A stretch of 64,000 nt of DNA from Roseofilum acuticapitatum BLCC-M154 (lineage in GTDB: Bacteria; Cyanobacteriota; Cyanobacteriia; Cyanobacteriales; Desertifilaceae), in assembly GCF_030068475.1 (NCBI RefSeq), contig NZ_JAQOSP010000147.1, positions 1 through 64,000 of the forward strand, given 5' to 3'. The position numbers and the translations under genes were made by a program. The notes under the pieces are model-generated. The model was not told where the DNA came from, searched no databases, and worked only from the letters and a program-made list of their open reading frames with translations. Every line of letters begins with the position of its first letter. Within the stretch, counting starts at the first letter, position 1. Positions 1-64,000 of this stretch are shown piece after piece.

Positions 1-116
1 GGCAAGATGCCCGCACTCCTCGAATTCTTTGATCTGACTGGAGTGGGAGCATCTTGCTCCCTGGATTTTTAATTAGGGTATTTCCGCTTCGCGGACATGA
101 ATAAGCGAACTTGATA
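1..116 (+). mobile_element. MITE-like repeat, family A, truncated by window edge
   Basis: This is the right-hand 116 bp of the same element that is complete at 2871-3034 and 19279-19505. It holds the paired hairpin cores GGCAAGATGCC and GGGAGCATCTTGCTCCC, the GCTTCGCGGAC segment and the terminal CTTGATA, which is followed by TGA. The first 48 bp or so lie outside the window. It has no coding capacity. A degenerate second set of the same hairpins follows immediately. Confidence 0.75.
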
Positions 117-117
117 T

Positions 118-197
118 GAAGAAGCGGGCAAGATGCCCGCAATCCTAGAATACCTTGATGTTAATGGAGTGGGAGCGTCTCGCTCCCTAAATTTGGA
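118..197 (+). repeat. Degenerate copy of family A hairpins
   Basis: Directly after the first element comes a second, diverged GCGGGCAAGATGCCCGC hairpin and a GGGAGCGTCTCGCTCCC hairpin, with the same spacing as in the full element but without the TATCAAG termini. The 1-213 stretch contains no gene; it is filled by these repeats, which end just before the rsmG stop codon. Confidence 0.65.
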
Positions 198-213
198 ATT
201 GGGGATGATCGGT

Positions 214-978
214 TTATTGCTTATGTACATAAATACAGTGGCGCGTGGCTTGGCTTAAGGGTGTGACAAAGGCATCAATCCCGGTTAATTTTCCCTTTAA
301 ACTGCGTAAAGTTTGCTTGAGAATTTTTTCTTCTTCGGGACTCCAACGGCCTCGATATAAAATAGCTAGACCTCCTGATTTTAAAAAGGGAAAAGCATAC
401 TGCAAACAAATTTCTGCTTTTGCAACGGCTCGGATTAAGCAAAAATCATACTGTTGATTGTAGGCGGGTTGATGGGAGATTTCTTCTGCTCTACCGACCT
501 GAGCTTTAACGTAGGGTAAATGAAGAGTGGCGATCGCCTCTTCGAGAAATAAAATCTTCTTTTGGGTACTATCGAGCAATGTTAACTGCAAGTGTGGATA
601 AACCGGTTGCAACGCAAAAGCCACTGGAAGCCCCGGAAATCCTCCCCCTGTACCAATATCCAGACCTCGCAGGGGGCGATAATGCTCCGCATCGCTGGCG
701 CGATCGCATGGCCAAGGTTTGAGAGCTAGATCCGACAGTTGAGAGGAAGAGAGACAAAAGGCTAGAGGGCGAATGGAGTCCCATAAATGCTTTTCCCAAA
801 ACTCCGTTGGTTCTGTAATTCGGGTTAAATTCATGTGGCGATTCCCCGCCAAAATTAAGCCATAAAGCTGTTGAAATTGATTAAATTGGCTGGGGGTGGG
901 TTGCCAATTCATCGTCTGTTGCCAAATCTCCAGAGAAGGAGGTAGGGAAGGAATAGATGGAGAAACCTCTAAAACCAC
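214..978 (-). CDS. rsmG: 16S rRNA (guanine527-N7)-methyltransferase RsmG
   Basis: RsmG methylates N7 of G527 in 16S rRNA using S-adenosylmethionine. The protein is 254 aa. The N-terminal helical part contains NRHMNLTRI and EFWEKHLWDS, typical of the family; the SAM-binding loop is GLDIGTGGGFPGLP, followed by LTLLDSTQKK and an IRAVAKAE segment. The reading begins at GTG (978); cyanobacterial family members usually have an N-terminal stretch before NWQP, which supports this over the internal ATG at 912. It is single, on the minus strand, 54 bp downstream of the ABC ATPase gene, so co-transcription is possible. Confidence 0.93.
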   Translation of the reverse strand: MVLEVSPSIPSLPPSLEIWQQTMNWQPTPSQFNQFQQLYGLILAGNRHMNLTRITEPTEFWEKHLWDSIRPLAFCLSSSQLSDLALKPWPCDRASDAEHYRPLRGLDIGTGGGFPGLPVAFALQPVYPHLQLTLLDSTQKKILFLEEAIATLHLPYVKAQVGRAEEISHQPAYNQQYDFCLIRAVAKAEICLQYAFPFLKSGGLAILYRGRWSPEEEKILKQTLRSLKGKLTGIDAFVTPLSQATRHCIYVHKQ

Positions 979-1032
979 GATCGCACTATACCTAAACGTT
1001 TTGCTCTGTTCAACAGCAGCTTATCACAGCTT

Positions 1033-1665
1033 CTAGATCTTGACTGCCGTTAATTCTCCCTGGTTTAAGTGCCAACAGCGATCGGCTAAACTCACTAACT
1101 CATCAGGATCGTGGGTAACAATGATCAAAGTCCAATGGGTCTTAATCTTAGCCAATAATTGCACCAACTGCCGACGCATCGACCAATCTAAACCTGCGGT
1201 TGGTTCATCCAACATTAAAATACTCGGCTGACGAATAAGTTGCACTGCTAAAGCTAAACGGCGCTGTTGACCTCCACTTAAAGCATGGGGAGAAGTTTGC
1301 AATGAGAGATGATCTAACCCCACTTCCATTAATGCTTCCTTGACTCGCTCTGAATCTAACTCTGGATGACCCAAGCGCAACTCTTCCAGAAGGGTACTGC
1401 CGCAAAAATGCCGTTCGGGAAACTGAAATACTAATCCCGCCAATTGTTGCATATCCTCCGCGATCAAGACTTGCTCGCGCCAGCAAATTTCTCCGGTAGT
1501 GGGATAGACTAAACCGGCTAAAATTTCCATTAATGTACTTTTGCCGGAGCCACTTGGGCCGATAATTAATCCCAATTCTTGGGGGCCGAGTTCTAAATTA
1601 ATGGCTTTGAGAACTGGATCGGGAATGGCTGGGGGATGATAGGTGAGGTTTCGCAGATAGAGCAT
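1033..1665 (-). CDS. ABC transporter ATP-binding protein (ECF/CbiO-like)
   Basis: A 210-aa stand-alone ATPase subunit. Walker A is GPSGSGKST (about residues 37-45), the Q-loop is VFQFPERHF, the signature is LSGGQQRR, Walker B is ILMLDEPTAGLD and the switch histidine is in IIVTHD. The Q-loop followed by PE is characteristic of energy-coupling-factor A components such as CbiO/EcfA; a related plant plastid protein (ABCI11/NAP14) exists. No membrane or substrate-binding subunit is adjacent, so the substrate is unknown. The ATG at 1665 is about 100 bp from the divergent TPR gene, so the two likely share a promoter region; a TATACT box lies at 1717-1722 on the plus strand. Confidence 0.85.
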   Translation of the reverse strand: MLYLRNLTYHPPAIPDPVLKAINLELGPQELGLIIGPSGSGKSTLMEILAGLVYPTTGEICWREQVLIAEDMQQLAGLVFQFPERHFCGSTLLEELRLGHPELDSERVKEALMEVGLDHLSLQTSPHALSGGQQRRLALAVQLIRQPSILMLDEPTAGLDWSMRRQLVQLLAKIKTHWTLIIVTHDPDELVSLADRCWHLNQGELTAVKI

Positions 1666-1764
1666 GGGACATGGGGGAATGGGAACTTTTGATTAAAGAT
1701 GCAACATCATATCGAGTATACTATCCGACTAGAATACAACTGACTACTGTTCAGTTAAACTGCT

Positions 1765-2733
1765 ATGAAAAACCGGCTTAATCTATTTCAATTTTGCTCC
1801 AGCTTGGCGATCGCCAGTTTCCTGCACTTAAGTTTATTCACTTCTGCTCTACAAGCGGGCGATCCCTTCCGCCCACAAAATCCCCAAGCCATTGGCGAGC
1901 AGACGGAAGCAGCATTTAAGGCAATTTTCATTGGTGGAGATTATCCCCAAGGGCAACAGTATTTACAACGAGCGAGACAGACAGAAGCCAACGATCCCTT
2001 AGTTTATGCAATGATGGCTTCTATGGCTTATATTGAGCAAGATTGGGAGCAGTTTGGAGATTATGCCACCCAAACCCGTGAAGTAGCAAAGGCTTTAGTG
2101 CAGCAGAACCCTTTACGAGGTAATTTGTATATAGCAGTGGGTCATTTTCTGGAAGGGGGCTATGCTGTCGCTAAAGATGGGCCAGTGAGGGGTGCGACGC
2201 AAGCGTTAGGCAAGTTACAAGACGTTCTTAAATTTATCAAGGAAGCGGAAAAGATCCAGTCCGACGATCCAGAGTTGAATTTAATTAAGGGGTATATGGA
2301 CTTAATTTTAGCCGTAAATTTACCCTTTGCCGATCCTCAGCAGGCGATCGCCCGTTTAGAAAATCTAGGCCATCCCCCCTATCTCACCTATCGGGGCATT
2401 GCCATGGCTTATCGGGATTTAGGCAATTATAACAAGGCTCTTGAATACGCCAATTTAGCCCTAACGGCCACCCCGAATCATCCCGAAGTTCATTATCTCA
2501 AAGCCCAGATTCTCAAAGAACTCGAACAATGGCAAGCTGCCCAAAACTTTTTTAATCAAGCCCTAGCTCGGCCGCAAATTTTACCCAAATATTTAGTTGC
2601 CCAAATCTTTTTTGAATCTTGCCAAAATCAGCGTAAAATTGACCAAAAACCGCGCAATTGTGATGCTCTGCGCGATCCCATCAAAGAAGGTAATCAAATT
2701 TGGGGCCCAGAACGCTTACCCTCTTTAGATTAG
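1765..2733 (+). CDS. TPR protein, Sll0314/Alr1548-like, exported
   Basis: A 322-aa protein with an N-terminal signal peptide (KNRLNLFQFC then a hydrophobic stretch ending TSALQAGD). The mature part is helical with tetratricopeptide-like units, clearest at YLTYRGIAMAYRDLGNYNKAL and the following NHPEVHYLKAQ segment near residues 210-265. I recognise it as the cyanobacterial Sll0314/Alr1548 TPR family, whose biochemical role is unknown to me; periplasmic or lumenal scaffolding is an inference. It starts at ATG and is transcribed divergently from the ABC ATPase. It is followed by 350 bp that hold only repeats. Confidence 0.8.
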   Translation: MKNRLNLFQFCSSLAIASFLHLSLFTSALQAGDPFRPQNPQAIGEQTEAAFKAIFIGGDYPQGQQYLQRARQTEANDPLVYAMMASMAYIEQDWEQFGDYATQTREVAKALVQQNPLRGNLYIAVGHFLEGGYAVAKDGPVRGATQALGKLQDVLKFIKEAEKIQSDDPELNLIKGYMDLILAVNLPFADPQQAIARLENLGHPPYLTYRGIAMAYRDLGNYNKALEYANLALTATPNHPEVHYLKAQILKELEQWQAAQNFFNQALARPQILPKYLVAQIFFESCQNQRKIDQKPRNCDALRDPIKEGNQIWGPERLPSLD

Positions 2734-2784
2734 TATTGCTGTTGGGGATGGGGCATAAACCCCAAACCCCATAGCAGAGAAAAC

Positions 2785-3063
2785 TGCTGGTGTTAAAATA
2801 GGGCATTAGTGTAGGGTGGGTTAGGCGGCTAAAACCTGGACTATGATAGCAATCTATCAATCCGCCGTAATATCAAGTTCGCTTATTCATGTCCGCGAAG
2901 CGGAAATACCCTAATTAAAAATCCACGGAGCAAGATGCTCCCACTCCAGTCATATCAAAGAATTCGAGGAGTGCGGGCATCTTGCCCGCTTCTTAACAAA
3001 TTTTCATGTCCGCTTGCGGAAACCGGACTTGATATAACCCACCATTTTAGGGTTGTCACCGCA
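2785..3063 (-). mobile_element. Repeat family B copy, interrupted by a family A element
   Basis: The sequences 2785-2870 and 3035-3063 together match the reverse complement of the intact repeat at 57918-58034, with few mismatches over the central part (GTAGGGTGGGTTAGGCGG, CAATCTATCAATCCGCC, CCACCATTTTAGGGTTGTCA). The left end is degenerate. The 164-bp family A element sits in the middle, so this is a nested insertion. The gap 2734-3083 holds nothing else. Confidence 0.8.
2871..3034 (-). mobile_element. MITE-like element, family A, complete, with TAA target duplication
   Basis: A 164-bp element bounded by TATCAAG and CTTGATA, with a longer imperfect terminal repeat (TATCAAGTTCG against TATCAAGTCCG). 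Internally it has hairpins GGAGCAAGATGCTCC and GCGGGCATCTTGCCCGC and two related GTCCGC...GCGGA hairpins near the ends. TAA stands on both sides (2868-2870, 3035-3037), while the uninterrupted family B copy has a single TAA at that point. It carries no ORF, so it would need a transposase supplied in trans. Confidence 0.8.
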
Positions 3064-3083
3064 CTTAAGCCGATTACCCATCC

Positions 3084-3434
3084 TTAGAATGTGCCACCAT
3101 TCCAACCCCACATACTACGTTCAGCACCAGCAAACTCAATATAGGTGCGATTTGGGGGGACTCCTAATTCATCACTGATGGTTTGGCAAAAATCCTGACT
3201 CATACTCTTGCTTTGAGCCGCACTCATGCCGCCAATATTCTTCACTTCAATGTAGCATACTGGGTCTAACGTGCCCGCAAATGTCATCGGCACATCCGAT
3301 TCAAAGGCCGTCATCACATAGGATTCCGGTTTACCCAAATGTTTCGCTAATTTAGCCGATAGGGTTTTGAGCAAGTTATCGATGGTTTGGCGCTCTGGAG
3401 ATGGAGCAGAGGTTTTAATTTTGATTAAGGGCAT
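3084..3434 (-). CDS. MIF/phenylpyruvate tautomerase-related protein
   Basis: A 116-aa protein of the macrophage migration inhibitory factor superfamily. Proline follows the initiator methionine (MPLIKIKT), which in this superfamily is the catalytic base after Met removal. GKPESYVM corresponds to the MIF GKPxxYI segment and WGWNGGTF to the C-terminal VGWNNSTF. Family members tautomerise phenylpyruvate in vitro; the physiological role in cyanobacteria is unclear. It lies 46 bp downstream of the flavin reductase gene on the same strand, so the two are probably co-transcribed. Confidence 0.88.
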   Translation of the reverse strand: MPLIKIKTSAPSPERQTIDNLLKTLSAKLAKHLGKPESYVMTAFESDVPMTFAGTLDPVCYIEVKNIGGMSAAQSKSMSQDFCQTISDELGVPPNRTYIEFAGAERSMWGWNGGTF

Positions 3435-3480
3435 AATTTTAACTTAAGCTTCTCTGAGGATTGCGATCGTCATAATGCGT

Positions 3481-3960
3481 TTAACCGCCATAATTCCAAC
3501 CCGTGGTTTCGAGTAATAGGGGTTCACCTTCCCGGTGAATTCCAGCCGCAATCACCTCCCCTACAAATACCGTATGATCGCCTTTTTCCACCGATCCGAC
3601 AACCTGACATTCAACATAACCTAATGTATCGGTAATAATCGGACATCCGGTTTCACCCAAATAAAATTCGACAGATTCAAACTTATTTCCCACTCGACGT
3701 TGAGGCTTAAAAAATTGCTGGGCTAAATCCTTTTGTCCCGCTTCCAGAATACTCAAAGCAAATACCCCACTCGATTGAATCATGGCATGGGATTTCGAGC
3801 TAGTATTCACACAATTGACCAGCAAAGGAGGTGTAAAAGAGGCTTGCATCACCCAACTGGCAGTAAAACCATTGACTTCTTCCCCATCTTTTACGCCACA
3901 GATATACAATCCATGGGGGATTTTCCGTAACATGGTTTTTTTAGCCTGTTCATCTAACAC
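3481..3960 (-). CDS. Flavin reductase domain protein (FMN-binding split barrel)
   Basis: A 159-aa single-domain protein of the flavin reductase-like family. The early HGLYICGVKDG and VNGFTASWVMQASFTPP segments match the FMN-binding part of the fold, and CVNTSSKSHAMI and GDHTVFVGEV follow in the family order. It probably binds FMN and transfers hydride from NAD(P)H; the electron acceptor cannot be read from the sequence. The start is GTG (3960), matching the common N-terminus MLDEQAKKT. It is upstream of the MIF-like gene. Cyanobacterial flavodiiron proteins carry a similar domain, but this one is free-standing. Confidence 0.82.
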   Translation of the reverse strand: MLDEQAKKTMLRKIPHGLYICGVKDGEEVNGFTASWVMQASFTPPLLVNCVNTSSKSHAMIQSSGVFALSILEAGQKDLAQQFFKPQRRVGNKFESVEFYLGETGCPIITDTLGYVECQVVGSVEKGDHTVFVGEVIAAGIHREGEPLLLETTGWNYGG

Positions 3961-4026
3961 AGCAATTTCTCCAAATATGTTGTCTACCCCAGTTAGTTTA
4001 ACAAAAAGTAGGGTCGTAAGATTTTC

Positions 4027-4260
4027 GGGAGTGGGAGCGTCTCGCTCCCTAGTCAGGAACAGCGAGGTTGAGATTTTTGGGAGTGGGAGCGTCTCGCTCC
4101 CTAGTCAGGAACAGCGAGGTTGAGATTTTTGGGAGTGGGAGCGTCTCACTCCCTACCAGGAACAGCGAGCAAGATGCTCGCATTCCTAAAGCACCAAATT
4201 AGATCAAACGGTAAGGAAAGGGAGCAAGATGCTCCCACTCCTCGCATTGCCTCAAATTAG
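4027..4260. repeat. 52-bp tandem repeat and palindrome cluster
   Basis: A GGGAGTGGGAGC unit begins at 4027, 4079 and 4131, giving a period of exactly 52 bp; the first two copies are nearly identical and the third is partial. Each contains GGGAGCGTCTCGCTCCC, then GTCAGGAACAGCGAGG. Two related hairpins follow (GCGAGCAAGATGCTCGC and GGGAGCAAGATGCTCCC, 4164-4243). These cores match those of the family A elements. The array fills the 303-bp gap downstream of rpoC1; nothing else was seen there. Confidence 0.8.
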
Positions 4261-4263
4261 AGA

Positions 4264-6171
4264 CTAAGCACTGAGGATGGAGTCTTGAATTGTCTTATTA
4301 AAGATGATCCGACCGGGAGTGGTGCGAATATACTGACAAATTCGTTCCCCTTTGGCTGTTTCTCGCACTCGACGATAGCGGTAAACACGGGTTATAGTTC
4401 CGTCTTCTAGCTTTTCTTCAGAAACGACTTCATCATCCTTTTCGGGGGATTCCACTTCCCCATCATAACGCACCCAAATATAGGCATGTAGGTCTACCTG
4501 GCTTTGATCGTAGGCGCGAATGACATCATCTAAAGAGGCAAAATAGCGATCGCCTCCTTTCTGGGCCCAAGGATTTTCCGCCGTTAAATAGTAACATCCC
4601 AATACCATATCCTGAGACGGCGTAATAATCGGCCGTCCCGTCGCTGGAGACATGACATTATTAGACGCTAACATCAACAACCGCGCCTCAGATTGGGACT
4701 CCAAAGACAACGGCACATGCACCGCCATTTGGTCACCATCAAAGTCAGCGTTAAAGGCTGGACAAACCAACGGATGTAACTGAATCGCTCGCCCTTCCAC
4801 AAGCATCGGTTCAAAGGCTTGAATCCCTAACCGGTGCAGTGTCGGAGCGCGGTTGAGCAATACCGGGTGACCTTCAATCACCTCTTCTAGAACATCCCAA
4901 ACACTCGGATCTCCCCGTTGAATTAGCTTTTTAGCTGCCTTAATATTATTGACCAATCCTTGACGAATTAAGCGATGAATCACAAACGGTTGAAACAATT
5001 CGATCGCCATTTCTTTCGGTAAGCCACACTGATGAATGTGTAACTTGGGCCCGACCACAATCACAGAACGACCGGAATAATCGACCCGTTTTCCTAACAA
5101 GTTTTGCCGGAAACGACCCTGTTTTCCTTCAATAATATCTGACAGAGATTTGAGCGGTCGGTTATTCGCTCCCACCACCGTGCGACCGCGCCGACCATTA
5201 TCAATCAGAGCATCCACCGCTTCTTGTAACATCCGCTTTTCATTACGGACAATAATCTCCGGTGCTAAAATTTCTTGCAATCTTGCCAACCGGTTATTGC
5301 GGTTAATCACCCGACGATAAAGATCATTTAAATCGCTAGTAGCAAACCGTCCTCCATCCAACTGCACCATGGGGCGCAAATCGGGCGGAATCACCGGAAG
5401 CATACTTAAAATCATCCATTCCGGCTTAGAACCCGTGGCAATAAAGTTATCAATGACCCGCAAACGTTTAATTAACTTTGCCCGTTTTTGCCCCTTAGAA
5501 TTGAGGATATCTTCCCGCAGTTGTTCCGCTACCGTTTCCAATTCTATATCTGCTAATAATCGCTCAATAGCTTCTGCACCAATGCCGACTTCTACACCAA
5601 TTAATTCTGAATCTTCAGAATACAACTGGTCTTCAATATCCATCCACTGGTCTTCATTCAGGAGCTGTTTATAACTGAGGGATGGAATTTCTTCATTAGT
5701 CTTTGCAACCTCTGGAGTATTACCCGGATCGAGGACAACATAGGCATTAAAATACACAATTTGTTCCACATCCCGCAGGGGCATATCCAGCAGAATCGCC
5801 ATATAACTGGGTATGCCTTTTAAGTACCATACATGAGCCACTGGAGCGGCTAATTGAATATGACCCATGCGATGGCGACGGACTCTTGATTCGGTGACTT
5901 CTACGCCGCAACGCTCGCAAACAATCCCCCGATGACGAACTCGTTTATACTTTCCACAATGACATTCCCAATCTTTAGCCGGCCCAAAAATCCGCTCGCA
6001 GAAGAGGCCATCCATTTCGGGCTTGAGGGTACGATAGTTAATGGTTTCCGGTTTGGTCACTTCCCCAACCACTGACCCATTGGGAAGGGTGCGCTCTCCC
6101 CATTGCCGAATCCGGTCAGGAGAAGCAATACCAATTTTGACGTAATCAAACCGTTGTTGCTGATTTTTCAT
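4264..6171 (-). CDS. rpoC1: RNA polymerase gamma subunit RpoC1 (N-terminal half of beta-prime)
   Basis: A 635-aa protein corresponding to the N-terminal part of bacterial beta-prime, as usual in cyanobacteria and plastids. The catalytic Mg-binding motif [12 protein letters not shown] is present, together with the zinc-binding [20 protein letters not shown] near residues 70-90 and the [18 protein letters not shown] region. Length and end agree with RpoC1; RpoC2 would supply the rest. The upstream neighbours are Uma2 genes and the downstream one is the flavin reductase; neither rpoB nor rpoC2 is adjacent, so it is transcribed separately from them. The upstream gap of 155 bp must hold its promoter. 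Confidence 0.97.
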
Positions 6172-6326
6172 TGCTGCTGCTCAATGAGGGTGAATAACGC
6201 TGCCTTGAGAAACTGGACTAGCCCAATCTGCTATTATAGCGCTTCGTGGTAGGAATAGCGAATGGGTAGTGAATCGCCTAAAATAGCTCTATAGAACCCC
6301 AATCTGTAGGATACAGAGAGGTCAAA

Positions 6327-6941
6327 ATGGTACAGACACCCGCCAAACTCGAAACCGAAACGCTCTTGCTGACATTACCCACAACTTTAAAGCTCTATGT
6401 CACGCAAGCACAATTTGAAGCTCTAGCTGCGAGTAATCGAGACTTACGACTGGAAAGAACTGCAAAAGGAGAATTAATTGTGAATCCACCTACAGGTTGG
6501 GAAACTGGAAAACGTAACTTTAGTATTATTGGACAGTTGGGTCGTTGGTATGAAGAGAATGGTAATTTGGGAAAAGCATTTGGTTCTTCTACCGGATTCA
6601 TCTTACTCAATAGTGCAATTCGTTCTCCTGATGCATGTTGGATAAGTCAAGAGCGGTGGGATACTTTGACGGATGAACAAAAGGGAACATTCCCCAATAT
6701 TTGTCCCGATTTTGTGGTGGAATTACGCTCAAAGTCGGATACTCTCAAATCCTTGCAAGAGAAGATGCAAGAGTATATGGAAAATGGGGCAAGATTGGGT
6801 TGGTTAGTCGATCCCCAAAATCGAACTGTGGAAGTTTATCGAGTGGGTTTAGAAGTAGAAATATTATCGAATCCAACCGAGTTATCTGGTGAGGAAGTTT
6901 TACCCGGTTTTGTGTTAGATTTACGCCGAGTTTGGGGTTAG
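6327..6941 (+). CDS. Uma2 family (DUF820) endonuclease-like protein, copy 1
   Basis: A 204-aa member of the Uma2/DUF820 family, which has the PD-(D/E)XK nuclease fold and is greatly expanded in cyanobacteria. The likely active-site residues are in SPDACW and FVVELRSKSD (the E-x-K pair), with GARLGWLVDP after them. The role of the family is not established; linkage to mobile DNA is often proposed. A second, very similar gene follows after 46 bp, and the leader AGGATACA...GAGGTCAAAATGG is also repeated, so this is a tandem duplication with a period of 661 bp. Confidence 0.85.
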   Translation: MVQTPAKLETETLLLTLPTTLKLYVTQAQFEALAASNRDLRLERTAKGELIVNPPTGWETGKRNFSIIGQLGRWYEENGNLGKAFGSSTGFILLNSAIRSPDACWISQERWDTLTDEQKGTFPNICPDFVVELRSKSDTLKSLQEKMQEYMENGARLGWLVDPQNRTVEVYRVGLEVEILSNPTELSGEEVLPGFVLDLRRVWG

Positions 6942-6987
6942 AGTTTAGAATCAGATAAAATAAATCCATAGGATACAAGAGGTCAAA

Positions 6988-7602
6988 ATGGTACAGACAC
7001 CCACCAAACCGGAAACCGAAACGCTCTTACTGACATTACCCACAACCCTAAAGCTCTATGTCACGCAAGCACAATTTGAAGCTCTAGCTGCGAGTAATCG
7101 AGACTTACGACTAGAAAGAACTGCAAAAGGAGAATTAATCGTGAATCCACCTACCGGTTGGGAAACTGGAAAACGTAATTGGAGTATTTCAGGCGAATTA
7201 TATTTGTGGTGGCGAAATACCGGCGAACCGGGACAAGCATTTGATTCTTCTACCGGATTCATCTTACCCAATGGCGCGAATTTCTCTCCTGATGCCTGTT
7301 GGATTAGTCAAGAGCGCTGGGATGCTTTGACAGATGAACAAAAGGGAACATTTCCCAATATTTGCCCGGATTTTGTGGTGGAATTGCGTTCAAAGTCCGA
7401 TACCCTGAAATCCTTGCAAGAGAAGATGCAAGAGTATATGGAAAATGGGGCAAAATTGGGTTGGTTAATCGATCCTAAAAATCGAACGGTGGCAGTTTAT
7501 CGAGGGGGTTTAGAAGTGGAAATATTATCTAATCCAAGTGAGTTATCTGGTGAAGAAGTTTTACCTGGTTTTGTGTTAGATTTGCGCCGAGTTTGGGGTT
7601 AG
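6988..7602 (+). CDS. Uma2 family (DUF820) endonuclease-like protein, copy 2
   Basis: The tandem paralogue of the preceding gene, also 204 aa. N-terminal and C-terminal parts are almost identical to copy 1, including SPDACW and FVVELRSKSD. The main difference is a block at about residues 65-100, where copy 1 has NFSIIGQLGRWYEENG and copy 2 has NWSISGELYLWWRNTG. Such a sharp boundary suggests either gene conversion of the flanks or selection for change in the middle. The gene is followed by 74 bp and then the helix-hairpin-helix gene on the same strand. Confidence 0.85.
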   Translation: MVQTPTKPETETLLLTLPTTLKLYVTQAQFEALAASNRDLRLERTAKGELIVNPPTGWETGKRNWSISGELYLWWRNTGEPGQAFDSSTGFILPNGANFSPDACWISQERWDALTDEQKGTFPNICPDFVVELRSKSDTLKSLQEKMQEYMENGAKLGWLIDPKNRTVAVYRGGLEVEILSNPSELSGEEVLPGFVLDLRRVWG

Positions 7603-7676
7603 ACGCATTAAGGGGAGATTTTTAATAGTTTTCAAGCAAGCAAAGGGCTGTATGCAAAAGTTAAATAGATCGAGTT

Positions 7677-8243
7677 ATGGCTAAGTGGAATCGGGTAATT
7701 CAGATCCTCAAAAATCAATTACGAGCCATATTGCCAAATCCTACTCCTCGTCGGTTTCTCAATCCCTATTATCGGTTTCAATCCCTGGAAGAAGTAGCTT
7801 TAGCGGCTCAATGTGGGGTAACTATTGATGTTAATCAAGCTACGGTGGATGATTGGTTAAGATTGCCCTTTTTTTCGATTCATCAAGCCCGGTTTTTGGT
7901 GAGTCTCAGGCAAGCTGGAGTGCAGTTTTACCGCTTAGAAGATCTGGCGGCTGCTCTGGAATTGCCGGTAGAAAAATTACGCCCCATTGAGCCGATTTTG
8001 CAGTTTTGCTATTACGATTGGGATTTATGTTGGGATGTCAATCAAGTTTCTTTACCGGAACTTTTACAGGTTCCTTTTATGGAGCGCTCTCTAGCTGAAG
8101 CTATTATTACCCAGAGAAATCAGCAGGGTGAGTATCAAGATTGGCTGGATTTTCAACGGCGATTGGGTTTATCGGGAGAAGAAATTAGCGCTTTGCTTCC
8201 CTATTTACGCTTTGTGGTCTCTCCTTCAATCAATGATGAATAA
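7677..8243 (+). CDS. Helix-hairpin-helix protein (ComEA-related)
   Basis: A 188-aa protein with repeated helix-hairpin-helix-like units: TIDVNQATVDDWLRLPFFSIHQARFLV (split over about residues 49-75) and a second DVNQVSLPELLQVPFMERS with IITQRNQQGEY. The DVNQA/S-x-x-x-L-x-x-[LV]-P pattern is that of the ComEA C-terminal DNA-binding domain. There is no signal peptide or membrane anchor, so it is not a classical competence receptor; non-sequence-specific nucleic acid binding is an inference. Its last 14 bp overlap the convergent lepB gene. Confidence 0.75.
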   Translation: MAKWNRVIQILKNQLRAILPNPTPRRFLNPYYRFQSLEEVALAAQCGVTIDVNQATVDDWLRLPFFSIHQARFLVSLRQAGVQFYRLEDLAAALELPVEKLRPIEPILQFCYYDWDLCWDVNQVSLPELLQVPFMERSLAEAIITQRNQQGEYQDWLDFQRRLGLSGEEISALLPYLRFVVSPSINDE

Positions 8244-8802
8244 GGTCTAGACGGTTGAGGGGCCAAAAGCGAAATGCAGCACGACCGATGATATTTTCTT
8301 GGGGTAAAAAGTTCCAAATATGGGAATCATTGCTATCGTTGCGGTTATCTCCCATGACAAATAGTTGTCCTTCGGGGACTTTTTCCGGCCCCCAATTATA
8401 TTCTGGGGGTTCAGCAATATAGTCTTCTTGAATGGGTTCATGATTGAGGTAGACTTTCCCTCCAGAGACTTCCACGGTTTGACCGGGTTGACCAATGACT
8501 CGTTTAATAAAGGCTTGATCTTGGCGGTATCCTTGTGCTTGCAGTTGGGGAGGGGGTTCAAAGACGATGATATCGCCGGTTTCGGGGGGGTGGAAATGAT
8601 AGGAGACCTTTTCAATGACGAGGCGATCGCCGACTGCTAAGGTAGGAAACATAGAATCTGAAGGAATAAACCGGGGTTCAGCAACCGCCATCCGCACCAC
8701 AAGAGCAATAATTACGGCGATCGCGATAATGATCGCATTTTCCCGATTTTGATGCCACACTTTCCCCAAACCTGAAGGTGAGGACTTTGAAGGGTCTGTC
8801 AT
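8230..8802 (-). CDS. lepB: Signal peptidase I
   Basis: Type I signal peptidase (190 aa) that removes signal peptides from exported proteins at the membrane surface. One N-terminal membrane segment (about residues 22-40) precedes the catalytic Ser50 in PSDSMFPT; the general-base Lys100 is in FIKRVIGQPGQ, and the conserved GDNRNDSNDSH box follows. The size matches the short cyanobacterial forms. The gene is convergent with the helix-hairpin-helix gene with a 14-bp overlap. The following gap (8803-8977) shows no feature I can name. Confidence 0.95.
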   Translation of the reverse strand: MTDPSKSSPSGLGKVWHQNRENAIIIAIAVIIALVVRMAVAEPRFIPSDSMFPTLAVGDRLVIEKVSYHFHPPETGDIIVFEPPPQLQAQGYRQDQAFIKRVIGQPGQTVEVSGGKVYLNHEPIQEDYIAEPPEYNWGPEKVPEGQLFVMGDNRNDSNDSHIWNFLPQENIIGRAAFRFWPLNRLDLIHH

Positions 8803-8977
8803 TTCAACTCAATAGGTCACAGACTGTTCATTGTACCCAACTGTGGGTTATTCTCGCAATTATTCACCTTCCCCTCCATTTCAATAACGAAAGGATCGGG
8901 GTTTGAACCTCCTTTTTGGGAAAGTGACAGAAGAGGGTTATGGTGTTTCCCGGACTTGATAGGAGCGCTTTATGAAT

Positions 8978-10417
8978 TCAAATCCCGATCGCATACTGAT
9001 TGCGTCCTTTATGTTTCGCTTCATACAAGGCTCGATCCGCTAAATCGAGTAATCTAATCAGAGGAGCATTGAAAGTAGGCGTGGTACAAGCAATCCCTAA
9101 ACTAATGCTAACAATCGGTTCAGATAACTCTGTGCCGATATGGGGAATTTGCAAGTTAGCGATCGCCTCTTGCATTTGTTTGGCGACAGTAATCGCTCCT
9201 TGTAGAGGCGTATTCGGTAAAATGGCGGCAAACTCTTCCCCCCCATAACGGGCAATCAAATCAGCCGGGCGCTTGAGAGCTGAAGATAGGGCTTGGGCGA
9301 CTTGTTCCAGACAGCGATCGCCAATTAAATGGCCATAAGTATCATTATATTGCTTGAAATAATCAATATCACAGATAATCAGAGACAACGGCAGCCCTTC
9401 CCGTTGCAGTCTTCGCCATTCCTGTTCTAAATAGCGATCGAAATAGCGACGATTCGCCACTTGGGTTAAGGCATCCACATTCACCAGACGCTCTAGTTCT
9501 TGATTGGCTTGTTGTAGCGCATGATACAATTGGGACTGTTGGATGGCGATCGCAATTTGTTCAATAATCTGGACTAACATCTGATATTCCCCAGAATTCC
9601 ATCCTTGGGAAGCTCGATGGCGATCGACAATCAACACCCCCCAAACTCGATCCTGTTGATAAATGGGGACACTCAATTGGCTTTTAGTCTCCTTTCTCTT
9701 CCCCTCTGTTGGATCGTCAATCCTCGTCTTCTGGCGATCGGATTCTGGATCAGCTAACAGTTGTATTTCCAGGATTTCACCTATCGGTAAAGTTTGGCGA
9801 TCGGCAAAAGGGGCGATCGCCAAAACTTCATATTTTCCCTCCGATACAAAACGACAAATCATCACCCGACTCGCACCAAGCAACCCCTGAAGACTCGCCA
9901 CAGTCGTATTTAAAATTTCCTCTAAATTCAGAGAGTAATGAATTCCCTGAATAATTTTAACTAAAATCAGCTCCTTTTCCGCTTGGCGTTGACTTTGTTC
10001 CCGTAAGTGCTTCAACTCCAAATGAGTTTTCACCCGTGCCAACAATTCCGGAGGATGAAACGGTTTAGTCAAATAATCAATCGCTCCCTTCTCAAACGCC
10101 TGGAGCAAATGATCGATATCTTGACTTGCTGTTAAAAAAATAATTGGAATATCTTTAAATTCTACATCTTTTTTCAGGATATCACACACCCCAAAACCAT
10201 CCAAATCCGGCATCATTAAATCCAGTAAAATCAAATCAGGTTTTGCCGTTTTTACTCGCTCTAGGGCTTGTTGCCCCCCCATCGCAAACGTCAGCTTATA
10301 GCCAACCGGAGATAACAAGCCTCGCAAAACTTTCAGATTACTGGGATTATCATCCACAACCAACAACAAACAATCCTCCGGCTTCATTAATTGAGCTTCA
10401 GAATTAGGGAGTATCAT
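8978..10417 (-). CDS. Response regulator with GAF and GGDEF domains (diguanylate cyclase)
   Basis: A protein of about 479 aa. The receiver domain (about residues 15-130) has the phospho-acceptor Asp66 in ILLDLMMP and the Lys in YLTKPF; a coiled linker and a GAF domain (about 150-300) follow; the GGDEF domain carries RYGGEEFAAIL, with the inhibitory RxxD site (RPAD) exactly five residues before GGEEF. It should make cyclic di-GMP under control of the receiver and feedback inhibition. The ATG at 10417 overlaps the stop codon of the upstream kinase by one base (TGATG), so the two are translationally coupled and are very likely cognate. Confidence 0.92.
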   Translation of the reverse strand: MILPNSEAQLMKPEDCLLLVVDDNPSNLKVLRGLLSPVGYKLTFAMGGQQALERVKTAKPDLILLDLMMPDLDGFGVCDILKKDVEFKDIPIIFLTASQDIDHLLQAFEKGAIDYLTKPFHPPELLARVKTHLELKHLREQSQRQAEKELILVKIIQGIHYSLNLEEILNTTVASLQGLLGASRVMICRFVSEGKYEVLAIAPFADRQTLPIGEILEIQLLADPESDRQKTRIDDPTEGKRKETKSQLSVPIYQQDRVWGVLIVDRHRASQGWNSGEYQMLVQIIEQIAIAIQQSQLYHALQQANQELERLVNVDALTQVANRRYFDRYLEQEWRRLQREGLPLSLIICDIDYFKQYNDTYGHLIGDRCLEQVAQALSSALKRPADLIARYGGEEFAAILPNTPLQGAITVAKQMQEAIANLQIPHIGTELSEPIVSISLGIACTTPTFNAPLIRLLDLADRALYEAKHKGRNQYAIGI

Positions 10418-13400
10418 CAAAATTCCTGTACCTCCTCTGCCATATTCTCTAAAAGAGTTTTAAATTCCAGCACCGTTTTGGGGATGATATCCCAATCAAA
10501 GCTATCCAGTTGTTGCTCTAAATTTTGAATATAATTGATCAAGGGAAAATAAGAATATTGTATACTAATATCCTGTAACTGACCAACAAACTGCTCAACT
10601 TCTTCAATTTCTAAAGTTTGGCATAAGCTTACCCAAGACTGCTCTTCAAGAATTCGTAAATTTTCTAACAATTCAGTCAGATTAACTGAAACCCCCTCAG
10701 CCTGAACTCGATCGAGGACTGGAGTGACTGAAGCTATATTTTCAGACTCCGAAGCACCAACCAACTCTTGAGTCAGTGGCAGCAGGGACTTAAGTACCTT
10801 AACTAAATCCACTTTCCTAACCGGTTTGAGTACAAATCTTTCACAAATAGCTTTGAGTTTTTGTTCATCTTTAAACTCAGAAGAAGCAGTAACCATAACA
10901 ATCGGAATATCTTGGGTTTCTTCATGAGATTTCAGAAACTCGCTAACTTCTCGACCATTCATATGAGGCATTCTTAAATCCAGTAAAATGATATCCGGTA
11001 AGTATTGAAAGGTTAGCTCAATTGCTTTTTCCCCATCTTCAGCAAACCATAAAGTATGATGACTCTCTCTAAAATATCCTCGAATTAATTCTCGATTCGA
11101 TTCAATATCATCAACCACTAAAATAGTCGAGGGCTGAAACTGATTTAAGTCACTGTCCATATCTTCCTTCGTACTTCCGGCCGGACTGGAACTAATCGGA
11201 ACATTAGGGAAACGAAAAATAAACAAACTTCCCTGACCCAATTCGCTCTCTAATTCAATAGTTCCCCCCATCATATCCACTAAACGACGGGTAATCGCTA
11301 ATCCTAACCCTGTACCGCCAAACTGACGGTTACTTTGCCCTTGACTTTGGGTAAAGGCATCAAAAATCCGTTGTCGATCGTTTTGGCTAATGCCAATTCC
11401 CGTATCTCGAACGCTAATTTCTAAGTGGATAGTATTTTGGTCAGGGTTAAAAGAGTGTTTTGAAGTAATTTCAACCCGTCCTGATGCAGTAAACTTAAGA
11501 GCATTACCAACAACATTAAATAAGATTTGTCGCAAGCGAACTTCATCAAAAATCACTGCATCAGGTAACTGGTCATCCAGATAAATTTGGAGAGTAATCC
11601 CTTGGACTTGGGCTTTATGCAGGAAAATATGATAGACATCCTGAAAGATGTTTCTTAAATTCGTCACTTCTGGGTTAATTTCGAGCCTTCCCGCTTCGAT
11701 TTTAGAGAGATCGAGGATATCATTAATCAGAGAGAGTAAGGTTTTGCTACTGGCAGAAATCGATTGTAAGTATTTTTGAGCAATAGGTTCTTGGATTAAA
11801 GGTTTAAGCAGTTCGGTAAACCCCAAAACCGCATTCATGGGGGTGCGAATTTCATGGCTCATGTTCGCGAGAAATTCACTCTTGGCGCGGTTGGCACTAT
11901 CGGCTATGATTTTTGCTTCTTCTAACTCTTTATTTTTCTGAATCAGTTCTTCTCGTTGTCTGACTTCTTGTTTGAGTAACGAGGCTTGAGCAATGGCAAT
12001 ACCAACTTGTGCAGCTAAGGCTTCAATAAGTTCGATCTCCTCTTTTGTCCAATGGCGATAACGATCGCATTGATGTAAACCAATGACTCCATTCATTTTC
12101 CCTTGGTAAAATGTCCCCACAGTCAGCATAGATTTAAGCTGAATTTCTTCGCACAGATCGCTCAAATTCTCAAGCAATGGATCGGTATAGACATTATCAG
12201 AAGCGATAGCCTCTTCCTGACTCATCAGGTGTGCCATGTGGGGATTCCCTTCTACGGGAACAGAAAAGTTTTTTAGAGAAGCATAATCCCCTTGCCAATA
12301 TTGAGCTAAAACCGGTATAGCGATAGTCCATTCAGAGTTATACAAATGAATTAAGCAACGATTTACTTTAAAGGCTTGACCAATTTTTTGGGCAGCGACT
12401 TCAAAAATGGTTTCAATATCTAGACTTTGGCGAATAGCCGTGGTAATATTTTGCAGTAATAGAACTTTGTTCAGTTGATAAACCAGAGCGGCTTGTTGTT
12501 CTTTGCGCTGGGTAATATCGCGAATGACAGCCAACACGCTCTCGCGATCGAAGGGAATCAAGCGACATTCTTCAGAGTAAACCTGACCTTTAAGGGTGAT
12601 TTCATATTCATAACTGTGAATTTTTTGGGTATCGAGGGTTTTTTGAATATAGTTAATTCTCTCTGGATTCGCTAGTTGAGGAAGGAGTTTGATTATATGC
12701 ATTCCTGGAAATCGATTTTCCGGTTCTAAACTATTGAGGTTGACATTCATCACATCCAGGAATTCGCCCTTTGCATTCAAGCGGAGCATTAAGTCAGGAA
12801 TGGCATCCATTAAAGCACGATTAGTGGTTTCGGTTTTCCTGCGCTCTGTAATGTCTGTGACTGTACCGAAATAACCGGTGATTTCTCCATTATCGTTGCG
12901 AACGGCGATCGCATTTCCCCAAACCCAAACCACTTGACCATCGGGTTTCTGAAAGCGGTATTCGAGATCAAATGGACGCTCTTGTTCCGTAGAAGCCACC
13001 CATTCTTGAAAAATCATTTCCCGATCCTCTGGATGTAGCGCCTGTTGCCAGGCATCTCCCAAATAGCTCTCCGGTTGATAATGTCCTGTAATTTCAGCCC
13101 ACTGAGGATTGACATACAGACATTTACCGTTAGTATCCGTTTGAAAAATACCCACCGGAGAATGGGATACTAATATCCGAAATCGTTTTTCGCTATTTTC
13201 CAGAGCAATTTGGGCAAGTTTGCGATCGCTGATATCTTGCACCAGATAGCAAAATCGGGGACGCTCTGGCTCGATACAGCCAATAAAACTAACGGTAGCC
13301 AACAAGAAATAGGAGCCATTTTCCACCTGATGTTCATACTCAAATTGCACTGCTTTTTGGGTTTCCATGGCTTCTTGGTAATGCCCTATCCAGGTCTGAA

Positions 13401-14520
13401 TATATTCGGGTGAAGCACCCATAATACTGGCTCGCTGATTCGCCATTGCTTCTGGTGTTGTACCAAAGAAATCAGCCGTTGCCTGATTATCCGACAGATG
13501 TAAAATATCATCTTCGAGTAATTCAACAACACCCATCATGATGGGAGAACTGTTATAAAAACTACGGAGCATTTTTTCTCGTTCTTCCAGTTTTAATTCT
13601 GCTTGTTTGCGCTCAAAAACTTCTTCATGCAGTTGCTGATTAATCCCTTCAATCAAATCAAGTTTGTCTTTCCGATTCTGGAGGATCGCGATCCCCATAG
13701 CTATAGTCCAACTGGTTAATAGGCCTCCGGCTAAAAATTGAGTAGGGAAAGGAGAATGGAGTTGTTGAATCCACCATTTTTTGGGATACAGTCTAAATTG
13801 AAGCGTTTGACTATAAAGATCGATGGTTTTGATGGCTTCATAATCGGTATCAACTGGTTGAGACAGGGGTTTTTCGTAGATGATTCGATCCTGGTCGGCA
13901 ATAATTAATTGATAATGCTGATGACGGAGGGGGAGCAAAAGATGATCGAAAAATAATTCTAAATTCAAAAGGGCAACGATATATCCATTAAATTGACTAT
14001 ATTCGCCGGGTTGTTCATGTTCTAAAAATAGCGGATCAATAATTAAAAATCCCTGGTCTCCTTCAGGAAGCAAATAGAGTTCTGTAAGGGTCATTTTTTT
14101 GCGGTAGTATGAGTCCTGTAGAGTGAGGTAATAATTGGCAGTTTGATTTTGAGCAGTCTCGGCTATCAGTTCGGGGTTTTCTGGGCTGATACTCCAACGG
14201 ATCTGATAACTAGAATCTACCCAGGCGAGGGCTTGTAGACCGGCAAAATCTTGAATATAATTGAGAGCATCTTTTTCCCACAAAACTTGAGCGGTTCCCC
14301 CCGCCACTTCCCAACGCTCTCCCATGCGCTCTAGGGCTAAAATTTGTTCTTTGAATTTGGATTCGAGATGGGTTTGTAAACTTTCTGCTTCTTCTAGAAT
14401 AGAGTCTTGAACGAACTGCCGGTCTTGAGTTTCTAATTTTGACCAAATGCCTAGGACTCCTAGAGATAGGAGACAACCAACGAGCCACGGTAATTTTAAC
14501 TTGAAATATTGCCCAGCCAC
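10417..14520 (-). CDS. Hybrid sensor histidine kinase (extracytoplasmic sensor, PAS x3, GAF, HisKA, HATPase, REC)
   Basis: A 1367-aa membrane kinase. Order: membrane segment (about 10-26), an extracytoplasmic region resembling a CHASE-type sensor (27-260), a second membrane segment (265-283), a coiled coil, three PAS/PAC units (about 315-680), GAF (about 690-845), HisKA with His889 in [10 protein letters not shown], an HATPase with DTGIGI and GGTGLGLAI, and a receiver with Asp1181 in [12 protein letters not shown]. The C-terminal 85 residues are helical and show no Hpt histidine. The GTG start at 14520 directly precedes a hydrophobic N-terminus. It is coupled to the downstream GGDEF regulator, so it probably feeds cyclic di-GMP signalling. 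The signal is unknown. Confidence 0.92.
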
Positions 14521-14568
14521 ATTATCAGAGAATTGAAGCTAATGATATATTCAATAGCTTATCGAATA

Positions 14569-14603
14569 CCACACCCAATGACAACTTTGGAACCTGGGTG
14601 TGG
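14569..14603 (-). terminator. Inverted repeat downstream of ygfZ, possible terminator
   Basis: CCACACCCA (14569-14577) pairs with TGGGTGTGG (14595-14603) around a 17-nt loop, between the ygfZ stop and the kinase start. On the minus strand it lacks a strong T-run, so termination is uncertain. Confidence 0.35.
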
Positions 14604-14621
14604 GTAGGACTCAGAGTTTTT

Positions 14622-15593
14622 TTATGGGGATACGGTGTCTAAATACCCGCGAGAGACAAAGGGGAGATCGAGGAGGGTTGCAGATTGGTCGGCAACTTGG
14701 ACGGTGAGGCCTTTTCCTCCAATTTTGGTGCGAATATAGGCTAGGGCGATCGCTCCTTCTGAAGTAGCAATACAACTGGTAATTTTTCCGGCTTTTTGGT
14801 CTCCGACTTGGATGGGGGTTCCAGGATCGACGGGTTGAGCCAGTTGCAGACCCCAAAGCTGTTGTTTTACGCCTTGATAGGTGTTTAAGCGGGCGATGGT
14901 TTCTTGTCCGATATAACAGCCTTTTTCAAAGGATATGGTGTTCCATAATCCGGCTTCGAGGGGGTTGTAGTCTTCGGTTAATTCGCGATCGGGTGCGGGA
15001 CGGCCGTTTTGAATGCGTAGGGTTTCCCACTGTTGATTGTTGATGGGTTTTGCGCCCTGTGCGATCAGTTTTTCGGTTAAATTCTGACCTTCTTCCAGGT
15101 CAAGGATGAGGGTATATCCAGGGGTGGCTAATCCACTGCCTACGGCGATTCTGAGGGGGATGTCGCCTAGGGTGACTGGCTGGTGGGTTCCTGGGGGAGC
15201 ATCGCTTAAGGGGGGGATTCCTACGGCTTCTAAGAGGCGATCGCTCTCGGTTCCGATTAAGCTTAAACAGGCAGTCTTATCCGTAATATCAACCAGTTCT
15301 ACTTGATCCATAGGAAAAATATACCGATCCATCCATTGCAGAAGTTTTTGGCGGCGATCGGCAGAAACCAGTAAAATAACGCTTTCTTCGGTTACATAAG
15401 CAGTAGCTAAATCCAGGGTGCGAGCGGTGGAGGTCACAAAAACACTATCACAGCCTTGTCCGGGTTGTAGCCGTTGGAAATCGTTGGTGCTTTGGTTGTG
15501 CAGAAACCGCAGGCGATCGCTCCCTCTGACTTCAATTCTACCCCAATGGCTGCGATCGTAGAGTAAAATTTCTGTTTCTTCAGACATCATCAT
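14622..15593 (-). CDS. ygfZ: YgfZ/GcvT-like folate-binding protein
   Basis: Member of the YgfZ family, related to the glycine cleavage T-protein and needed for upkeep of some Fe-S enzymes through tetrahydrofolate. The diagnostic K-G-C-Y-x-G-Q-E motif is seen as FEKGCYIGQETIARL near the middle, with the catalytic-type cysteine. The N-terminal part includes GSDRLRFLHNQSTNDF. I place the start at the first of three consecutive ATGs (15593); an in-frame GTG at 15617 would add eight residues. It appears monocistronic. Confidence 0.88.
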   Translation of the reverse strand: MMMSEETEILLYDRSHWGRIEVRGSDRLRFLHNQSTNDFQRLQPGQGCDSVFVTSTARTLDLATAYVTEESVILLVSADRRQKLLQWMDRYIFPMDQVELVDITDKTACLSLIGTESDRLLEAVGIPPLSDAPPGTHQPVTLGDIPLRIAVGSGLATPGYTLILDLEEGQNLTEKLIAQGAKPINNQQWETLRIQNGRPAPDRELTEDYNPLEAGLWNTISFEKGCYIGQETIARLNTYQGVKQQLWGLQLAQPVDPGTPIQVGDQKAGKITSCIATSEGAIALAYIRTKIGGKGLTVQVADQSATLLDLPFVSRGYLDTVSP

Positions 15594-15637
15594 TACGGAT
15601 ACTTCTTCAAAGGTCACCTTTCATCATAATCAAATAG

Positions 15638-15690
15638 GGCGGGTTCATCACAGTTATTAAGGGGTGTTCTAGATCTGGGAAAAACCCGCC
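15638..15690. repeat. Short inverted repeat GGCGGGTT...AACCCGCC
   Basis: An 8-bp inverted repeat (15638-15645 and 15683-15690) encloses 37 bp between ygfZ and the next minus-strand gene. It resembles interspersed palindromes common in cyanobacterial intergenic DNA. No T-run follows on either strand. Confidence 0.4.
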
Positions 15691-15702
15691 GCTACAGCGT
15701 AA

Positions 15703-16089
15703 TTAGGTCATCTTAGGTAAATTCTCAAACATTTCTGCAATCACTTGCTTGGTTTTCTCTTCCAATGTCGTCCAATCCACATTTCCCGTATCATCAATTA
15801 AGCTCGTATCAATCTCGACTTCCTGTGCATCGTAGGGAGAATGGGTCATGGCATATTCTAGAAAACAAATGCGGAAACATAGCTCCCACAAATTCACGCG
15901 CACTTCTTCACCCTGATATTTTAAGCACAGCACATGACCCGGATAGGGGTCTTGAACCTCTTCATAGGTTCCTTCCCAGGTTGAGCTTTCCAGAGCCTGA
16001 CGCAGATTATCCACCACCCTCAACAGGGAGGGTTGCATCAGCAGTTCGGCTTGTTGCCAGGCGATCGTATCCTTAAACTTAGGTCTCAT
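15703..16089 (-). CDS. Conserved hypothetical protein, function unknown
   Basis: A protein of about 128 aa that I do not recognise by function. It begins MRPKFKDTIAWQQAEL; an in-frame TTG at 16143 would extend it by 18 residues, but neither start has a clear ribosome binding site. It is acidic, with no signal peptide or membrane segment; cysteines occur in LCLKYQ and WELCFRICFLEY. The codon use looks normal. It is on the minus strand, facing away from xisI, and probably monocistronic. It has the look of a small cytosolic cyanobacterial protein, but its role cannot be inferred from its neighbours. Confidence 0.7.
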   Translation of the reverse strand: MRPKFKDTIAWQQAELLMQPSLLRVVDNLRQALESSTWEGTYEEVQDPYPGHVLCLKYQGEEVRVNLWELCFRICFLEYAMTHSPYDAQEVEIDTSLIDDTGNVDWTTLEEKTKQVIAEMFENLPKMT

Positions 16090-16223
16090 GAAATCGGCTA
16101 AAGGCTTTTGATTATTGTTGAGGACTCCAGGCTCAATTGTCAATCAGTGGGGTGATTCAGGTTCGTTCATATTGTAAATTGATGTTAAATGCACTACACT
16201 CCTATTAGGAGGGAGATTTGACG

Positions 16224-16556
16224 ATGGAAATAGAAAAATATAGAACACTCATTCAGTCAATTGTGAAAAAACATAGTCTCTGTAATAGGGACGATCTGGA
16301 AGTAGAGGCTCAACTTGCTTTCGATATTGAGCGCGATCGTTATATCATGTTTCATGTTGGATGGTGTGGAGAAAGACGAGTTTTTGGATGTGTTATTCAC
16401 ACCGAGATTAGGGAGGGAAAAATTTGGATTCAACGAGACGGAACTGAAGTCGGTATAGCCAACGAATTAATTGAATCAGGAGTACCTAAGTCTGATATCG
16501 TCTTAGGCTATAGATCTCCATATATGCGTAAATTTACAGGATTAGCAGTGCGGTAG
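16224..16556 (+). CDS. xisI: XisI-like protein (fdxN element excision controlling factor family)
   Basis: A 110-aa protein matching the XisI family: MEIEKYRTLIQSIVKKH at the start, DRYIMFHVGWCGERRVFGCVIH (split at about residues 40-60), GKIWIQRDGTEVGIANELI, and a C-terminal LGYRSPYMRKFTGLAVR-like end. In Anabaena, XisH and XisI assist the XisF recombinase in excising the fdxN element, but homologues are widespread in cyanobacteria without that element. A strong AGGAGG stands before the ATG. No xisH or recombinase gene is adjacent, which is unusual because xisH normally precedes xisI. Confidence 0.88.
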   Translation: MEIEKYRTLIQSIVKKHSLCNRDDLEVEAQLAFDIERDRYIMFHVGWCGERRVFGCVIHTEIREGKIWIQRDGTEVGIANELIESGVPKSDIVLGYRSPYMRKFTGLAVR

Positions 16557-16663
16557 TGATGAAGAATGAAACCTAAAAATCATTTTTTTTGAAGCTATCT
16601 TATAATGAAAATAAGGGAAATAGATTCAAAATTGCCCTAAATACACATTAATCGGAGGTTGTC

Positions 16664-16933
16664 ATGCTAAGTATAGAATTGGATAAGGAAACGGAAGCTT
16701 ATTTAGTGGAAATTTTGGGAAAGGAAAAAACGACCAGCGATGAATTGATTAAACGCTTGGTTAAAGAACGTTGGCTGACTTTGCAACCGCGCCAAACTAT
16801 TGTCGAAAGACGTGGGGGACATCCCGAACATTTGCTAGAAGATGCGCCACCTGATTTGTCAGAACGGGCAAATCGGAAAAAGGCAATTGCTAATTATTTA
16901 CAGAAAAAATATCCTCAATTCGATCCACAATGA
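16664..16933 (+). CDS. Putative antitoxin (ribbon-helix-helix-like) of a PIN toxin
   Basis: An 89-aa protein whose N-terminus (MLSIELDKETEAYLVEIL) has the strand-helix form of CopG/Arc-type antitoxins, followed by a charged and probably flexible C-terminal half likely to wrap the toxin. It overlaps the PIN-domain gene by four bases (ATGA, 16930-16933), the standard arrangement for type II pairs. A GGAGG precedes the ATG. Autorepression by the complex is expected for the family but not shown here. Confidence 0.72.
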   Translation: MLSIELDKETEAYLVEILGKEKTTSDELIKRLVKERWLTLQPRQTIVERRGGHPEHLLEDAPPDLSERANRKKAIANYLQKKYPQFDPQ

Positions 16934-17361
16934 CTTATCATCCTCTAATTATTGTAGATAGTGGCATTTTAGTAGCTTACTACAGTGCCAGAGATCGCTA
17001 TCATCAACAGGTACGAGTCTTCTTTGAGAGATGTACCAGTCACCTCGTAACTACAACGGCTTGCGTTACTGAAGTGGTATGGCTTTTAAGTCCTAATTGG
17101 CGTACACAAAATGAGTTTCTTCGGGATATGGCTAGGGAACTTTATGAATCTATTCCACTGCTTCCTGAAGATTTTTTGCGGATTGCTGAACTGAATGAAC
17201 GGTATGCAAGTTTGCCGGGAGATTTTGCAGATTTGTCTCTGATTGCTATTTCTGAAAGGCTGGATATTCCGGCTATTGCTACTTTGGATAGCGATTTTGA
17301 TGTTTATCGGCGTTATCGAAATCAAGCTTTCGATCGGGTGTTTAGACCTGAATTGTCCTAG
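16930..17361 (+). CDS. PIN domain toxin (VapC-like ribonuclease)
   Basis: A 143-aa PIN-fold protein. Acidic residues expected at the Mg-dependent active site are visible in IIVDSGILVAYY, in TTACVTEVVWLL, in PGDFADLSLIA and in ATLDSDFDVY, in the family order. VapC toxins cleave tRNA or rRNA; the target here is unknown. It is coupled to the preceding antitoxin gene by a 4-base overlap. It stands between xisI and thiC, in a short accessory stretch. Confidence 0.85.
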   Translation: MTYHPLIIVDSGILVAYYSARDRYHQQVRVFFERCTSHLVTTTACVTEVVWLLSPNWRTQNEFLRDMARELYESIPLLPEDFLRIAELNERYASLPGDFADLSLIAISERLDIPAIATLDSDFDVYRRYRNQAFDRVFRPELS

Positions 17362-17491
17362 CGGATGAATGAATGGCGATCGGAGAAACTGGCCTGCAAC
17401 CTTTGGCGATACTTTAAGGTAAATGATGTCAGAAAACATAATTCATAATTATTGTAAGAATATATCTTTGAACTTAGCAAGGTATCCTCGA

Positions 17492-17520
17492 CCTTTCAGC
17501 CGTTGGAAACGGCTGAAAGG
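17492..17520. repeat. Perfect 13-bp hairpin between vapC-like gene and thiC leader
   Basis: CCTTTCAGCCGTT and AACGGCTGAAAGG are separated by three bases. No T-run follows on either strand, so it is not an obvious intrinsic terminator. It lies in the 300-bp gap 17362-17658, where I see no gene; the rest of the gap is AT-rich promoter-like DNA. Confidence 0.55.
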
Positions 17521-17658
17521 GCAATCAATACAAACTCCCCTTCTGTTTCCATTCTAAACTAGCAGAACTATCCAACACTTACCAGGGTCTTAACTCATTC
17601 TCACTATCTAAGCAGAGAGGCTTAACGAAATTTTTCTGTTCTTGTGCCCAAATCGTGT

Positions 17659-17664
17659 TAAAAT
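17659..17664 (+). promoter_or_regulatory. Likely -10 box of the thiC riboswitch transcript
   Basis: TAAAAT lies seven bases before the first conserved base of the TPP aptamer, so a transcript starting near 17671 would begin with the riboswitch. No convincing -35 box was found at the usual spacing. Confidence 0.5.
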
Positions 17665-17670
17665 CTGGCT

Positions 17671-19161
<1,491 letters not shown>

Positions 19162-19199
19162 GTGTAAGTTGAGCTGAAATTTAAGTTTTCACCCCCATA

Positions 19200-19229
19200 C
19201 CCCCAGTTGCTACAACCTGGGGGTTTTTT
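19200..19229 (+). terminator. Intrinsic terminator of thiC
   Basis: CCCCCAGTTG pairs with CAACCTGGGGG (one bulged base) around a short loop, followed at once by TTTTTT. It stands 39 bp after the thiC stop. Confidence 0.88.
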
Positions 19230-19278
19230 AGTTTTAAGGGACAAGGCAATAGTCATTTTATAAATTGATCTTATGTCA

Positions 19279-19505
19279 TATCAAGTCCGGTTTCCGCAAG
19301 CGGACATGAAAATTTATTAAGAAGCGGGCAAGATGCCCGCACTCCTCGAATTCTTTGATATGACTGGAGTGGGAGCATCTTGCTCCCTGGATTTTTAATT
19401 AGGGTATTTCCGCTTCTTTGATATGACTGGAGTGGGAGCATCTTGCTCCCTGGATTTTTAATTAGGGTATTTCCGCTTCGCGGACATGAATAAGCGAACT
19501 TGATA
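19279..19505 (+). mobile_element. MITE-like element, family A, with internal 63-bp duplication
   Basis: Same element as 2871-3034 in opposite orientation: TATCAAG at 19279, CTTGATA ending at 19505. A 63-bp segment (19351-19413) containing the GGGAGCATCTTGCTCCC hairpin is repeated directly at 19414-19476. The total of 227 bp equals 164 plus 63 exactly, so the rest is the same length as the other copy. Flanks are TCA and TAA. The gap 19162-19553 otherwise holds only the thiC terminator. Confidence 0.8.
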
Positions 19506-19553
19506 TAACTCTATGAACCTACTGAATTCACTCCATCCTAGAATTTTAATCTA

Positions 19554-20030
19554 TTACTCTGGAAGATAATCTTCATCCAGGAGATTATCTAAAGTCAACT
19601 CTGGTTCAGCCGGAAATAATTCCGGATCTAGTTCATACTTTCTAATAATATCCTTCCTCGAATTTCCATAACATTCTGTCCAGACCTCAAATAACAAAAC
19701 TTTCAGGCTAGGACTATCTTCTAATAAATATTGAATTTGCCTACGTTGCTCTACAACCGTTTGTCGCCATCCCCTGGCATTGTTCGCTTTTTCCGATTCC
19801 CAGTATTTCAGCTTTAAGAGATGTTCGATTAAAGTAGTTAGCCTGCTTTTTAACTCCTTTTTCTCTCGCTTCCCCATGCTTTCCACTTCTTCAATCAAAC
19901 TCTCAAAATCAATCTGATCGAGCTGTCTTTCTTGGAGTAACTGCACTGTCGTCTGTACCCACAAATAGAAGTCTCGATCATAAAGTTCAGATAGATTAGA
20001 ATCAGGTTTTACCTGTACCTCTGAATCCAT
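19554..20030 (-). CDS. DUF29 domain-containing protein
   Basis: A 158-aa protein of the DUF29 family, common in cyanobacteria and of unknown function. The typical pattern is seen: LYDRDFYLWVQTTVQLL, DFESLIEEVESMGKREKKEL, LIEHLLKLKYWE, and RGWRQTVVEQRRQI. It is helical and soluble with an acidic C-terminal tail. It lies 12 bp downstream of prfA on the same strand and may be the last gene of that transcript. Confidence 0.88.
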   Translation of the reverse strand: MDSEVQVKPDSNLSELYDRDFYLWVQTTVQLLQERQLDQIDFESLIEEVESMGKREKKELKSRLTTLIEHLLKLKYWESEKANNARGWRQTVVEQRRQIQYLLEDSPSLKVLLFEVWTECYGNSRKDIIRKYELDPELFPAEPELTLDNLLDEDYLPE

Positions 20031-20042
20031 AAACCCCTATGT

Positions 20043-21143
20043 CTAAGCTTGAACGGTTTGACTGGCGAGTTCTTCTAAACGCAGTTGCTGATCTTGGGTA
20101 ATGCAAGCCTGAATTAAAGTTTCAATGTTGCCTTCTAAGGCACTTCCGAGGGAGAAGTTTTGACCCAGACGGTGATCGGTAATCCGGTTATCTTTGTAGT
20201 TGTAGGTGCGGATTTTTTCCGATCGCGAACCCGTCCCTACCTGCGATCGCCGCATATCCGTAACTGCACTTTGCTGTTCTTGCAGTTTTATTTCATACAG
20301 CTTTGCTCGCAGAATCTGCATCGCCCGTTCTCGGTTTTGCAACTGCGATCGCTCTTCAGTACAAAACACCCGAATCCCCGTCGGCTTATGGAACAAATCT
20401 ACCGCCGTTTCCACCTTGTTCACATTTTGCCCACCTGCACCGCCGGAACGAGCTGTACTAATTTCTACATCTTTAGCATCAATTTCTACTTCCACCTCAT
20501 CCACCTCCGGCATGATCGCCACCGTCGCCGTTGAAGTATGAACTCTTCCCCCCGTTTCCGTCACCGGAACCCGTTGCACCCGGTGAACGCCTGCTTCAAA
20601 CTTGAGCTTACTATAAACCTGCTCTCCTTTCACCTCTAGGATCGCCTGCTTAAAGCCCCCCATTTCTGCCGGGGACTCACTCACCAGTTGCACCTTCCAG
20701 CCTTGCACTTCTGCATAGCGGGAATACATTCTCACCAAATCTCCCGCCCAAATACTGGCTTCATCTCCCCCCGTTCCCGCACGGATTTCCAACATAATAT
20801 TCTTCTCATCATTGGGATCGCGGGGCAGCAACAAAATGGTCAACCGATGCTCTAGCTGATCGATTTTCATCTCCAACTCTTGCACTTCCAACGCAGCGAT
20901 CTCTTGCAGTTCGCGATCGCCACTTGAATCCTTATAAATCTCCCTCGCTCCGATCAACTCCTCCTGAGCCTTCTTCCAAATCTCATAGGTATTCACCACC
21001 TCCTCCAGAGACGAACGAGCCTTTGCCACCTTTTGCACCTCATCTGGGTTGGTAGCAATATCTGGATCGGCTAACCGACGAGTCAATTCATTAAACGTCT
21101 GTTCAACAGAAGTTAGTTTGTCAAGAAGATATGCTTCAGCCAT
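20043..21143 (-). CDS. prfA: Peptide chain release factor 1
   Basis: RF1 (366 aa) reads UAA and UAG stop codons and triggers peptidyl-tRNA hydrolysis. The catalytic GGQ motif is in [16 protein letters not shown], and the class I features RIQRVP-like [19 protein letters not shown] and [15 protein letters not shown]-like [15 protein letters not shown] are present. Glutamine of GGQ is normally methylated by PrmC, which is not encoded here. It is the next-to-last gene of the translation cluster, 122 bp after rpmE. Confidence 0.97.
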
Positions 21144-21265
21144 TGTTCAGGTGTCCAAGATTGAGGTTGTTTACGGTTACCGAGCGGAGTCGAGGTACAG
21201 CAGGGAATAATACATGGACTGTAGGTTAAACCCCTACAACCCACAAAGACCAATCGCAATGGCTG

Positions 21266-21484
21266 CTACTTCTTACTTCCCATCCAGTTATACCGTTTCT
21301 GGAACCGTTCCACCCGTCCTTCGGTGTCAATAATCTTCTGAGTTCCCGTAAAAAACGGATGATTTCCAGACCAAACATCTACATGAATTTCCGGTTGAGT
21401 CGAACCCACCGTCATCACAAATTCGCCATTACAGTATACTTTGGCTTCCGGATACCATTTAGGGTGAATATCAGATTTAGGCAT
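21266..21484 (-). CDS. rpmE: 50S ribosomal protein L31
   Basis: A 72-aa L31 (MPKSDIHPKWYPEAKVYCNG, then WSGNHPFFTGTQK). Only one cysteine is present, so it is the form that lacks the zinc-binding CxxC. It follows rpsI after a 155-bp gap that holds a repeat hairpin, and it may have its own promoter or be read through from upstream. Confidence 0.95.
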   Translation of the reverse strand: MPKSDIHPKWYPEAKVYCNGEFVMTVGSTQPEIHVDVWSGNHPFFTGTQKIIDTEGRVERFQKRYNWMGSKK

Positions 21485-21556
21485 GATGATTACACTTTCA
21501 AAAAAACAATTAACTTTAAGTGGGTTTAAACCCTATTATACCTCGAATTTCAATTA

Positions 21557-21608
21557 CTCCCCTCCCACAGGAGAGGAATTCTCTCCCCTTCTCCTGCCAG
21601 AGAAGGGG
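21557..21608. repeat. CCTCCCACAGGAGAGG / CCCCTTCTC...GAGAAGGGG palindromes
   Basis: Between rpsI and rpmE stand CTCCCACAGGAG and a 9-bp stem CCCCTTCTC (21585-21593) with GAGAAGGGG (21600-21608). The same kind of sequence lies inside the element at 56181-56334, so this is an interspersed repeat. It could also weaken read-through from rpsI to rpmE. Confidence 0.6.
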
Positions 21609-21639
21609 TTGGGGGATGAGGTAAAAACCATACCTACCC

Positions 21640-22056
21640 TTACCGTTTCGAGTATTGGGGAGCTTTTCTAGCTTTGCGTAAGCCATATTTTTTCCGCTCC
21701 TTTGCCCTTGGGTCACGGGTCAGATACCCTTCAATTTTCAAGGGTTGGCGATTATCTGGATCGAGTTCACACAAAGCTCTCGCCACACCCAAGCGAATCG
21801 AATCTGCTTGTCCCGTTAATCCACCCCCTTTCACATTCACCAGAACATCATAGTCATTTTCCAGACCCAAGGTTTCCAAAGGAGCTTTAGCTGCTCCCAG
21901 ATATTGGGGATTAAACTGGAGATATAAATCTCCCGGTTTACCATTAATTTTCAATTCCCCTTGACCGGGAACCAAACGGACGCGAGCAACAGAGGATTTT
22001 CTCCGTCCAGTTCCCCAATAAACAGCCCGATCTTTTTGACTCTCAGTAGCTTGCAT
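21640..22056 (-). CDS. rpsI: 30S ribosomal protein S9
   Basis: A 138-aa S9, recognised by [19 protein letters not shown] near the start and the basic tail RKAPQYSKR that reaches the P site. It overlaps rplM by one base, so the conserved rplM-rpsI pair is translationally coupled. Confidence 0.97.
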
Positions 22057-22511
22057 TAGTTATCTTCTCCGGGTACAGTTTTCAATTCTAAAACTTCTGG
22101 CGTTTGTGCCTCATGGGGATGTTTGGGCCCTGCATAGACTTTTAACTTGGTAAAGAGCTTGCGTCCTAAAGCATTTTTCGGCAGCATACCTTTGATTGCT
22201 TTTTCCAAAATTCGCTCTGGAATTCGCCCTTGCAATTTGGCAAAAGTTTCCGTTTTCATCCCTCCTGGACGGCCAGAATGGCGGCGATAGAGTTTTTGCT
22301 CCCGCTTTTTACCGGTCACCTGAATTTTTTCAGCATTGACAATGACGACAAAATCGCCAACATCCATATGAGGGGTAAAGGTAGGCTTATTTTTGCCCCG
22401 CAAAATATTGGCCACTTCTGTGGCTAAACGGCCGAGACGTTGGCCCTCGGCATCGACCACATACCATTTGCGGTCTAGACTCTCTTGGGGAGGTAAGTAG
22501 GTTTTAGTCAT
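22056..22511 (-). CDS. rplM: 50S ribosomal protein L13
   Basis: A 151-aa L13 with [17 protein letters not shown], the [19 protein letters not shown] segment and [10 protein letters not shown]. It is 35 bp after truA and overlaps rpsI by one base. Confidence 0.97.
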
Positions 22512-22546
22512 AATTAATCGTTTGTGTTCATAGAGAGCGATTGGGT

Positions 22547-23395
22547 TTAACCCAATTTAAACTGGGGTTGGGTGTCAAACCAAACCTCTGGGGGAAACGG
22601 AGGGTCTGGGTAGCCGACGCGCAGCAAACATAAGCCTTGGGCTGGAGCTGCATATTTGACTAAATCTCGCCGTTCTTCTTGCCACAGATGGGTAAATTCT
22701 GTGGGGGTGATTTCTGCTGTCCCGACTTTGACCAGTAATCCCACCAGAAGCCGCATCATGCCATAAAGAAATCCATTGGCTTGGACTTCGATCGCCAGAA
22801 ATGGCTCTTCGACAGTGCATTGGGCCGTTTGGATATCTACCCAGGAGTGTTTGCGACTCGATCCAGCCCGATGAAAGGCGGATAGGTGATGACGACCGAG
22901 TAAAGGGTCGAGGGCGGCTTGAATTCGGTTGGCATCCAGGGATTGATAATAATAATGCCAAGTTAGATGCCGCACAAATAGGTTAGGGTTAGCTTGGGTA
23001 TAGAGGGTATATCGATACCGTCGCCAAAGGGCAGAAAACCGGGCGTGCCAAGTGGGAGGAACCTCGGTAGAACCGCGAATCAGGATGTCTTCGGGTAAGC
23101 GACTATTGAGAATGATCGCCCACCGTTGGGGAGGAATGGGCCCAGAGACATCAAAGTGGGCCACTTGAGCCGCAGCATGGACTCCGGTATCGGTACGACC
23201 TGCTGCTACAACGGGAACGTACTGGCCAATTACAGAGGCGATCGCCTTTTCTAGTTCCTCTTGTACGGTTCGTTCTCCTTTTCCTTGACGCTGCCAACCT
23301 TGGAAATGGGTTCCCAGGTACTGAATCACGAGAGCAATCCGTTGACGCTCATCGGTCAAATTATCCGAATCTTTGAGTTGCCAACGGGATTTCAT
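22547..23395 (-). CDS. truA: tRNA pseudouridine(38-40) synthase TruA
   Basis: TruA (282 aa) isomerises uridines 38-40 of the tRNA anticodon arm. The catalytic Asp is in [23 protein letters not shown] and [13 protein letters not shown] are also family blocks. Its place between rplQ and rplM is the usual cyanobacterial order. The start at ATG 23395 gives a few charged residues before the core; a later start is possible. Confidence 0.95.
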
Positions 23396-23437
23396 TCGTT
23401 TTTCCCTGTATTCCCCATCACCTAAATTGGGTCTGAC

Positions 23438-23827
23438 TTAGACTAATTCGATAATCGCCATTTCTGCATTGTCCCCCCGACGAGGAACCGTGGGCAGAAT
23501 GCGAGTATATCCACCTTGGCGATCGGCATACCGAGAAGGCACTTGTTCAAACAGCGCATGAACCAATTGCTTTTTCCTCAGCATATGTTCTTTGGGGTCT
23601 GAACTCCCACTTAGGTATAGATAGCCCAAAACCTGACGACGGGCCGCCAGGGTTCCACTTTTGGCCAAGGTAATCATTTTTTCCACTTCACTACGGACAG
23701 CTTTCGCCCTGGCTTTAGTGGTTGTAATCCGACCATGACGGATTAACTCAGTCGCTAAGGATCTCAGTAGAGCCTTACGCTGATCTGCGGGTTTTCCCAA
23801 TTTGGGGACACGACAACGATGACGCAT
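23438..23827 (-). CDS. rplQ: 50S ribosomal protein L17
   Basis: A 129-aa L17 starting [20 protein letters not shown], with [17 protein letters not shown] and the C-terminal [17 protein letters not shown]. It follows rpoA by 51 bp, as in the bacterial alpha operon. Confidence 0.96.
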
Positions 23828-23878
23828 AACACTTTTCCACGTTTCAAAGTTTAGACAAGATTGAACCCATGACTGAAG

Positions 23879-24820
23879 TTAGGATTTTGCCTTTTCATGG
23901 GGCAAAGTAATTCCCAACCTCTGTTGCAGAGCTTCAATCACTTCTTCGGCTGATTTAGCTCCAAAGTTTTTGATCTCCAGCAAATCTTCTTGGGTGTAAT
24001 CTAGTAGATCTGATACATTATTTATCTGCGCTCGTTTGAGACAGTTGTAAGCTCTCACCGATAACTGTAATTCTTCAATCGGAATCTGACTATTGGGATC
24101 ATCGGTCAGTTCTGGTTCATCCTTGAGTGGCTCAAAGGTAATATCTTTGAGGGGACTAAATAAATCAACCAATATACTTGATGCTTGAGATAGGGCTTCT
24201 TGGGGAGTAATACTCCCATTGGTGGTTACATCAAGGATCAACCGGTCTTGTTCTAAGGAACCCCCAACCCGTGCATCTTCAATCATATAATTGACTTTAG
24301 ACACGGGCATAAAAATTGCATCGATCTGGAGAAAGTCCAGGGAAGTTGGATCTTGGCGACTCCGGTCTACGGAGCGGTATCCGGTTCCGGTTTCAATCCG
24401 AAACTCCATCTCTAAGGTTGCTCCCTCCGATAGGGTGGCTACCTTTTGATGCCCATTGACTAATTCCACATCTGACGGTAAATCAAAGTCGCTTGCTTGC
24501 ACTGTTTTTGGCCCCGCGGCCACTAAACGGCCAATTTGGGGTTGATTCGAGTGACTTTTAACAATGATTTCCTTCATGTTCAGTAAGATCTCTAAAACAT
24601 CTTCCCGAACGCCTGGAATGGTTGCAAACTCATGATTTACGCCAGCAATTCTGACTGAGGTCACGGCTGCTCCCAACAGGTTAGAAAGCAATACCCGTCT
24701 CAGGGCATTGCCTACCGTGGTTCCTTGACCTCGTTCTAGGGGTTCTAGAATAAATCGGCTGTACTGACTTTGATCTTTTTCGGTATAACTTTCAACACAT
24801 TCAACCTGAAACTGCCCCAC
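23879..24820 (-). CDS. rpoA: RNA polymerase alpha subunit
   Basis: A 313-aa alpha subunit. The N-terminal dimerisation domain (GQGTTVGNALRRVLLSNL) scaffolds core assembly, and the C-terminal domain (about residues 245-305, with LSVRAYNCLKRAQINNVSDLL and IKNFGAKSAEEVIEAL) binds DNA and activators. The start is GTG (24820), with GGGAGG just upstream. It lies between rpsK and rplQ. The 126-bp gap before it, containing HIP1, may hold an internal promoter. Confidence 0.97.
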   Translation of the reverse strand: MGQFQVECVESYTEKDQSQYSRFILEPLERGQGTTVGNALRRVLLSNLLGAAVTSVRIAGVNHEFATIPGVREDVLEILLNMKEIIVKSHSNQPQIGRLVAAGPKTVQASDFDLPSDVELVNGHQKVATLSEGATLEMEFRIETGTGYRSVDRSRQDPTSLDFLQIDAIFMPVSKVNYMIEDARVGGSLEQDRLILDVTTNGSITPQEALSQASSILVDLFSPLKDITFEPLKDEPELTDDPNSQIPIEELQLSVRAYNCLKRAQINNVSDLLDYTQEDLLEIKNFGAKSAEEVIEALQQRLGITLPHEKAKS

Positions 24821-24946
24821 AGAGCCACCTCCCTTCGCCTGCTTCCTAGGAGGGCTATCTTATGACCTTCCTAGCTGTTTTTTCTGTCATTGATGAGGCT
24901 CAGGCGCGCCCAATCTGCTCAATGTGCAGAGGCGATCGCCATTACC

Positions 24947-25336
24947 CTAGACTCGTCGCCGTTTTGGAGGACGACATCCATTATGAGGAATGGGGGTGAC
25001 ATCTCGAATGAGAGTAATTTCCAAACCTGAACCTTGTAGGGCACGGATAGCGGTTTCTCTCCCCGATCCGGGGCCACTGACCATCACTTCAATTTGCCGC
25101 ATTCCTTGGTCGATTGCCCGACGAGCAGCGCTATCAGCGGCCGTTTGTGCCGCAAAGGGAGTTCCTTTTTTGGCTCCCTTAAATCCACTCGATCCGGCTG
25201 AAGCCCAAGAAATCACATCTCCGTTTGGAGCAGTAATCGAGACAATCGTGTTATTGAATGTCGATTGAATGTGGGCTACACCATTAGGAATATTTCGCTT
25301 TTGTTTTTTAGGGCCTGTTTTTTTCGGTCGTGCCAT
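24947..25336 (-). CDS. rpsK: 30S ribosomal protein S11
   Basis: A 129-aa S11 with [21 protein letters not shown] at the start, SRSGGxGxK-like [13 protein letters not shown] and the basic C-terminus [11 protein letters not shown]. It is 80 bp after rpsM and 126 bp before rpoA. Confidence 0.97.
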
Positions 25337-25416
25337 AATTGTGTTGCACTCTATTGGTCTTTATCTCAGAGTTTTTTGAGGCTCCCATAGGGGGAGTTCC
25401 ATCAACAACAGACTAT

Positions 25417-25800
25417 TTATTTCTTAGCTGCTGCTTTCTTCTTACCGGCTACCGTGCGGCGGACTCCACGACGGGTACGGGCATTGGTGCGGGTACGTTG
25501 TCCCCTTACGGGTAATCCCATACGATGCCGTCTTCCCCGATAGGTTCCAATGTCCATCAGACGTTTGATATTCATTGCCTCCCAACGTCTGAGATCCCCT
25601 TCGATTTGATATTGGGTTTCTACAGTTCCTCTTAGGGCAACAATATCTGCGTCCGTTAAATCTTTAACTCTAGTATCTGGATTCACTCCAGTTTCCGCTA
25701 AGATCTTCTGAGAACGGCTTAATCCGATCCCATAGATATAGGTCAGACCTATTTCTACCCGCTTATCTCGCGGTAGGTCTACACCAGCTATTCTGGCCAC
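25417..25800 (-). CDS. rpsM: 30S ribosomal protein S13
   Basis: A 127-aa S13: [29 protein letters not shown], and [23 protein letters not shown] near the end. It contacts the head of the 30S subunit and P-site tRNA. It lies between rpmJ and rpsK, as in most bacteria. Confidence 0.97.
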
Positions 25801-25897
25801 GCTTTTTCTCCCTCGTCTTGAACAACTTAACTAGGTTATCCCCCTGGGGGGAGGGTCGATCTGTTCTCCAACTCATTCCATGGGTCTTCGGTTTGAG

Positions 25898-26011
25898 TTA
25901 ACCTTGACGTTGCTTATGTTTTGGGTTAGAACAGATAACCATTACCCGACCTTTACGGCGGATAACTCGGCATTTCTCACACATTTTACGGACGGAAGCT
26001 CGCACTTTCAT
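25898..26011 (-). CDS. rpmJ: 50S ribosomal protein L36
   Basis: A 37-aa protein found by translating the infA-rpsM gap: it begins [14 protein letters not shown] and ends NPKHKQRQG. The zinc-ribbon ligands are in MCEKC and ICSNPKH, so it is the zinc-binding form. It starts 88 bp after infA and ends 97 bp before rpsM. Confidence 0.96.
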
Positions 26012-26099
26012 GTCCTATTTCTCAATGTCTACAAATATAACATCTTATCAGTTTTACTTAGGTTTTGTCAAACCCAACAAGGGAGAGGGCCAGAAAAGT

Positions 26100-26324
26100 C
26101 TACTTCTTACGCAATCGATAAGTGATTCTCCCTTTAGTTAAGTCATAGGGAGTCAATTCTACTTTTACGCGATCGCCTGGCAGAATTTTGATATAGTTCC
26201 GGCGAATCTTACCCGAAATATGGGCTAACACATTAAACCCATTATCCAGATCTACCCGAAACATAGCATTGGGCAAGGATTCTGTAACTTGCCCTTCCAT
26301 CTCAATTAAATCTTGTTTAGCCAA
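26100..26324 (-). CDS. infA: Translation initiation factor IF-1
   Basis: A 74-aa OB-fold protein ([20 protein letters not shown], then [23 protein letters not shown]) that binds the 30S A site during initiation. It lies between adk and rpmJ, the usual cyanobacterial position. The 140-bp gap before it could carry a promoter. Confidence 0.97.
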
Positions 26325-26464
26325 TGTAATCCATCCTCAATTCAACAGGTCTTTAGTATAGGAATTCCATTCCCATGACTATGCCCCGAAAACAAAATTT
26401 CCGGGGTCTTTACATATCTTATCAAACTTTTTTTGTCAAACTCAATTTTGTGAGCGGTTATAGC

Positions 26465-27025
26465 CTAATGTCCCATAGTCAAAGCATGTTGTAAGTCTTG
26501 AGTCACCTTTTCCACCGGCTGATTTCCCCGAATCCGTCTCAGTTTACCACGAGCGCCATAGAACTCAATCAAAGGTTGAGTTTCCTCATGATAAACCTCC
26601 AAGCGATGGCGAATGGTCTCCGTTGTATCATCAGCCCGTCCTCTAGACAAAAGCCGCTCAATTAAAATCGCTTCTGGAACCTCCAAGAAAATGGCATAAT
26701 CACAATCCTTATTTTTGGAATACAACATCTTTTGGAAGGTCTCAGCCTGGGAACTATTGCGCGGAAACCCATCTAGAATCCACCCGCTTTGGGCATCTTC
26801 TTGACTCAACCGCTCCTCTACCAAATCAAACACCAACTCGTCAGGAACCAAAGAGCCTTGATCCATATAGAACTTAGCTTTCAACCCCAAATCCGTTTGG
26901 TTGGCCACACTATTACGGAGGATCTCTCCTGTAGAAATATGGGGAATTTTTTCCCGTTTGGAGAGTTCAGCGGCTTGGGTTCCCTTGCCAGAACCTGGAG
27001 GGCCAATAAAAATCAACCTTGACAT
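26465..27025 (-). CDS. adk: Adenylate kinase
   Basis: A 186-aa adenylate kinase (AMP + ATP to 2 ADP). The P-loop is FIGPPGSGKGTQA, the AMP site has HISTGEILRN and GWILDGFPRN, and the lid is the short form without a zinc site, consistent with the length. It begins 4 bp after the secY stop, so the two are probably coupled. Confidence 0.97.
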   Translation of the reverse strand: MSRLIFIGPPGSGKGTQAAELSKREKIPHISTGEILRNSVANQTDLGLKAKFYMDQGSLVPDELVFDLVEERLSQEDAQSGWILDGFPRNSSQAETFQKMLYSKNKDCDYAIFLEVPEAILIERLLSRGRADDTTETIRHRLEVYHEETQPLIEFYGARGKLRRIRGNQPVEKVTQDLQHALTMGH

Positions 27026-27029
27026 GACA

Positions 27030-28337
27030 CTACTGTTTCACCATCCCTTCATAACGTTGAGAAATCACATAGGTTTGAATTTGCTTTGCGGTGTCGATCG
27101 CCACCCCAACTAAAATCAGTAAAGAGGTAGCACCTAAACCTTGAAATGTTGGGACGCGAGTCAAGCCTTCAACCACTGTGGGCACAATAGCCACAATGCC
27201 TAAAAACAAAGCGCCCAAGAAGGTCAACCGATTCAGAACCCGTTCAATATACTCACTCGTTGCTTTTCCGGGACGAATTCCAGGAATACTCGAACCCATT
27301 TTTTTCAGATTCTGAGCCACATCCACTGGATTCATAATCAAAGAAGCATAGAAATAGCTGAAAAACAGAATCATCGTCAAGTAGAAGGGAACATAAAACG
27401 TTCCTCCTGGACTCAAATATTGAACCGCATTCCGCAGCCAGGCGACTCCAGTTAACTCAGCTAGGGTAACTGGTAAAATGAGGACGGCTGAAGCAAAAAT
27501 AATCGGCATCACTCCACCTTGATTCAAGCGCAAGGGGAGATAACTACTTTTTTCTAAATACAGCTTTCTACCTACCTGACGACGAGCGGAAATAATGGGG
27601 ATTCGGCGGGTTCCTTCCTGAACAAAGACAATACCGACAATCATCACCAGAAAGACCATCACCAAAATAACAGTCCGTCCGACGATGCCACTATCTCCAC
27701 TAGAAGCCAATTCAATGGTTTGTCCGATGGAGGTAGGTAAGGTAGAAACAATATTGACAAAAATCAGTAATGAAGCACCGTTGCCGATGCCTCGTTCTGT
27801 AATTACTTCTCCAAACCACATGACCAACATGGAGCCAGCGCTCAGGGCTAAAACGGTTTGGATAATAAACATGGGCCCTGGATTTAAGGCCACCCCAGGG
27901 GCATTATTGAGCCATAACCCAATCCCCACACTTTGAAGGATGCACCATCCTAGGGCAACATAGCGGGTAATTTGGGAGAGTTTACGCCGTCCGGCTTCAC
28001 CCTCATTTTTCTGTAATTCTTCTAGGGTGGGTAGAGCAGCAGTCAGGAGTTGGATAATGATGGATGCATTAATAAAGGGAAGGATACCGAGGGCAAAAAC
28101 ACCCAGTTGGGAAATCCCTCCCCCAGAAAACAGGTCTAAAAATCCAATAATTGGACTACCTTCAATATTGCGGCTAAATTGATCTCGGTCAATACCAATG
28201 ACGGGGATATAAACCCCTAATCTAGCCAAAATTAATAAGCCCAGAGTGACGAGCAACCGACCTCTGAGGCCGGCTGCTTGAGCCATCTGGATAAAGGTTT
28301 CTTGAGCGCTTGGGGTTTTGTCTCGACTAACGGTCAT
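27030..28337 (-). CDS. secY: Protein translocase subunit SecY
   Basis: The pore-forming subunit of the Sec translocon, with ten membrane segments, 435 aa from the chosen start. Typical blocks: ILARLGVYIPVIGID, the plug-region GGGISQLGVFALGI, FGEVITERGIGNGASLLIF and RPGKATSEYIERVL. The open frame runs on to 28457, but the family normally begins M-x-VSRDKTPSAQETF, which fixes the ATG at 28337; AGGTG stands upstream. It lies between rplO and adk. Confidence 0.96.
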   Translation of the reverse strand: MTVSRDKTPSAQETFIQMAQAAGLRGRLLVTLGLLILARLGVYIPVIGIDRDQFSRNIEGSPIIGFLDLFSGGGISQLGVFALGILPFINASIIIQLLTAALPTLEELQKNEGEAGRRKLSQITRYVALGWCILQSVGIGLWLNNAPGVALNPGPMFIIQTVLALSAGSMLVMWFGEVITERGIGNGASLLIFVNIVSTLPTSIGQTIELASSGDSGIVGRTVILVMVFLVMIVGIVFVQEGTRRIPIISARRQVGRKLYLEKSSYLPLRLNQGGVMPIIFASAVLILPVTLAELTGVAWLRNAVQYLSPGGTFYVPFYLTMILFFSYFYASLIMNPVDVAQNLKKMGSSIPGIRPGKATSEYIERVLNRLTFLGALFLGIVAIVPTVVEGLTRVPTFQGLGATSLLILVGVAIDTAKQIQTYVISQRYEGMVKQ

Positions 28338-28475
28338 TAAGGGACACCTCGATGACGACGGTAAATAGGTGGGTGAGTTTTGGCGAAATCCTCTATACTC
28401 TGCATTGCTGACGGGATAATGATCCGCATCGCTTCGCGATCGCCAGTTGGAATGCAAAGTTTGACGAGATCTGCC

Positions 28476-28922
28476 TTATTCTAAAACCTGACAACTCCCT
28501 CCAGCACCTTCGAGTTTAGTCCGAGCATTAGCCGTAAATTGGGCTGCTGTCACTTGCAGGGGTACGCTAATTTCTCCGTCTCCCAAGATTTTCAAGGGGC
28601 CGTCATTGGTGGTCACAATCCCTGCGTCCATCAATGATTCTAAAGTCACTTCGGTATTTGCTGGCAGGGTAGCCAGTTGACGAATATTAATCGTAGTGTA
28701 CTGTTGTTTGTTAATAACTGTAAAGTGCTTCAGTTTGGGGACGCGGCGATACAGGGGCATTTGTCCCCCTTCAAACCCAGGGCGAGTCCCCCGACCTGAA
28801 CGGGACTTTTGCCCCCGCATTCCAAATCCACAACTGGCTCCCTGGCCGGCCGAGATTCCCCGACCGACGCGACGGCGACGTTTACGGGAACCTTCTTGAG
28901 GGGCAACATCTTCTAATCTCAT
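28476..28922 (-). CDS. rplO: 50S ribosomal protein L15
   Basis: A 148-aa L15 with the glycine- and arginine-rich start ([20 protein letters not shown]), [17 protein letters not shown] and a typical C-terminus. The 138-bp gap to secY is long for this operon and includes a HIP1-like site. Confidence 0.96.
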
Positions 28923-28976
28923 GGTGTTTATCCTTGCGCTTACCGGTTTACTCTCTGGTGAGTCCCTGGTTGGGAT

Positions 28977-29516
28977 CTAGATATAGAGCTTTTCGATCTC
29001 AATTCCCCGTTCTTGGGCCACCTCGGCAAAGGTACGGAGACCGGAGAGGGCATCAATGGCAGCCCTAGCATTATTTAGGGGATTATTGGAGCCGAGTTGT
29101 TTGGCGAGGGCATTCTGAACGCCGGCCAGTTCTAGCACGGTACGCACTGATCCCCCAGCAATTACCCCAGTACCTGGAGCGGCTGGACGCATCATGACTC
29201 TAGCACCCGTAGCTTCTCCGGTGGACGGATGGGGCAGGGAGTTAGATTTGGTCAGGGGAACGGTAATCAGATGTTTTTTGGCATCGGCAACTCCTTTTTT
29301 GACGGCTCCGATGACATCACTGGCTTTACCGACTCCGACTCCGACTTGACCGCGTTCATTGCCGACGACCACGATCGCCCGGAAGCTTAGTTTTTTACCC
29401 CCTTTAACGACCTTAGTCACCCGGCGGATTTGGACTACCCGCTCTTGCCATTCACTTTCTTTTTCCCGATTGCGGTTAGCTTTGCGAGATTTGCCTTTTT
29501 TTTCTTTTTCTTCCAT
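28977..29516 (-). CDS. rpsE: 30S ribosomal protein S5
   Basis: A 179-aa S5. The lysine-rich N-terminal extension ([17 protein letters not shown]) precedes the core [31 protein letters not shown] and [12 protein letters not shown]. It is 18 bp after rplR. Confidence 0.97.
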
Positions 29517-29534
29517 GGTTTTTGTGGGTCTATC

Positions 29535-29900
29535 CTAAAAGTCTAATCCAGCTTCACGGGCCGCATCGGCTAAGGCTTTTACGCGGCCATGGTACAAATT
29601 TCCACCTCGGTCGAAGACCACTTTGGAAACGCCTTTATTGATGGCTCGCTCGGCGATCGCCTTACCCACTTGGGCAGAAGCCTCACAAGTTCTTCCCACA
29701 TCATTCAAAGCGGCTTTAATTTCGGCCTCCAAGGTGGAGGCCGCCGCCAGGGTATGATGCTGAGTATCATCAATCACCTGAGCATAGATATGGTTGTTGG
29801 ATCGAAAGACCGCTAACCGGGGGCGCTCAGGAGTGCCCATGACCGATTTGCGAATCCGATGGTGTCTACGCTGCCTGAATTCTTGTCTGGTTCGTTTCAT
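29535..29900 (-). CDS. rplR: 50S ribosomal protein L18
   Basis: A 121-aa L18 ([24 protein letters not shown], split here in two conserved blocks, and [21 protein letters not shown]-like end). It binds 5S rRNA. It starts 2 bp after rplF. Confidence 0.96.
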
Positions 29901-29902
29901 GG

Positions 29903-30466
29903 TTATTTCTTACCTGACTTACCCGCTTTACGTCTGACGATTTCGCCCTGATAGCGAATCCCTTTACCCTTATAGACTTCGGGAGGACGGACATCACGAA
30001 TTTTAGCGGCGGTATTGCCCACTGCTTCTTTGTCGATGCCGCTAATGATCACAAAAGTGCCTTGATTAACAGCTTTACCCGTATTATCAACGATGGCAAA
30101 ATCAATCCCATCTGGGGGATCAAAATCGACCGGTTTGCTGTAGCCCACATTTAAAGTGAGAGCTTTGCCCTTAGCTTGGGCACGATAGCCCACACCTTGC
30201 AGTTCTAGGCGTTTTTCAAATCCTTTCGATACCCCTTCCACCATATTGAAAACTAGGGTACGGCATAAGCCATGGGCTGCCCGACATCTACGGGAATCAT
30301 TACGCCGCTTAACCATCAAGGTATTGTTTTCTTGTTCAATTGTGACTTCTGGAGGCAAAACGCGCTCTAGCTGTCCTTTCGGCCCTTTGACAGAGACTTG
30401 TTGACCATCAAGGGTAACGGTTACTTTGTCAGGAATATTAATAGGACGTTTACCAATTCGAGACAT
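29903..30466 (-). CDS. rplF: 50S ribosomal protein L6
   Basis: A 187-aa L6: [26 protein letters not shown], and the C-terminal [20 protein letters not shown]. It is 74 bp after rpsH and 2 bp before rplR. Confidence 0.97.
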
Positions 30467-30540
30467 AATCTTTTACTTGTTGTCCTTGTTCATGGGTCTA
30501 ATCATTGATTCTTGCTCTGAGGCAAGGGTCAATGAGGAAT

Positions 30541-30942
30541 TTACCAAACATAGCAAAGCACTTCTCCACCAATACCTTGGCGACGGGCTTCACGGTCAGT
30601 CATAATGCCATGGGAGGTTGAAATAATCGCTATACCAATGCCCCCTAAAACACGGGGGAGTTCTTTGCGATTTTTATAAACCCTTAAACCTGGACGACTG
30701 ACTCGTTCTAGTTTGCTGATAATTGGGCTTCGGTTTTTGCCTTTATATTTGAGGGCAATCCGGAGCTGGGTTTGGACTCCTTCCCCCACTGTCTCAAACT
30801 CGGAAATAAAACCTTCATCTTTTAAGACTTGGGCAATACTCCGGGTGATCTTAGTGGCTGGAACTTGAGTGGTTTGATGCCGCGCTAAATTCGCATTGCG
30901 AAGGCGCGTGAGCATATCCGCGATCGTGTCGTTTACGGCCAT
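30541..30942 (-). CDS. rpsH: 30S ribosomal protein S8
   Basis: A 133-aa S8 starting [18 protein letters not shown], ending [14 protein letters not shown] and GGEVLCYVW. It binds the central domain of 16S rRNA. In E. coli S8 represses its operon at the rplE region; such a site was not identified here. Confidence 0.97.
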
Positions 30943-30967
30943 CGTTTACTCTCTCGATAAAACTCCT

Positions 30968-31513
30968 TTAGTTTTCCCGGAAAGGCATTCCCATTTCCCG
31001 CAGTAGGGCGCGTCCTTCTTCATCGGATTGAGCGGTTGTGGTAATGGCCACATCCATCCCTCGAATTTGGTCAATTCTGTCATATTCTATTTCGGGAAAA
31101 ATCAGTTGTTCCCGCAGACCCAGGTTATAGTTCCCGCGCCCATCGAAACTTTTAGGACTAATGCCTCGAAAGTCACGGATACGCGGTAGAGCCAAGTTGA
31201 TTAACCGGTCTAGGAAGGCATACATCCGATCGCTGCGTAGGGTTACCATGACCCCAATGGGCATTCCTTGTCGAATCTTGAATCCGGCGATCGCCTTTTT
31301 GGCCCGAGTCACTACGGGCTTTTGTCCCGTAATCAGGGCCAGTTCATTCAGGGAGGCCTCTAAAGATTTAGCATTTTGAGATGCTTCTCCGAGTCCTCGG
31401 TTAACGGTTACTTTTTGAATTTTGGGTACTTGATGGATATTCGTGTACCCAAATTGCTCCATCAGTTTAGGAACAATCTTTTCTTGATATCGGGTTTTGA
31501 GGGGTTGTACCAT
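30968..31513 (-). CDS. rplE: 50S ribosomal protein L5
   Basis: A 181-aa L5: [36 protein letters not shown] and [20 protein letters not shown]. It binds 5S rRNA and P-site tRNA. It is 17 bp after rplX. No rpsN follows, as in other cyanobacteria. Confidence 0.97.
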
Positions 31514-31530
31514 AGCGATTTCCTGCCAAC

Positions 31531-31878
31531 TTAATCAATGATTTCCCCAGTTTTTTTGAGCATCCGTACCTTCTTCCCTTCTTCATTGAAGGTATAAGAG
31601 ATACGAGAAGCTACTTTTTCCTTGGTGGAATAGAGCATTACATTTGAGCTATGGATGGGCGCTTCAAAGGTCTTGATTTGTCCCGATTCTCCTTCTTGTC
31701 TCGGTTTAACGTGCTTAGTTCTAATATTCACGTTTTGAACCACGACTTTACTGAGTTTCGGGAGCGCTGCAAGCACTTCTCCAACTTTGCCCTTATCCTT
31801 GCCCGCAATGACTTGCACGGTATCGCCTTTTTTGACATGCATTTTCAAGGCAACTGATTTCTGTTTGGGTTTAGCCAT
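31531..31878 (-). CDS. rplX: 50S ribosomal protein L24
   Basis: A 115-aa L24 with the KOW motif [21 protein letters not shown] and [19 protein letters not shown]. It overlaps rplN by one base, so the two are translationally coupled. Confidence 0.96.
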
Positions 31879-32243
31879 TACAGAACCTCCGGTGCTAGGG
31901 ATACAATTTTCGTGTAATTCTTATCTCGTAATTCACGAGCTACTGGGCCAAATACACGGGTTCCCCTAGGATTACCATCTTTGTTAATAATGACGGCAGC
32001 ATTATCATCAAAGCGGATACTCATGCCACTGTCGCGGCGTAATCCTTTTTTGGTTCTCACAATCACAGCGCGAACCACATCGGATTTTTTAATTGCCATA
32101 TTGGGGTTGGCATCTTTGACGACGGCCACAATTTCATCGCCAATGCAACCATAGGTTCGGTTGCCACCGAGAACCCGAATACACATGATCTTACGAGCGC
32201 CACTGTTATCGGCTACATTGAGATAGGATTCTTGTTGAATCAT
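31878..32243 (-). CDS. rplN: 50S ribosomal protein L14
   Basis: A 121-aa L14: [33 protein letters not shown] and [16 protein letters not shown]. It forms an intersubunit bridge. It is 52 bp after rpsQ. Confidence 0.97.
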
Positions 32244-32295
32244 GGGTTTATTCCTGGATCAGAATAGGGAATCAACGCTCTGAAATATTGGGTGA

Positions 32296-32538
32296 CTAAC
32301 GAGACTCAAGGATCTCACTAACAACCCAACGTTTGGTTTTGCTCAGGGGGCGAGATTCTTTAATTAAGACGCGATCGCCTTCTTTACATTGGTTGTCTTC
32401 GTCGTGGGCTTTATAATGCTTAGTCTTGACCACGGTTTTACCGTATTTGGGGTGAGCGCTGCGATTTTCAATCGCCACGACCACGGTCTTTTGCATTTTG
32501 TCACTAATAACTGTGCCCACTCGTTCTTTGACGGCCAT
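32296..32538 (-). CDS. rpsQ: 30S ribosomal protein S17
   Basis: An 80-aa S17: [36 protein letters not shown] and [11 protein letters not shown]. It is 12 bp after rpmC. Confidence 0.97.
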
Positions 32539-32550
32539 AGATTATGACTC

Positions 32551-32790
32551 CTATTTGTCCTCTACAGGTGTCTGACTCTCTTGAGTTTGAGCCAGTTGTC
32601 TCTGCCTCTCAATCATCAAGAGTTGGGACTGGCGGTGTTTAAGGTGTTTAAACTGATGAGGTTTAATTTCTCCCTGGCCGGTCGCTTGCTTGAGCCGCAA
32701 CTGAAATAAATCTCGTTTAACGGCTACAATTTGCTCCCCCAGTTCCTCATCGGTAAGGTTTCTTACCTCGTCAATTTTAGGTAATGGCAT
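32551..32790 (-). CDS. rpmC: 50S ribosomal protein L29
   Basis: A 79-aa L29, longer than the minimal form by a C-terminal tail rich in Gln. The core LTDEELGEQIVAVKRDLFQLR is typical. It is 5 bp after rplP. Confidence 0.95.
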   Translation of the reverse strand: MPLPKIDEVRNLTDEELGEQIVAVKRDLFQLRLKQATGQGEIKPHQFKHLKHRQSQLLMIERQRQLAQTQESQTPVEDK

Positions 32791-32795
32791 CTTTT

Positions 32796-33212
32796 CTAAC
32801 CCTGGGAATCACGCACCAAAAATTTAGTCTTGATCGGAAATTTATGGGAAGCCAGACGCATGGCTTCGCGGGCGGTGGCTTCGGGCACACCGGCAATCTC
32901 ATAAATAATCCGTCCGGGTTTAACCACAGCTACCCAATATTCTGGGTTTCCTTTCCCGGAACCCATCCGGGTTTCGGCTGGGCGCATGGTTACCGGTTTG
33001 TCCGGGAAAATCCGAATCCAAATTTTCCCACCCCGCCGGATATACCGGGTCATCGCTCGACGACCGGATTCAATTTGGCGGGCAGTAATCCAATGAGGTT
33101 CTAGGGCTTGGAGGGCAAAGTCTCCAAAGTTAATGACATTCCCACGGGAAGCCAACCCTTGCATTCGACCTCGGTGTTGTTTGCGAAATTTTGTTCTTCT
33201 TGGACTTAACAT
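32796..33212 (-). CDS. rplP: 50S ribosomal protein L16
   Basis: A 138-aa L16: [33 protein letters not shown], and [20 protein letters not shown]. It lies near the peptidyl transferase centre and A-site tRNA. It is 38 bp after rpsC. Confidence 0.97.
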
Positions 33213-33250
33213 GGCCAGAACTCAATTCAATAATGGGTCAACAACAACGA

Positions 33251-33982
33251 TTAGTTCTCGTTGGAGCGGTCTTCAAACTGGGGCCGACGACGATTTCCTC
33301 GACGACGGTTGGGGCTTGGCCCAGGTGGGGGAGTTTCTTCTTGTCCAGGAATAATTTCGCCTTTGAAGACCCAAACCTTAATACCCAAGATTCCGTAAAT
33401 GGTTTGAGCGGTGCGGTAAGCGTAGTCAATATCAGCCCGGAGGGTATGCAGGGGAACTCGTCCTTCTCTTGTCCATTCTGTACGGGCAATTTCTGCACCG
33501 TTCAGACGGCCACTGACTTGAATTTTGATCCCTTGAATGCCTGCCCGTTGGGCCCGTTGAATGGCTTGGCGCACGACTCGACGGAAGGATACCCGACGTT
33601 CGAGCTGTTGAGCAATATATTCGGCTAACAGGCCAGAGTCAGCATCTACACGGGTGACTTCAACGACGTTAATGCGAATTTGACGATTGCTGTCGCCAAT
33701 TTCTTTTTGTAAGCTGGTGCGTAAGGACTCAATGCCTTGACCTCCTCGACCGACGACTACACCGGGACGGGCGGTATGGATTTCTAGGTCGATTTGATCG
33801 GCTTTGCGCTCGATGCGGACGTTGGAAATCCCGGCATTATTGAGTTGTTTTTCTACATATTTACGAATCTTAAAGTCTTCTTGTAAGATTCCTGGGTAGT
33901 GTTTGGCATCTGCGAACCACCGAGAACGGTGTTCTTGGGTGATTCCTAGCCGAAACCCAGTTGGGTGTATTTTTTGTCCCAC
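33251..33982 (-). CDS. rpsC: 30S ribosomal protein S3
   Basis: A 243-aa S3: [18 protein letters not shown], the KH-domain [15 protein letters not shown] and the C-terminal [15 protein letters not shown]. The tail beyond this is rich in Arg, Pro and Asn. Together with S4 and S5 it lines the mRNA entry. It is 33 bp after rplV. Confidence 0.97.
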
Positions 33983-34015
33983 AGAGTGAATCCTCTCGAT
34001 CGATCAACGGTTGAG

Positions 34016-34378
34016 CTAACTGTTTGCCGCTTCAGGGGCAACAGCTACTGTAATATGACAGGTGGGTTTACGAATTTGATAAGCCCGTCCTTGGGCCCGA
34101 GGGCGAAAGCGCTTGAGAACTGGGCCAGCGTCAGCAACGGCTGTGCTAATCACTAGGCTTCCAGGGTCTAATCCTTGGTTATGTTCGGCATTCGCCACGG
34201 CCGAGCGCAACACCTTTAAGACGGGTTGACAGGCACGGTAGGGCATGAATTCGAGGATGATTAGTGCATCCCGATAGGTTTTTCCCCGAATTTGGTCTAA
34301 TACTCGACGGACTTTATGGGGAGACATGCGGATGTACCGTGCGATCGCACGAGTTTCTACAGAAGTATCGATTGCCAT
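34016..34378 (-). CDS. rplV: 50S ribosomal protein L22
   Basis: L22 (120 aa from ATG 34378, [15 protein letters not shown]). An in-frame TTG at 34402 would add eight residues but does not match the family. Blocks [20 protein letters not shown] and [17 protein letters not shown] are typical; the beta-hairpin reaches the exit tunnel. It is 61 bp after rpsS. Confidence 0.95.
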
Positions 34379-34439
34379 CGTTTTTCTTTCATCCTGAGTC
34401 AATAAGGGGGAAACCGATGATTCCTAGGAGGAATATTCA

Positions 34440-34718
34440 TTATCGGCGAGCTTTTTTGTCGCTCTTTGCATGGCCTCGATAGGTTCGAGTGGGGGCAAAT
34501 TCTCCTAATTTATGTCCGACCATTTGTTCCGTTACAAATACGGGAACATGCTGGCGGCCATTGTGAACAGCAATCGTATGGCCAATCATCTGGGGAACAA
34601 TGGTGGAGGCTCTTGACCAAGTTTTGATAACTTGTTTTTCGCCTTTATCATTGAGTTTTTCAACTTTAGTTAACAGATGGTCGGCAACAAACGGGCCTTT
34701 TTTTAACGAACGAGCCAT
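34440..34718 (-). CDS. rpsS: 30S ribosomal protein S19
   Basis: A 92-aa S19: [36 protein letters not shown] and [14 protein letters not shown]. It is separated from rplB by 100 bp that contain a heptamer repeat. Confidence 0.97.
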
Positions 34719-34786
34719 AAGACTTTGAAGGTTATGTAATCAGGGGAGTCAATCAAAAGATTAAAAACCAAAACTAAAAACGATCA

Positions 34787-34814
34787 TTTTTAATTTTTAA
34801 TTTTTAATTTTTAA
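34787..34814. repeat. Heptamer tandem repeat (TTTTTAA)x4 inside the ribosomal operon
   Basis: Four exact copies of TTTTTAA lie just before the rplB stop codon, in the rplB-rpsS gap. Heptameric tandem repeats are known from cyanobacterial genomes; here the unit is AT-only. On the coding strand the repeat reads TTAAAAA. Confidence 0.85.
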
Positions 34815-34818
34815 TTGA

Positions 34819-35682
34819 TTAGGCTTGACGACCTCCGCGACCGCGTTTGGAAGTCCGACGGCGACGGCGCACGATCAGGCGATCGCTGCCTTTATGTTTC
34901 TTCCGTGTTTTTGCACCCAAGGCGGGTTTACCCCAGGGGGTTACTGGGCCGCTGCGACCGATGGGAGCGCGTCCTTCACCACCACCATGGGGGTGATCGA
35001 CAGGGTTCATGACGCTGCCTCGAACTTGAGGGCGGCGACCTTTCCATCGCGTCCGTCCGGCTTTACCGAGGCTGATATTACGGGCTTCCACATTGCCGAC
35101 TTGGCCAATGGTGGCGTAACACTCTCGACGAACCATTCTGACTTCGGTGGAGGGTAAGCGCAGGGTCACATAGTCCCCTTCTTTGGCCACGACTTGGGCG
35201 GTCGCTCCAGCCGCTCGCACAATTTGCCCCCCTTTACCAGGAACGAGTTCGACGTTATGAACGCTGGTTCCCAAGGGCATGTTACCCAAGGGCATACAGT
35301 TCCCCACTTCGATGGGAACGGTTTCACCGGAAATCACGGTTGTACCTACGGCTAATCCTCTGGGATGGAGGATGTAGCGTTTTTCGCCATCGCTGTAAAA
35401 CAGTAGGGCTAGGCGAGCGTTGCGGTTGGGGTCGTACTCGATCGCCGCGACTTTAGCGGGAATGTTAAATTTATTCCGCCGAAAATCAACGAGACGATAG
35501 CGCCGTTTGTGACCGCCCCCCCGATGGCGACAGGTGATCACCCCTCGGTTATTCCGTCCTTTGACCCGGTGGTTTTTCTGGATCAGGGATTTTTCTGGCC
35601 GATCTTTAGTGATCTCCGCAAAATCGGAAACGCTCTTCTGACGGGTACTTGAGGTATAGGGTTTGTAGGATCGAATGCCCAT
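34819..35682 (-). CDS. rplB: 50S ribosomal protein L2
   Basis: A 287-aa L2: [42 protein letters not shown] split in two blocks, and the C-terminal [19 protein letters not shown] with the conserved histidine near the peptidyl transferase centre. It is 13 bp after rplW. Confidence 0.97.
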
Positions 35683-35695
35683 AACGGTTCATCAA

Positions 35696-36010
35696 TTAAA
35701 CTTCTGGGAACAAGGTGATCTGGTCGCCAGGGGATAGGGTAACTATGGCTCTTTTATATTGAGCTTTGTATCCCGTGAAGCGACCAACACGCCGTTTTTT
35801 ACGGGGGGCGCGATAGGTGTTGACTTGGGTGACTTTGACCTCAAATAGGCTTTCGATCGCCGCTTTGATTTGGGGTTTGGTCGCCTGGGGTAGGACTTCA
35901 AAGACGTATTTGTTGTCTTCTAAGAGTCGGGTTCCTTTTTCGGTGACGATCGGACGGCGGATCAGGTCAGGTAGGGCGCGGTTGGCTTCGATGGTTCTAT
36001 TGCTCACCAT
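35696..36010 (-). CDS. rplW: 50S ribosomal protein L23
   Basis: A 104-aa L23: [35 protein letters not shown] and [15 protein letters not shown]. It sits at the exit tunnel and docks trigger factor and SRP. It overlaps rplD by 14 bp. Confidence 0.96.
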
Positions 36011-36632
36011 AGACCTCCTGAATTTTTTCGAGAGCGGAACCGGTAGCTATGATTTTGTCTGCATTGAGGATGTCGTAGACGTTGAGTTGTTCGGCCAGAA
36101 TTAGCCGCACTCTGGGGACATTACGGGCAGACAAATAAAGATTTTCATGGCGTTCGGGGATGATGAGCAGCACTTTGTCTTCTGCTGCGGCTCCCCAACG
36201 GGCGATCGCCTCTAACAATTCTTTGGTTTTCGGCCGAGGTAAGTTATCGCCGAATTCTTCGACCACAATTAAGTCATCGGTTCTTCCCATTAAGGCGGTG
36301 GTTAAGGCCAAGCGCCGCTCTTTGCGGTTCATCTTGGTTTCGTAACTTCTGGGTTTGGGCCCGAAGATTACCCCACCTCCCCGCCACAGGGGAGAACGAA
36401 TGGAACCTGCTCTAGCGCGACCGGTTCCTTTTTGCCGCCAAGGTTTGCGTCCGCCCCCTCTGACTTCAGCGCGGGTTTTGCTGCAAGCGTTTCCTTGGCG
36501 GGCATTATTAAGTTGACGCACGAGGGCGCGGTGGACAATGTGAGCGCTTGTTTCTTCTTTGGCGACCTTGAGTTCAAGGTCGGCCATGCCTACCTCTGAC
36601 CCTTGCCAGTCTTTCCTTACGCAACTAACCAT
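35997..36632 (-). CDS. rplD: 50S ribosomal protein L4
   Basis: A 211-aa L4: [15 protein letters not shown] at the start (matching cyanobacterial L4, so the internal ATG is not the start), then [20 protein letters not shown] and [15 protein letters not shown], the extended loop that reaches the exit tunnel. In E. coli L4 represses its own operon; whether it binds the long leader upstream of rplC is unknown. It overlaps rplW by 14 bp. Confidence 0.96.
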
Positions 36633-36702
36633 AGTTTCGATCTTTCCTTTTCTACTTGCTTTGATCCTTTGGATAGAGAGAAGCCCTCTCTTTCTTTATG
36701 GA

Positions 36703-37353
36703 TCAGCCGCCCACTTGATTAGCTGGAGCAATACTCAGGAGCGTTCCGGGTTTGCCAGGAACTGAACCTTTGATCAGCAGTAAGTTGCGATCGGCATCTA
36801 CCCGCACAACGGTTAGTTTGCGAATCGTGATTTGGGCATTACCTTTGCGCCCTGCCATTCTTTTTCCTGGATAAATTCTTCCAGGGGTGGTTCCTGCTCC
36901 TGTCGATCCAGGAAGGCGGTGATTTTTTGAACCGTGGGACATGGGCCCCCGACGGAAGTTATGACGCTTTTGATAACCGGTAAACCCGCGACCGATACTG
37001 TTCCCCACTACATCGACCAACTGGCCTTCTGTAAAGAAGTCGGCTTTGAGTTCTTGACCGAGTTCATAGCTGCTGACGGTATCGCTGCGATATTCTCGCA
37101 GATGCCGCAGTCCGGTTTCTCCTGCCACAGCGCCCGATTTTTCTAAGTGCCCGATTTCGGGACGGTTAAGCCGCCGTTTCGGTACAGTATCATAGCCCAG
37201 TTGGATGGCGCTATAGCCATCAGTTTCTGGGGTTTTGATTTGGGTTACGGTGCATGGCCCAGCTTGCACAACGGTGACCGGAATGGCAATTCCCTCTTCC
37301 ATGTCGAAGATTTGGGTCATGCCGAGTTTGGTTCCGAGAATACCTACAGACAC
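36703..37353 (-). CDS. rplC: 50S ribosomal protein L3, first gene of the cluster
   Basis: L3: [15 protein letters not shown] at the start, [21 protein letters not shown]-like central loop (seen as [16 protein letters not shown]) and [13 protein letters not shown]. The open frame extends to a TTG at 37386, but the family begins [12 protein letters not shown], which fits a GTG at 37353; AGGAG stands 12 bases upstream. There is no rpsJ before it, as in cyanobacteria generally, so L3 heads the operon. Confidence 0.95.
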
Positions 37354-37674
37354 AGGTTGGGTAGTCTCCTTTTTGTTTACAGACAACGATTTAGTCCCAC
37401 TCCAAGGGAATGGGAGCGATCTATAATTTTCCCTAACTGTTACTCAGACAAATGCCGGTCTCACTTCAACAGCAAGACTCAGGCAGTTGGCTGAATTATT
37501 TAGATTCGCATTAAGGGGATTAGCCTTAAGACTTTAGACAACCGGCTTTTTCATGACCGGTTCTCGTTTATAGCGCCTGGACTTAAGCGGGTTAAGGCTC
37601 AGTATCCTTTATGGAGACTTGAGTCTCCGCTAAGGGTGACTCATGAAGATGAGCAACCTTAATTTTGGCGACAA
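37354..37674 (-). promoter_or_regulatory. Long structured 5' leader of the ribosomal protein operon
   Basis: About 320 nt lie between the predicted start of transcription and the rplC GTG. Hairpins on the transcript: GGAGACT/AGTCTCC with a 2-base loop (37613-37628), AACCGG/CCGGTT (37540-37562) and TTAAGG/CCTTAA (37511-37529). No ORF was seen. Such a leader could be an autoregulatory site for a ribosomal protein, which is inference. The rest of the gap up to 37891 is the promoter and unassigned DNA. Confidence 0.5.
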
Positions 37675-37680
37675 TATACC

Positions 37681-37709
37681 ACTATAGAGTATCTGGCGGT
37701 GTTTGTCTA
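37681..37709 (-). promoter_or_regulatory. Sigma70-type promoter of the rplC-prfA operon
   Basis: On the minus strand TAGACA (37709-37704) and TATAGT (37686-37681) are separated by exactly 17 bases; each matches the consensus at five of six positions. It is the best promoter in the 500-bp gap upstream of rplC and points into the cluster. Transcription would start near 37674. Confidence 0.7.
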
Positions 37710-37891
37710 GAGTGATTCGATCTTTTTTTTGGGGTGGGGGGCGATCGGCTATCTGCTATTATGTTCAATTTTACAATGAAAGCCAAACCCTACGATAAAG
37801 GTTGATTTCGTTAGTAAGCAAGGAATTGCCAACAGTCGGAACGGGTTAAGACGTAAATCTATTTTAGAATCAGCACAGGTAATTTATGGAC

Positions 37892-38188
37892 TCAGTTTTC
37901 TTGCTCTGTAGTCTGTTCAGCCGCTTCTAATTGCTCTAATCGCCGTTGCACTTCTGCTAAGGATAATGTCCCTTCTCGTTTACCTCGTTGACGAGAGCGA
38001 TCGAGATAGTCCATAAATTCTTGATTTTGTGAGAGTGCTAAGACTTCTCCTTGAAATTCATCGACTTCTCCAAAGAAATAGTAAGGTTTTCCATCCTTAC
38101 AGATCACGACATTGTGGCGATCGCCTAACTGTGCAAAAAAATCTTGTACAGTGAGATCGCACTCTTCTAGATTAATGGTTTCAATCAT
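37892..38188 (-). CDS. Putative antitoxin of the RelE-like toxin
   Basis: A 98-aa acidic protein: MIETINLEECDLTVQDFF, GDRHNVVICKDGKPYYFFG, then a long charged helix (LSLAEVQRRLEQLEAAEQ). The position after a RelE-like gene and the 4-base overlap (ATGA, 38185-38188) argue for an antitoxin. The N-terminal part looks like a small DNA-binding or Phd/YefM-like dimerisation unit, but I cannot assign a family. The order toxin-antitoxin is reversed compared with classical relBE. Confidence 0.65.
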   Translation of the reverse strand: MIETINLEECDLTVQDFFAQLGDRHNVVICKDGKPYYFFGEVDEFQGEVLALSQNQEFMDYLDRSRQRGKREGTLSLAEVQRRLEQLEAAEQTTEQEN

Positions 38189-38490
38189 AACTCGATCTCC
38201 TCCGTGCCAATAAACAGTTTATTATGGTCTTTGAATCCAATAGCAATAATATAGACAATTTTAACGCTGTTATCTTCAATATCATAAAATACTCGAAACT
38301 TTCCTACCCTCAATTCCCAAGTTGCCAGAGGATTGTCTTGTAGGGGTTTGCGGTTGCGAGTTTCCAGGTTAGGCTCATAGCAGAGTTGAGTCGATATTGC
38401 CTCCAAGATAATATTTCGGTCTCGTGCTGTAAACCCTTGCAGGTGTTCCCATGCATCAGGTGTAAACTCTAATTCAAATGCCATATCCAT
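38185..38490 (-). CDS. RelE/ParE superfamily toxin
   Basis: A protein of about 101 aa: FELEFTPDAWEHLQGF, ISTQLCYEPNLETRNRKPL and the beta-hairpin WELRVGKFRVFYDIED with NSVKIVYIIAIGFKDH. The Arg/Lys-rich sheet and the R-V-x-Y-D-I pattern are those of the RelE/ParE fold, which either cleaves mRNA on the ribosome or inhibits gyrase. The ATG at 38490 overlaps the stop codon of the upstream STAND gene by one base (TAATG); an upstream ATG at 38508 would create a 19-base overlap. Either way it is tightly coupled to that gene. Confidence 0.82.
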   Translation of the reverse strand: MDMAFELEFTPDAWEHLQGFTARDRNIILEAISTQLCYEPNLETRNRKPLQDNPLATWELRVGKFRVFYDIEDNSVKIVYIIAIGFKDHNKLFIGTEEIEL

Positions 38491-41111
38491 TATTCTATAA
38501 ACCCGCATTCCCTAATCTTTGATTGTAGCGCCTGGCACTCTTCAGGAAGGGGGATACCCACTTTGGTGGCTAACGCCTCGGCTTGGTAACAATAACTCAG
38601 GGCAAGGTCTAGATTGCCCAATGCTTGATGGAGTAAGGCAAAGTTTTTGAGAATGTAGACTTTATTTTTAGCATCACCGATATCAGTAGCAATATTCAAG
38701 GCAGCTTGCAAGGTTTCCTCTGCTTCTGAATAGGATTCCAGTTGGATTAAAGCTTCTCCTAGGTTAGACAGTGCTGTTGCTTCTCCAGAGCGATCGCCAA
38801 TTTCTCTAGTTATAGCTAAATATTGTTCAAAATACTGTTTAGCTTCTAAGTATTCTCCAAGAGAACCACAGACAGCCCCTAGATTACCAAATGCCCTTCC
38901 TTCACCGCAGCGATCGCCAATTTCTCTAGCCATAACTAAATGCTGCTGATGATACTCTCTTGCCTGTTGGTATTGTTCTAGAGCATAGTAGATAGCTCCC
39001 AAATTTCCCAGTGCCCCTTCTTCAGCATAGCGATCGCCAATTTCCCTAGTAATCGATAAACACTTTTGAAAATAGTCGTTTGCCTGTTGGTATTGTTCTA
39101 GAGAATAATATACAAGTCCTAGATTACCTAGGGATCTCCCTTCTCTAGAGCGATCGCCATTTTCCCTGGCAATGGCTAAATCCTGTTCATGAAAATCTAG
39201 TGCCCTGTCATATTGTCCTAGGGAATAGTACACAAGTCCGAGATTACCTAGCGCTTTCCCTTCTCTAGAGCGATCGCCATTTTCCCTGGCAATGGCTAAA
39301 TGCTGCTGATGAAAATCTAGTGCCTTGTCATATTGTGCTAGATTGTAGTATGCAGAACCTAAATTCTCATAACAAATCATATCTTCTTTAGGGGTTAATT
39401 TTCCTAAGAGGCTTTTATAAACTTCTATTTGTTCCCAATAATATCCTAAATCTCCAAGTCTAGACCCTAAATTAATGATTTGCCAAGCCTTTTCCCAATC
39501 GCCTAGTTGAGAAAAATGATAAAAACTCTCCAAGTATCCTTGCAACTTTTCTAAATGACTTGCACCGGGTTTAGGTTGATACTCAGTTAACCACATTTGA
39601 GCAGCAGCATACTCTACTTGTTTCCAATTTTCCTCTTCTTGTAGAGATTCTACAGCAACCCCACGAATTAGATAATGTTGCTGCAATAGCCCCTCTGTCC
39701 GTGTTTCCTGCACCAATGCTCGCAACTGCAAGAGTTGCAATGCTTGCCACGTTGTATCCTCTCCCCACTCTCTTCCCATCGCCAAATAAAATGACTCTTC
39801 CACCGGTTTCCGATAGACTGCTCCTCGCACCAATAAGCAATAAGCAACTCTTTGATCTTTCTTCAATCGGGATAACACCTCTCTTACCCGTTCTTTTACA
39901 CTTTGCTCCAACGTTTGATGTCGATTGTTAGAATCTTCCTCAGTAAAACTCTTACCAAACTTTCGCCAATACCGCTTGACATTCCCTTGAAACGGTTTAG
40001 CCAACAGTTCACTAACCACTACTTCAATAACTAAAGGATGTCCTTCAAACGCTCTCCCTATTTGCTGGAGATAGCCCAAACTCTCCTCATCTTCCGGGAA
40101 ATCAATCCCCTTATTCTCAAACCACTGGCGAAATAACTGCTGCTGTTCCATTTCCTCTAACCCTTCCAAACATTCCTCCTGCCAAAAATGATGCTGTTTA
40201 CATTGCTCAAACTGAGTTAACCTATCCTGAGACGTGATTATCACTCGACTCTCACAACTCTCCCCCACCAACAGCGCCTCAAACAACCGCCACCATCCCT
40301 CATCCGCAAACACACTATCCACCATTCGCCCCGTTTTCGACTGCAACAGTTTTTCCATGGAGTCAAACAGCAACAAATACCCTTCCTTCCGCAACTTCGC
40401 CACCACCTGATTAAACCCCTGTTGGCTTGGCGTTTGTGGGGGTAGGGGTTTCCCTGTCAACGTCTCCCAGAACTGGACTATAAAGCCGTCAAACCCCTGT
40501 TGCCAGCTCCCATCATCAAAATTGATCCGAATCGGTTTTAACCCCGTCTGAGCCAATTCTGTGACCGCTATACATTCCGCCAGCGCCGTCTTCCCCTGCC
40601 CCGTAATCCCGGTTACGATTAAAATCCGGCACTCTCCCCTGAGACTCTCCCCCAGTCTGCCACTCTCCTCCCGTCCCACCCAAGTCTGGGGACTGTAAGC
40701 ATAGGGGTTGAGCCGAAACTCACGAGGCGCTGGCGTTTCTGTTTTGTTCTCTGAGCTTTCCCCAGTCTGTTCTGTCTTATATCCTGCCTCTTCCAACCAA
40801 GTTGGTATATCCTCCCAATTCTTCAGCACGCCCTCTTCTTTATCCAACATCACCTCAACATAGCGATAGAGTCCCTTAGATAAAGCATCTCTAACGGTTC
40901 CTACCTTAACCCCTCGCGCCTCAGCTATCTCCTCTGGAGACTTCCACAATAACAACCCTCTAAGGTCGCACTGCTCTATAGGCGTTAAAGTTTTGCGCTG
41001 ATGAGGCAAATAGTTTTGCTTGGCTTCCCTCAATTTCTCACATAAAGTCTCTAGGTTCCACTGCTGCACCGCTTCTGTAAAGAGCTTATGGGATGGCGTT
41101 TTCGAGGACAT
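38490..41111 (-). CDS. STAND protein: N-terminal HTH, NB-ARC-type ATPase, C-terminal TPRs
   Basis: An 873-aa protein. Residues about 40-90 (TPIEQCDLRGLLLWKSPEEIAEARGVKVGTV, read as two helices) form a sigma-region-4-like HTH of the kind that precedes NB-ARC domains in cyanobacteria. Walker A is GITGQGKT (168-175), Walker B-like YLLLFDSME, and RVIITSQDR is the sensor region. A long helical linker leads to seven 40-residue TPR units such as LGNLGLVYYSLGQYDRAL from about residue 590 to 865, several with near-identical DNA including HIP1 sites. STAND proteins oligomerise on ligand binding. It is the first gene of a unit with a RelE-like toxin and antitoxin, which suggests regulation or defence, but no function is proven. 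Confidence 0.85.
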   Translation of the reverse strand: MSSKTPSHKLFTEAVQQWNLETLCEKLREAKQNYLPHQRKTLTPIEQCDLRGLLLWKSPEEIAEARGVKVGTVRDALSKGLYRYVEVMLDKEEGVLKNWEDIPTWLEEAGYKTEQTGESSENKTETPAPREFRLNPYAYSPQTWVGREESGRLGESLRGECRILIVTGITGQGKTALAECIAVTELAQTGLKPIRINFDDGSWQQGFDGFIVQFWETLTGKPLPPQTPSQQGFNQVVAKLRKEGYLLLFDSMEKLLQSKTGRMVDSVFADEGWWRLFEALLVGESCESRVIITSQDRLTQFEQCKQHHFWQEECLEGLEEMEQQQLFRQWFENKGIDFPEDEESLGYLQQIGRAFEGHPLVIEVVVSELLAKPFQGNVKRYWRKFGKSFTEEDSNNRHQTLEQSVKERVREVLSRLKKDQRVAYCLLVRGAVYRKPVEESFYLAMGREWGEDTTWQALQLLQLRALVQETRTEGLLQQHYLIRGVAVESLQEEENWKQVEYAAAQMWLTEYQPKPGASHLEKLQGYLESFYHFSQLGDWEKAWQIINLGSRLGDLGYYWEQIEVYKSLLGKLTPKEDMICYENLGSAYYNLAQYDKALDFHQQHLAIARENGDRSREGKALGNLGLVYYSLGQYDRALDFHEQDLAIARENGDRSREGRSLGNLGLVYYSLEQYQQANDYFQKCLSITREIGDRYAEEGALGNLGAIYYALEQYQQAREYHQQHLVMAREIGDRCGEGRAFGNLGAVCGSLGEYLEAKQYFEQYLAITREIGDRSGEATALSNLGEALIQLESYSEAEETLQAALNIATDIGDAKNKVYILKNFALLHQALGNLDLALSYCYQAEALATKVGIPLPEECQALQSKIRECGFIE

Positions 41112-41243
41112 CTTCTGAAAAACCCGATCAAAATCCTAACTCAAATCCTAACCTAAATTGAGGTAATCGACGAGAAAAGTTAGGAAATGCATCTGTAGAT
41201 ACCTTTTTTTATCGGCTTTAGGGTGGACATATCTAATCAATTT

Positions 41244-41489
41244 ATGGACTCAAGCACCATGAAAAAAAGATCTGAAAAAATCGAAAGTCAACCTAAAGCA
41301 CACCATCTGATACAATCGATGGAAGACGTGGAAACGGTGATGAGTATTGACCCCAAACGGCAAATGGTGCAAGCTGTATCCCCTGTTCCTTCAGGAGTTA
41401 ATTCAGAATTATCTTTACTCCTACATCTAGAGTTTTTTCTGCTTCTTTGCTTACATTTGTTGGTTTTATGTCAATTGAAGCGGCGCTAA
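41244..41489 (+). CDS. Possible small membrane protein, unrecognised
   Basis: An open frame of 81 codons from ATG 41244 (a second ATG at 41259). The N-terminal half is polar (MKKRSEKIESQPKAHHL), the C-terminal half ends in one strongly hydrophobic segment (LLLHLEFFLLLCLHLLVL) followed by KRR, so it could be a tail-anchored peptide. There is no clear ribosome binding site, and I do not recognise the family. It lies in the gap between the STAND gene and ndhN and could also be chance. Confidence 0.35.
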   Translation: MDSSTMKKRSEKIESQPKAHHLIQSMEDVETVMSIDPKRQMVQAVSPVPSGVNSELSLLLHLEFFLLLCLHLLVLCQLKRR

Positions 41490-41666
41490 ATGAGGGTCAT
41501 AAGAAGCCGGTTTCTGTATCCTAAAAATGGAGCTGAAAGAGTGGGTATTTGAATCAGGGGACTGATGGCTGGGGCGATCGCTCCCCGGCTTGAATCCATC
41601 CCCCCACGGGAAAAATGCCGAACTCACGTTAAAATAAACCAGGATTACATCAGGTCAGGTGAGAGT

Positions 41667-42143
41667 ATGGCACTAATTATCACGGGTAAGAAGCTCATTC
41701 GAGACTTAGAAAGCGAAGGCGCACTGGGCATGTATGTGCCACTAGAAGGAGGAGAGGAAGGACGCTATATCCGCCGCGTAAGAGCAGCAGGTTATACAGC
41801 ACTATCCCTTGATGCACGAGGGTTCGGAGATTTATCAGCTTATTTAACGGGAGTGCATGGAGTACGGCCTGCCCATCTGGGTAAAAAGAGCAGTGGTAAA
41901 AAAGCGGCTGTGGGTGATGTCTATTTTATTCCACCGATTATTCAAACCCAGGTCGCTCAACTGCCTCCAAAGTCAAAAGGGCTACTGTTGTGGATTATCG
42001 AAGGCCATATTCTATCGTCAGAAGAACTCGGTTATCTAGCGACGTTGCCCAGTTTACAGCCTAAAGTAAAAGTAATTGTGGAATTAGGGGGCGATCGCGA
42101 TGTTCGTTGGCTCCCCCTGAAACAAGCCCTATCAGGTTCCTAG
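41667..42143 (+). CDS. ndhN: NAD(P)H-quinone oxidoreductase subunit N
   Basis: NdhN (158 aa), a subunit of the cyanobacterial and plastid NDH-1 complex, which carries electrons to plastoquinone in respiration and cyclic flow. It is recognised by MALIITGKKLIRDLE, YVPLEGGEEGRYIRRVRAAGY, DLSAYLTGVHGVRPAHLGKK, LPPKSKGLLLWIIEGHILS and VKVIVELGGDRD. The open frame extends 34 codons upstream, but the family start matches ATG 41667, preceded by AGGTGAGAG. It is followed by the vWA gene after 40 bp on the same strand. Confidence 0.95.
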   Translation: MALIITGKKLIRDLESEGALGMYVPLEGGEEGRYIRRVRAAGYTALSLDARGFGDLSAYLTGVHGVRPAHLGKKSSGKKAAVGDVYFIPPIIQTQVAQLPPKSKGLLLWIIEGHILSSEELGYLATLPSLQPKVKVIVELGGDRDVRWLPLKQALSGS

Positions 42144-42183
42144 CATTACCTGCTCATAACCCTATATCAAGGAGATCGCATCG

Positions 42184-42807
42184 ATGGCAGAAGAGATTCT
42201 CAGAAACCGCGACTATACTCTGATTATCGATAAAAGTAATAGTATGTCGCTGCAAGATCAGCCTGAAGGTAAAAGTCGGTGGCAAGCGGCCCAAGAGTCT
42301 ACATTTAAGGTAGCCCAATTCTGTGAAAAACTCGATCCAGATGGGATTACGGTTTATTTGTTTGCTGCTAACTTCCGCCGCTATGATAATGTCACGGCTA
42401 GTAAGGTAGAGCAAATCTTCCAGGAAAATACTCCTTCTGGAATCACTAAGTTCGATCAAGTGCTTGAACATGCTCTGAATAATTATTTTGAGCGCAAAAG
42501 TGCCGGTCAAGCCAAAGAGAACGGGGAAACCTTTTTGGTGATTACGGATGGTATTGAAGGGGAGGAAGAAAAGAAAGGGGCGATCGCCTTAATTCGAGAT
42601 GCATCGACTAAAATCGATCGCGATGAAGAGTTGGCGATTTCCTTTATTCAAGTGGGCAAAGATCCCAAAGTGACGGAGTTTCTCAAGGCTTTAGATGACC
42701 GGATGATCGAAGTCGGTGCGAAATTCGACATTGTGGATACTGTTATCATGGAGGAAATGGAGTCCATGACCCTGACCGATGTGCTAATGAACGCTATTTA
42801 TGATTAG
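42184..42807 (+). CDS. von Willebrand factor A domain protein
   Basis: A 207-aa single-domain vWA protein. The metal-binding MIDAS motif DKSNS is at residues 16-20, with the threonine in SGITKFDQ and the aspartate in VITDGIEG completing the site. There is no signal peptide, so it is cytosolic. Such proteins act in assembly of complexes by Mg-dependent binding to partners. It lies between ndhN and the motif-repeat protein, which might be its partner; that is inference. A GGAG ribosome binding site precedes the ATG. Confidence 0.88.
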   Translation: MAEEILRNRDYTLIIDKSNSMSLQDQPEGKSRWQAAQESTFKVAQFCEKLDPDGITVYLFAANFRRYDNVTASKVEQIFQENTPSGITKFDQVLEHALNNYFERKSAGQAKENGETFLVITDGIEGEEEKKGAIALIRDASTKIDRDEELAISFIQVGKDPKVTEFLKALDDRMIEVGAKFDIVDTVIMEEMESMTLTDVLMNAIYD

Positions 42808-42858
42808 GGTCAAGGGGAAAGTTTAATTTCCTAGAGTATTGGGGAGGTTTGGCAAACC

Positions 42859-43611
42859 ATGGGTTCTATTGATGATTTCTTGAATGACTTGAAGGCTCAA
42901 CATCAGCAGAAACAGTCCGGAGAGCGCCAACCTCCCCCTGCCGATCCCTCCCCTAAGCAGAGTCAAGAGAATGAGCCGATGGATGATGTGCTGGCAGATA
43001 TTAAGTCTCAGTTTGTACGTGGGAATGATACAGAGGGAGAGGATGTTGGGTTAGATGAGCTTCGTCAACGGTATCAGCCAGAAAAAAACGCGCCTTCTGT
43101 AAAGTCTGAGGCTTCAGAATTAGATTTAGACCAGATTCGACAACGTTACAAGCCAGAAAAAAACGCGCCTTCTGTAAAGTCTGAGGCTTCAGAATTAGAT
43201 TTAGACCAGATTCGACAACGTTACGAGGCGCAAAAAAAACAGGGTTCTGCACCGTCGAGTGGTGCAGAACCAGATTTAGAGCAAGTGCGTTTAAGGGCGA
43301 TGCAAATGCGATCGCAACGGGAAGCGGCAAAAGCTTCGGCTGCTCAGACGGATGATGTTCTGGATAATATGCGCGATCGCTACATTCAAAATCGTGCCAT
43401 TGAACGCCAAAAACGAGAAGCCGCAGAACGGGAGGAAAAACTCCGCCGTCAACAACGAGAAGCGCTCAAACCCCGCGCCAGGGAATGGTTGGCACGGCTC
43501 GATCCCTATTCGGATGAGGGGTTCTGGTTTGACAGTTTTGCCCAAGGATATGGCGATCGCCTGGAAGCTGCCGTAGATTATCTGCAAGCCCTGGAAGACA
43601 CATCTCGGTAG
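42859..43611 (+). CDS. Low-complexity protein with seven short helical motifs
   Basis: A 250-aa acidic/basic, Gln-rich and largely disordered protein. A motif of the form D-[LVF]-L-x-x-[LIVM]-[RK]-x-[RQ]-[YFH] recurs seven times: DDFLNDLKAQH (start), DDVLADIKSQF, GLDELRQRYQ, DLDQIRQRYK, DLDQIRQRYE, DLEQVRLRAM and VLDNMRDRYI. The middle copies arose by a 75-bp tandem duplication. The C-terminal 45 residues (WLARLDPYSDEGFWFDSFAQGY) look folded. I do not know the family's function; the repeated motif suggests multivalent binding. It is 51 bp after the vWA gene. Confidence 0.8.
   Translation: MGSIDDFLNDLKAQHQQKQSGERQPPPADPSPKQSQENEPMDDVLADIKSQFVRGNDTEGEDVGLDELRQRYQPEKNAPSVKSEASELDLDQIRQRYKPEKNAPSVKSEASELDLDQIRQRYEAQKKQGSAPSSGAEPDLEQVRLRAMQMRSQREAAKASAAQTDDVLDNMRDRYIQNRAIERQKREAAEREEKLRRQQREALKPRAREWLARLDPYSDEGFWFDSFAQGYGDRLEAAVDYLQALEDTSR
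43077..43224 (+). repeat. 75-bp tandem duplication inside the motif-repeat gene
   Basis: The block starting GCCAGAAAAAAACGCGCC at 43077 is repeated at 43152 with no visible mismatch for 73 bp. The period of 75 keeps the frame and encodes 25 residues, so it adds one motif plus linker. The lack of silent changes implies a recent event. Confidence 0.9.
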
Positions 43612-43617
43612 GGATAG

Positions 43618-43651
43618 GGAGATGGGGAGATGGGGAGATGGGGAGATGGGG
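43618..43651. repeat. 8-bp tandem repeat (GGAGATGG)x4
   Basis: About four copies of GGAGATGG follow the stop codon of the motif-repeat gene. The gap 43612-43795 also holds CCCTATTCCCCATTCCCCATTCCC and a GCGCGAAGCGC palindrome (43775-43785) just before the ldpA start. Similar G-rich runs lie at the end of recQ (56127-56168). Confidence 0.7.
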
Positions 43652-43795
43652 AGGATCTCTGATTAGCCATTACCCATTGCTTGTAATGCGTTGTATTTCT
43701 GTTATAATACAAAATAATCCAATCTTAACTTGTTACCAATGCCTATTCCCTATTCCCCATTCCCCATTCCCTAGCGCGAAGCGCTATATTTTATA

Positions 43796-44992
43796 GTGAC
43801 TGTAAACCTCCCCATTTTGGCGACAAGGCCTTATCTTAAAAGGGTGACTCAACTGTACCCTGCCCTCAACTCAATCCGGGATCATCGCTGGTTCAAGCTC
43901 ATTTGCGGAGCCAGTTATCAACATATCCCTGCCATTCGGAATCTGACGTTGGCTTATACCCTAGCGGGAGCCGACTGCATTGATGTGGCGGCCGATCCGG
44001 CTGTTATTGCTGTCGCTCAAGAAGCTATCTCTGCCGCTCGTCGTCTCAAAACCGAAACCTGGCAACGTCAACTCGGTCAACCCGGTAAAGACCACGATCC
44101 CCTAATCATGGCCAGCCTCAATGATGGAGAAGATCCCCATTTTCGTAAAGCCGAATTTGACCCATCCTGTTGTCCTTCAGACTGTCCTCGGCCCTGCGAA
44201 CGGGTTTGCCCTGCCCAAGCCATTCAACTGGCAATTCATCCAGAGGTCGGTGTAATTGACCAACGCTGCTATGGTTGCGGCCGGTGTGTACCCGTTTGTC
44301 CCCACAACCGGATTGTGACTCGCTCCTACATTTCCACCCCTCAAATCCTTGTGCCTCAACTGATTGAACAAGGTATTGATGCGCTAGAAATTCATACCCA
44401 GACCTCCCATCATACAGACTTCAAACGTCTTTGGCAAGCGATTCAACCCCACGCGGCATCCCTGCGGTTAATCGCCATTAGCTGTCCAGACGGCGATCGC
44501 CTCATCGACTATCTTTGGTCTCTCCATGAACTCGTTCAACCCCTGTCCTGCCCTGTGATCTGGCAACTCGATGGTCGTCCCATGAGTGGGGACATCAGCT
44601 CCGCAACCACCCACCGCACCATCAAACTCGCCCAAAAAGTCATCGACTCCGGCTTTCCAGGAGCCTTACAACTAGCAGGTGGAACGAACGACTATACGGT
44701 TCCCAAGCTCAGAAGCTTAGGACTCTTGGGAACCCTAGAGACAAACAAGCTTGGATCGAACTCATACCCAGGGAACGATCCAAAATCCCCCATTATAGGT
44801 GTTGCCTATGGTAGCTATGCTCGCGTCCTACTCTCGCCCATTTTGGAACCCTTGGAACCATCCGAAAGCCCAACGGATCAATCCTCCCAGGGATTGGCCT
44901 ATCCCCATCTAGAAGACCATCCTGACCTTCTGTGGGCAGGAGTTGAGTTAGCCCATACCCTAGTCTCCCAGCTCAAACCCCTGCCCTTGTAA
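43796..44992 (+). CDS. ldpA: LdpA, iron-sulfur protein of the circadian light/redox input
   Basis: A 398-aa protein. LdpA of Synechococcus elongatus carries Fe-S clusters, senses redox state and modulates the circadian period with light. Here WFKLICGASYQHIPAIRNL and DCIDVAADPAVI match the N-terminal part; cluster ligands lie in CCPSDCPRPCERVCP and CYGCGRCVPVCPHN (a bacterial 2x[4Fe-4S]-like pattern). The start is GTG at 43796. It follows the NdhN/vWA group and precedes ycf45 by 33 bp, so it probably shares a transcript with ycf45. Confidence 0.9.
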   Translation: MTVNLPILATRPYLKRVTQLYPALNSIRDHRWFKLICGASYQHIPAIRNLTLAYTLAGADCIDVAADPAVIAVAQEAISAARRLKTETWQRQLGQPGKDHDPLIMASLNDGEDPHFRKAEFDPSCCPSDCPRPCERVCPAQAIQLAIHPEVGVIDQRCYGCGRCVPVCPHNRIVTRSYISTPQILVPQLIEQGIDALEIHTQTSHHTDFKRLWQAIQPHAASLRLIAISCPDGDRLIDYLWSLHELVQPLSCPVIWQLDGRPMSGDISSATTHRTIKLAQKVIDSGFPGALQLAGGTNDYTVPKLRSLGLLGTLETNKLGSNSYPGNDPKSPIIGVAYGSYARVLLSPILEPLEPSESPTDQSSQGLAYPHLEDHPDLLWAGVELAHTLVSQLKPLPL

Positions 44993-45025
44993 GCCAATCC
45001 TATCCCCTTATCAAATCCTGATTTT

Positions 45026-46900
45026 ATGAACGCTTTTGAACTGCCTCGGATGCCGGAATCCGCAAACCCTCAAATCGCCAAACAACCCTCAAAGGATATG
45101 GCCGACGACTTAAAACAATTGCTCGATATTTTACCGGTAACCATTCGCCAAACCTTAGAAGCCCATGAAAACTGCGCCCAACTGATTGAAATTGTCCTAG
45201 ATTTAGGTCGGCTCCCCGAAGCTCGCTTTCCCAAACAAGTGGCTGAATATGTTACTGATACCCCTGTAACCCGCGAAGATATACAATACTGTCTAGATCG
45301 CGTGGGTCACTTTGGCGGGGATAACCGGGCAGGAATCGAACAAACTTTACATCGGATCAGTGCCATTCGTAACCGTACCGGAGAAATTATCGGCTTGACC
45401 TTGCGGGTGGGTCGAGCTGTATTTGGAACCATTGGCATGATTCGGGATTTAGTCGAGCGCGGACAATCTATTTTAATGCTCGGTCGTCCTGGTGTAGGAA
45501 AGACTACTGCTTTGCGAGAAATTGCCAGGGTATTGGCGGATGAACTCCATAAGCGTGTGGTGATCATTGACACTTCTAATGAAATTGCGGGTGATGGCGA
45601 TATTCCCCATCCGGCGATCGGTCGCGCTCGGCGGATGCAAGTAGCTCGTCCCGAACTTCAGCATCAAGTGATGATTGAAGCTGTGGAAAACCACATGCCC
45701 GAAGTGATTGTCATTGATGAAATTGGCACAGAACTCGAAGCCTTAGCCGCTCGCACCATTGCCGAACGGGGTGTAATGCTTGTCGGCACTGCCCACGGGA
45801 ACCAACTGGAAAACCTGATTAAAAACCCCACCCTTTCCGATTTAGTCGGAGGTATTCAGGCCGTTACCCTAGGGGATGATGAAGCTCGGCGACGGGGATC
45901 GCAAAAAACCGTTTTAGAGCGCAAATCTCCGCCTACCTTCGAGATTGCCATTGAAATGCAAGAGCGTCAACGGTGGATTGTCCACGAACAGGTGGATCAG
46001 ATGATTGATGGACTCTTGCGGGGGCGACAACCCACACCCGAAGTGCGTACCGTCAATGAGCAAGGTGAGGTCGTCATTACCCATGAAACGACTGAGAATG
46101 GGTTAGCTATTCAACGGCCCACTGGTCGCCGTTCTGGGCCTAATGGCAAGTCTAATCCCCTGACTCCCATTCCATTATCGAGTAGTGGAGCAGGAGAAGG
46201 TCAAGGTTGGTCGAAGGCCCAGAATGTTAAAGGTTGGCGCAGTCAGGGGCATATGTTTCCGGTCTCCCATGACACTAAATATGCACCTTTTCCCCAAGCT
46301 GTAGTTCCCGAACAAGAATCCTTTGATCAAATGCTGGAAGATTCTTTAAGTCGTGCTGGAGGAACAGAGCGACCCGCAGGGCCTAATGGAGAGGATTGGC
46401 CGTTGCATATTTATCCCTATGGTATTAGTCGTCATCAATTGGAGCAGGTGATTCGCACGTTGAATTTGCCGGTGTTACTGACTAAGGATATTGATGGTGC
46501 GGATGCAGTGTTGGCCCTGCGATCGCATCTGAAAACCCAAGGTAAACTCAAGCAAATGGCCCGGTCTCGCCATCTTCCGGTACATACGCTCAAGTCCAAC
46601 ACGGTTCCTCAGATGATTCGGACTCTGCAACGACTGTTGGATCTCGATGCTTCCCATGTGAATCAGGCCGTCGATCTCAATCTATTTGCCCGCAGTGGTG
46701 CAGAAGATGAGTTAGAAGCCCTCGAAGAAGCTCGCTTGGCCGTAGAACAGATTGTGATTCCCAAGGGGCAACCGGTGGAACTATTGCCCCGCTCTGGAAA
46801 AGTCCGCAAGATGCAACATGAGCTAGTGGAGCATTATCGGCTCAAATCTGATAGTTTCGGTGAAGAACCGAATCGCCGTCTGCGGATTTATCCCGCTTGA
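45026..46900 (+). CDS. ycf45: Ycf45: AAA ATPase with C-terminal R3H domain
   Basis: A 624-aa protein conserved in cyanobacteria and algal plastids. An ATPase domain related to SpoIIIAA/secretion ATPases has Walker [10 protein letters not shown] and Walker B VIVIDEIG, with [17 protein letters not shown] long variable linker (SGAGEGQGW region) follows, then a small domain with [16 protein letters not shown] and an R3H nucleic-acid-binding domain with RKMQH (R-x3-H) near the end. It probably binds single-stranded nucleic acid in an ATP-dependent manner; its exact task is unknown. It is the last gene before a palindrome that may end transcription. Confidence 0.88.
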
Positions 46901-46920
46901 AGCTTTAATACTTTGTGCCT

Positions 46921-46952
46921 AAGTGAGGGAGAAAAATTTTTCTCCCTTACTT
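46921..46952 (+). terminator. Palindrome after ycf45, likely terminator
   Basis: AAGTGAGGGAGAAAAA is followed directly by TTTTTCTCCCTTACTT, a 16-bp inverted repeat with one G-U pair. The stem GGGAGAAA/TTTCTCCC would fold with an AATT loop. It lies 20 bp after the ycf45 stop and before tRNA-Ser. Confidence 0.6.
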
Positions 46953-47024
46953 GACCTAATCAGCTAACTTATGATATGTTTATGAATCGGTAGGTAATTA
47001 ACCTACTTCCCATCAGTTTCACCT

Positions 47025-47111
47025 GGAGAGGTGGCCGAGTGGTTGAAGGCGCGACACTGGAAATGTCGTTTAGTGGTAACGCTAACGGGGGTTCGAATCC
47101 CCCCCTCTCCG
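47025..47111 (+). tRNA. tRNA-Ser(GGA)
   Basis: An 87-nt class II tRNA. Acceptor stem GGAGAGG/CCTCTCC, anticodon stem CGACA/TGTCG with loop CTGGAAA (anticodon GGA at 47059-47061), a long variable arm TTTAGTGGTAACGCTAAC, and T-arm GGGGG-TTCGAAT-CCCCC. The discriminator is G. CCA is not encoded, as is usual in cyanobacteria. Confidence 0.97.
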
Positions 47112-47147
47112 TTCCCTGCTTGGGTGAGTACATCAGATTTAAAGATT

Positions 47148-47426
47148 ATGGTCTCGACTATACAAATTGAGCATCAACCCAGCCGCGAACACCTCGATCG
47201 ACTGGGAATCTGGGATTGTACCATCTGGGAGAAAGAAGTCTCTGAGTTTCCCTGGACATATGATTGCTCGGAAACCTGTTACTTACTCACCGGAGAAGTG
47301 ATTGTTACGCCTGATGATGGGGAACCGGTACAATTTGCCCAGGGCGATTTAGTCACCTTTCCTGCTGGACTCTCCTGTACGTGGAAAATCCTCAAACCGG
47401 TTCGCAAACATTATTTTATGGAATAA
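47148..47426 (+). CDS. Small cupin-domain protein
   Basis: A 92-aa cupin barrel: CTIWEKEVSEFPWTYD, CYLLTGEVIVTPDDGEPVQFAQGDLVTFPAGLSCTW read as the two cupin motifs (G-D-L-V-x-F-P-x-G present). The reading frame runs back through the tRNA, but the true start is ATG 47148. Family members with this form (EutQ or ureidoglycine-like) bind metal or small ligands; the substrate is unknown. It is eight bases before the PhyH-type gene on the same strand, so the two are probably co-expressed. Confidence 0.85.
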   Translation: MVSTIQIEHQPSREHLDRLGIWDCTIWEKEVSEFPWTYDCSETCYLLTGEVIVTPDDGEPVQFAQGDLVTFPAGLSCTWKILKPVRKHYFME

Positions 47427-47434
47427 AGGTTGAT

Positions 47435-48319
47435 ATGGTAGGAATATCGGATCTCTACACTCAGGTGCAAAACCCCGATTTCTGGAAGCAGCTCAATCCA
47501 GGTTTATCCATTGAAGAGTATTCCTCCAACCAACCCATAAAGGCGATCGCCTTTAACCCAGAAGCATTAGAAGAGCAACTTCTTTATCTGCAACAAGAAG
47601 GCTATTTTCAGCTCGATCCCGTTTTACCAGAAATCGAAGTCTTTCGCATGGCAGCCGGTATTGAATTGTTAGCTCTAGAAGGATGGCCGGCTGTTTTTGC
47701 CTTTGTCTATGATGAATTTTGGCTCATCTTGCACCGAATCTCTAACCTGATTGCAGCCATATTAGGCGAGAATTATCGGCAACTGCCTGCATTTTGGGAG
47801 TGGTATGTCGGCACAGATAACGATCAATCGGGATGGAGTCCTCATCGCGATCGCGGCGGAAATACCCTCAGACCCGATCGCCTCCCCAATGTTATCACCA
47901 TCTGGATTCCCTTCACCGATGCCATACCCCTCAATGGCTGCATGTATGTCTTACCCCCCGATCGCGATCCCTATTACTCCATTTACGATAACCGTCCTGA
48001 AGATCCCTTCATCAACCCTCAAGATATCCGCGCTCTCCCGGCTGCGGCAGGTTCAATTTTAGGCTGGAATCACCGAATAATGCATTGGGGAGGACGCAGT
48101 AGCAGCATAGCCCCCCATCCCCGGATTAGCCTGTCGTGCGAATTTCAGCGAGGCGACGTGGAACCCTACGATCCCCCCTTACTCGATCCTCTGACTGTAC
48201 CCAGTTTTCAGCAGCGTTTAGCTCTCATTGGCAAACAAATTATGCGCTATCAACATATGTATGATTTACCCCCGGAGCTAGTAGAAGTAGCAAGGCAAAT
48301 CATTGATTGCAAGCTCTAG
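47435..48319 (+). CDS. PhyH-type Fe(II)/2-oxoglutarate-dependent oxygenase
   Basis: A 294-aa phytanoyl-CoA dioxygenase-like protein. The metal-binding H-x-D is in WSPHRDRGG, the distal His is in RIMHWGG, and the 2-oxoglutarate-binding Arg is in HPRISLSCEF. VITIWIPFTDAIPLNGCMYVLP is the typical central strand. The ATG at 47435 has an AAAGG upstream; an earlier frame overlaps the cupin gene and is unlikely. The substrate is unknown. Placement after a cupin gene suggests a small metabolic pair. Confidence 0.85.
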   Translation: MVGISDLYTQVQNPDFWKQLNPGLSIEEYSSNQPIKAIAFNPEALEEQLLYLQQEGYFQLDPVLPEIEVFRMAAGIELLALEGWPAVFAFVYDEFWLILHRISNLIAAILGENYRQLPAFWEWYVGTDNDQSGWSPHRDRGGNTLRPDRLPNVITIWIPFTDAIPLNGCMYVLPPDRDPYYSIYDNRPEDPFINPQDIRALPAAAGSILGWNHRIMHWGGRSSSIAPHPRISLSCEFQRGDVEPYDPPLLDPLTVPSFQQRLALIGKQIMRYQHMYDLPPELVEVARQIIDCKL

Positions 48320-48380
48320 AAACTCTGACCCAACTTCTAACAACGCCAAATGCTCTGAATTGATAGCTATCAACAGAAAT

Positions 48381-48422
48381 AAAGAGTTCAGGATTGAGCT
48401 AAGATCAAATCCTGAACTCTTT
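48381..48422. repeat. Perfect 15-bp inverted repeat
   Basis: AAAGAGTTCAGGATT (48381-48395) pairs with AATCCTGAACTCTTT (48408-48422) around 12 bases. It lies 61 bp after the PhyH-type gene and overlaps the 3' end of the minus-strand ORF at 48405-48623, so it could be a bidirectional terminator, although T-runs are short. Confidence 0.65.
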
Positions 48423-48623
48423 ACACCGAATCATCCAGCAACAGACAAACGTCAGCAGCAACCAAACCGCAGCACACCCGAACCCAACAACCGGAGGAGC
48501 GGGAATCATCGGCTGGGTGTGACTGGGAACACTCACCCATTGTTGAATATGGGGGTCAACGAAGTTCGTTCCCAGGTTTTCCAGAGCTTCGCGTTGTCGA
48601 AATTTATCCTGTTGGTCTTCCAT
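48405..48623 (-). CDS. Possible small single-pass membrane protein
   Basis: A 72-codon frame starting MEDQQDKFRQREALENLG from ATG 48623, with AAGGTAGG nine bases upstream on the minus strand. The C-terminal third has APPVVGFGCAAVWLLLTFVCC followed by MIRCKEFRI (residues split here), a proline-preceded membrane anchor with a basic tail, faintly like PEP-CTERM sorting signals. The stop codon lies inside the loop of the 15-bp inverted repeat. I do not recognise the family; the 480-bp gap 48320-48802 shows no other gene. Confidence 0.4.
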   Translation of the reverse strand: MEDQQDKFRQREALENLGTNFVDPHIQQWVSVPSHTQPMIPAPPVVGFGCAAVWLLLTFVCCWMIRCKEFRI

Positions 48624-48802
48624 GATCAACCTACCTTGATTTGCTGTGTTGAGCGCATCATCGGTTTGGGGTAGGAGAGCGAAGCAAACGGTAGGTTACA
48701 TTGGCTCAAACCTGGCTATAATGGGAGTTAAGCCGGTTTGGGGTAGGACGTGGAAATTGGAAACCCCCCAAACTTTTTGTTGAATTTTGATTGAGTGCAG
48801 CG

Positions 48803-51800
48803 ATGCCGAGTAAAGATAAACTCACTTATGGGCCGACCGTAAAAAAACGTGCCAAACGGTTACTAGAGGCACTGTTGGCTTATGTTGATCGTGAATTAGA
48901 GGATGTTGATGGTATTGTGCTGGACTGTCGATGGAATGAGGAAAGGGGAGAGCAACCCCGGTTAGTTGTTGAGACGAAACTGAGAAAACTGGTTTATCTG
49001 ACCGAAAAAGATAGCTATGAGGGACACTTAACTAAAGAGCAGATTCGACAGGCACTTAACGATCATTTGAAGGAATTTTTGCAGATTCTGGAGGATAATC
49101 GAGCTAAAACTCAAGGTAACGAAGATTGGAATTTTACGCTCAAATTGTGGAGCAAAGACAAGCAAAAAAATTTAGAAGAGTTTGAGCGAGTCTGGGAAGA
49201 AAAGCGCCCAGCTAAATCGAAGCAACAGGAAAAAATTGGACAAGACGAGATTAGTGTTGAACCCCCTGAAGAGGGAATCAACTGGAAAGACCTCTGTAAC
49301 CGCGCCTTCTGGGAGGAGAAAACCCGGCGCAAGCGTGCCACGGAGAAGGGGCACGAAGTGCAGGTTTATGTGCCCTTGGGATTGGTGAAGCGCAAGCAGC
49401 AACCGCGACGGACGGAGGAAGAGATGCCGGAGGCGAAAGCGGGGATGCAGCAGTATCAACTGACGGAAAAGGAGATCGAAGAGCGCTACGAATACGAGAA
49501 ATTTTTAGCACAAGTTATCGGCAATGCGGGGGAAAATTTGGCGATTATTGGGGAACCGGGTGCGGGAAAAACGACCTGGTTAGACCAGATTGGGCAGAAG
49601 TTGATTAACACAGAACGTTATCCGATTTGGATACCCTTGGCGCGGTTGCAGGGGATGACGCTGGAGGCGTTTTTACTGGAGAAATGGTTAAAGGAAAAAT
49701 TGGGGGTTTTGCAGCCGACACCGGAACAGAAGGATGAGTTTATTGAGTGGTTTAAGACGGAGAAGGTGTGGGTATTGTTGGATGGTGCAGATGAAATGTC
49801 TGCGGCTAATCCCGTGGTGGAGATTCGCGAGTCGTTGACGGGATGGGTGAATCAAGCGCGGGTGGTGTTGAGTTGTCGGTTGAATGTCTGGGAAAGTAAC
49901 CTGACGACATTACAGGAGTTTGAAACCTATCGCACGTTATGTTTTGAACGGGAGCAGGTGGAGCAGTTTATTACCGCTTGGTTTGAGCGGGAGGAAGAAT
50001 CGGAGTTAGGGAAACAGTTGGCGCAGAGGTTGCAGGAAGCGGAAAGTGCCCGGATTTTGGATTTGGTGCGAAATCCCTTGCGGTTGTCTTTGTTGTGTCA
50101 GAGTTGGCGGTTGAATCCGGGGGAAATTCCGGAAACGAAGGCAGAGTTATATGAGAAGTTTTGCCGCAATATTTATGCTTGGAAACAGGATCGGTTTCCG
50201 ACGACGTTTGTGCAGCAACGGCAGTTAAATCAACAGTTGGCAGAGTTAGCGCTCCGGGGGATGAGGGAGAATGTGCCGTTGCTCGAATGGTTGGTGCATG
50301 AGGTGTTGGGGGATTGGGTTGAGTTAGCCAAAAATGTGGGCTGGTTGAATGTGGTTTATCGGGATACTTGCACCGATGAGCCAGTTTATGCCTTTTTCCA
50401 TTTGACGTTTCAGGAGTATTTTGCCGCTTGTGCAGTGGCAGATGGGCACTTTTTTCTGCCGTCGGATCATTCGCCCGAACAGCCTTCGAGCCAACCCTAT
50501 CGGATTTTTGAATCTCGTTGGCGCGAGGTGATTTTATTGTGGTTGGGACGTAGAGATGTGGAGAAGGAGAAGAAGAAAAGGTTTATTGAGACGTTGGTAA
50601 GTTTTAATGATGGGTGTTACCAGTTGTATTGGTATCGCGCTTATTTTTTAGCGGCTGAAGGAATTGCACAATATTCTGATTTTGAAGCTGTTACTCAATT
50701 CTTTGATACAGAATACTCGCTCGTTGATCAAATTATTCAGCAGATCATCCAATGGGCGTTAGGATACTTTGACGCTAATCGTCAGCAATGGATAACGTAT
50801 TTTCAGCCAATTGAGAAGACAGCAAAAACTTTTCTGGGCAAAACAAAACAGGATAAGGTGATTCAATTTCTCAGCCAGAATCTTGCACTCATGCTGACTG
50901 ATCGTGAAGATTGGGAAAAACAAGTTAATCAAGAGTTGTCGGGTTATTCTAACATCAGTGAAACTGAGCAGATGTTAATTCAGCAAAGTCTCGCTTATCT
51001 GAATTGGTTACAAAGCTATTCAGGTAAAGAGAAACTAATCTGGCAATTCTCAAATGCTTTAGGAACTCTATCTCCAGGTAATGAGTTAGCGATCTCCGGG
51101 TTGCTCAAAGTGATCGCTACCACTGAGGATGAAAATACCCGGCGGACGGCGGTAGTGCATTTAGGGGAGATCGCACCAGGCAACCCAGAGGCGATCGCCG
51201 GGTTGCTCAAAGTGATCGCTACCACTGAGGATGAAAATACCCGGAGGATGGCGGCAGAGAGTTTAGAGAAGATTGCACCGGGCAACCCAGAGGCGATCAC
51301 CGGGTTGCTCAAAGTGATCGCTACCACTGAGGATGAAGATACCCAGATGTGTGCGGCATGGAGTTTCGGGAAGATCGCACCGGGCAACCCAGAGGTGATC
51401 GCGGTGTTGCTCAAAGCGATCACTACCACTGAGGATGAATATACCCGGATGCGTGCGGCATGGAGTTTAGGGAACATCGATCCCGGCAACCCAAAGGCGA
51501 TCACCGGGTTGCTCAAAGTGATCGCCACCACTGAGGATCAATTGACCCTATGCTACGCGGCAAATTGTTTAGGGATCATCGATCCAGGCAACCCAGAGGC
51601 GATCGCCGGGTTGCTCGAACTGATCGCTACCACTGAGGATGAATATGCCCGGAAGCAGGCGGTAGCGATTTTAGAGTACATCGATCCGGGCAACCCAGAG
51701 GCGATCGCCGGGTTGCTCGAACTGATCGCTACCACTGAGGATGAAGATACCCGGAGGCAGGCGGCAGAGAGTTTAGGGAAAATCGCACCAGGCAACCCAG

Positions 51801-52846
51801 AGGAGATCGCCGGGTTGCTCAAAGTGATCGCTACCACTGAGGATAAAACTACCCGGCGGCTGGCGGCAGAGAGTTTAGGGAAGATCGATCCAGGCAACCC
51901 AGAGGCGATCGCCGGGTTGCTCAAAATTATCGCTACCACTGAGGATGAATCTATCCGGACGGGGGCGATAGAGAGTTTAGGGAAGATTGCACCGGGCAAC
52001 CCAGAGGCGATCGCCGGGTTGCTCAAAGTGATCGCTACCACTGAGCATGAATTTATCCGGAGGGAGGCGGTAGAGAGTTTAGGGAACATCGCACCCGGTA
52101 ACCCAGAGGCGATCGCCGGGTTGCTCAAAGTGATCGCCACCACTGAGGATGAACGTACCCGGTGGCGGGCGGTAGGGAGTTTAGGGAAGATCATCACCAC
52201 CAACCCACAACGCCAAAGTGTGGTCTCTGCTCTCCAACCTCACCTGAGCAATGAAACCCACAAAAACAACTTTGACCTCTTTGAAAACTGCTACAAACTC
52301 CTCTGGAACATTGCCCAAGACCTCCCCTACCCCGACTTCTACCGCGCTTGGCATCATCTCCACACTGCCCCCCATCCCGAAGTCGCCGATCAAACCCCCG
52401 TGGGCAAAACTGCCCTCACCGACACCCTCAACGCCCAACTCCTTGACCTCCCCAACCAACTGCACCCCACCCCCCACACCACTCCCGTCTGTGTCGATAT
52501 CCAACACTTAACCACCATTACCGATGAAGATAAACTCGCCAAAGCCTTGAGTAACCGCATCTTTAAGCAGCTCTTCCCTGGGCAAACCCTGCCGAAAATT
52601 AGCGACTGTTTCGACCTGGAAACCGAACTGATCAACGCCCAACCCCGCCCCCACATTGCCCTAATTCTGCACAACGGCGACCCCCAAGAGTCCCTCCTGC
52701 ATCTGTGCCAGTTCCTCGCTCCCACCGTCTCCATTGCCTGCATTACCCATACTCCCCTGGATGCTCCCCTGCGCGGCTTCCCCCCAGATCAGGAGAACTT
52801 GGTATCCGCGCTGCAATCTTGGCTGGAACAATTCAATGAACAATGA
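48803..52846 (+). CDS. NACHT-domain STAND protein with HEAT-like repeats and C-terminal alpha/beta domain
   Basis: A protein of 1347 aa from ATG 48803 (an in-frame TTG lies at 48791). Residues 1-130 are a conserved N-terminal module (LTYGPTVKKRAKRLLEALL, LTKEQIRQALNDHLKEFL) seen with cyanobacterial NACHT proteins. NACHT: Walker A GEPGAGKTTW (about 251-260), Walker B VWVLLDGADEM (about 322-332) and FHLTFQEYFAA (winged-helix end). About 762-1130 comprises 11 HEAT-like repeats of 34 residues. The last 200 residues form an alpha/beta domain (VCVDIQHLTTITDEDKLAKAL, PHIALILHNGD) of the NACHT C-terminal type. Bacterial NACHT proteins are known in anti-phage defence and signalling; the function here is not proven. 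Confidence 0.9.
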   Translation: MPSKDKLTYGPTVKKRAKRLLEALLAYVDRELEDVDGIVLDCRWNEERGEQPRLVVETKLRKLVYLTEKDSYEGHLTKEQIRQALNDHLKEFLQILEDNRAKTQGNEDWNFTLKLWSKDKQKNLEEFERVWEEKRPAKSKQQEKIGQDEISVEPPEEGINWKDLCNRAFWEEKTRRKRATEKGHEVQVYVPLGLVKRKQQPRRTEEEMPEAKAGMQQYQLTEKEIEERYEYEKFLAQVIGNAGENLAIIGEPGAGKTTWLDQIGQKLINTERYPIWIPLARLQGMTLEAFLLEKWLKEKLGVLQPTPEQKDEFIEWFKTEKVWVLLDGADEMSAANPVVEIRESLTGWVNQARVVLSCRLNVWESNLTTLQEFETYRTLCFEREQVEQFITAWFEREEESELGKQLAQRLQEAESARILDLVRNPLRLSLLCQSWRLNPGEIPETKAELYEKFCRNIYAWKQDRFPTTFVQQRQLNQQLAELALRGMRENVPLLEWLVHEVLGDWVELAKNVGWLNVVYRDTCTDEPVYAFFHLTFQEYFAACAVADGHFFLPSDHSPEQPSSQPYRIFESRWREVILLWLGRRDVEKEKKKRFIETLVSFNDGCYQLYWYRAYFLAAEGIAQYSDFEAVTQFFDTEYSLVDQIIQQIIQWALGYFDANRQQWITYFQPIEKTAKTFLGKTKQDKVIQFLSQNLALMLTDREDWEKQVNQELSGYSNISETEQMLIQQSLAYLNWLQSYSGKEKLIWQFSNALGTLSPGNELAISGLLKVIATTEDENTRRTAVVHLGEIAPGNPEAIAGLLKVIATTEDENTRRMAAESLEKIAPGNPEAITGLLKVIATTEDEDTQMCAAWSFGKIAPGNPEVIAVLLKAITTTEDEYTRMRAAWSLGNIDPGNPKAITGLLKVIATTEDQLTLCYAANCLGIIDPGNPEAIAGLLELIATTEDEYARKQAVAILEYIDPGNPEAIAGLLELIATTEDEDTRRQAAESLGKIAPGNPEEIAGLLKVIATTEDKTTRRLAAESLGKIDPGNPEAIAGLLKIIATTEDESIRTGAIESLGKIAPGNPEAIAGLLKVIATTEHEFIRREAVESLGNIAPGNPEAIAGLLKVIATTEDERTRWRAVGSLGKIITTNPQRQSVVSALQPHLSNETHKNNFDLFENCYKLLWNIAQDLPYPDFYRAWHHLHTAPHPEVADQTPVGKTALTDTLNAQLLDLPNQLHPTPHTTPVCVDIQHLTTITDEDKLAKALSNRIFKQLFPGQTLPKISDCFDLETELINAQPRPHIALILHNGDPQESLLHLCQFLAPTVSIACITHTPLDAPLRGFPPDQENLVSALQSWLEQFNEQ
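51089..52200 (+). repeat. Eleven 102-bp tandem repeats encoding HEAT-like units
   Basis: Each unit starts GCGATCGCCGGGTTGCTC and contains GATCGCTACCACTGAGGATG, then a variable triplet block, then GGGAAGATCGCACC and GGCAACCCAGAG. The period is 102 bp (34 residues). The units differ little except in the codons after the ACC CGG (Thr-Arg) position. HIP1 lies in most copies. The antisense frames over this region are open only because of the repeat and are not genes. Confidence 0.92.
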
Positions 52847-52862
52847 ACAATGAACAATGAAC
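52835..52862. repeat. Heptamer tandem repeat (AATGAAC)x4 at the NACHT stop codon
   Basis: Four exact copies of AATGAAC cover the last codons and the TGA stop (52844-52846) of the NACHT gene. Heptamer repeats of this kind (STRR-type) are a feature of cyanobacterial genomes. Changes by one unit would move the frame but TGA recurs in the next units. Confidence 0.88.
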
Positions 52863-52930
52863 AATTAATCTCAAATTTGATATAACAAGAGGGAAGCACC
52901 CTCCTCAATGGTAAAATCAAGCGCCTCTAT

Positions 52931-53902
52931 ATGGAATTTATCAATCCCAAAACCGATTTCGCCTTTAAGCGCATCTTTGGTTCCCAAGAAAGCAAAGATA
53001 TCCTCATTAGCTTCTTAAATGCCCTCATTTATGCCGGAAATCCAACCATTCAAGACCTAGATATCATCGATCCCTACAATCAAGGGGAGAGTAGTGGACT
53101 CAAAGATAGTTATCTGGATGTCAAAGCCGTTCTAGGCAACGGTACAACCGTCCTGATTGAAATGCAAGTGCTAAATGTCCCCGCATTCAAAAAGCGAGTG
53201 TTGTACAACTGGGCAGAAACCTATGGCAATCAACTGAGCATGGGAAAACCCTATGTAGGATTGCAACCGGTTATTGCCCTAACAATTGTGGATTTTACCC
53301 TGTTTCCCAAGGCAGAAAAGATCATTACCCACTTTTCCTTACAAGAGAAAACCCTCTCCTTTGACTATCCTGACGAACAGAGCGAACTGATCTTTGTGGA
53401 GCTAAGAAAATTTAATAAATCCCTGGAAGAACTGGAAACACTGACGGAAAAATGGATTTATTTTATGAAGGAAGCGCCCAATTTACAGATGATTCCCAGT
53501 TCTCTCGAAGAAGTGCCAGAAATCGGCAAAGCCTTGGGAATTGCCAATCGAGCTAATTTGAGTCCGAAGGAAGCAGAAGAGTTAGAGAGAAAGGAACGGT
53601 GGCTCCTTGACCAGCAGGGTTATGTGGTGCAAGCGAGGATAGAAGGACGTGAAGAAGGACGCGAAGAAGGACGTGAGGAAGGACGTGAGGAAGGACGTGA
53701 GGAAGGACGTGAACAAGGTCGGGCTGAGGCCGCATTGGGATTAATTTTGCGTCTACTTGAGCGACGGTTTGGAGAGGTTCCTGAAGCGACTTTAGCCCAA
53801 ATCCAACAGTTGTCTTTAGAGGATTTAGATGAGTTGGGGATTATGATCTTGGATTGGACGAGTATAGAGGATTTAAACCGTTGGTTGAGGGAGAGGGGGT
53901 AA
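52931..53902 (+). CDS. Rpn family PD-(D/E)XK nuclease/transposase-like protein with DUF4351 end
   Basis: A 323-aa protein. The N-terminal part (INPKTDFAFKRIFGSQESKDIL, SYLDVKAVLGNGTTVLIEMQV) is that of the Rpn/PDDEXK-2 family, with D and E-x-Q at the nuclease site. RpnA-type proteins promote recombination and cleave DNA; they are also linked to phage defence. A run of EGRE repeats at about residues 236-260 comes from a 12-bp tandem repeat (53640-53715). The last 60 residues (LRLLERRFGEVPEATLAQIQ) match DUF4351. It begins 84 bp after the NACHT gene. Confidence 0.88.
   Translation: MEFINPKTDFAFKRIFGSQESKDILISFLNALIYAGNPTIQDLDIIDPYNQGESSGLKDSYLDVKAVLGNGTTVLIEMQVLNVPAFKKRVLYNWAETYGNQLSMGKPYVGLQPVIALTIVDFTLFPKAEKIITHFSLQEKTLSFDYPDEQSELIFVELRKFNKSLEELETLTEKWIYFMKEAPNLQMIPSSLEEVPEIGKALGIANRANLSPKEAEELERKERWLLDQQGYVVQARIEGREEGREEGREEGREEGREEGREQGRAEAALGLILRLLERRFGEVPEATLAQIQQLSLEDLDELGIMILDWTSIEDLNRWLRERG
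53640..53715 (+). repeat. 12-bp tandem repeat encoding EGRE units
   Basis: Six or so copies of GAAGGACGTGAG/GAAGGACGCGAA in frame within the Rpn-like gene give EGREEGRE repeats. Such runs are common between the nuclease and DUF4351 parts of these proteins and vary in length by slippage. Confidence 0.88.
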
Positions 53903-53986
53903 TGAAGGACGAATAAAAGGCGATCGCCCTCGCGCCTTAGCTCTGGTTACGGTAAAATCGAATTGATCGCCAGCCCTCCGAAGATT

Positions 53987-56167
53987 ATGGCTCCAGTCTC
54001 CACCCTAGAAGACACCCTCAAACACTATTTTGGTTACGATCGCTTTCGCCCGGGCCAAAAGGATATTATTGAAACCACGCTACAGAACCAAGATGTCCTC
54101 GTGATCATGCCCACGGGAGGCGGAAAATCCCTCTGTTTCCAGCTCCCTGCACTGTTGCGTTCGGGGATAACGTTGGTGGTGTCTCCCCTCATTGCTCTGA
54201 TGCAAGACCAGGTGGATGCCTTGCAGGATAATGGGATTGGGGCTACATTCCTTAATAGTACCTTGAGCGCTGAAGAAGTGCGATCGCGCCAAAATGCTAT
54301 CCTCAACGGTAAAATTAAGCTCCTCTACATCGCCCCTGAACGCCTGATGGCCGACTGGTTTGGCCCCTTTCTCGCCAATATACAGGAAACCATTGGCATC
54401 TCTGCCTTTACCGTCGATGAAGCCCATTGCGTCTCCGAATGGGGCCATGATTTTCGCCCCGAATATCGGCAAATGGCCCAGTTTCGGCAGTGGTATCCCC
54501 AAGTACCCATTATTGCCCTCACCGCCACCGCAACAGATCGGGTGCGTCGAGACATCGTGCAACAGCTCCATCTCCAGCATCCCTACATCCATATCGCCAG
54601 TTTTAACCGCCCCAATTTGTTCTATGAGGTGCGAACCAAAACCCGCCAAAGTTACGCCGAACTGTTTCAATTGATTCGATCTGGAGGGTCGGGAATTGTT
54701 TATTGTCTCAGTCGTCGTCAGGTGAATGAGTTGGCCCAACGGTTGCAAAAGGATGGGGTTTCCGCCCTTCCCTACCATGCCGGATTAGAGGATAGCGTGC
54801 GTCAAAATAACCAAAACCGGTTTATCCGTGATGATGTGCAGATTATGGTAGCAACCATTGCCTTTGGTATGGGAATTAATAAACCCGATGTGCGCTTTGT
54901 CGTCCATTACGATATTCCCCGCAGTTTAGAAAGTTACTACCAGGAAGCCGGACGCGCAGGACGGGATAGCCAATCGTCCCAGTGTTTGATGTTTTTCAGC
55001 TATGGCGATGTGAAGCGGGTAGAGTGGATTATCGATCAAAAAAGTGATGAAAATGAACAGCGCATCGCCCGCCAACAGTTGCGCCAAGTGATTGATTATG
55101 CCGATGCCACGGATTGTCGTCGGTCTATTATTTTACGCTATTTTGGCGAGAATTTAGAAGGGAATTGTCAGGGGTGCGATAATTGTTTGAACCCGAAACC
55201 AACCCAAGATTGGAAAGTTGAGGCGATGAAATTCCTCTCTTGTGTGGCTCGGTGTAAGGAGCGGTTTGGCATGAATTATATCATAGATGTACTCCGGGGT
55301 TCCATGGGTGAGAAGGTGTTGCGTAATGGCCATGACAAACTCTCGACCCATGGTATCGGAAAAGACCGGAGTAAGGATGAATGGCGCTTGTTGGGGCGAT
55401 CGCTCCTTAATCAAGGTTTAGTCAGTCAAACCACGGATGGCTACAGTATCCTTAAACTCAACCCTGAAAGCTGGGCCGTCATGCGTCGTCAACGGCAAGT
55501 TTTAATCGCTATTCCTCCTAAACGCAAGCAAGAACAAAAGGTGAGTTCTTTAGCCAGAGAAGCGGAACTCTTATTCCAAAACCTGAGAAAACTCCGCAAG
55601 CAACTCGCCGACGAACAAGGCATTCCTCCCTATGTTATCTTTGCAGATTCTACCCTCATGCAAATGGCTCAACAGCGTCCCCAAAGTCTCCAAGCCTTAT
55701 CTCAAGTTTCGGGAGTCGGCAGTTATAAATTACGGCAATATGGCGACCGATTTCTAGGGGAAATTTGTCAATATTGTCAGGAACAAGGATTAACAGAAGC
55801 GTCCAAATCTCTACCCATTCCCCCTAGTGAAAATGAACCCTCAGAAACCCAAAAAGTCACGTTAGAATTGCATCAAGAAGGCTTAAGCATCAAGGAAATA
55901 GCCGATCGCCGAGACTTACGAACAACCACGATTATCCGCCATTTATCTGAACTAATTGAATTAAAGCAACCCGTCGATTTAGATCGCTTAGTCGAACCCG
56001 AAAGACAAGAGAAAATTCTCAAAGTCTTAGAAAAGCGCGGCGCAGTCTCCCTAACCTTGCTCAAAGACGCATTAGGAGAGTCCTATACTTACGATGAAAT
56101 TCGCTTAGTGCGCGGTAAATGGCAAGGTGGGGTAGGGGGATGGGGGGATAGGGAGATGGGGGGATAG
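53987..56167 (+). CDS. recQ: ATP-dependent DNA helicase RecQ
   Basis: A 3'-5' helicase of 726 aa from ATG 53987 (an in-frame TTG lies at 53963). Blocks: [13 protein letters not shown], Walker [30 protein letters not shown] (DEAH), QEAGRAGRD and the zinc cysteines [10 protein letters not shown]...CQGCDNC. RQC and an HRDC domain ([19 protein letters not shown]) follow, then a C-terminal HTH ([20 protein letters not shown]). The final 12 residues run into G-rich repeat DNA ([13 protein letters not shown]), which is probably a recent extension. It repairs stalled forks and recombination intermediates. Confidence 0.95.
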
Positions 56168-56180
56168 GGGGTTTTTATCC

Positions 56181-56334
56181 TATATAGTAAACCTAAATGA
56201 GTTGTGTAACGATTGCCCCTCATCCCCCTACCCCCTTCTCCCACAGGAGAAGGGGGAAAGTCAAGAATCCCGTGGGAGAGGGATTCAGGGAGAGGGCATT
56301 TCCTATGGCACAACTCATTTAGACTAGCTATATA
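56181..56334. mobile_element. MITE-like inverted-repeat element downstream of recQ
   Basis: CTAAATGAGTTGTG (56193-56206) and CACAACTCATTTAG (56309-56322) form a perfect 14-bp terminal inverted repeat; TATATAG and CTATATA extend it outward. Between them are CCCTTCTCCCACAGGAGAAGGG and CCGTGGGAGAGGG palindromes, the type also seen at 21557-21608. It has no ORF. It fills most of the 312-bp gap recQ-icd; the remaining 145 bp before icd should contain its promoter, and I found no convincing box pair. Confidence 0.65.
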
Positions 56335-56479
56335 TTAAAAGTTTCTTTTTGAAAAAAGCGCGATAAACCTGGAAAAAAGATAAATCCTTGACCCCTTTGC
56401 CAAAAGGATCTGGTAGTCTGGTACGTGCTTAACCGAACACTCGTAAGCACAAATCCTTAATCTCAGGAATGATTACCCT

Positions 56480-57904
56480 ATGTACGAGAAAATCACCCCT
56501 CCCGAAACTGGCGAAAAAATCACCTTTGCTGATGGTAAACCCATTGTTCCCGACCATCCCATCATTCCCTTCATTCGTGGAGATGGTACGGGGGTAGACC
56601 TTTGGCCCGCTTCTCAGAAAGTCTTTGATGCTGCTATTGAAGCAGCTTATGGCGGAAAACGCAAAATCTCCTGGTTCAAAATCTACGTGGGTGACGAAGC
56701 CTGCGAGCAATATGGAACCTACCAGTATTTACCTGAAGATAGCCTCAAGGCGATCGAAGAATATGGAGTCGCCATCAAAGGCCCCTTAACCACCCCTATC
56801 GGTGGCGGTATTCGCTCCCTCAACGTTGCTCTGCGGCAAATCTTCGATCTTTATGCTTGTGTACGTCCCTGTCGGTACTACGCCGGAACCCCCTCACCCC
56901 ACAAAACCCCAGACAAAATGGATGTCATTATCTATCGGGAAAATACCGAAGATATTTATCTGGGCATTGAGTGGCGCGAAGGCACAGAAACGGTTAAAAA
57001 GCTGATCGAATACCTCAATACAGACCTGATTCCTTCTACCCCTGAGCATGGAAAAAAACAAATCCGTCTCGACTCTGGTATTGGCATCAAACCCATCAGT
57101 AAAACCGGCAGTCAACGCCTGGTGAGACGAGCGATTGAGAATGCCCTGCGCCTGCCCAAAGAAAAACAAATGGTTACCTTAGTTCATAAAGGCAACATTA
57201 TGAAATATACCGAGGGAGCTTTCCGCGACTGGGGCTATGAATTGGCGACTACTGAGTTCCGTGAAGAATGTGTAACTGAACGCGAATCCTGGATTTTGAG
57301 CAACAAAGAAGAAAATCCAGACATTAGTTTAGAAGACAATGCTCGCAAACTCGAACCCGGTTATGATGCCTTAACTGTCGAGAAAAAGCAAGAAGCTTGC
57401 GCCGAAGTGAAAGCCGTTCTCGATGCCATTTGGGAAAGCCATGGTAATGGCAAATGGAAAGAGAAAATTATGGTCAATGACCGGATTGCTGACAGTATTT
57501 TCCAGCAACTCCAAACCCGTCCTGGAGAATATTCTATCCTGGCTACCATGAACTTAAATGGGGATTATCTGTCTGATGCTGCTGCCGCCATCGTCGGAGG
57601 CTTAGGCATGGGGCCGGGGGCGAATATTGGCGATAGTTGTGCCGTTTTTGAAGCCACCCATGGCACGGCCCCCAAACATGCGGGATTGGATCGGGTTAAT
57701 CCTGGATCGTTGATTCTTTCTGGGGTGATGATGTTAGAATACATGGGTTGGCAAGAGGCCGCAGATTTAATTAAAATGGGCATCGAAAAGTCCATTTCTA
57801 ATCGGGAAGTGACCTATGATTTGGCTCGTTTAATGGAGCCTCCGGTTAAGCCTCCTCTGAAGTGTTCGGAGTTTGCGGACGCGATTATTAAATACTTTGG
57901 CTAA
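56480..57904 (+). CDS. icd: NADP-dependent isocitrate dehydrogenase
   Basis: A 474-aa enzyme that makes 2-oxoglutarate, NADPH and CO2 from isocitrate and thereby supplies the carbon skeleton for ammonia assimilation. Substrate-binding residues are in [20 protein letters not shown] (split), with GTEDIYLG-like [29 protein letters not shown] and [11 protein letters not shown]. The length is typical of cyanobacterial Icd, longer than E. coli Icd by an insert around residues 265-300. It appears monocistronic. No canonical NtcA site was found. Confidence 0.97.
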
Positions 57905-57917
57905 GTCTATATCGTAG

Positions 57918-58034
57918 TGCCGTGACAACCCTAAAATGGTGGGTTACGGCGGATTGATAGATTGCTATCAGAGTCTAGGTTTTAGCCGCCTAACCCACCC
58001 TACACTAATGCACTATTTTAGCTGTGTCACGGCA
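57918..58034 (+). mobile_element. Repeat family B, intact copy with GTAG flanks
   Basis: A 117-bp element bounded by TGCCGTGACA (57918-57927) and TGTCACGGCA (58025-58034), with inner inverted parts CTAAAAT...ATTTTAG and GGTGGGTTACGGCGG...CCGCCTAACCCACC. GTAG stands on both sides (57914-57917, 58035-58038), a possible 4-bp target duplication. It lies 13 bp after the icd stop. It is the uninterrupted counterpart of the copy at 2785-3063. Confidence 0.78.
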
Positions 58035-58069
58035 GTAGGGTGCGTTACGCTGTCGCTAACGCACCCTAC
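58035..58069. repeat. Perfect 13-bp hairpin GTAGGGTGCGTTA...TAACGCACCCTAC
   Basis: GTAGGGTGCGTTA (58035-58047) pairs with TAACGCACCCTAC (58057-58069) around nine bases. It directly abuts the family B element and could be a separate interspersed palindrome or part of icd termination; no T-run follows. Confidence 0.7.
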
Positions 58070-58084
58070 CCGCTACCCGCTAAT

Positions 58085-58699
58085 TTAATTATTTAGGGTT
58101 TGAACTAAAATGCGTAGCAGGTCTTCTAGATCGGCAGGGACACGATAAAGATTAAGGTCTTGAGTCATTTGACGAGAGTGGCGATCGAATTGACCAAATT
58201 GCCAGATATTGCCGGTGGAAATTGCTCCATGGATCAGGGTTTGATCGGATTCGATCCATTGATCGAGGGCGATGAGTTCGATCGCCAGTTGCACAAAACC
58301 CCTTTCTAGATCTTCATTTTTAGCTTCAATCGCGAGGAAAACACCATCACTTTGGAGCAAATAATCAAGGGAACCTTTAAGTTGATGGCTCACGACAATA
58401 GGATATTCAACATTGAGGGTGGCTTGGGTATAGTGGAGCAAGTCGGTTAAAACCGGGGCAATCAAAAATTCTCGCCGTGCCATTTCACTGGTGAGACTAA
58501 GACGGGGGAGACTCTCCTCAATGCGGTTTTTGAGGTCGAGTAGGCGATCGAGAGTGCCAGTATACTGGGGAAATTGTAGCGATCGCCGTTGCAAGGAAAC
58601 CTGAAAATAGGCCAGAATATCTTGCGGCGCAAAGTTGAGTTTAAAGTAATCCGCAAAAGTATAGGATTGGTCTGGCTTGATAATGGTCAATCGAGACAT
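58085..58699 (-). CDS. Conserved hypothetical, PD-(D/E)XK nuclease-like
   Basis: A 204-aa protein. The segment GSLDYLLQSDGVFLAIEAKNED has the spacing D-x(n)-E-x-K of the PD-(D/E)XK nuclease fold, and a helix FVQLAIELIALDQWI with the conserved Gln-type position follows. The N-terminal half (FADYFKLNF, ILAYFQVSLQ) is helical. Related cyanobacterial proteins are annotated only as hypothetical, to my recollection. DNA cleavage is inference. It is on the minus strand, 29 bp downstream of the subtilase gene, so possibly co-transcribed with it. Confidence 0.65.
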   Translation of the reverse strand: MSRLTIIKPDQSYTFADYFKLNFAPQDILAYFQVSLQRRSLQFPQYTGTLDRLLDLKNRIEESLPRLSLTSEMARREFLIAPVLTDLLHYTQATLNVEYPIVVSHQLKGSLDYLLQSDGVFLAIEAKNEDLERGFVQLAIELIALDQWIESDQTLIHGAISTGNIWQFGQFDRHSRQMTQDLNLYRVPADLEDLLRILVQTLNN

Positions 58700-58727
58700 A
58701 GTGAGTTATCGCCCTTGCAAGAATAGT

Positions 58728-60878
58728 TTAAATCCCTAATGTCAAAACCCAACCTCTTAATGTGCCCGTATTGCCTAAAGCATAATCAATGACTTGTAAT
58801 TTCCAGACTCCTTTAATCGAAACATAACCCAAGTCTTTTAATATGGGGCGTTCGGAAGAGGTATAGGTATGTTGCAATCGGGTTTGTCTGCCTAATGTGC
58901 GGTTTTGCAGCAAAATCTTTGTGTTGTTAGGCGCAATTAAATTAACTTCAATATCGCCCAAGAAACTGTGATCGATATCAACGGTGACTTGGATATCTCT
59001 TAAGGGATTGGTTTCAGAAACATAAATCGAGCTGCTAATGCCGCGACTATCGTAATCGCGAATGGCGACGCTGGCATAATTTTGCCGTTGAATCCAGCGA
59101 CTAACGGTGGGAGGAGTGGGACGCGATCGCACGGCAGCCAAGACAGCCTTATAAGCATTCACTTTACCATAGCCAAACCACTGGGAATGACCGCTACTGT
59201 CATAAGTCCCCTTACGAAAGCCAAACTGAGGATCGGGGTCGAGATCCGTAATCTTATCGGTATTGGAGATTAAAATTTGCTTGACCTGGGCAGCCGTTAA
59301 ATCCGGATTCGCTGATAAAACCAGGGCCGCTACTCCTGCAACAATGGGACAAGCACTAGAGGTTCCCCCAAATGTGCCAGTAAAATCCCCTGTTCCATAG
59401 CCTGCCCCCCCTACTCGGTCAGTCGTAAAAACCCCTAACCCTGGAGTAGAGCTGGTAACGGCCGGAGGAGTGGGAATAAAGCCAGTTTGTTGCAGCCAAA
59501 TCCCTGGAGGAGCATTATTCGAGGGGGCACAAACGGCGATTTCTTTGCCCCAATTACTGTAAATGGCTTTTTTGCTCAGGCTGGAACAGGCAGAGACAGC
59601 AATGATATTGGGATGAACGGGAAAACCGGCTAACCATCGGGTATTGCCAGAAATGACATTATTGGGCCAGCCTTGTTCGTAAACCGTATCGTTGATGGGA
59701 CGGTTGGCATTACCGGAGGCAAAGACAATGACACAGCCTTTCCCCTGTCTACCTTGGGTGGCCGCTTTGGTGAGGGCGGCATTTTGGCGCAGGGAGAGGG
59801 GAAAATTAACGGCGGCTGGCCCCCAACTACAGGAAATGACGGCAGCACCGCGACTGGCACACCAATCAAAGAGTTGTTCGATGGAGTTATCATCGAGGAA
59901 GCCGGTGGTGCGAACGGGCATGAGGGAGCATCCGGGAGCTACACCAACGATACCCGATCCGTTTTCTTCGGCAATGGCGACTCCGGCACAGGAGGTTCCA
60001 TGGTTTTCGACCAGTCCTTCGGGTTGGGGGATAAAGTCTTGGCCTTTGAAGTCTTTGGGGGCGACAATTTTGCCGAGTCCTTGGAAGTCGGGATGGTTGA
60101 GATCCATGGCATCATCGGCAACGGCGACGACAATGGAGCGATCGCCCCTAGTCATATCCCAAGCTCTTTCTGCATCGATATGAGAGCCGGTAGCGAGAGT
60201 ATTGCCCCCATTATGATTCAGATACCATTGTTGACTATAAAACCCATCTCTGGGGCGATACATGGGTTGACTGGGAATAATTAAATTGGGTTCAGCTACA
60301 ACTACGGCGGGAGAAGCCATCAGACGGTTGGCAATTTTAATCGGATTTTCGGGAGCATTTTCCGTGAGTTGATAAACCCAGGTATGGGGAAGAGTATCCA
60401 CCGGTTTGATCTCCCGCAGGCCATACTGTTGGATCAGGGCGTTGCGGGTCGCTTTATCGCTGGTTTCTGACCATTGAATGGTGATCTCATTGGACAAATA
60501 GGTGTAGGTTCCCGGTGCATTTTTGATCTGATAGACATGGCTGGCAAAGGCTACATCTTGGGAATTACGAGCCGAAGTAATGGCGGTTTCTAAGGTTTGG
60601 GGATCGACCGTTAATTCGGAGAAGTTGGCGGCAATGGGGCGACTGGCTAAGGAGGGTAGATCCTTGTCCCAACCTGAAGGGGGGTTAGACTTGAGGGCCA
60701 CCGTCAGCCGATCTGGGGCTTTTTCTAAAACCAATGCTTCGCCCCCCCGTTGTAGCACTAACCCCATTTCGGATTCGGGGATGGGAGCTTTAGCTTGAAT
60801 GGGATCGGAGGACTGATCCGGGGAAGAACTCTCTGGAGAGCCAAGAAAGCGCCTCAACTGCTCGAAAAAATTAACCAT
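58728..60878 (-). CDS. S8 family serine protease (subtilase) with C-terminal P-domain
   Basis: A protein of about 716 aa from ATG 60878; the frame upstream begins with TTG and is less likely. The catalytic triad is visible: Asp in VAVADDAMDLNHPDF, His in VENHGTSCAGVAIAEE and Ser in GTSSACPIVAGVAALVL, with the oxyanion Asn region VFASGNANRPIND. A 200-residue N-terminal region resembles a propeptide and precedes the protease. The last 110 residues (SIYVSETNPLRDIQVTVDIDHS, LIAPNNTKILL) form a proprotein-convertase P-domain. No typical signal peptide was seen, so the export route is unclear. Confidence 0.9.
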   Translation of the reverse strand: MVNFFEQLRRFLGSPESSSPDQSSDPIQAKAPIPESEMGLVLQRGGEALVLEKAPDRLTVALKSNPPSGWDKDLPSLASRPIAANFSELTVDPQTLETAITSARNSQDVAFASHVYQIKNAPGTYTYLSNEITIQWSETSDKATRNALIQQYGLREIKPVDTLPHTWVYQLTENAPENPIKIANRLMASPAVVVAEPNLIIPSQPMYRPRDGFYSQQWYLNHNGGNTLATGSHIDAERAWDMTRGDRSIVVAVADDAMDLNHPDFQGLGKIVAPKDFKGQDFIPQPEGLVENHGTSCAGVAIAEENGSGIVGVAPGCSLMPVRTTGFLDDNSIEQLFDWCASRGAAVISCSWGPAAVNFPLSLRQNAALTKAATQGRQGKGCVIVFASGNANRPINDTVYEQGWPNNVISGNTRWLAGFPVHPNIIAVSACSSLSKKAIYSNWGKEIAVCAPSNNAPPGIWLQQTGFIPTPPAVTSSTPGLGVFTTDRVGGAGYGTGDFTGTFGGTSSACPIVAGVAALVLSANPDLTAAQVKQILISNTDKITDLDPDPQFGFRKGTYDSSGHSQWFGYGKVNAYKAVLAAVRSRPTPPTVSRWIQRQNYASVAIRDYDSRGISSSIYVSETNPLRDIQVTVDIDHSFLGDIEVNLIAPNNTKILLQNRTLGRQTRLQHTYTSSERPILKDLGYVSIKGVWKLQVIDYALGNTGTLRGWVLTLGI

Positions 60879-61005
60879 CTTCACCACTGCTTTGCGATCG
60901 TTTATCTCTTGCTTTTGATTGGAACAGATCAAAGGGGGAACTGTCTGCTAAATTATGTTTAGATTTGTTTTATATTGTTCGTCTTCACCCTATCTCTGAC
61001 AACTT

Positions 61006-61605
61006 ATGGTATCGTTAAACCCCTCTCGACTGCTACAAGCGACCACCCTAGCCCTGTGTACTTCTGCGATCGCCTTGACTGATGTGGCCTTTGGGCAATC
61101 TGCCGGCCAGCAGTTAGCGGCACAAGATGCGGGGGACAATACCCATGAATTTCGCCCCCTGAACCAGGAAAATAGCTTACTGAGTATGGTTGGGGCCCAG
61201 CGTCTGATGAGTCAAGCGGCTGAAGCCGTGGGTAATGAGAATTATGCCCTAGCCCAGCAAAAACTCCAAGATGCCCGTCAGGTGTTTAACCAGCTCTCTA
61301 ATTTTTATCAAGAATTGTCTGCGAGTTTTTCAGGTATTGATAGTCGTATTTCTAATAGCCAACGGGATCTGGCTGTGGAAACAGCGCAAAAACGGGATGA
61401 AGCGACCTATCAGCTTGCCCTTGTCCATCGCGCTCAAAATGAAGCCGATTTAGCCGTTCCCCTGCTCGTACAGGTGATTCGCTCTCAAAACCCGACTACA
61501 GAAATGGGTAAAAAGGCATATCAACAACTGTTTGAATTGGGTTTTGTGGATTCTCCCTATCCCAAACCGGATGATAGCGAATCGACTTCTGCTGCTCCTC
61601 AATAG
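61006..61605 (+). CDS. Exported conserved hypothetical protein
   Basis: A 199-aa protein with a signal peptide (RLLQATTLALCTSAIALTDVAFG, cut likely after AFG) and a helical mature part (SLLSMVGAQRLMSQAAEAV, NYALAQQKLQDARQVFNQL) ending in an acidic, Ser/Pro-rich tail. It is periplasmic or lumenal. I do not recognise a domain; it may be TPR-like. It diverges from the subtilase gene with 127 bp between starts. Confidence 0.78.
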   Translation: MVSLNPSRLLQATTLALCTSAIALTDVAFGQSAGQQLAAQDAGDNTHEFRPLNQENSLLSMVGAQRLMSQAAEAVGNENYALAQQKLQDARQVFNQLSNFYQELSASFSGIDSRISNSQRDLAVETAQKRDEATYQLALVHRAQNEADLAVPLLVQVIRSQNPTTEMGKKAYQQLFELGFVDSPYPKPDDSESTSAAPQ

Positions 61606-61696
61606 AAGCCATAAGGGTATTCACGGGGTTATCCCCTTGAGTCTCTGACGGGCGATCGCTACAATGAAAGACTAAAAGTATCATAAGGAGTCCTGT

Positions 61697-61948
61697 ATGA
61701 TTCATGCGGCCGAAGTGGAAGCGATGATTAAAGCCAAGCTTCCTGATGCCCAAATTCAACTTAAGGATATGACCGGAGGGGGCGATCATTATGAGGCGAT
61801 CGTTGTCTCCCGTGAGTTTGAAGGCAAAAGACCCGTACAACAACATCAGTTGGTTTATGCAGCCGTTCAGGAAGCGATGGCGAGTAATGCGATTCATGCA
61901 TTAGGCTTAAAGACTTATACCCCAGAACAATTTGAAACGTCCCAGTAA
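61697..61948 (+). CDS. bolA: BolA family protein
   Basis: An 83-aa BolA-like protein: IKAKLPDAQIQLKDMTGGGDHYEAIVVSREFEGKRPVQQHQLVYAAV contains the conserved GDHY/F and the C-terminal histidine region (the motif is cited over residues 10-60). BolA proteins bind [2Fe-2S] clusters jointly with CGFS glutaredoxins and take part in iron homeostasis. It is 47 bp before the glutaredoxin gene, with AAGGAG before its ATG. Confidence 0.94.
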   Translation: MIHAAEVEAMIKAKLPDAQIQLKDMTGGGDHYEAIVVSREFEGKRPVQQHQLVYAAVQEAMASNAIHALGLKTYTPEQFETSQ

Positions 61949-62025
61949 AATTCTTAAAAATTAGTTAAGATCAATATTCCTTAACCGATTTAAGGTTGCT
62001 GTTCTACTTTTCTCTCGTGATAACT

Positions 62026-62349
62026 ATGACTCCAGAACTCAAAGAAAGCATTGACAGTGTGATTAAAGAACACAAGATTGTTGTGTTTATGAAGGGTAGT
62101 AAGCTAATGCCCCAATGTGGATTTTCTAACAATGTGGTGCAAATTCTCAATAGCTTTGGAGTCCCCTATGAAACGGTCGATGTATTGGCTAATGAGGCCA
62201 TTCGCCAGGGGATTAAAGAGTATTCTAACTGGCCAACCATTCCCCAGGTTTATGTTAACGGGGAATTTATTGGCGGCTGTGACATTATGATTGGGTTATT
62301 CAAAAGTGGAGAACTGGCTCAGATGCTGGAAGTAGCTTTAGCCTCCTAG
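62026..62349 (+). CDS. grxD: Monothiol glutaredoxin (Grx4/CGFS type)
   Basis: A 107-aa protein starting MTPELKESIDSVIKEHK (ATG 62026; the frame extends upstream without a match to the family). The active site is PQCGFSNNVV, with WPTIPQVYVNGEFIGGCDI. CGFS glutaredoxins transfer [2Fe-2S] clusters and form a heterodimer with BolA. The bolA-grxD pairing is common in cyanobacteria and plants. The unit is closed by a strong terminator. Confidence 0.95.
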   Translation: MTPELKESIDSVIKEHKIVVFMKGSKLMPQCGFSNNVVQILNSFGVPYETVDVLANEAIRQGIKEYSNWPTIPQVYVNGEFIGGCDIMIGLFKSGELAQMLEVALAS

Positions 62350-62374
62350 ACAAGTGACTCCATCGATCAGTAAT

Positions 62375-62432
62375 CCCCCGGTAGTTATTCGAGGATCGAG
62401 CAGATCTCAAAACTACCGGGGGATAGATTTTT
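62375..62432 (+). terminator. Intrinsic terminator of bolA-grxD
   Basis: CCCCCGGTAGTT (62375-62386) pairs with AACTACCGGGGG (62411-62422), a perfect 12-bp stem with a 24-nt loop, followed by ATAGATTTTTGTTTT. It lies 26 bp after grxD. Confidence 0.85.
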
Positions 62433-62479
62433 GTTTTGAAACAACCTAGAAGCCAGCGATCGCCCATTGTCTCAATGGG

Positions 62480-62731
62480 CTAGTAAAATTTGGTCTCTGG
62501 TTCCGGTAAGGGCATTTCAAAATTGGATCGATCGCGTAAATACCGATAAGCTTCTTCTTCTAGCCGATGGACTAAATAAGTTTCAATAGAGTTAGAATGT
62601 CTTAATGCCGCCAGATAGCCTTCAAGGTACATACGCAAATCGTCATAGCGGTATCCTCGATTCCAGAGATCCACAAGGGAATCAGTGATTTTTTGGTAAA
62701 AGCGGATGGTTTGAGTATCTTGAAGCATCAT
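62480..62731 (-). CDS. Small conserved cyanobacterial protein (DUF6761-like)
   Basis: An 83-aa protein, helical: QTIRFYQKITDSLVDLWNRGYRYDDLRMYLEGYLAALRHSNSIE (read over residues 8-51) and HRLEEEAYRYLRD. I recall the family as DUF6761, restricted to cyanobacteria and of unknown function. A GGAG precedes the double ATG. It is convergent with grxD. The upstream gap to 63070 (339 bp) holds AT-rich DNA and a palindrome. Confidence 0.75.
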   Translation of the reverse strand: MMLQDTQTIRFYQKITDSLVDLWNRGYRYDDLRMYLEGYLAALRHSNSIETYLVHRLEEEAYRYLRDRSNFEMPLPEPETKFY

Positions 62732-63000
62732 AAGGGTTGTCTCCTGAGAATAGCTTGAACCTAACCGTGGGTATTTTATAAGGTCGATTCTAGGGTATGT
62801 TCACATGCCTAGGGCCAAAATCCGGATGGGCTAATCGAATAATGACCCAAGGTTGATATTTTTATTTTAACTAATCTCTACTCAGAAGCTAGATAGAAAA
62901 TCCAGTAGAGTTTATTAAACTTAGGATACCCAAAAAAAGAAAATTGTCTTACGATCCTTGAAAATTCGTTAACCTAATACTCGGTATCGACAACTACAGA

Positions 63001-63017
63001 AAAGTTTGTCAAACTTT
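63001..63017 (+). promoter_or_regulatory. Palindrome upstream of the response regulator gene, possible operator
   Basis: AAAGTTT and AAACTTT enclose GTC, a 7-bp inverted repeat 54 bp before the start codon. It is followed by TTGTTAAGG and lies where a -35 region could be. Its role as an operator, perhaps for the OmpR-type regulator itself, is inference. The rest of 62732-63070 shows nothing I can name. Confidence 0.35.
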
Positions 63018-63070
63018 GTTAAGGTGAAGGGGTTAGATGCTGCATAGTGTGATAAGGAAAGTAAACCGAA

Positions 63071-63838
63071 GTGGTCTCGATCGGTATTCAGATTATTGAA
63101 AGCAACCCTCATCTGCGATCGCTTCTCGGTTGGCACTTACAGCAGGCTGGCTATAGCGTTTACCAATCCGCAGATAGTGCAAGCGCTCGTCATGTCTACA
63201 TGGTGCGAGAACCCACCCTTGTGGTTCTAGATAGCAGTATTTCTGGAGGACAAGGGTTAGAACTTTGCCAGTGGATGCACAATCAACAAAGGTCTTTGAT
63301 TTTAATGCTATCGGCTCGTGATGCAGAGAGTGATGTGGTGGCAGGGCTGCAAGCAGGGGCAGATGACTACCTCACTAAACCCTTTGGAATGCAAGAGTTT
63401 ATGGCACGAGTGCAAGCGCTCATTCGCCGACAGAAAAAACTCACGCCTCCAGCCTATCTCAACTATGGGGATCTCAAGATCGATTTGGTACAACGACGGG
63501 TTTCTCTTCAGGGAGTCTCGATTGATTTAACTCCCCAAGAATTTAGCCTACTTTATGCCCTCGCTCAAGTGGGAGGCCAACCCCTCAGTCGCTCCCAACT
63601 CTTGCAAAGAGCTTGGCCCGATGAGATCGATAATCCTCGGACGGTGGATACCCATGTTCTTTCTTTACGCAAAAAAATTGAGATCGATCCCCGCCAACCC
63701 CATGTGATTCAAACGGTGCGTAAGGTGGGATATCGGTTTAATCAGGATGCCCTATCCCAGCAGAGGCGATCGCCGTTTCTCACCCGTTCCCCTTCCCTCT
63801 CTGCCCAGCATCGGTTACCGATGAAACAATCGGATTAA
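63071..63838 (+). CDS. OmpR/PhoB-type response regulator with an atypical receiver
   Basis: A 255-aa protein. The receiver (residues 1-118) has the phospho-site aspartate in VVLDSSIS and Lys in YLTKPF, but the first acidic pair is ES (GIQIIESNP) instead of DD/ED. The DNA-binding domain (about 130-228) has the winged-helix DLKIDLVQRRV, LTPQEFSLLYAL, RTVDTHVLSLRKKI and RKVGYRF. The C-terminal tail is basic and Ser/Arg-rich. The start is GTG 63071 with AAGGAA upstream. Atypical receivers in cyanobacteria (NblR, for example) can act without phosphorylation; I cannot assign this one to a named regulator. No kinase is adjacent. Confidence 0.9.
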   Translation: MVSIGIQIIESNPHLRSLLGWHLQQAGYSVYQSADSASARHVYMVREPTLVVLDSSISGGQGLELCQWMHNQQRSLILMLSARDAESDVVAGLQAGADDYLTKPFGMQEFMARVQALIRRQKKLTPPAYLNYGDLKIDLVQRRVSLQGVSIDLTPQEFSLLYALAQVGGQPLSRSQLLQRAWPDEIDNPRTVDTHVLSLRKKIEIDPRQPHVIQTVRKVGYRFNQDALSQQRRSPFLTRSPSLSAQHRLPMKQSD

Positions 63839-64000
63839 GGGGAAAGATTCCCCAGAGTTAGGGCAGTGGCGATCGTCCAAACATCGACTCCTAGGAGCAT
63901 AAGACTAAAGCCGAATAAGAGGGCATACATCCAAGGTTGGGCTAAGGGCTTGACTTTGCTGGTGTCAATTTGGGTGTTCGCTTGCACTTGCCTGACCAGT
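63835..64000 (-). CDS. C-terminal part of an unidentified membrane protein
   Basis: The minus strand is open from the window edge to TAA at 63837-63835. The visible 54 residues are polar (QVQANTQIDTSKVKPLAQPW) and then hydrophobic (MYALLFGFSLMLLGVDVWTIATAL), ending GNLSP. This implies at least one membrane segment at the C-terminus. The gene overlaps the regulator's stop by four bases (convergent). The beginning lies outside the window; I do not recognise it. Confidence 0.65.
   Translation of the reverse strand, partial: LVRQVQANTQIDTSKVKPLAQPWMYALLFGFSLMLLGVDVWTIATALTLGNLSP

Follow-up and report, generated by a model that had tools for sequence, protein, structure and literature searches.

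The 64,000-nucleotide stretch of Roseofilum acuticapitatum BLCC-M154 DNA analysed here (the window) contains a gene that probably encodes an intracellular NLR of the NACHT/STAND type, combining a constant switch with a variable adaptor and a variable HEAT sensor, and accompanied by a linked, putative membrane partner. The predicted sensing surface evolves far more quickly than the remainder of the gene, and the putative sensor as a whole is swappable between species. These patterns suggest that the specificity of a bacterial innate receptor is evolving along two routes simultaneously, by single-residue change on the concave HEAT face and through exchange of entire sensors. Sequence comparison establishes the predicted domain order, an excess of amino-acid change restricted to the predicted face, the separate replacement of sensor and adaptor, and the linkage of a small transmembrane (TM) gene. 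The relevant features of the window, with identities to G005, a genome of another species of the same genus, are as follows.

48405..48623, minus strand: small ORF of 72 aa with one predicted TM helix, divergent from the NLR gene, belonging to an unlabelled family
48791..52846, plus strand: NLR-like gene, 1351 aa, initiated at TTG, with an in-frame ATG at 48803 as the likelier start
48830..49201, plus strand: EAD4 adaptor domain, residues 14-137 (Pfam PF19959, E 8.5e-39)
49258..50664, plus strand: constant block 1 with the NACHT switch, 92% nucleotide identity to G005
49538..49990, plus strand: Pfam NACHT domain, residues 250-400 (PF05729, E 1.4e-10; 41.7 bits against a cut-off of 26.7)
51089..52210, plus strand: sensor, eleven 102-nt HEAT units with hypervariable columns 16, 19, 20, 23 and 27 in each 34-aa unit
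52177..52869, plus strand: constant block 2 (array end, NCC-H, NCAB1 tail and beyond the stop codon), 92% nucleotide identity to G005
52268..52354, plus strand: NCC-H domain, residues 1160-1188 (Pfam)
52424..52831, plus strand: NCAB1 domain, residues 1212-1347 (Pfam)

The Pfam order EAD4 - NACHT - HEAT_2 - NCC-H - NCAB1 places an adaptor N-terminal and a HEAT repeat region C-terminal to a NACHT NTPase, as in bacterial NACHT NLRs (STAND), and the translation contains the P-loop GEPGAGKTT. This architecture supports the proposal of the first-pass annotation that the gene encodes a NACHT protein with an NLR-type repeat sensor. The presence of an EAD (EAD4) on the core protein is a trait shared with the EAD-coupled conflict systems (Kaur et al., 2020; PMC7159879), which, as far as the consulted portion of that paper describes them, likewise carry EAD4 on a STAND/NACHT core, occur in multicellular prokaryotes and couple constant modules to fast-varying ones. 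The window's genome differs in that no second EAD4 was found: a search of the 99.84% complete assembly (E <= 0.001; remoter copies possible) returned one match. Because this sole EAD4 is that of the NLR, no cognate EAD4 effector was found, contrary to what the EAD-pairing rule would predict, and this counts against the reading favoured here. That portion of the paper makes no mention of hypervariable HEAT faces, NACHT-NCAB1 sensor exchange or a small TM partner, and neither the face pattern, nor sensor exchange, nor the small TM family turned up for bacterial NLRs in searches of the open-licence PMC literature. As described in part of PMC12169576, bNACHT25 is similarly a NACHT-centred protein linking detection to response; its effector acts in cis, whereas the window gene carries an adaptor, recognised from sequence.

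The eleven repeats reported by the first-pass annotation were borne out, each unit being exactly 102 nt (34 aa) long with zero indels. The residue preceding the conserved Ala (column 20) reads T, M, C, R, Y, Q, Q, L, G, E, R, precisely as described, and over the 11 units it has the highest entropy of any column, 3.10 bits. Variation had been attributed mainly to this one position; instead, five columns vary in each unit, the others being columns 16 (2.91 bits), 19 (2.22), 23 (2.22) and 27 (1.87). The two residues before column 20 had also been called variable, which holds for column 19 but not for column 18, where nine of the 11 units have Arg. The claim that the DNA outside the variable block is almost identical was overstated, as the 28 codons that do not belong to the six columns corresponding to randomised alphaRep positions (see below) average 88% pairwise nucleotide identity. 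The average is 85% outside codons 18-20 vs 50% in the five hypervariable codons. Whole units are 74-91% identical in pairwise nucleotide comparisons and average 69% amino-acid identity. Variability along the unit follows a helical periodicity (permutation p 0.0025), and a predicted structure model has two helices per unit.

The units of alphaRep proteins are 31 residues long. These binders are built from HEAT-like repeats, bind through their concave face and are randomised at positions 18, 19, 22, 23, 26 and 30, according to part of PMC3754942. With the two repeats in a common register, columns 16, 19, 20, 23 and 27 correspond to alphaRep positions 19, 22, 23, 26 and 30, such that five of the six randomised positions are hypervariable in the window array; the sixth, position 18 (column 15), is Glu in nine of 11 units. 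The chance of the top five columns all falling within six such positions is 6/278,256 (2e-5) over 34 columns or 6/2,002 (0.003) over a 14-residue helix, with the register having been fixed from the conserved motif after the variable columns were known. On a helical wheel the variable columns and the hydrophobic side of helix B point in directions approximately 150 degrees apart, and the burial that would have spoken against a recognition face was not seen. The register and the wheel, rather than coordinates, thus place the variable residues, presumably exposed, on the concave face. A Foldseek search of the PDB with the model gave 1,459 matches; the 50 listed comprised HEAT/ARM and further helical-repeat proteins, with query-normalised TM-scores in a low range (0.26-0.47). 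Since these scores are low and no alphaRep was among the 50 listed, the alphaRep link is drawn from sequence. Furthermore, alphaReps are engineered stand-alone binders (PMC3754942, in part), whereas the units in the window are natural, 34 aa long and joined to a NACHT switch. Natural HEAT arrays of this kind might be mined for binders, their scaffold having already served as alphaRep.

The first-pass annotation also drew a parallel with fungal NLRs, whose repeats are variable and positively selected on their concave side and were chosen for analysis at over 85% repeat identity, as given in part of PMC4986451. The pattern itself agrees: both combine a NOD with repeats, a few diversified positions per unit, predicted here to be concave and diversifying by counting methods, and an assortment of effectors. 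The degree of repeat conservation does not, as the bacterial HEAT units reach 69% amino-acid identity, under the 85% of the fungal set, and the window gene has an additional constant C-terminal tail after its repeats (PMC4986451, same portion). The two-way evolution of specificity proposed here nevertheless resembles that reported for fungal NLRs. This same signature is what favours an alternative in which the protein is a self/non-self (allorecognition) or endogenous-partner receptor rather than a phage sensor, its face recognising polymorphic proteins of kin or competitors. Bacterial NACHT proteins such as bNACHT25, however, are described as antiphage in the consulted part of PMC12169576, and although sequence cannot separate the two roles, we regard allorecognition as unlikely.

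A second alternative holds that the face columns are simply unconstrained surface, with variability reflecting relaxed constraint. Counting methods, used for all selection measures here, argue otherwise. Within the window array, pN is 0.47 vs a pS of 0.13 at the alphaRep columns (3.6 times), and both bootstrap bounds of this difference exceed zero. At bases 1 and 2 of codons 16 and 20, the fraction of unit pairs that differ is 0.69-0.76, compared with 0.11-0.12 at scaffold sites. Scaffold pN/pS within the array is 0.88; purifying selection on the scaffold is therefore visible only between species. Compared with G002, of the same genus, 15 of 24 face residues have changed vs 16 of 105 others (p 7e-6), and dN/dS is 2.7 and 1.8 at the face (12 codons each), 0.26 in the NACHT region and 0.21 in the tail. 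The earlier expectation of a fast-changing recognition face is upheld by this excess of pN over pS and by the residue differences from one relative, G002, which also speak against the same residues recurring in all strains. After near-duplicates were merged (31 to 16 arrays), the alphaRep columns were more variable than the remainder in all 16, namely the window's and 15 others, and in 17/17 under each of two alternative array-detection schemes. In the arrays other than the window's, the alphaRep set accounts for only one to four of the top five columns by variability; column 30, from outside that set, has the fifth mean rank over the 14 arrays above 50% identity. Relaxed constraint gains some ground from the four of 16 arrays in which face pN is not above pS (clearly below in one), but we consider it improbable.

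The number and order of units in the window array may contain assembly errors. The genome consists of 154 contigs, and in G002 contig ends interrupt the corresponding array, which would fit a collapsed or chimeric short-read repeat. Against such an artefact, the frame is open through all 11 units, and the face columns are more variable in each of the 15 other arrays, some of them in genomes of one to six contigs (for example G041, G017, G333 and G009); this explanation is highly improbable. Frequent conversion or unequal exchange, which the first-pass annotation had proposed, was not demonstrated. Unit-to-unit pS (0.13) is close to the dS of the NACHT block vs G002 (0.127), and the array was thus amplified or homogenised roughly at the split of these species; scaffold dS in the positional end repeats is 0.13 and 0.18. 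Editing of units by a diversity-generating retroelement (DGR) or from silent cassettes is barely credible and was rejected. In its favour are six RVT_1 matches in the genome and the variation of codons 16, 19 and 23, which falls in bases 1-2, the third base being shared by 10 of 11 units. Against it, the own genome yielded no template or cassette (40 of 42 candidates scored; four other matches, on contig C105, are only 66-71% identical), and changes between units do not favour adenine (difference 0.18 at consensus-A sites and 0.22 at G sites). DGR-diversified STAND sensors share a STAND/NACHT receptor, a diversified sensor and multicellular bacterial hosts with the window gene; the C-type lectin target and adenine mutagenesis described in the consulted part of PMC10907252 have no counterpart in it.

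Diversity on the face would arise through ordinary mutation and selection, while homologous recombination would swap modules, with the constant NACHT, the tail and the upstream gene serving as arms. Between G005 and the window, nucleotide identity reaches 92% in the NACHT and tail, whereas the N-terminal adaptor and the entire sensor are unrelated; identity to G002 is 94% over 49258-51287. The three other copies in the genus have a different, unlabelled domain in place of EAD4. For the N-terminal domain of the G005 type, six weak relatives are known from the searches (E 3e-4 to 9e-4), one of which, a stand-alone protein of 286 aa, matched no Pfam family on scanning. Replacement of the predicted sensor recurs in at least two other genera, as seen in G454/G370 and G353/G040 and more weakly in G398/G444 and G368/G041.

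In the mechanism that we favour for the NACHT/STAND receptor, the HEAT solenoid would be the sensor: the second helix of each unit would contribute five residues to the lining of a concave surface, where a variable protein ligand would bind, and diversification of these residues would change specificity. Ligand binding would presumably release the NACHT switch, allowing the protein to oligomerise through ATP exchange, whereupon EAD4 or a substitute adaptor would recruit an effector. The linked small membrane protein could be the executor or its membrane platform, and the outcome could be a limit on phage through cell death or membrane damage. We infer the ligand, the phage role and the role of the small TM protein from these patterns. 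A more specific version, which we advance tentatively and think doubtful as a whole, is a plug-in receptor in which NACHT, the NCAB1 tail and the divergent small TM protein are constant, adaptor and sensor cassettes are swappable, units diversify in alphaRep-like fashion, and the KQREALEN-NFVEP family is an NLR-activated membrane executor.

The small TM family is defined by the motif KQREALEN..NFVEP followed by a W-L-L-L-T TM segment; the window's member has no Pfam match above cut-off and no PADLOC match. Across the family, 28 of 38 matches face a NACHT region, which in 26 cases is no more than 1 kb away, and Pfam NACHT is present in 27 of the 38 divergent ORFs. Three matches with sequences unlike the family, G017, G369 and G418b (E 4.5e-4, 4.6e-3 and 8.4e-3), were left out of the alignment and kept in these counts. 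Within the flanks examined, the gene accompanies only a subclass of receptors (three of 29 relatives' NACHT loci and six of 27 EAD4 loci), and no match was found near the NLR paralogue on C105. NACHT relatives also occur on plasmids, namely pAQ7 of Picosynechococcus sp. PCC 7002 and pn3 of Nostoc sp. UHCC 0926, with no family match in either NACHT stretch; a tblastn search of all plasmids with one family member yielded only three weak Cupriavidus matches (E 0.4). The neighbouring genes used for synteny, on the question of mobility, lie on different contigs in relatives. The small TM protein may be a linked partner of the NLR, and its unlabelled family supplies a candidate that can be tested as the missing effector of EAD-type NLRs. 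The family also adjoins EAD4-iSTAND genes, and dN/dS of the small TM gene is 0.20-0.63 among four copies in the genus.

The entire repeat feature lies within a 1351-aa open reading frame (ORF) of a genome of 5.22 Mb in 154 contigs. This NLR gene, its domains (all assigned by Pfam), the small gene beside it and the DNA blocks shared with the same-genus genome G005 are listed here.

48405-48623, (-) strand, divergent to the NLR gene: small TM gene of 72 aa, a soluble part plus one hydrophobic helix
48791-52846: NLR ORF
Residues 14-137: EAD4
Residues 250-400: NACHT
Six stretches: HEAT_2
Residues 1160-1188: NCC-H
Residues 1212-1347: NCAB1
51089-52210: repeat array, 11 units, each exactly 102 nt
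48399-48617, 49258-50664 and 52177-52869: constant DNA blocks, window against G005

The window's DNA is cyanobacterial, as are all 13 plasmid records with a match.

The first-pass observation holds, and in one respect it is stronger than described: the array has a defined putative binding face, a pattern replicated in other arrays and also seen against a related species. A phmmer search of PDB sequences gave 25 distinct matches, 14 of them alphaRep proteins (artificial binders built from HEAT-like repeats) by name or by their naming in the alphaRep paper; the best was 4zv6 (E 9.6e-20). The register was read by us from the phmmer alignment through a common motif, ED-x-x-VR-x-x-AA-x-ALG-x-I in the units and DE-x-TR-x-x-AA-x-SLG-x-I in alphaRep. 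By this register, columns 15, 16, 19, 20, 23 and 27 of the 34-residue unit correspond to alphaRep positions 18, 19, 22, 23, 26 and 30, the positions randomised in the alphaRep library (PMC3754942). A single-sequence AlphaFold2 model (mean pLDDT 79.9, pTM 0.60) has two helices per unit, the second helix of the first unit spanning columns 15-28. On a helical wheel, variability points to 94 degrees and hydrophobicity to 244 degrees, with a significant variability moment (permutation p 0.0025). Judged from the register and the wheel, the most variable residue is probably exposed rather than buried, as the check proposed in the first-pass annotation required. AlphaRep proteins were absent among the 50 fold-search matches listed of 1,459, which were generic helical-repeat proteins.

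That annotation had described repeats differing mainly at one hypervariable position. Column 20 is indeed the most variable (3.10 bits), reading T, M, C, R, Y, Q, Q, L, G, E, R, but columns 16 (2.91 bits), 19 and 23 (2.22 bits each) and 27 (1.87 bits) also stand out. Nor is the DNA outside the variable block almost identical, as had been stated: units share on average 88% of their nucleotides over the 28 codons that are not alphaRep columns and 50% over the five hypervariable codons. Pairs of units disagree at bases 1-2 of codons 16 and 20 in 69-76% of cases, close to the 75% that random bases would give; for scaffold sites the figure is 11-12%.

When the face is defined independently, by the alphaRep columns, pN in the window array is 0.47 at the face and 0.12 elsewhere (pS 0.13 overall), giving pN/pS of 3.63 and 0.88, respectively. 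Among 16 distinct arrays of six or more units, which are non-independent (several per genome) and were found with a unit profile trained on two of them, face pN/pS exceeds 1 in 12, pN minus pS at the face has a 5% bootstrap bound above zero in seven, and face pN is clearly below pS in one; both the ratio and the entropy are higher at the face than elsewhere in 16/16. Array detection ignored the face columns and was therefore repeated twice, once scoring every column and once scoring just seven anchor columns; the face was more variable in 17/17 arrays each time, in sets overlapping the first. Averaged over the 14 arrays above 50% identity, the columns rank 16, 20, 19, 23, then 30 and 27, column 30 being outside the alphaRep set; in arrays other than the window's, one to four of the top five are alphaRep columns.

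The copy in the same-genus genome G002 is split over two contigs, both ending inside the array, leaving four positional repeats comparable, two of them partial. Residues differ at 15/24 alphaRep cells versus 16/105 others (Fisher p 7e-6), with all four changed at columns 16, 20 and 23, two at 19, one at 27 and none at 15. At the face the two dN/dS estimates, each from 12 codons, are 2.68 and 1.84; the scaffold gives 0.63 and 0.44, the NACHT block 0.26 and the tail 0.21. The within-array pS of 0.13 matches the dS of 0.127 between the NACHT blocks of the window and G002, which puts the age of the units at roughly that of the species split, and the frequent conversion or unequal exchange proposed earlier is unproven.

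As to the source of diversity, adenine-directed mutagenesis was rejected: the variable sites have no adenine preference, despite six RVT_1 (reverse transcriptase) matches in the genome. A scan of the rest of the genome (40 of 42 candidates scored) turned up no near-identical repeat unit. Mutation and selection, plus whole-module recombination between constant arms, would suffice.

Between the window and G005, the NACHT block (dS 0.173) and the tail (dS 0.147) are each 92% identical in nucleotides (by BLAST for the NACHT block), and four other window stretches match G005 at 88-95%; the constant blocks thus diverge like ordinary genes. The sensors give no orthologous alignment (40-49% nucleotide identity in most 50-residue bins), and the N-terminal domains no local alignment (41-45% when forced). 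The breaks are sharp at residue 156/157 and lie near 620 and 1147 for the sensor. G002 combines the window's sensor type with the G005 kind of N-terminal domain (70% aa identity), which also occurs in G001 (64%) in a decayed NLR copy. That copy (L206, G001:C84:14900-29100) is in pieces with stops, and the adjoining small TM ORF looks intact. Only the window copy, among the four in the genus, carries EAD4 at its N-terminus.

Twelve gene pairs, two of them iSTAND genes, were compared by nucleotide identity in 75-residue bins. Besides window/G005, the sensor is clearly replaced in two: G454/G370 (0.73-0.98 before, 0.45-0.60 within and 0.90-0.99 after the sensor) and G353/G040 (0.87-0.99, 0.37-0.48 and 0.73-0.95). 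G398/G444 dips to 0.71-0.79 between flanks of 0.86-0.99 and 0.94-0.96. In G368/G041, part of the NACHT block stands at 0.75-0.96, against 0.43-0.52 at the N-terminus, 0.40-0.55 in the sensor and 0.46-0.69 in the tail. Overall divergence in the remaining five NLR pairs is too great for sensor exchange to be judged; one of them, G350/G370, has unlike N-termini (0.43-0.45) and a NACHT block at 0.80-0.93.

The most useful lead is the unlabelled small-protein family linked to these NLRs. The small TM gene, which is the upstream constant block of window/G005, is very likely a real gene, given a dN/dS of 0.20-0.63 across its four copies in the genus; its product matched no Pfam family above cut-off and no PADLOC family. 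Family matches occur at 38 places in 31/195 genomes, our own included, and 28 have a divergent NACHT region beside them (within 1 kb in 26), four being the genus copies of this NLR gene. The large divergent ORFs (n=38) carry NACHT (27), NCC-H (22), NCAB1 (21), HEAT_2 (20), EAD4 (19), TRADD-like_N (10) and iSTAND (3). Arrays of five or more units lie in 14/38 stretches, with the face more variable in all 14, a set overlapping those above. Among the ten matches lacking NACHT, three are unlike the family and were left out of the alignment, three adjoin one kind of gene (EAD4-iSTAND in L181, with 79% and 84% aa identity to it in L180 and L190), one has a tail match only, and three lie in stretches devoid of any match to the window NLR. 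The family thus also occurs beside EAD4-iSTAND genes of other cyanobacteria, and stretch L065 too holds an EAD4-iSTAND ORF and a small-family match. Common to the 35 aligned proteins are a TM segment and the motif KQREALEN..NFVEP, and in 32 of them hydrophobicity on the Kyte-Doolittle scale averages at least 1.6 over 19 residues. The gene marks only a subclass of these NLRs: within the flanking DNA examined, it stands beside 3/29 relatives' NACHT loci and 6/27 EAD4 loci, and it is absent from the stretches around two plasmid-borne relatives.

In the proposed mechanism, the HEAT array would act as a ligand-binding sensor, NACHT as the switch, the N-terminal domain as an adaptor and the small TM protein as executor or membrane platform. 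According to PMC7159879, EAD4 recruits other effectors, yet the genome yielded no second EAD4; the linked small TM protein is thus the best candidate for the last role. Its retention though the adaptor differs argues that it may touch a constant part of the NLR.

A paralogous array elsewhere in the genome (L043 8616-10562, on G000:C105 near the contig end) has 18 well-scoring units with IGQGN/IDPGN two-state ends, and its stretch has no small-TM match. Within the window, a PD-(D/E)XK nuclease family transposase (52931-53902, (+) strand; PDDEXK_2 + DUF4351, with a 12-nt tandem repeat) is multi-copy in same-genus genomes at 64-85% nucleotide identity, and a dispersed element of ~150 bp (56183-56335) has dozens of matches in same-genus G003 and G005. 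Tandem repeats of 120 nt at 38780-39342 (74-89% matches) possibly encode another repeat protein.
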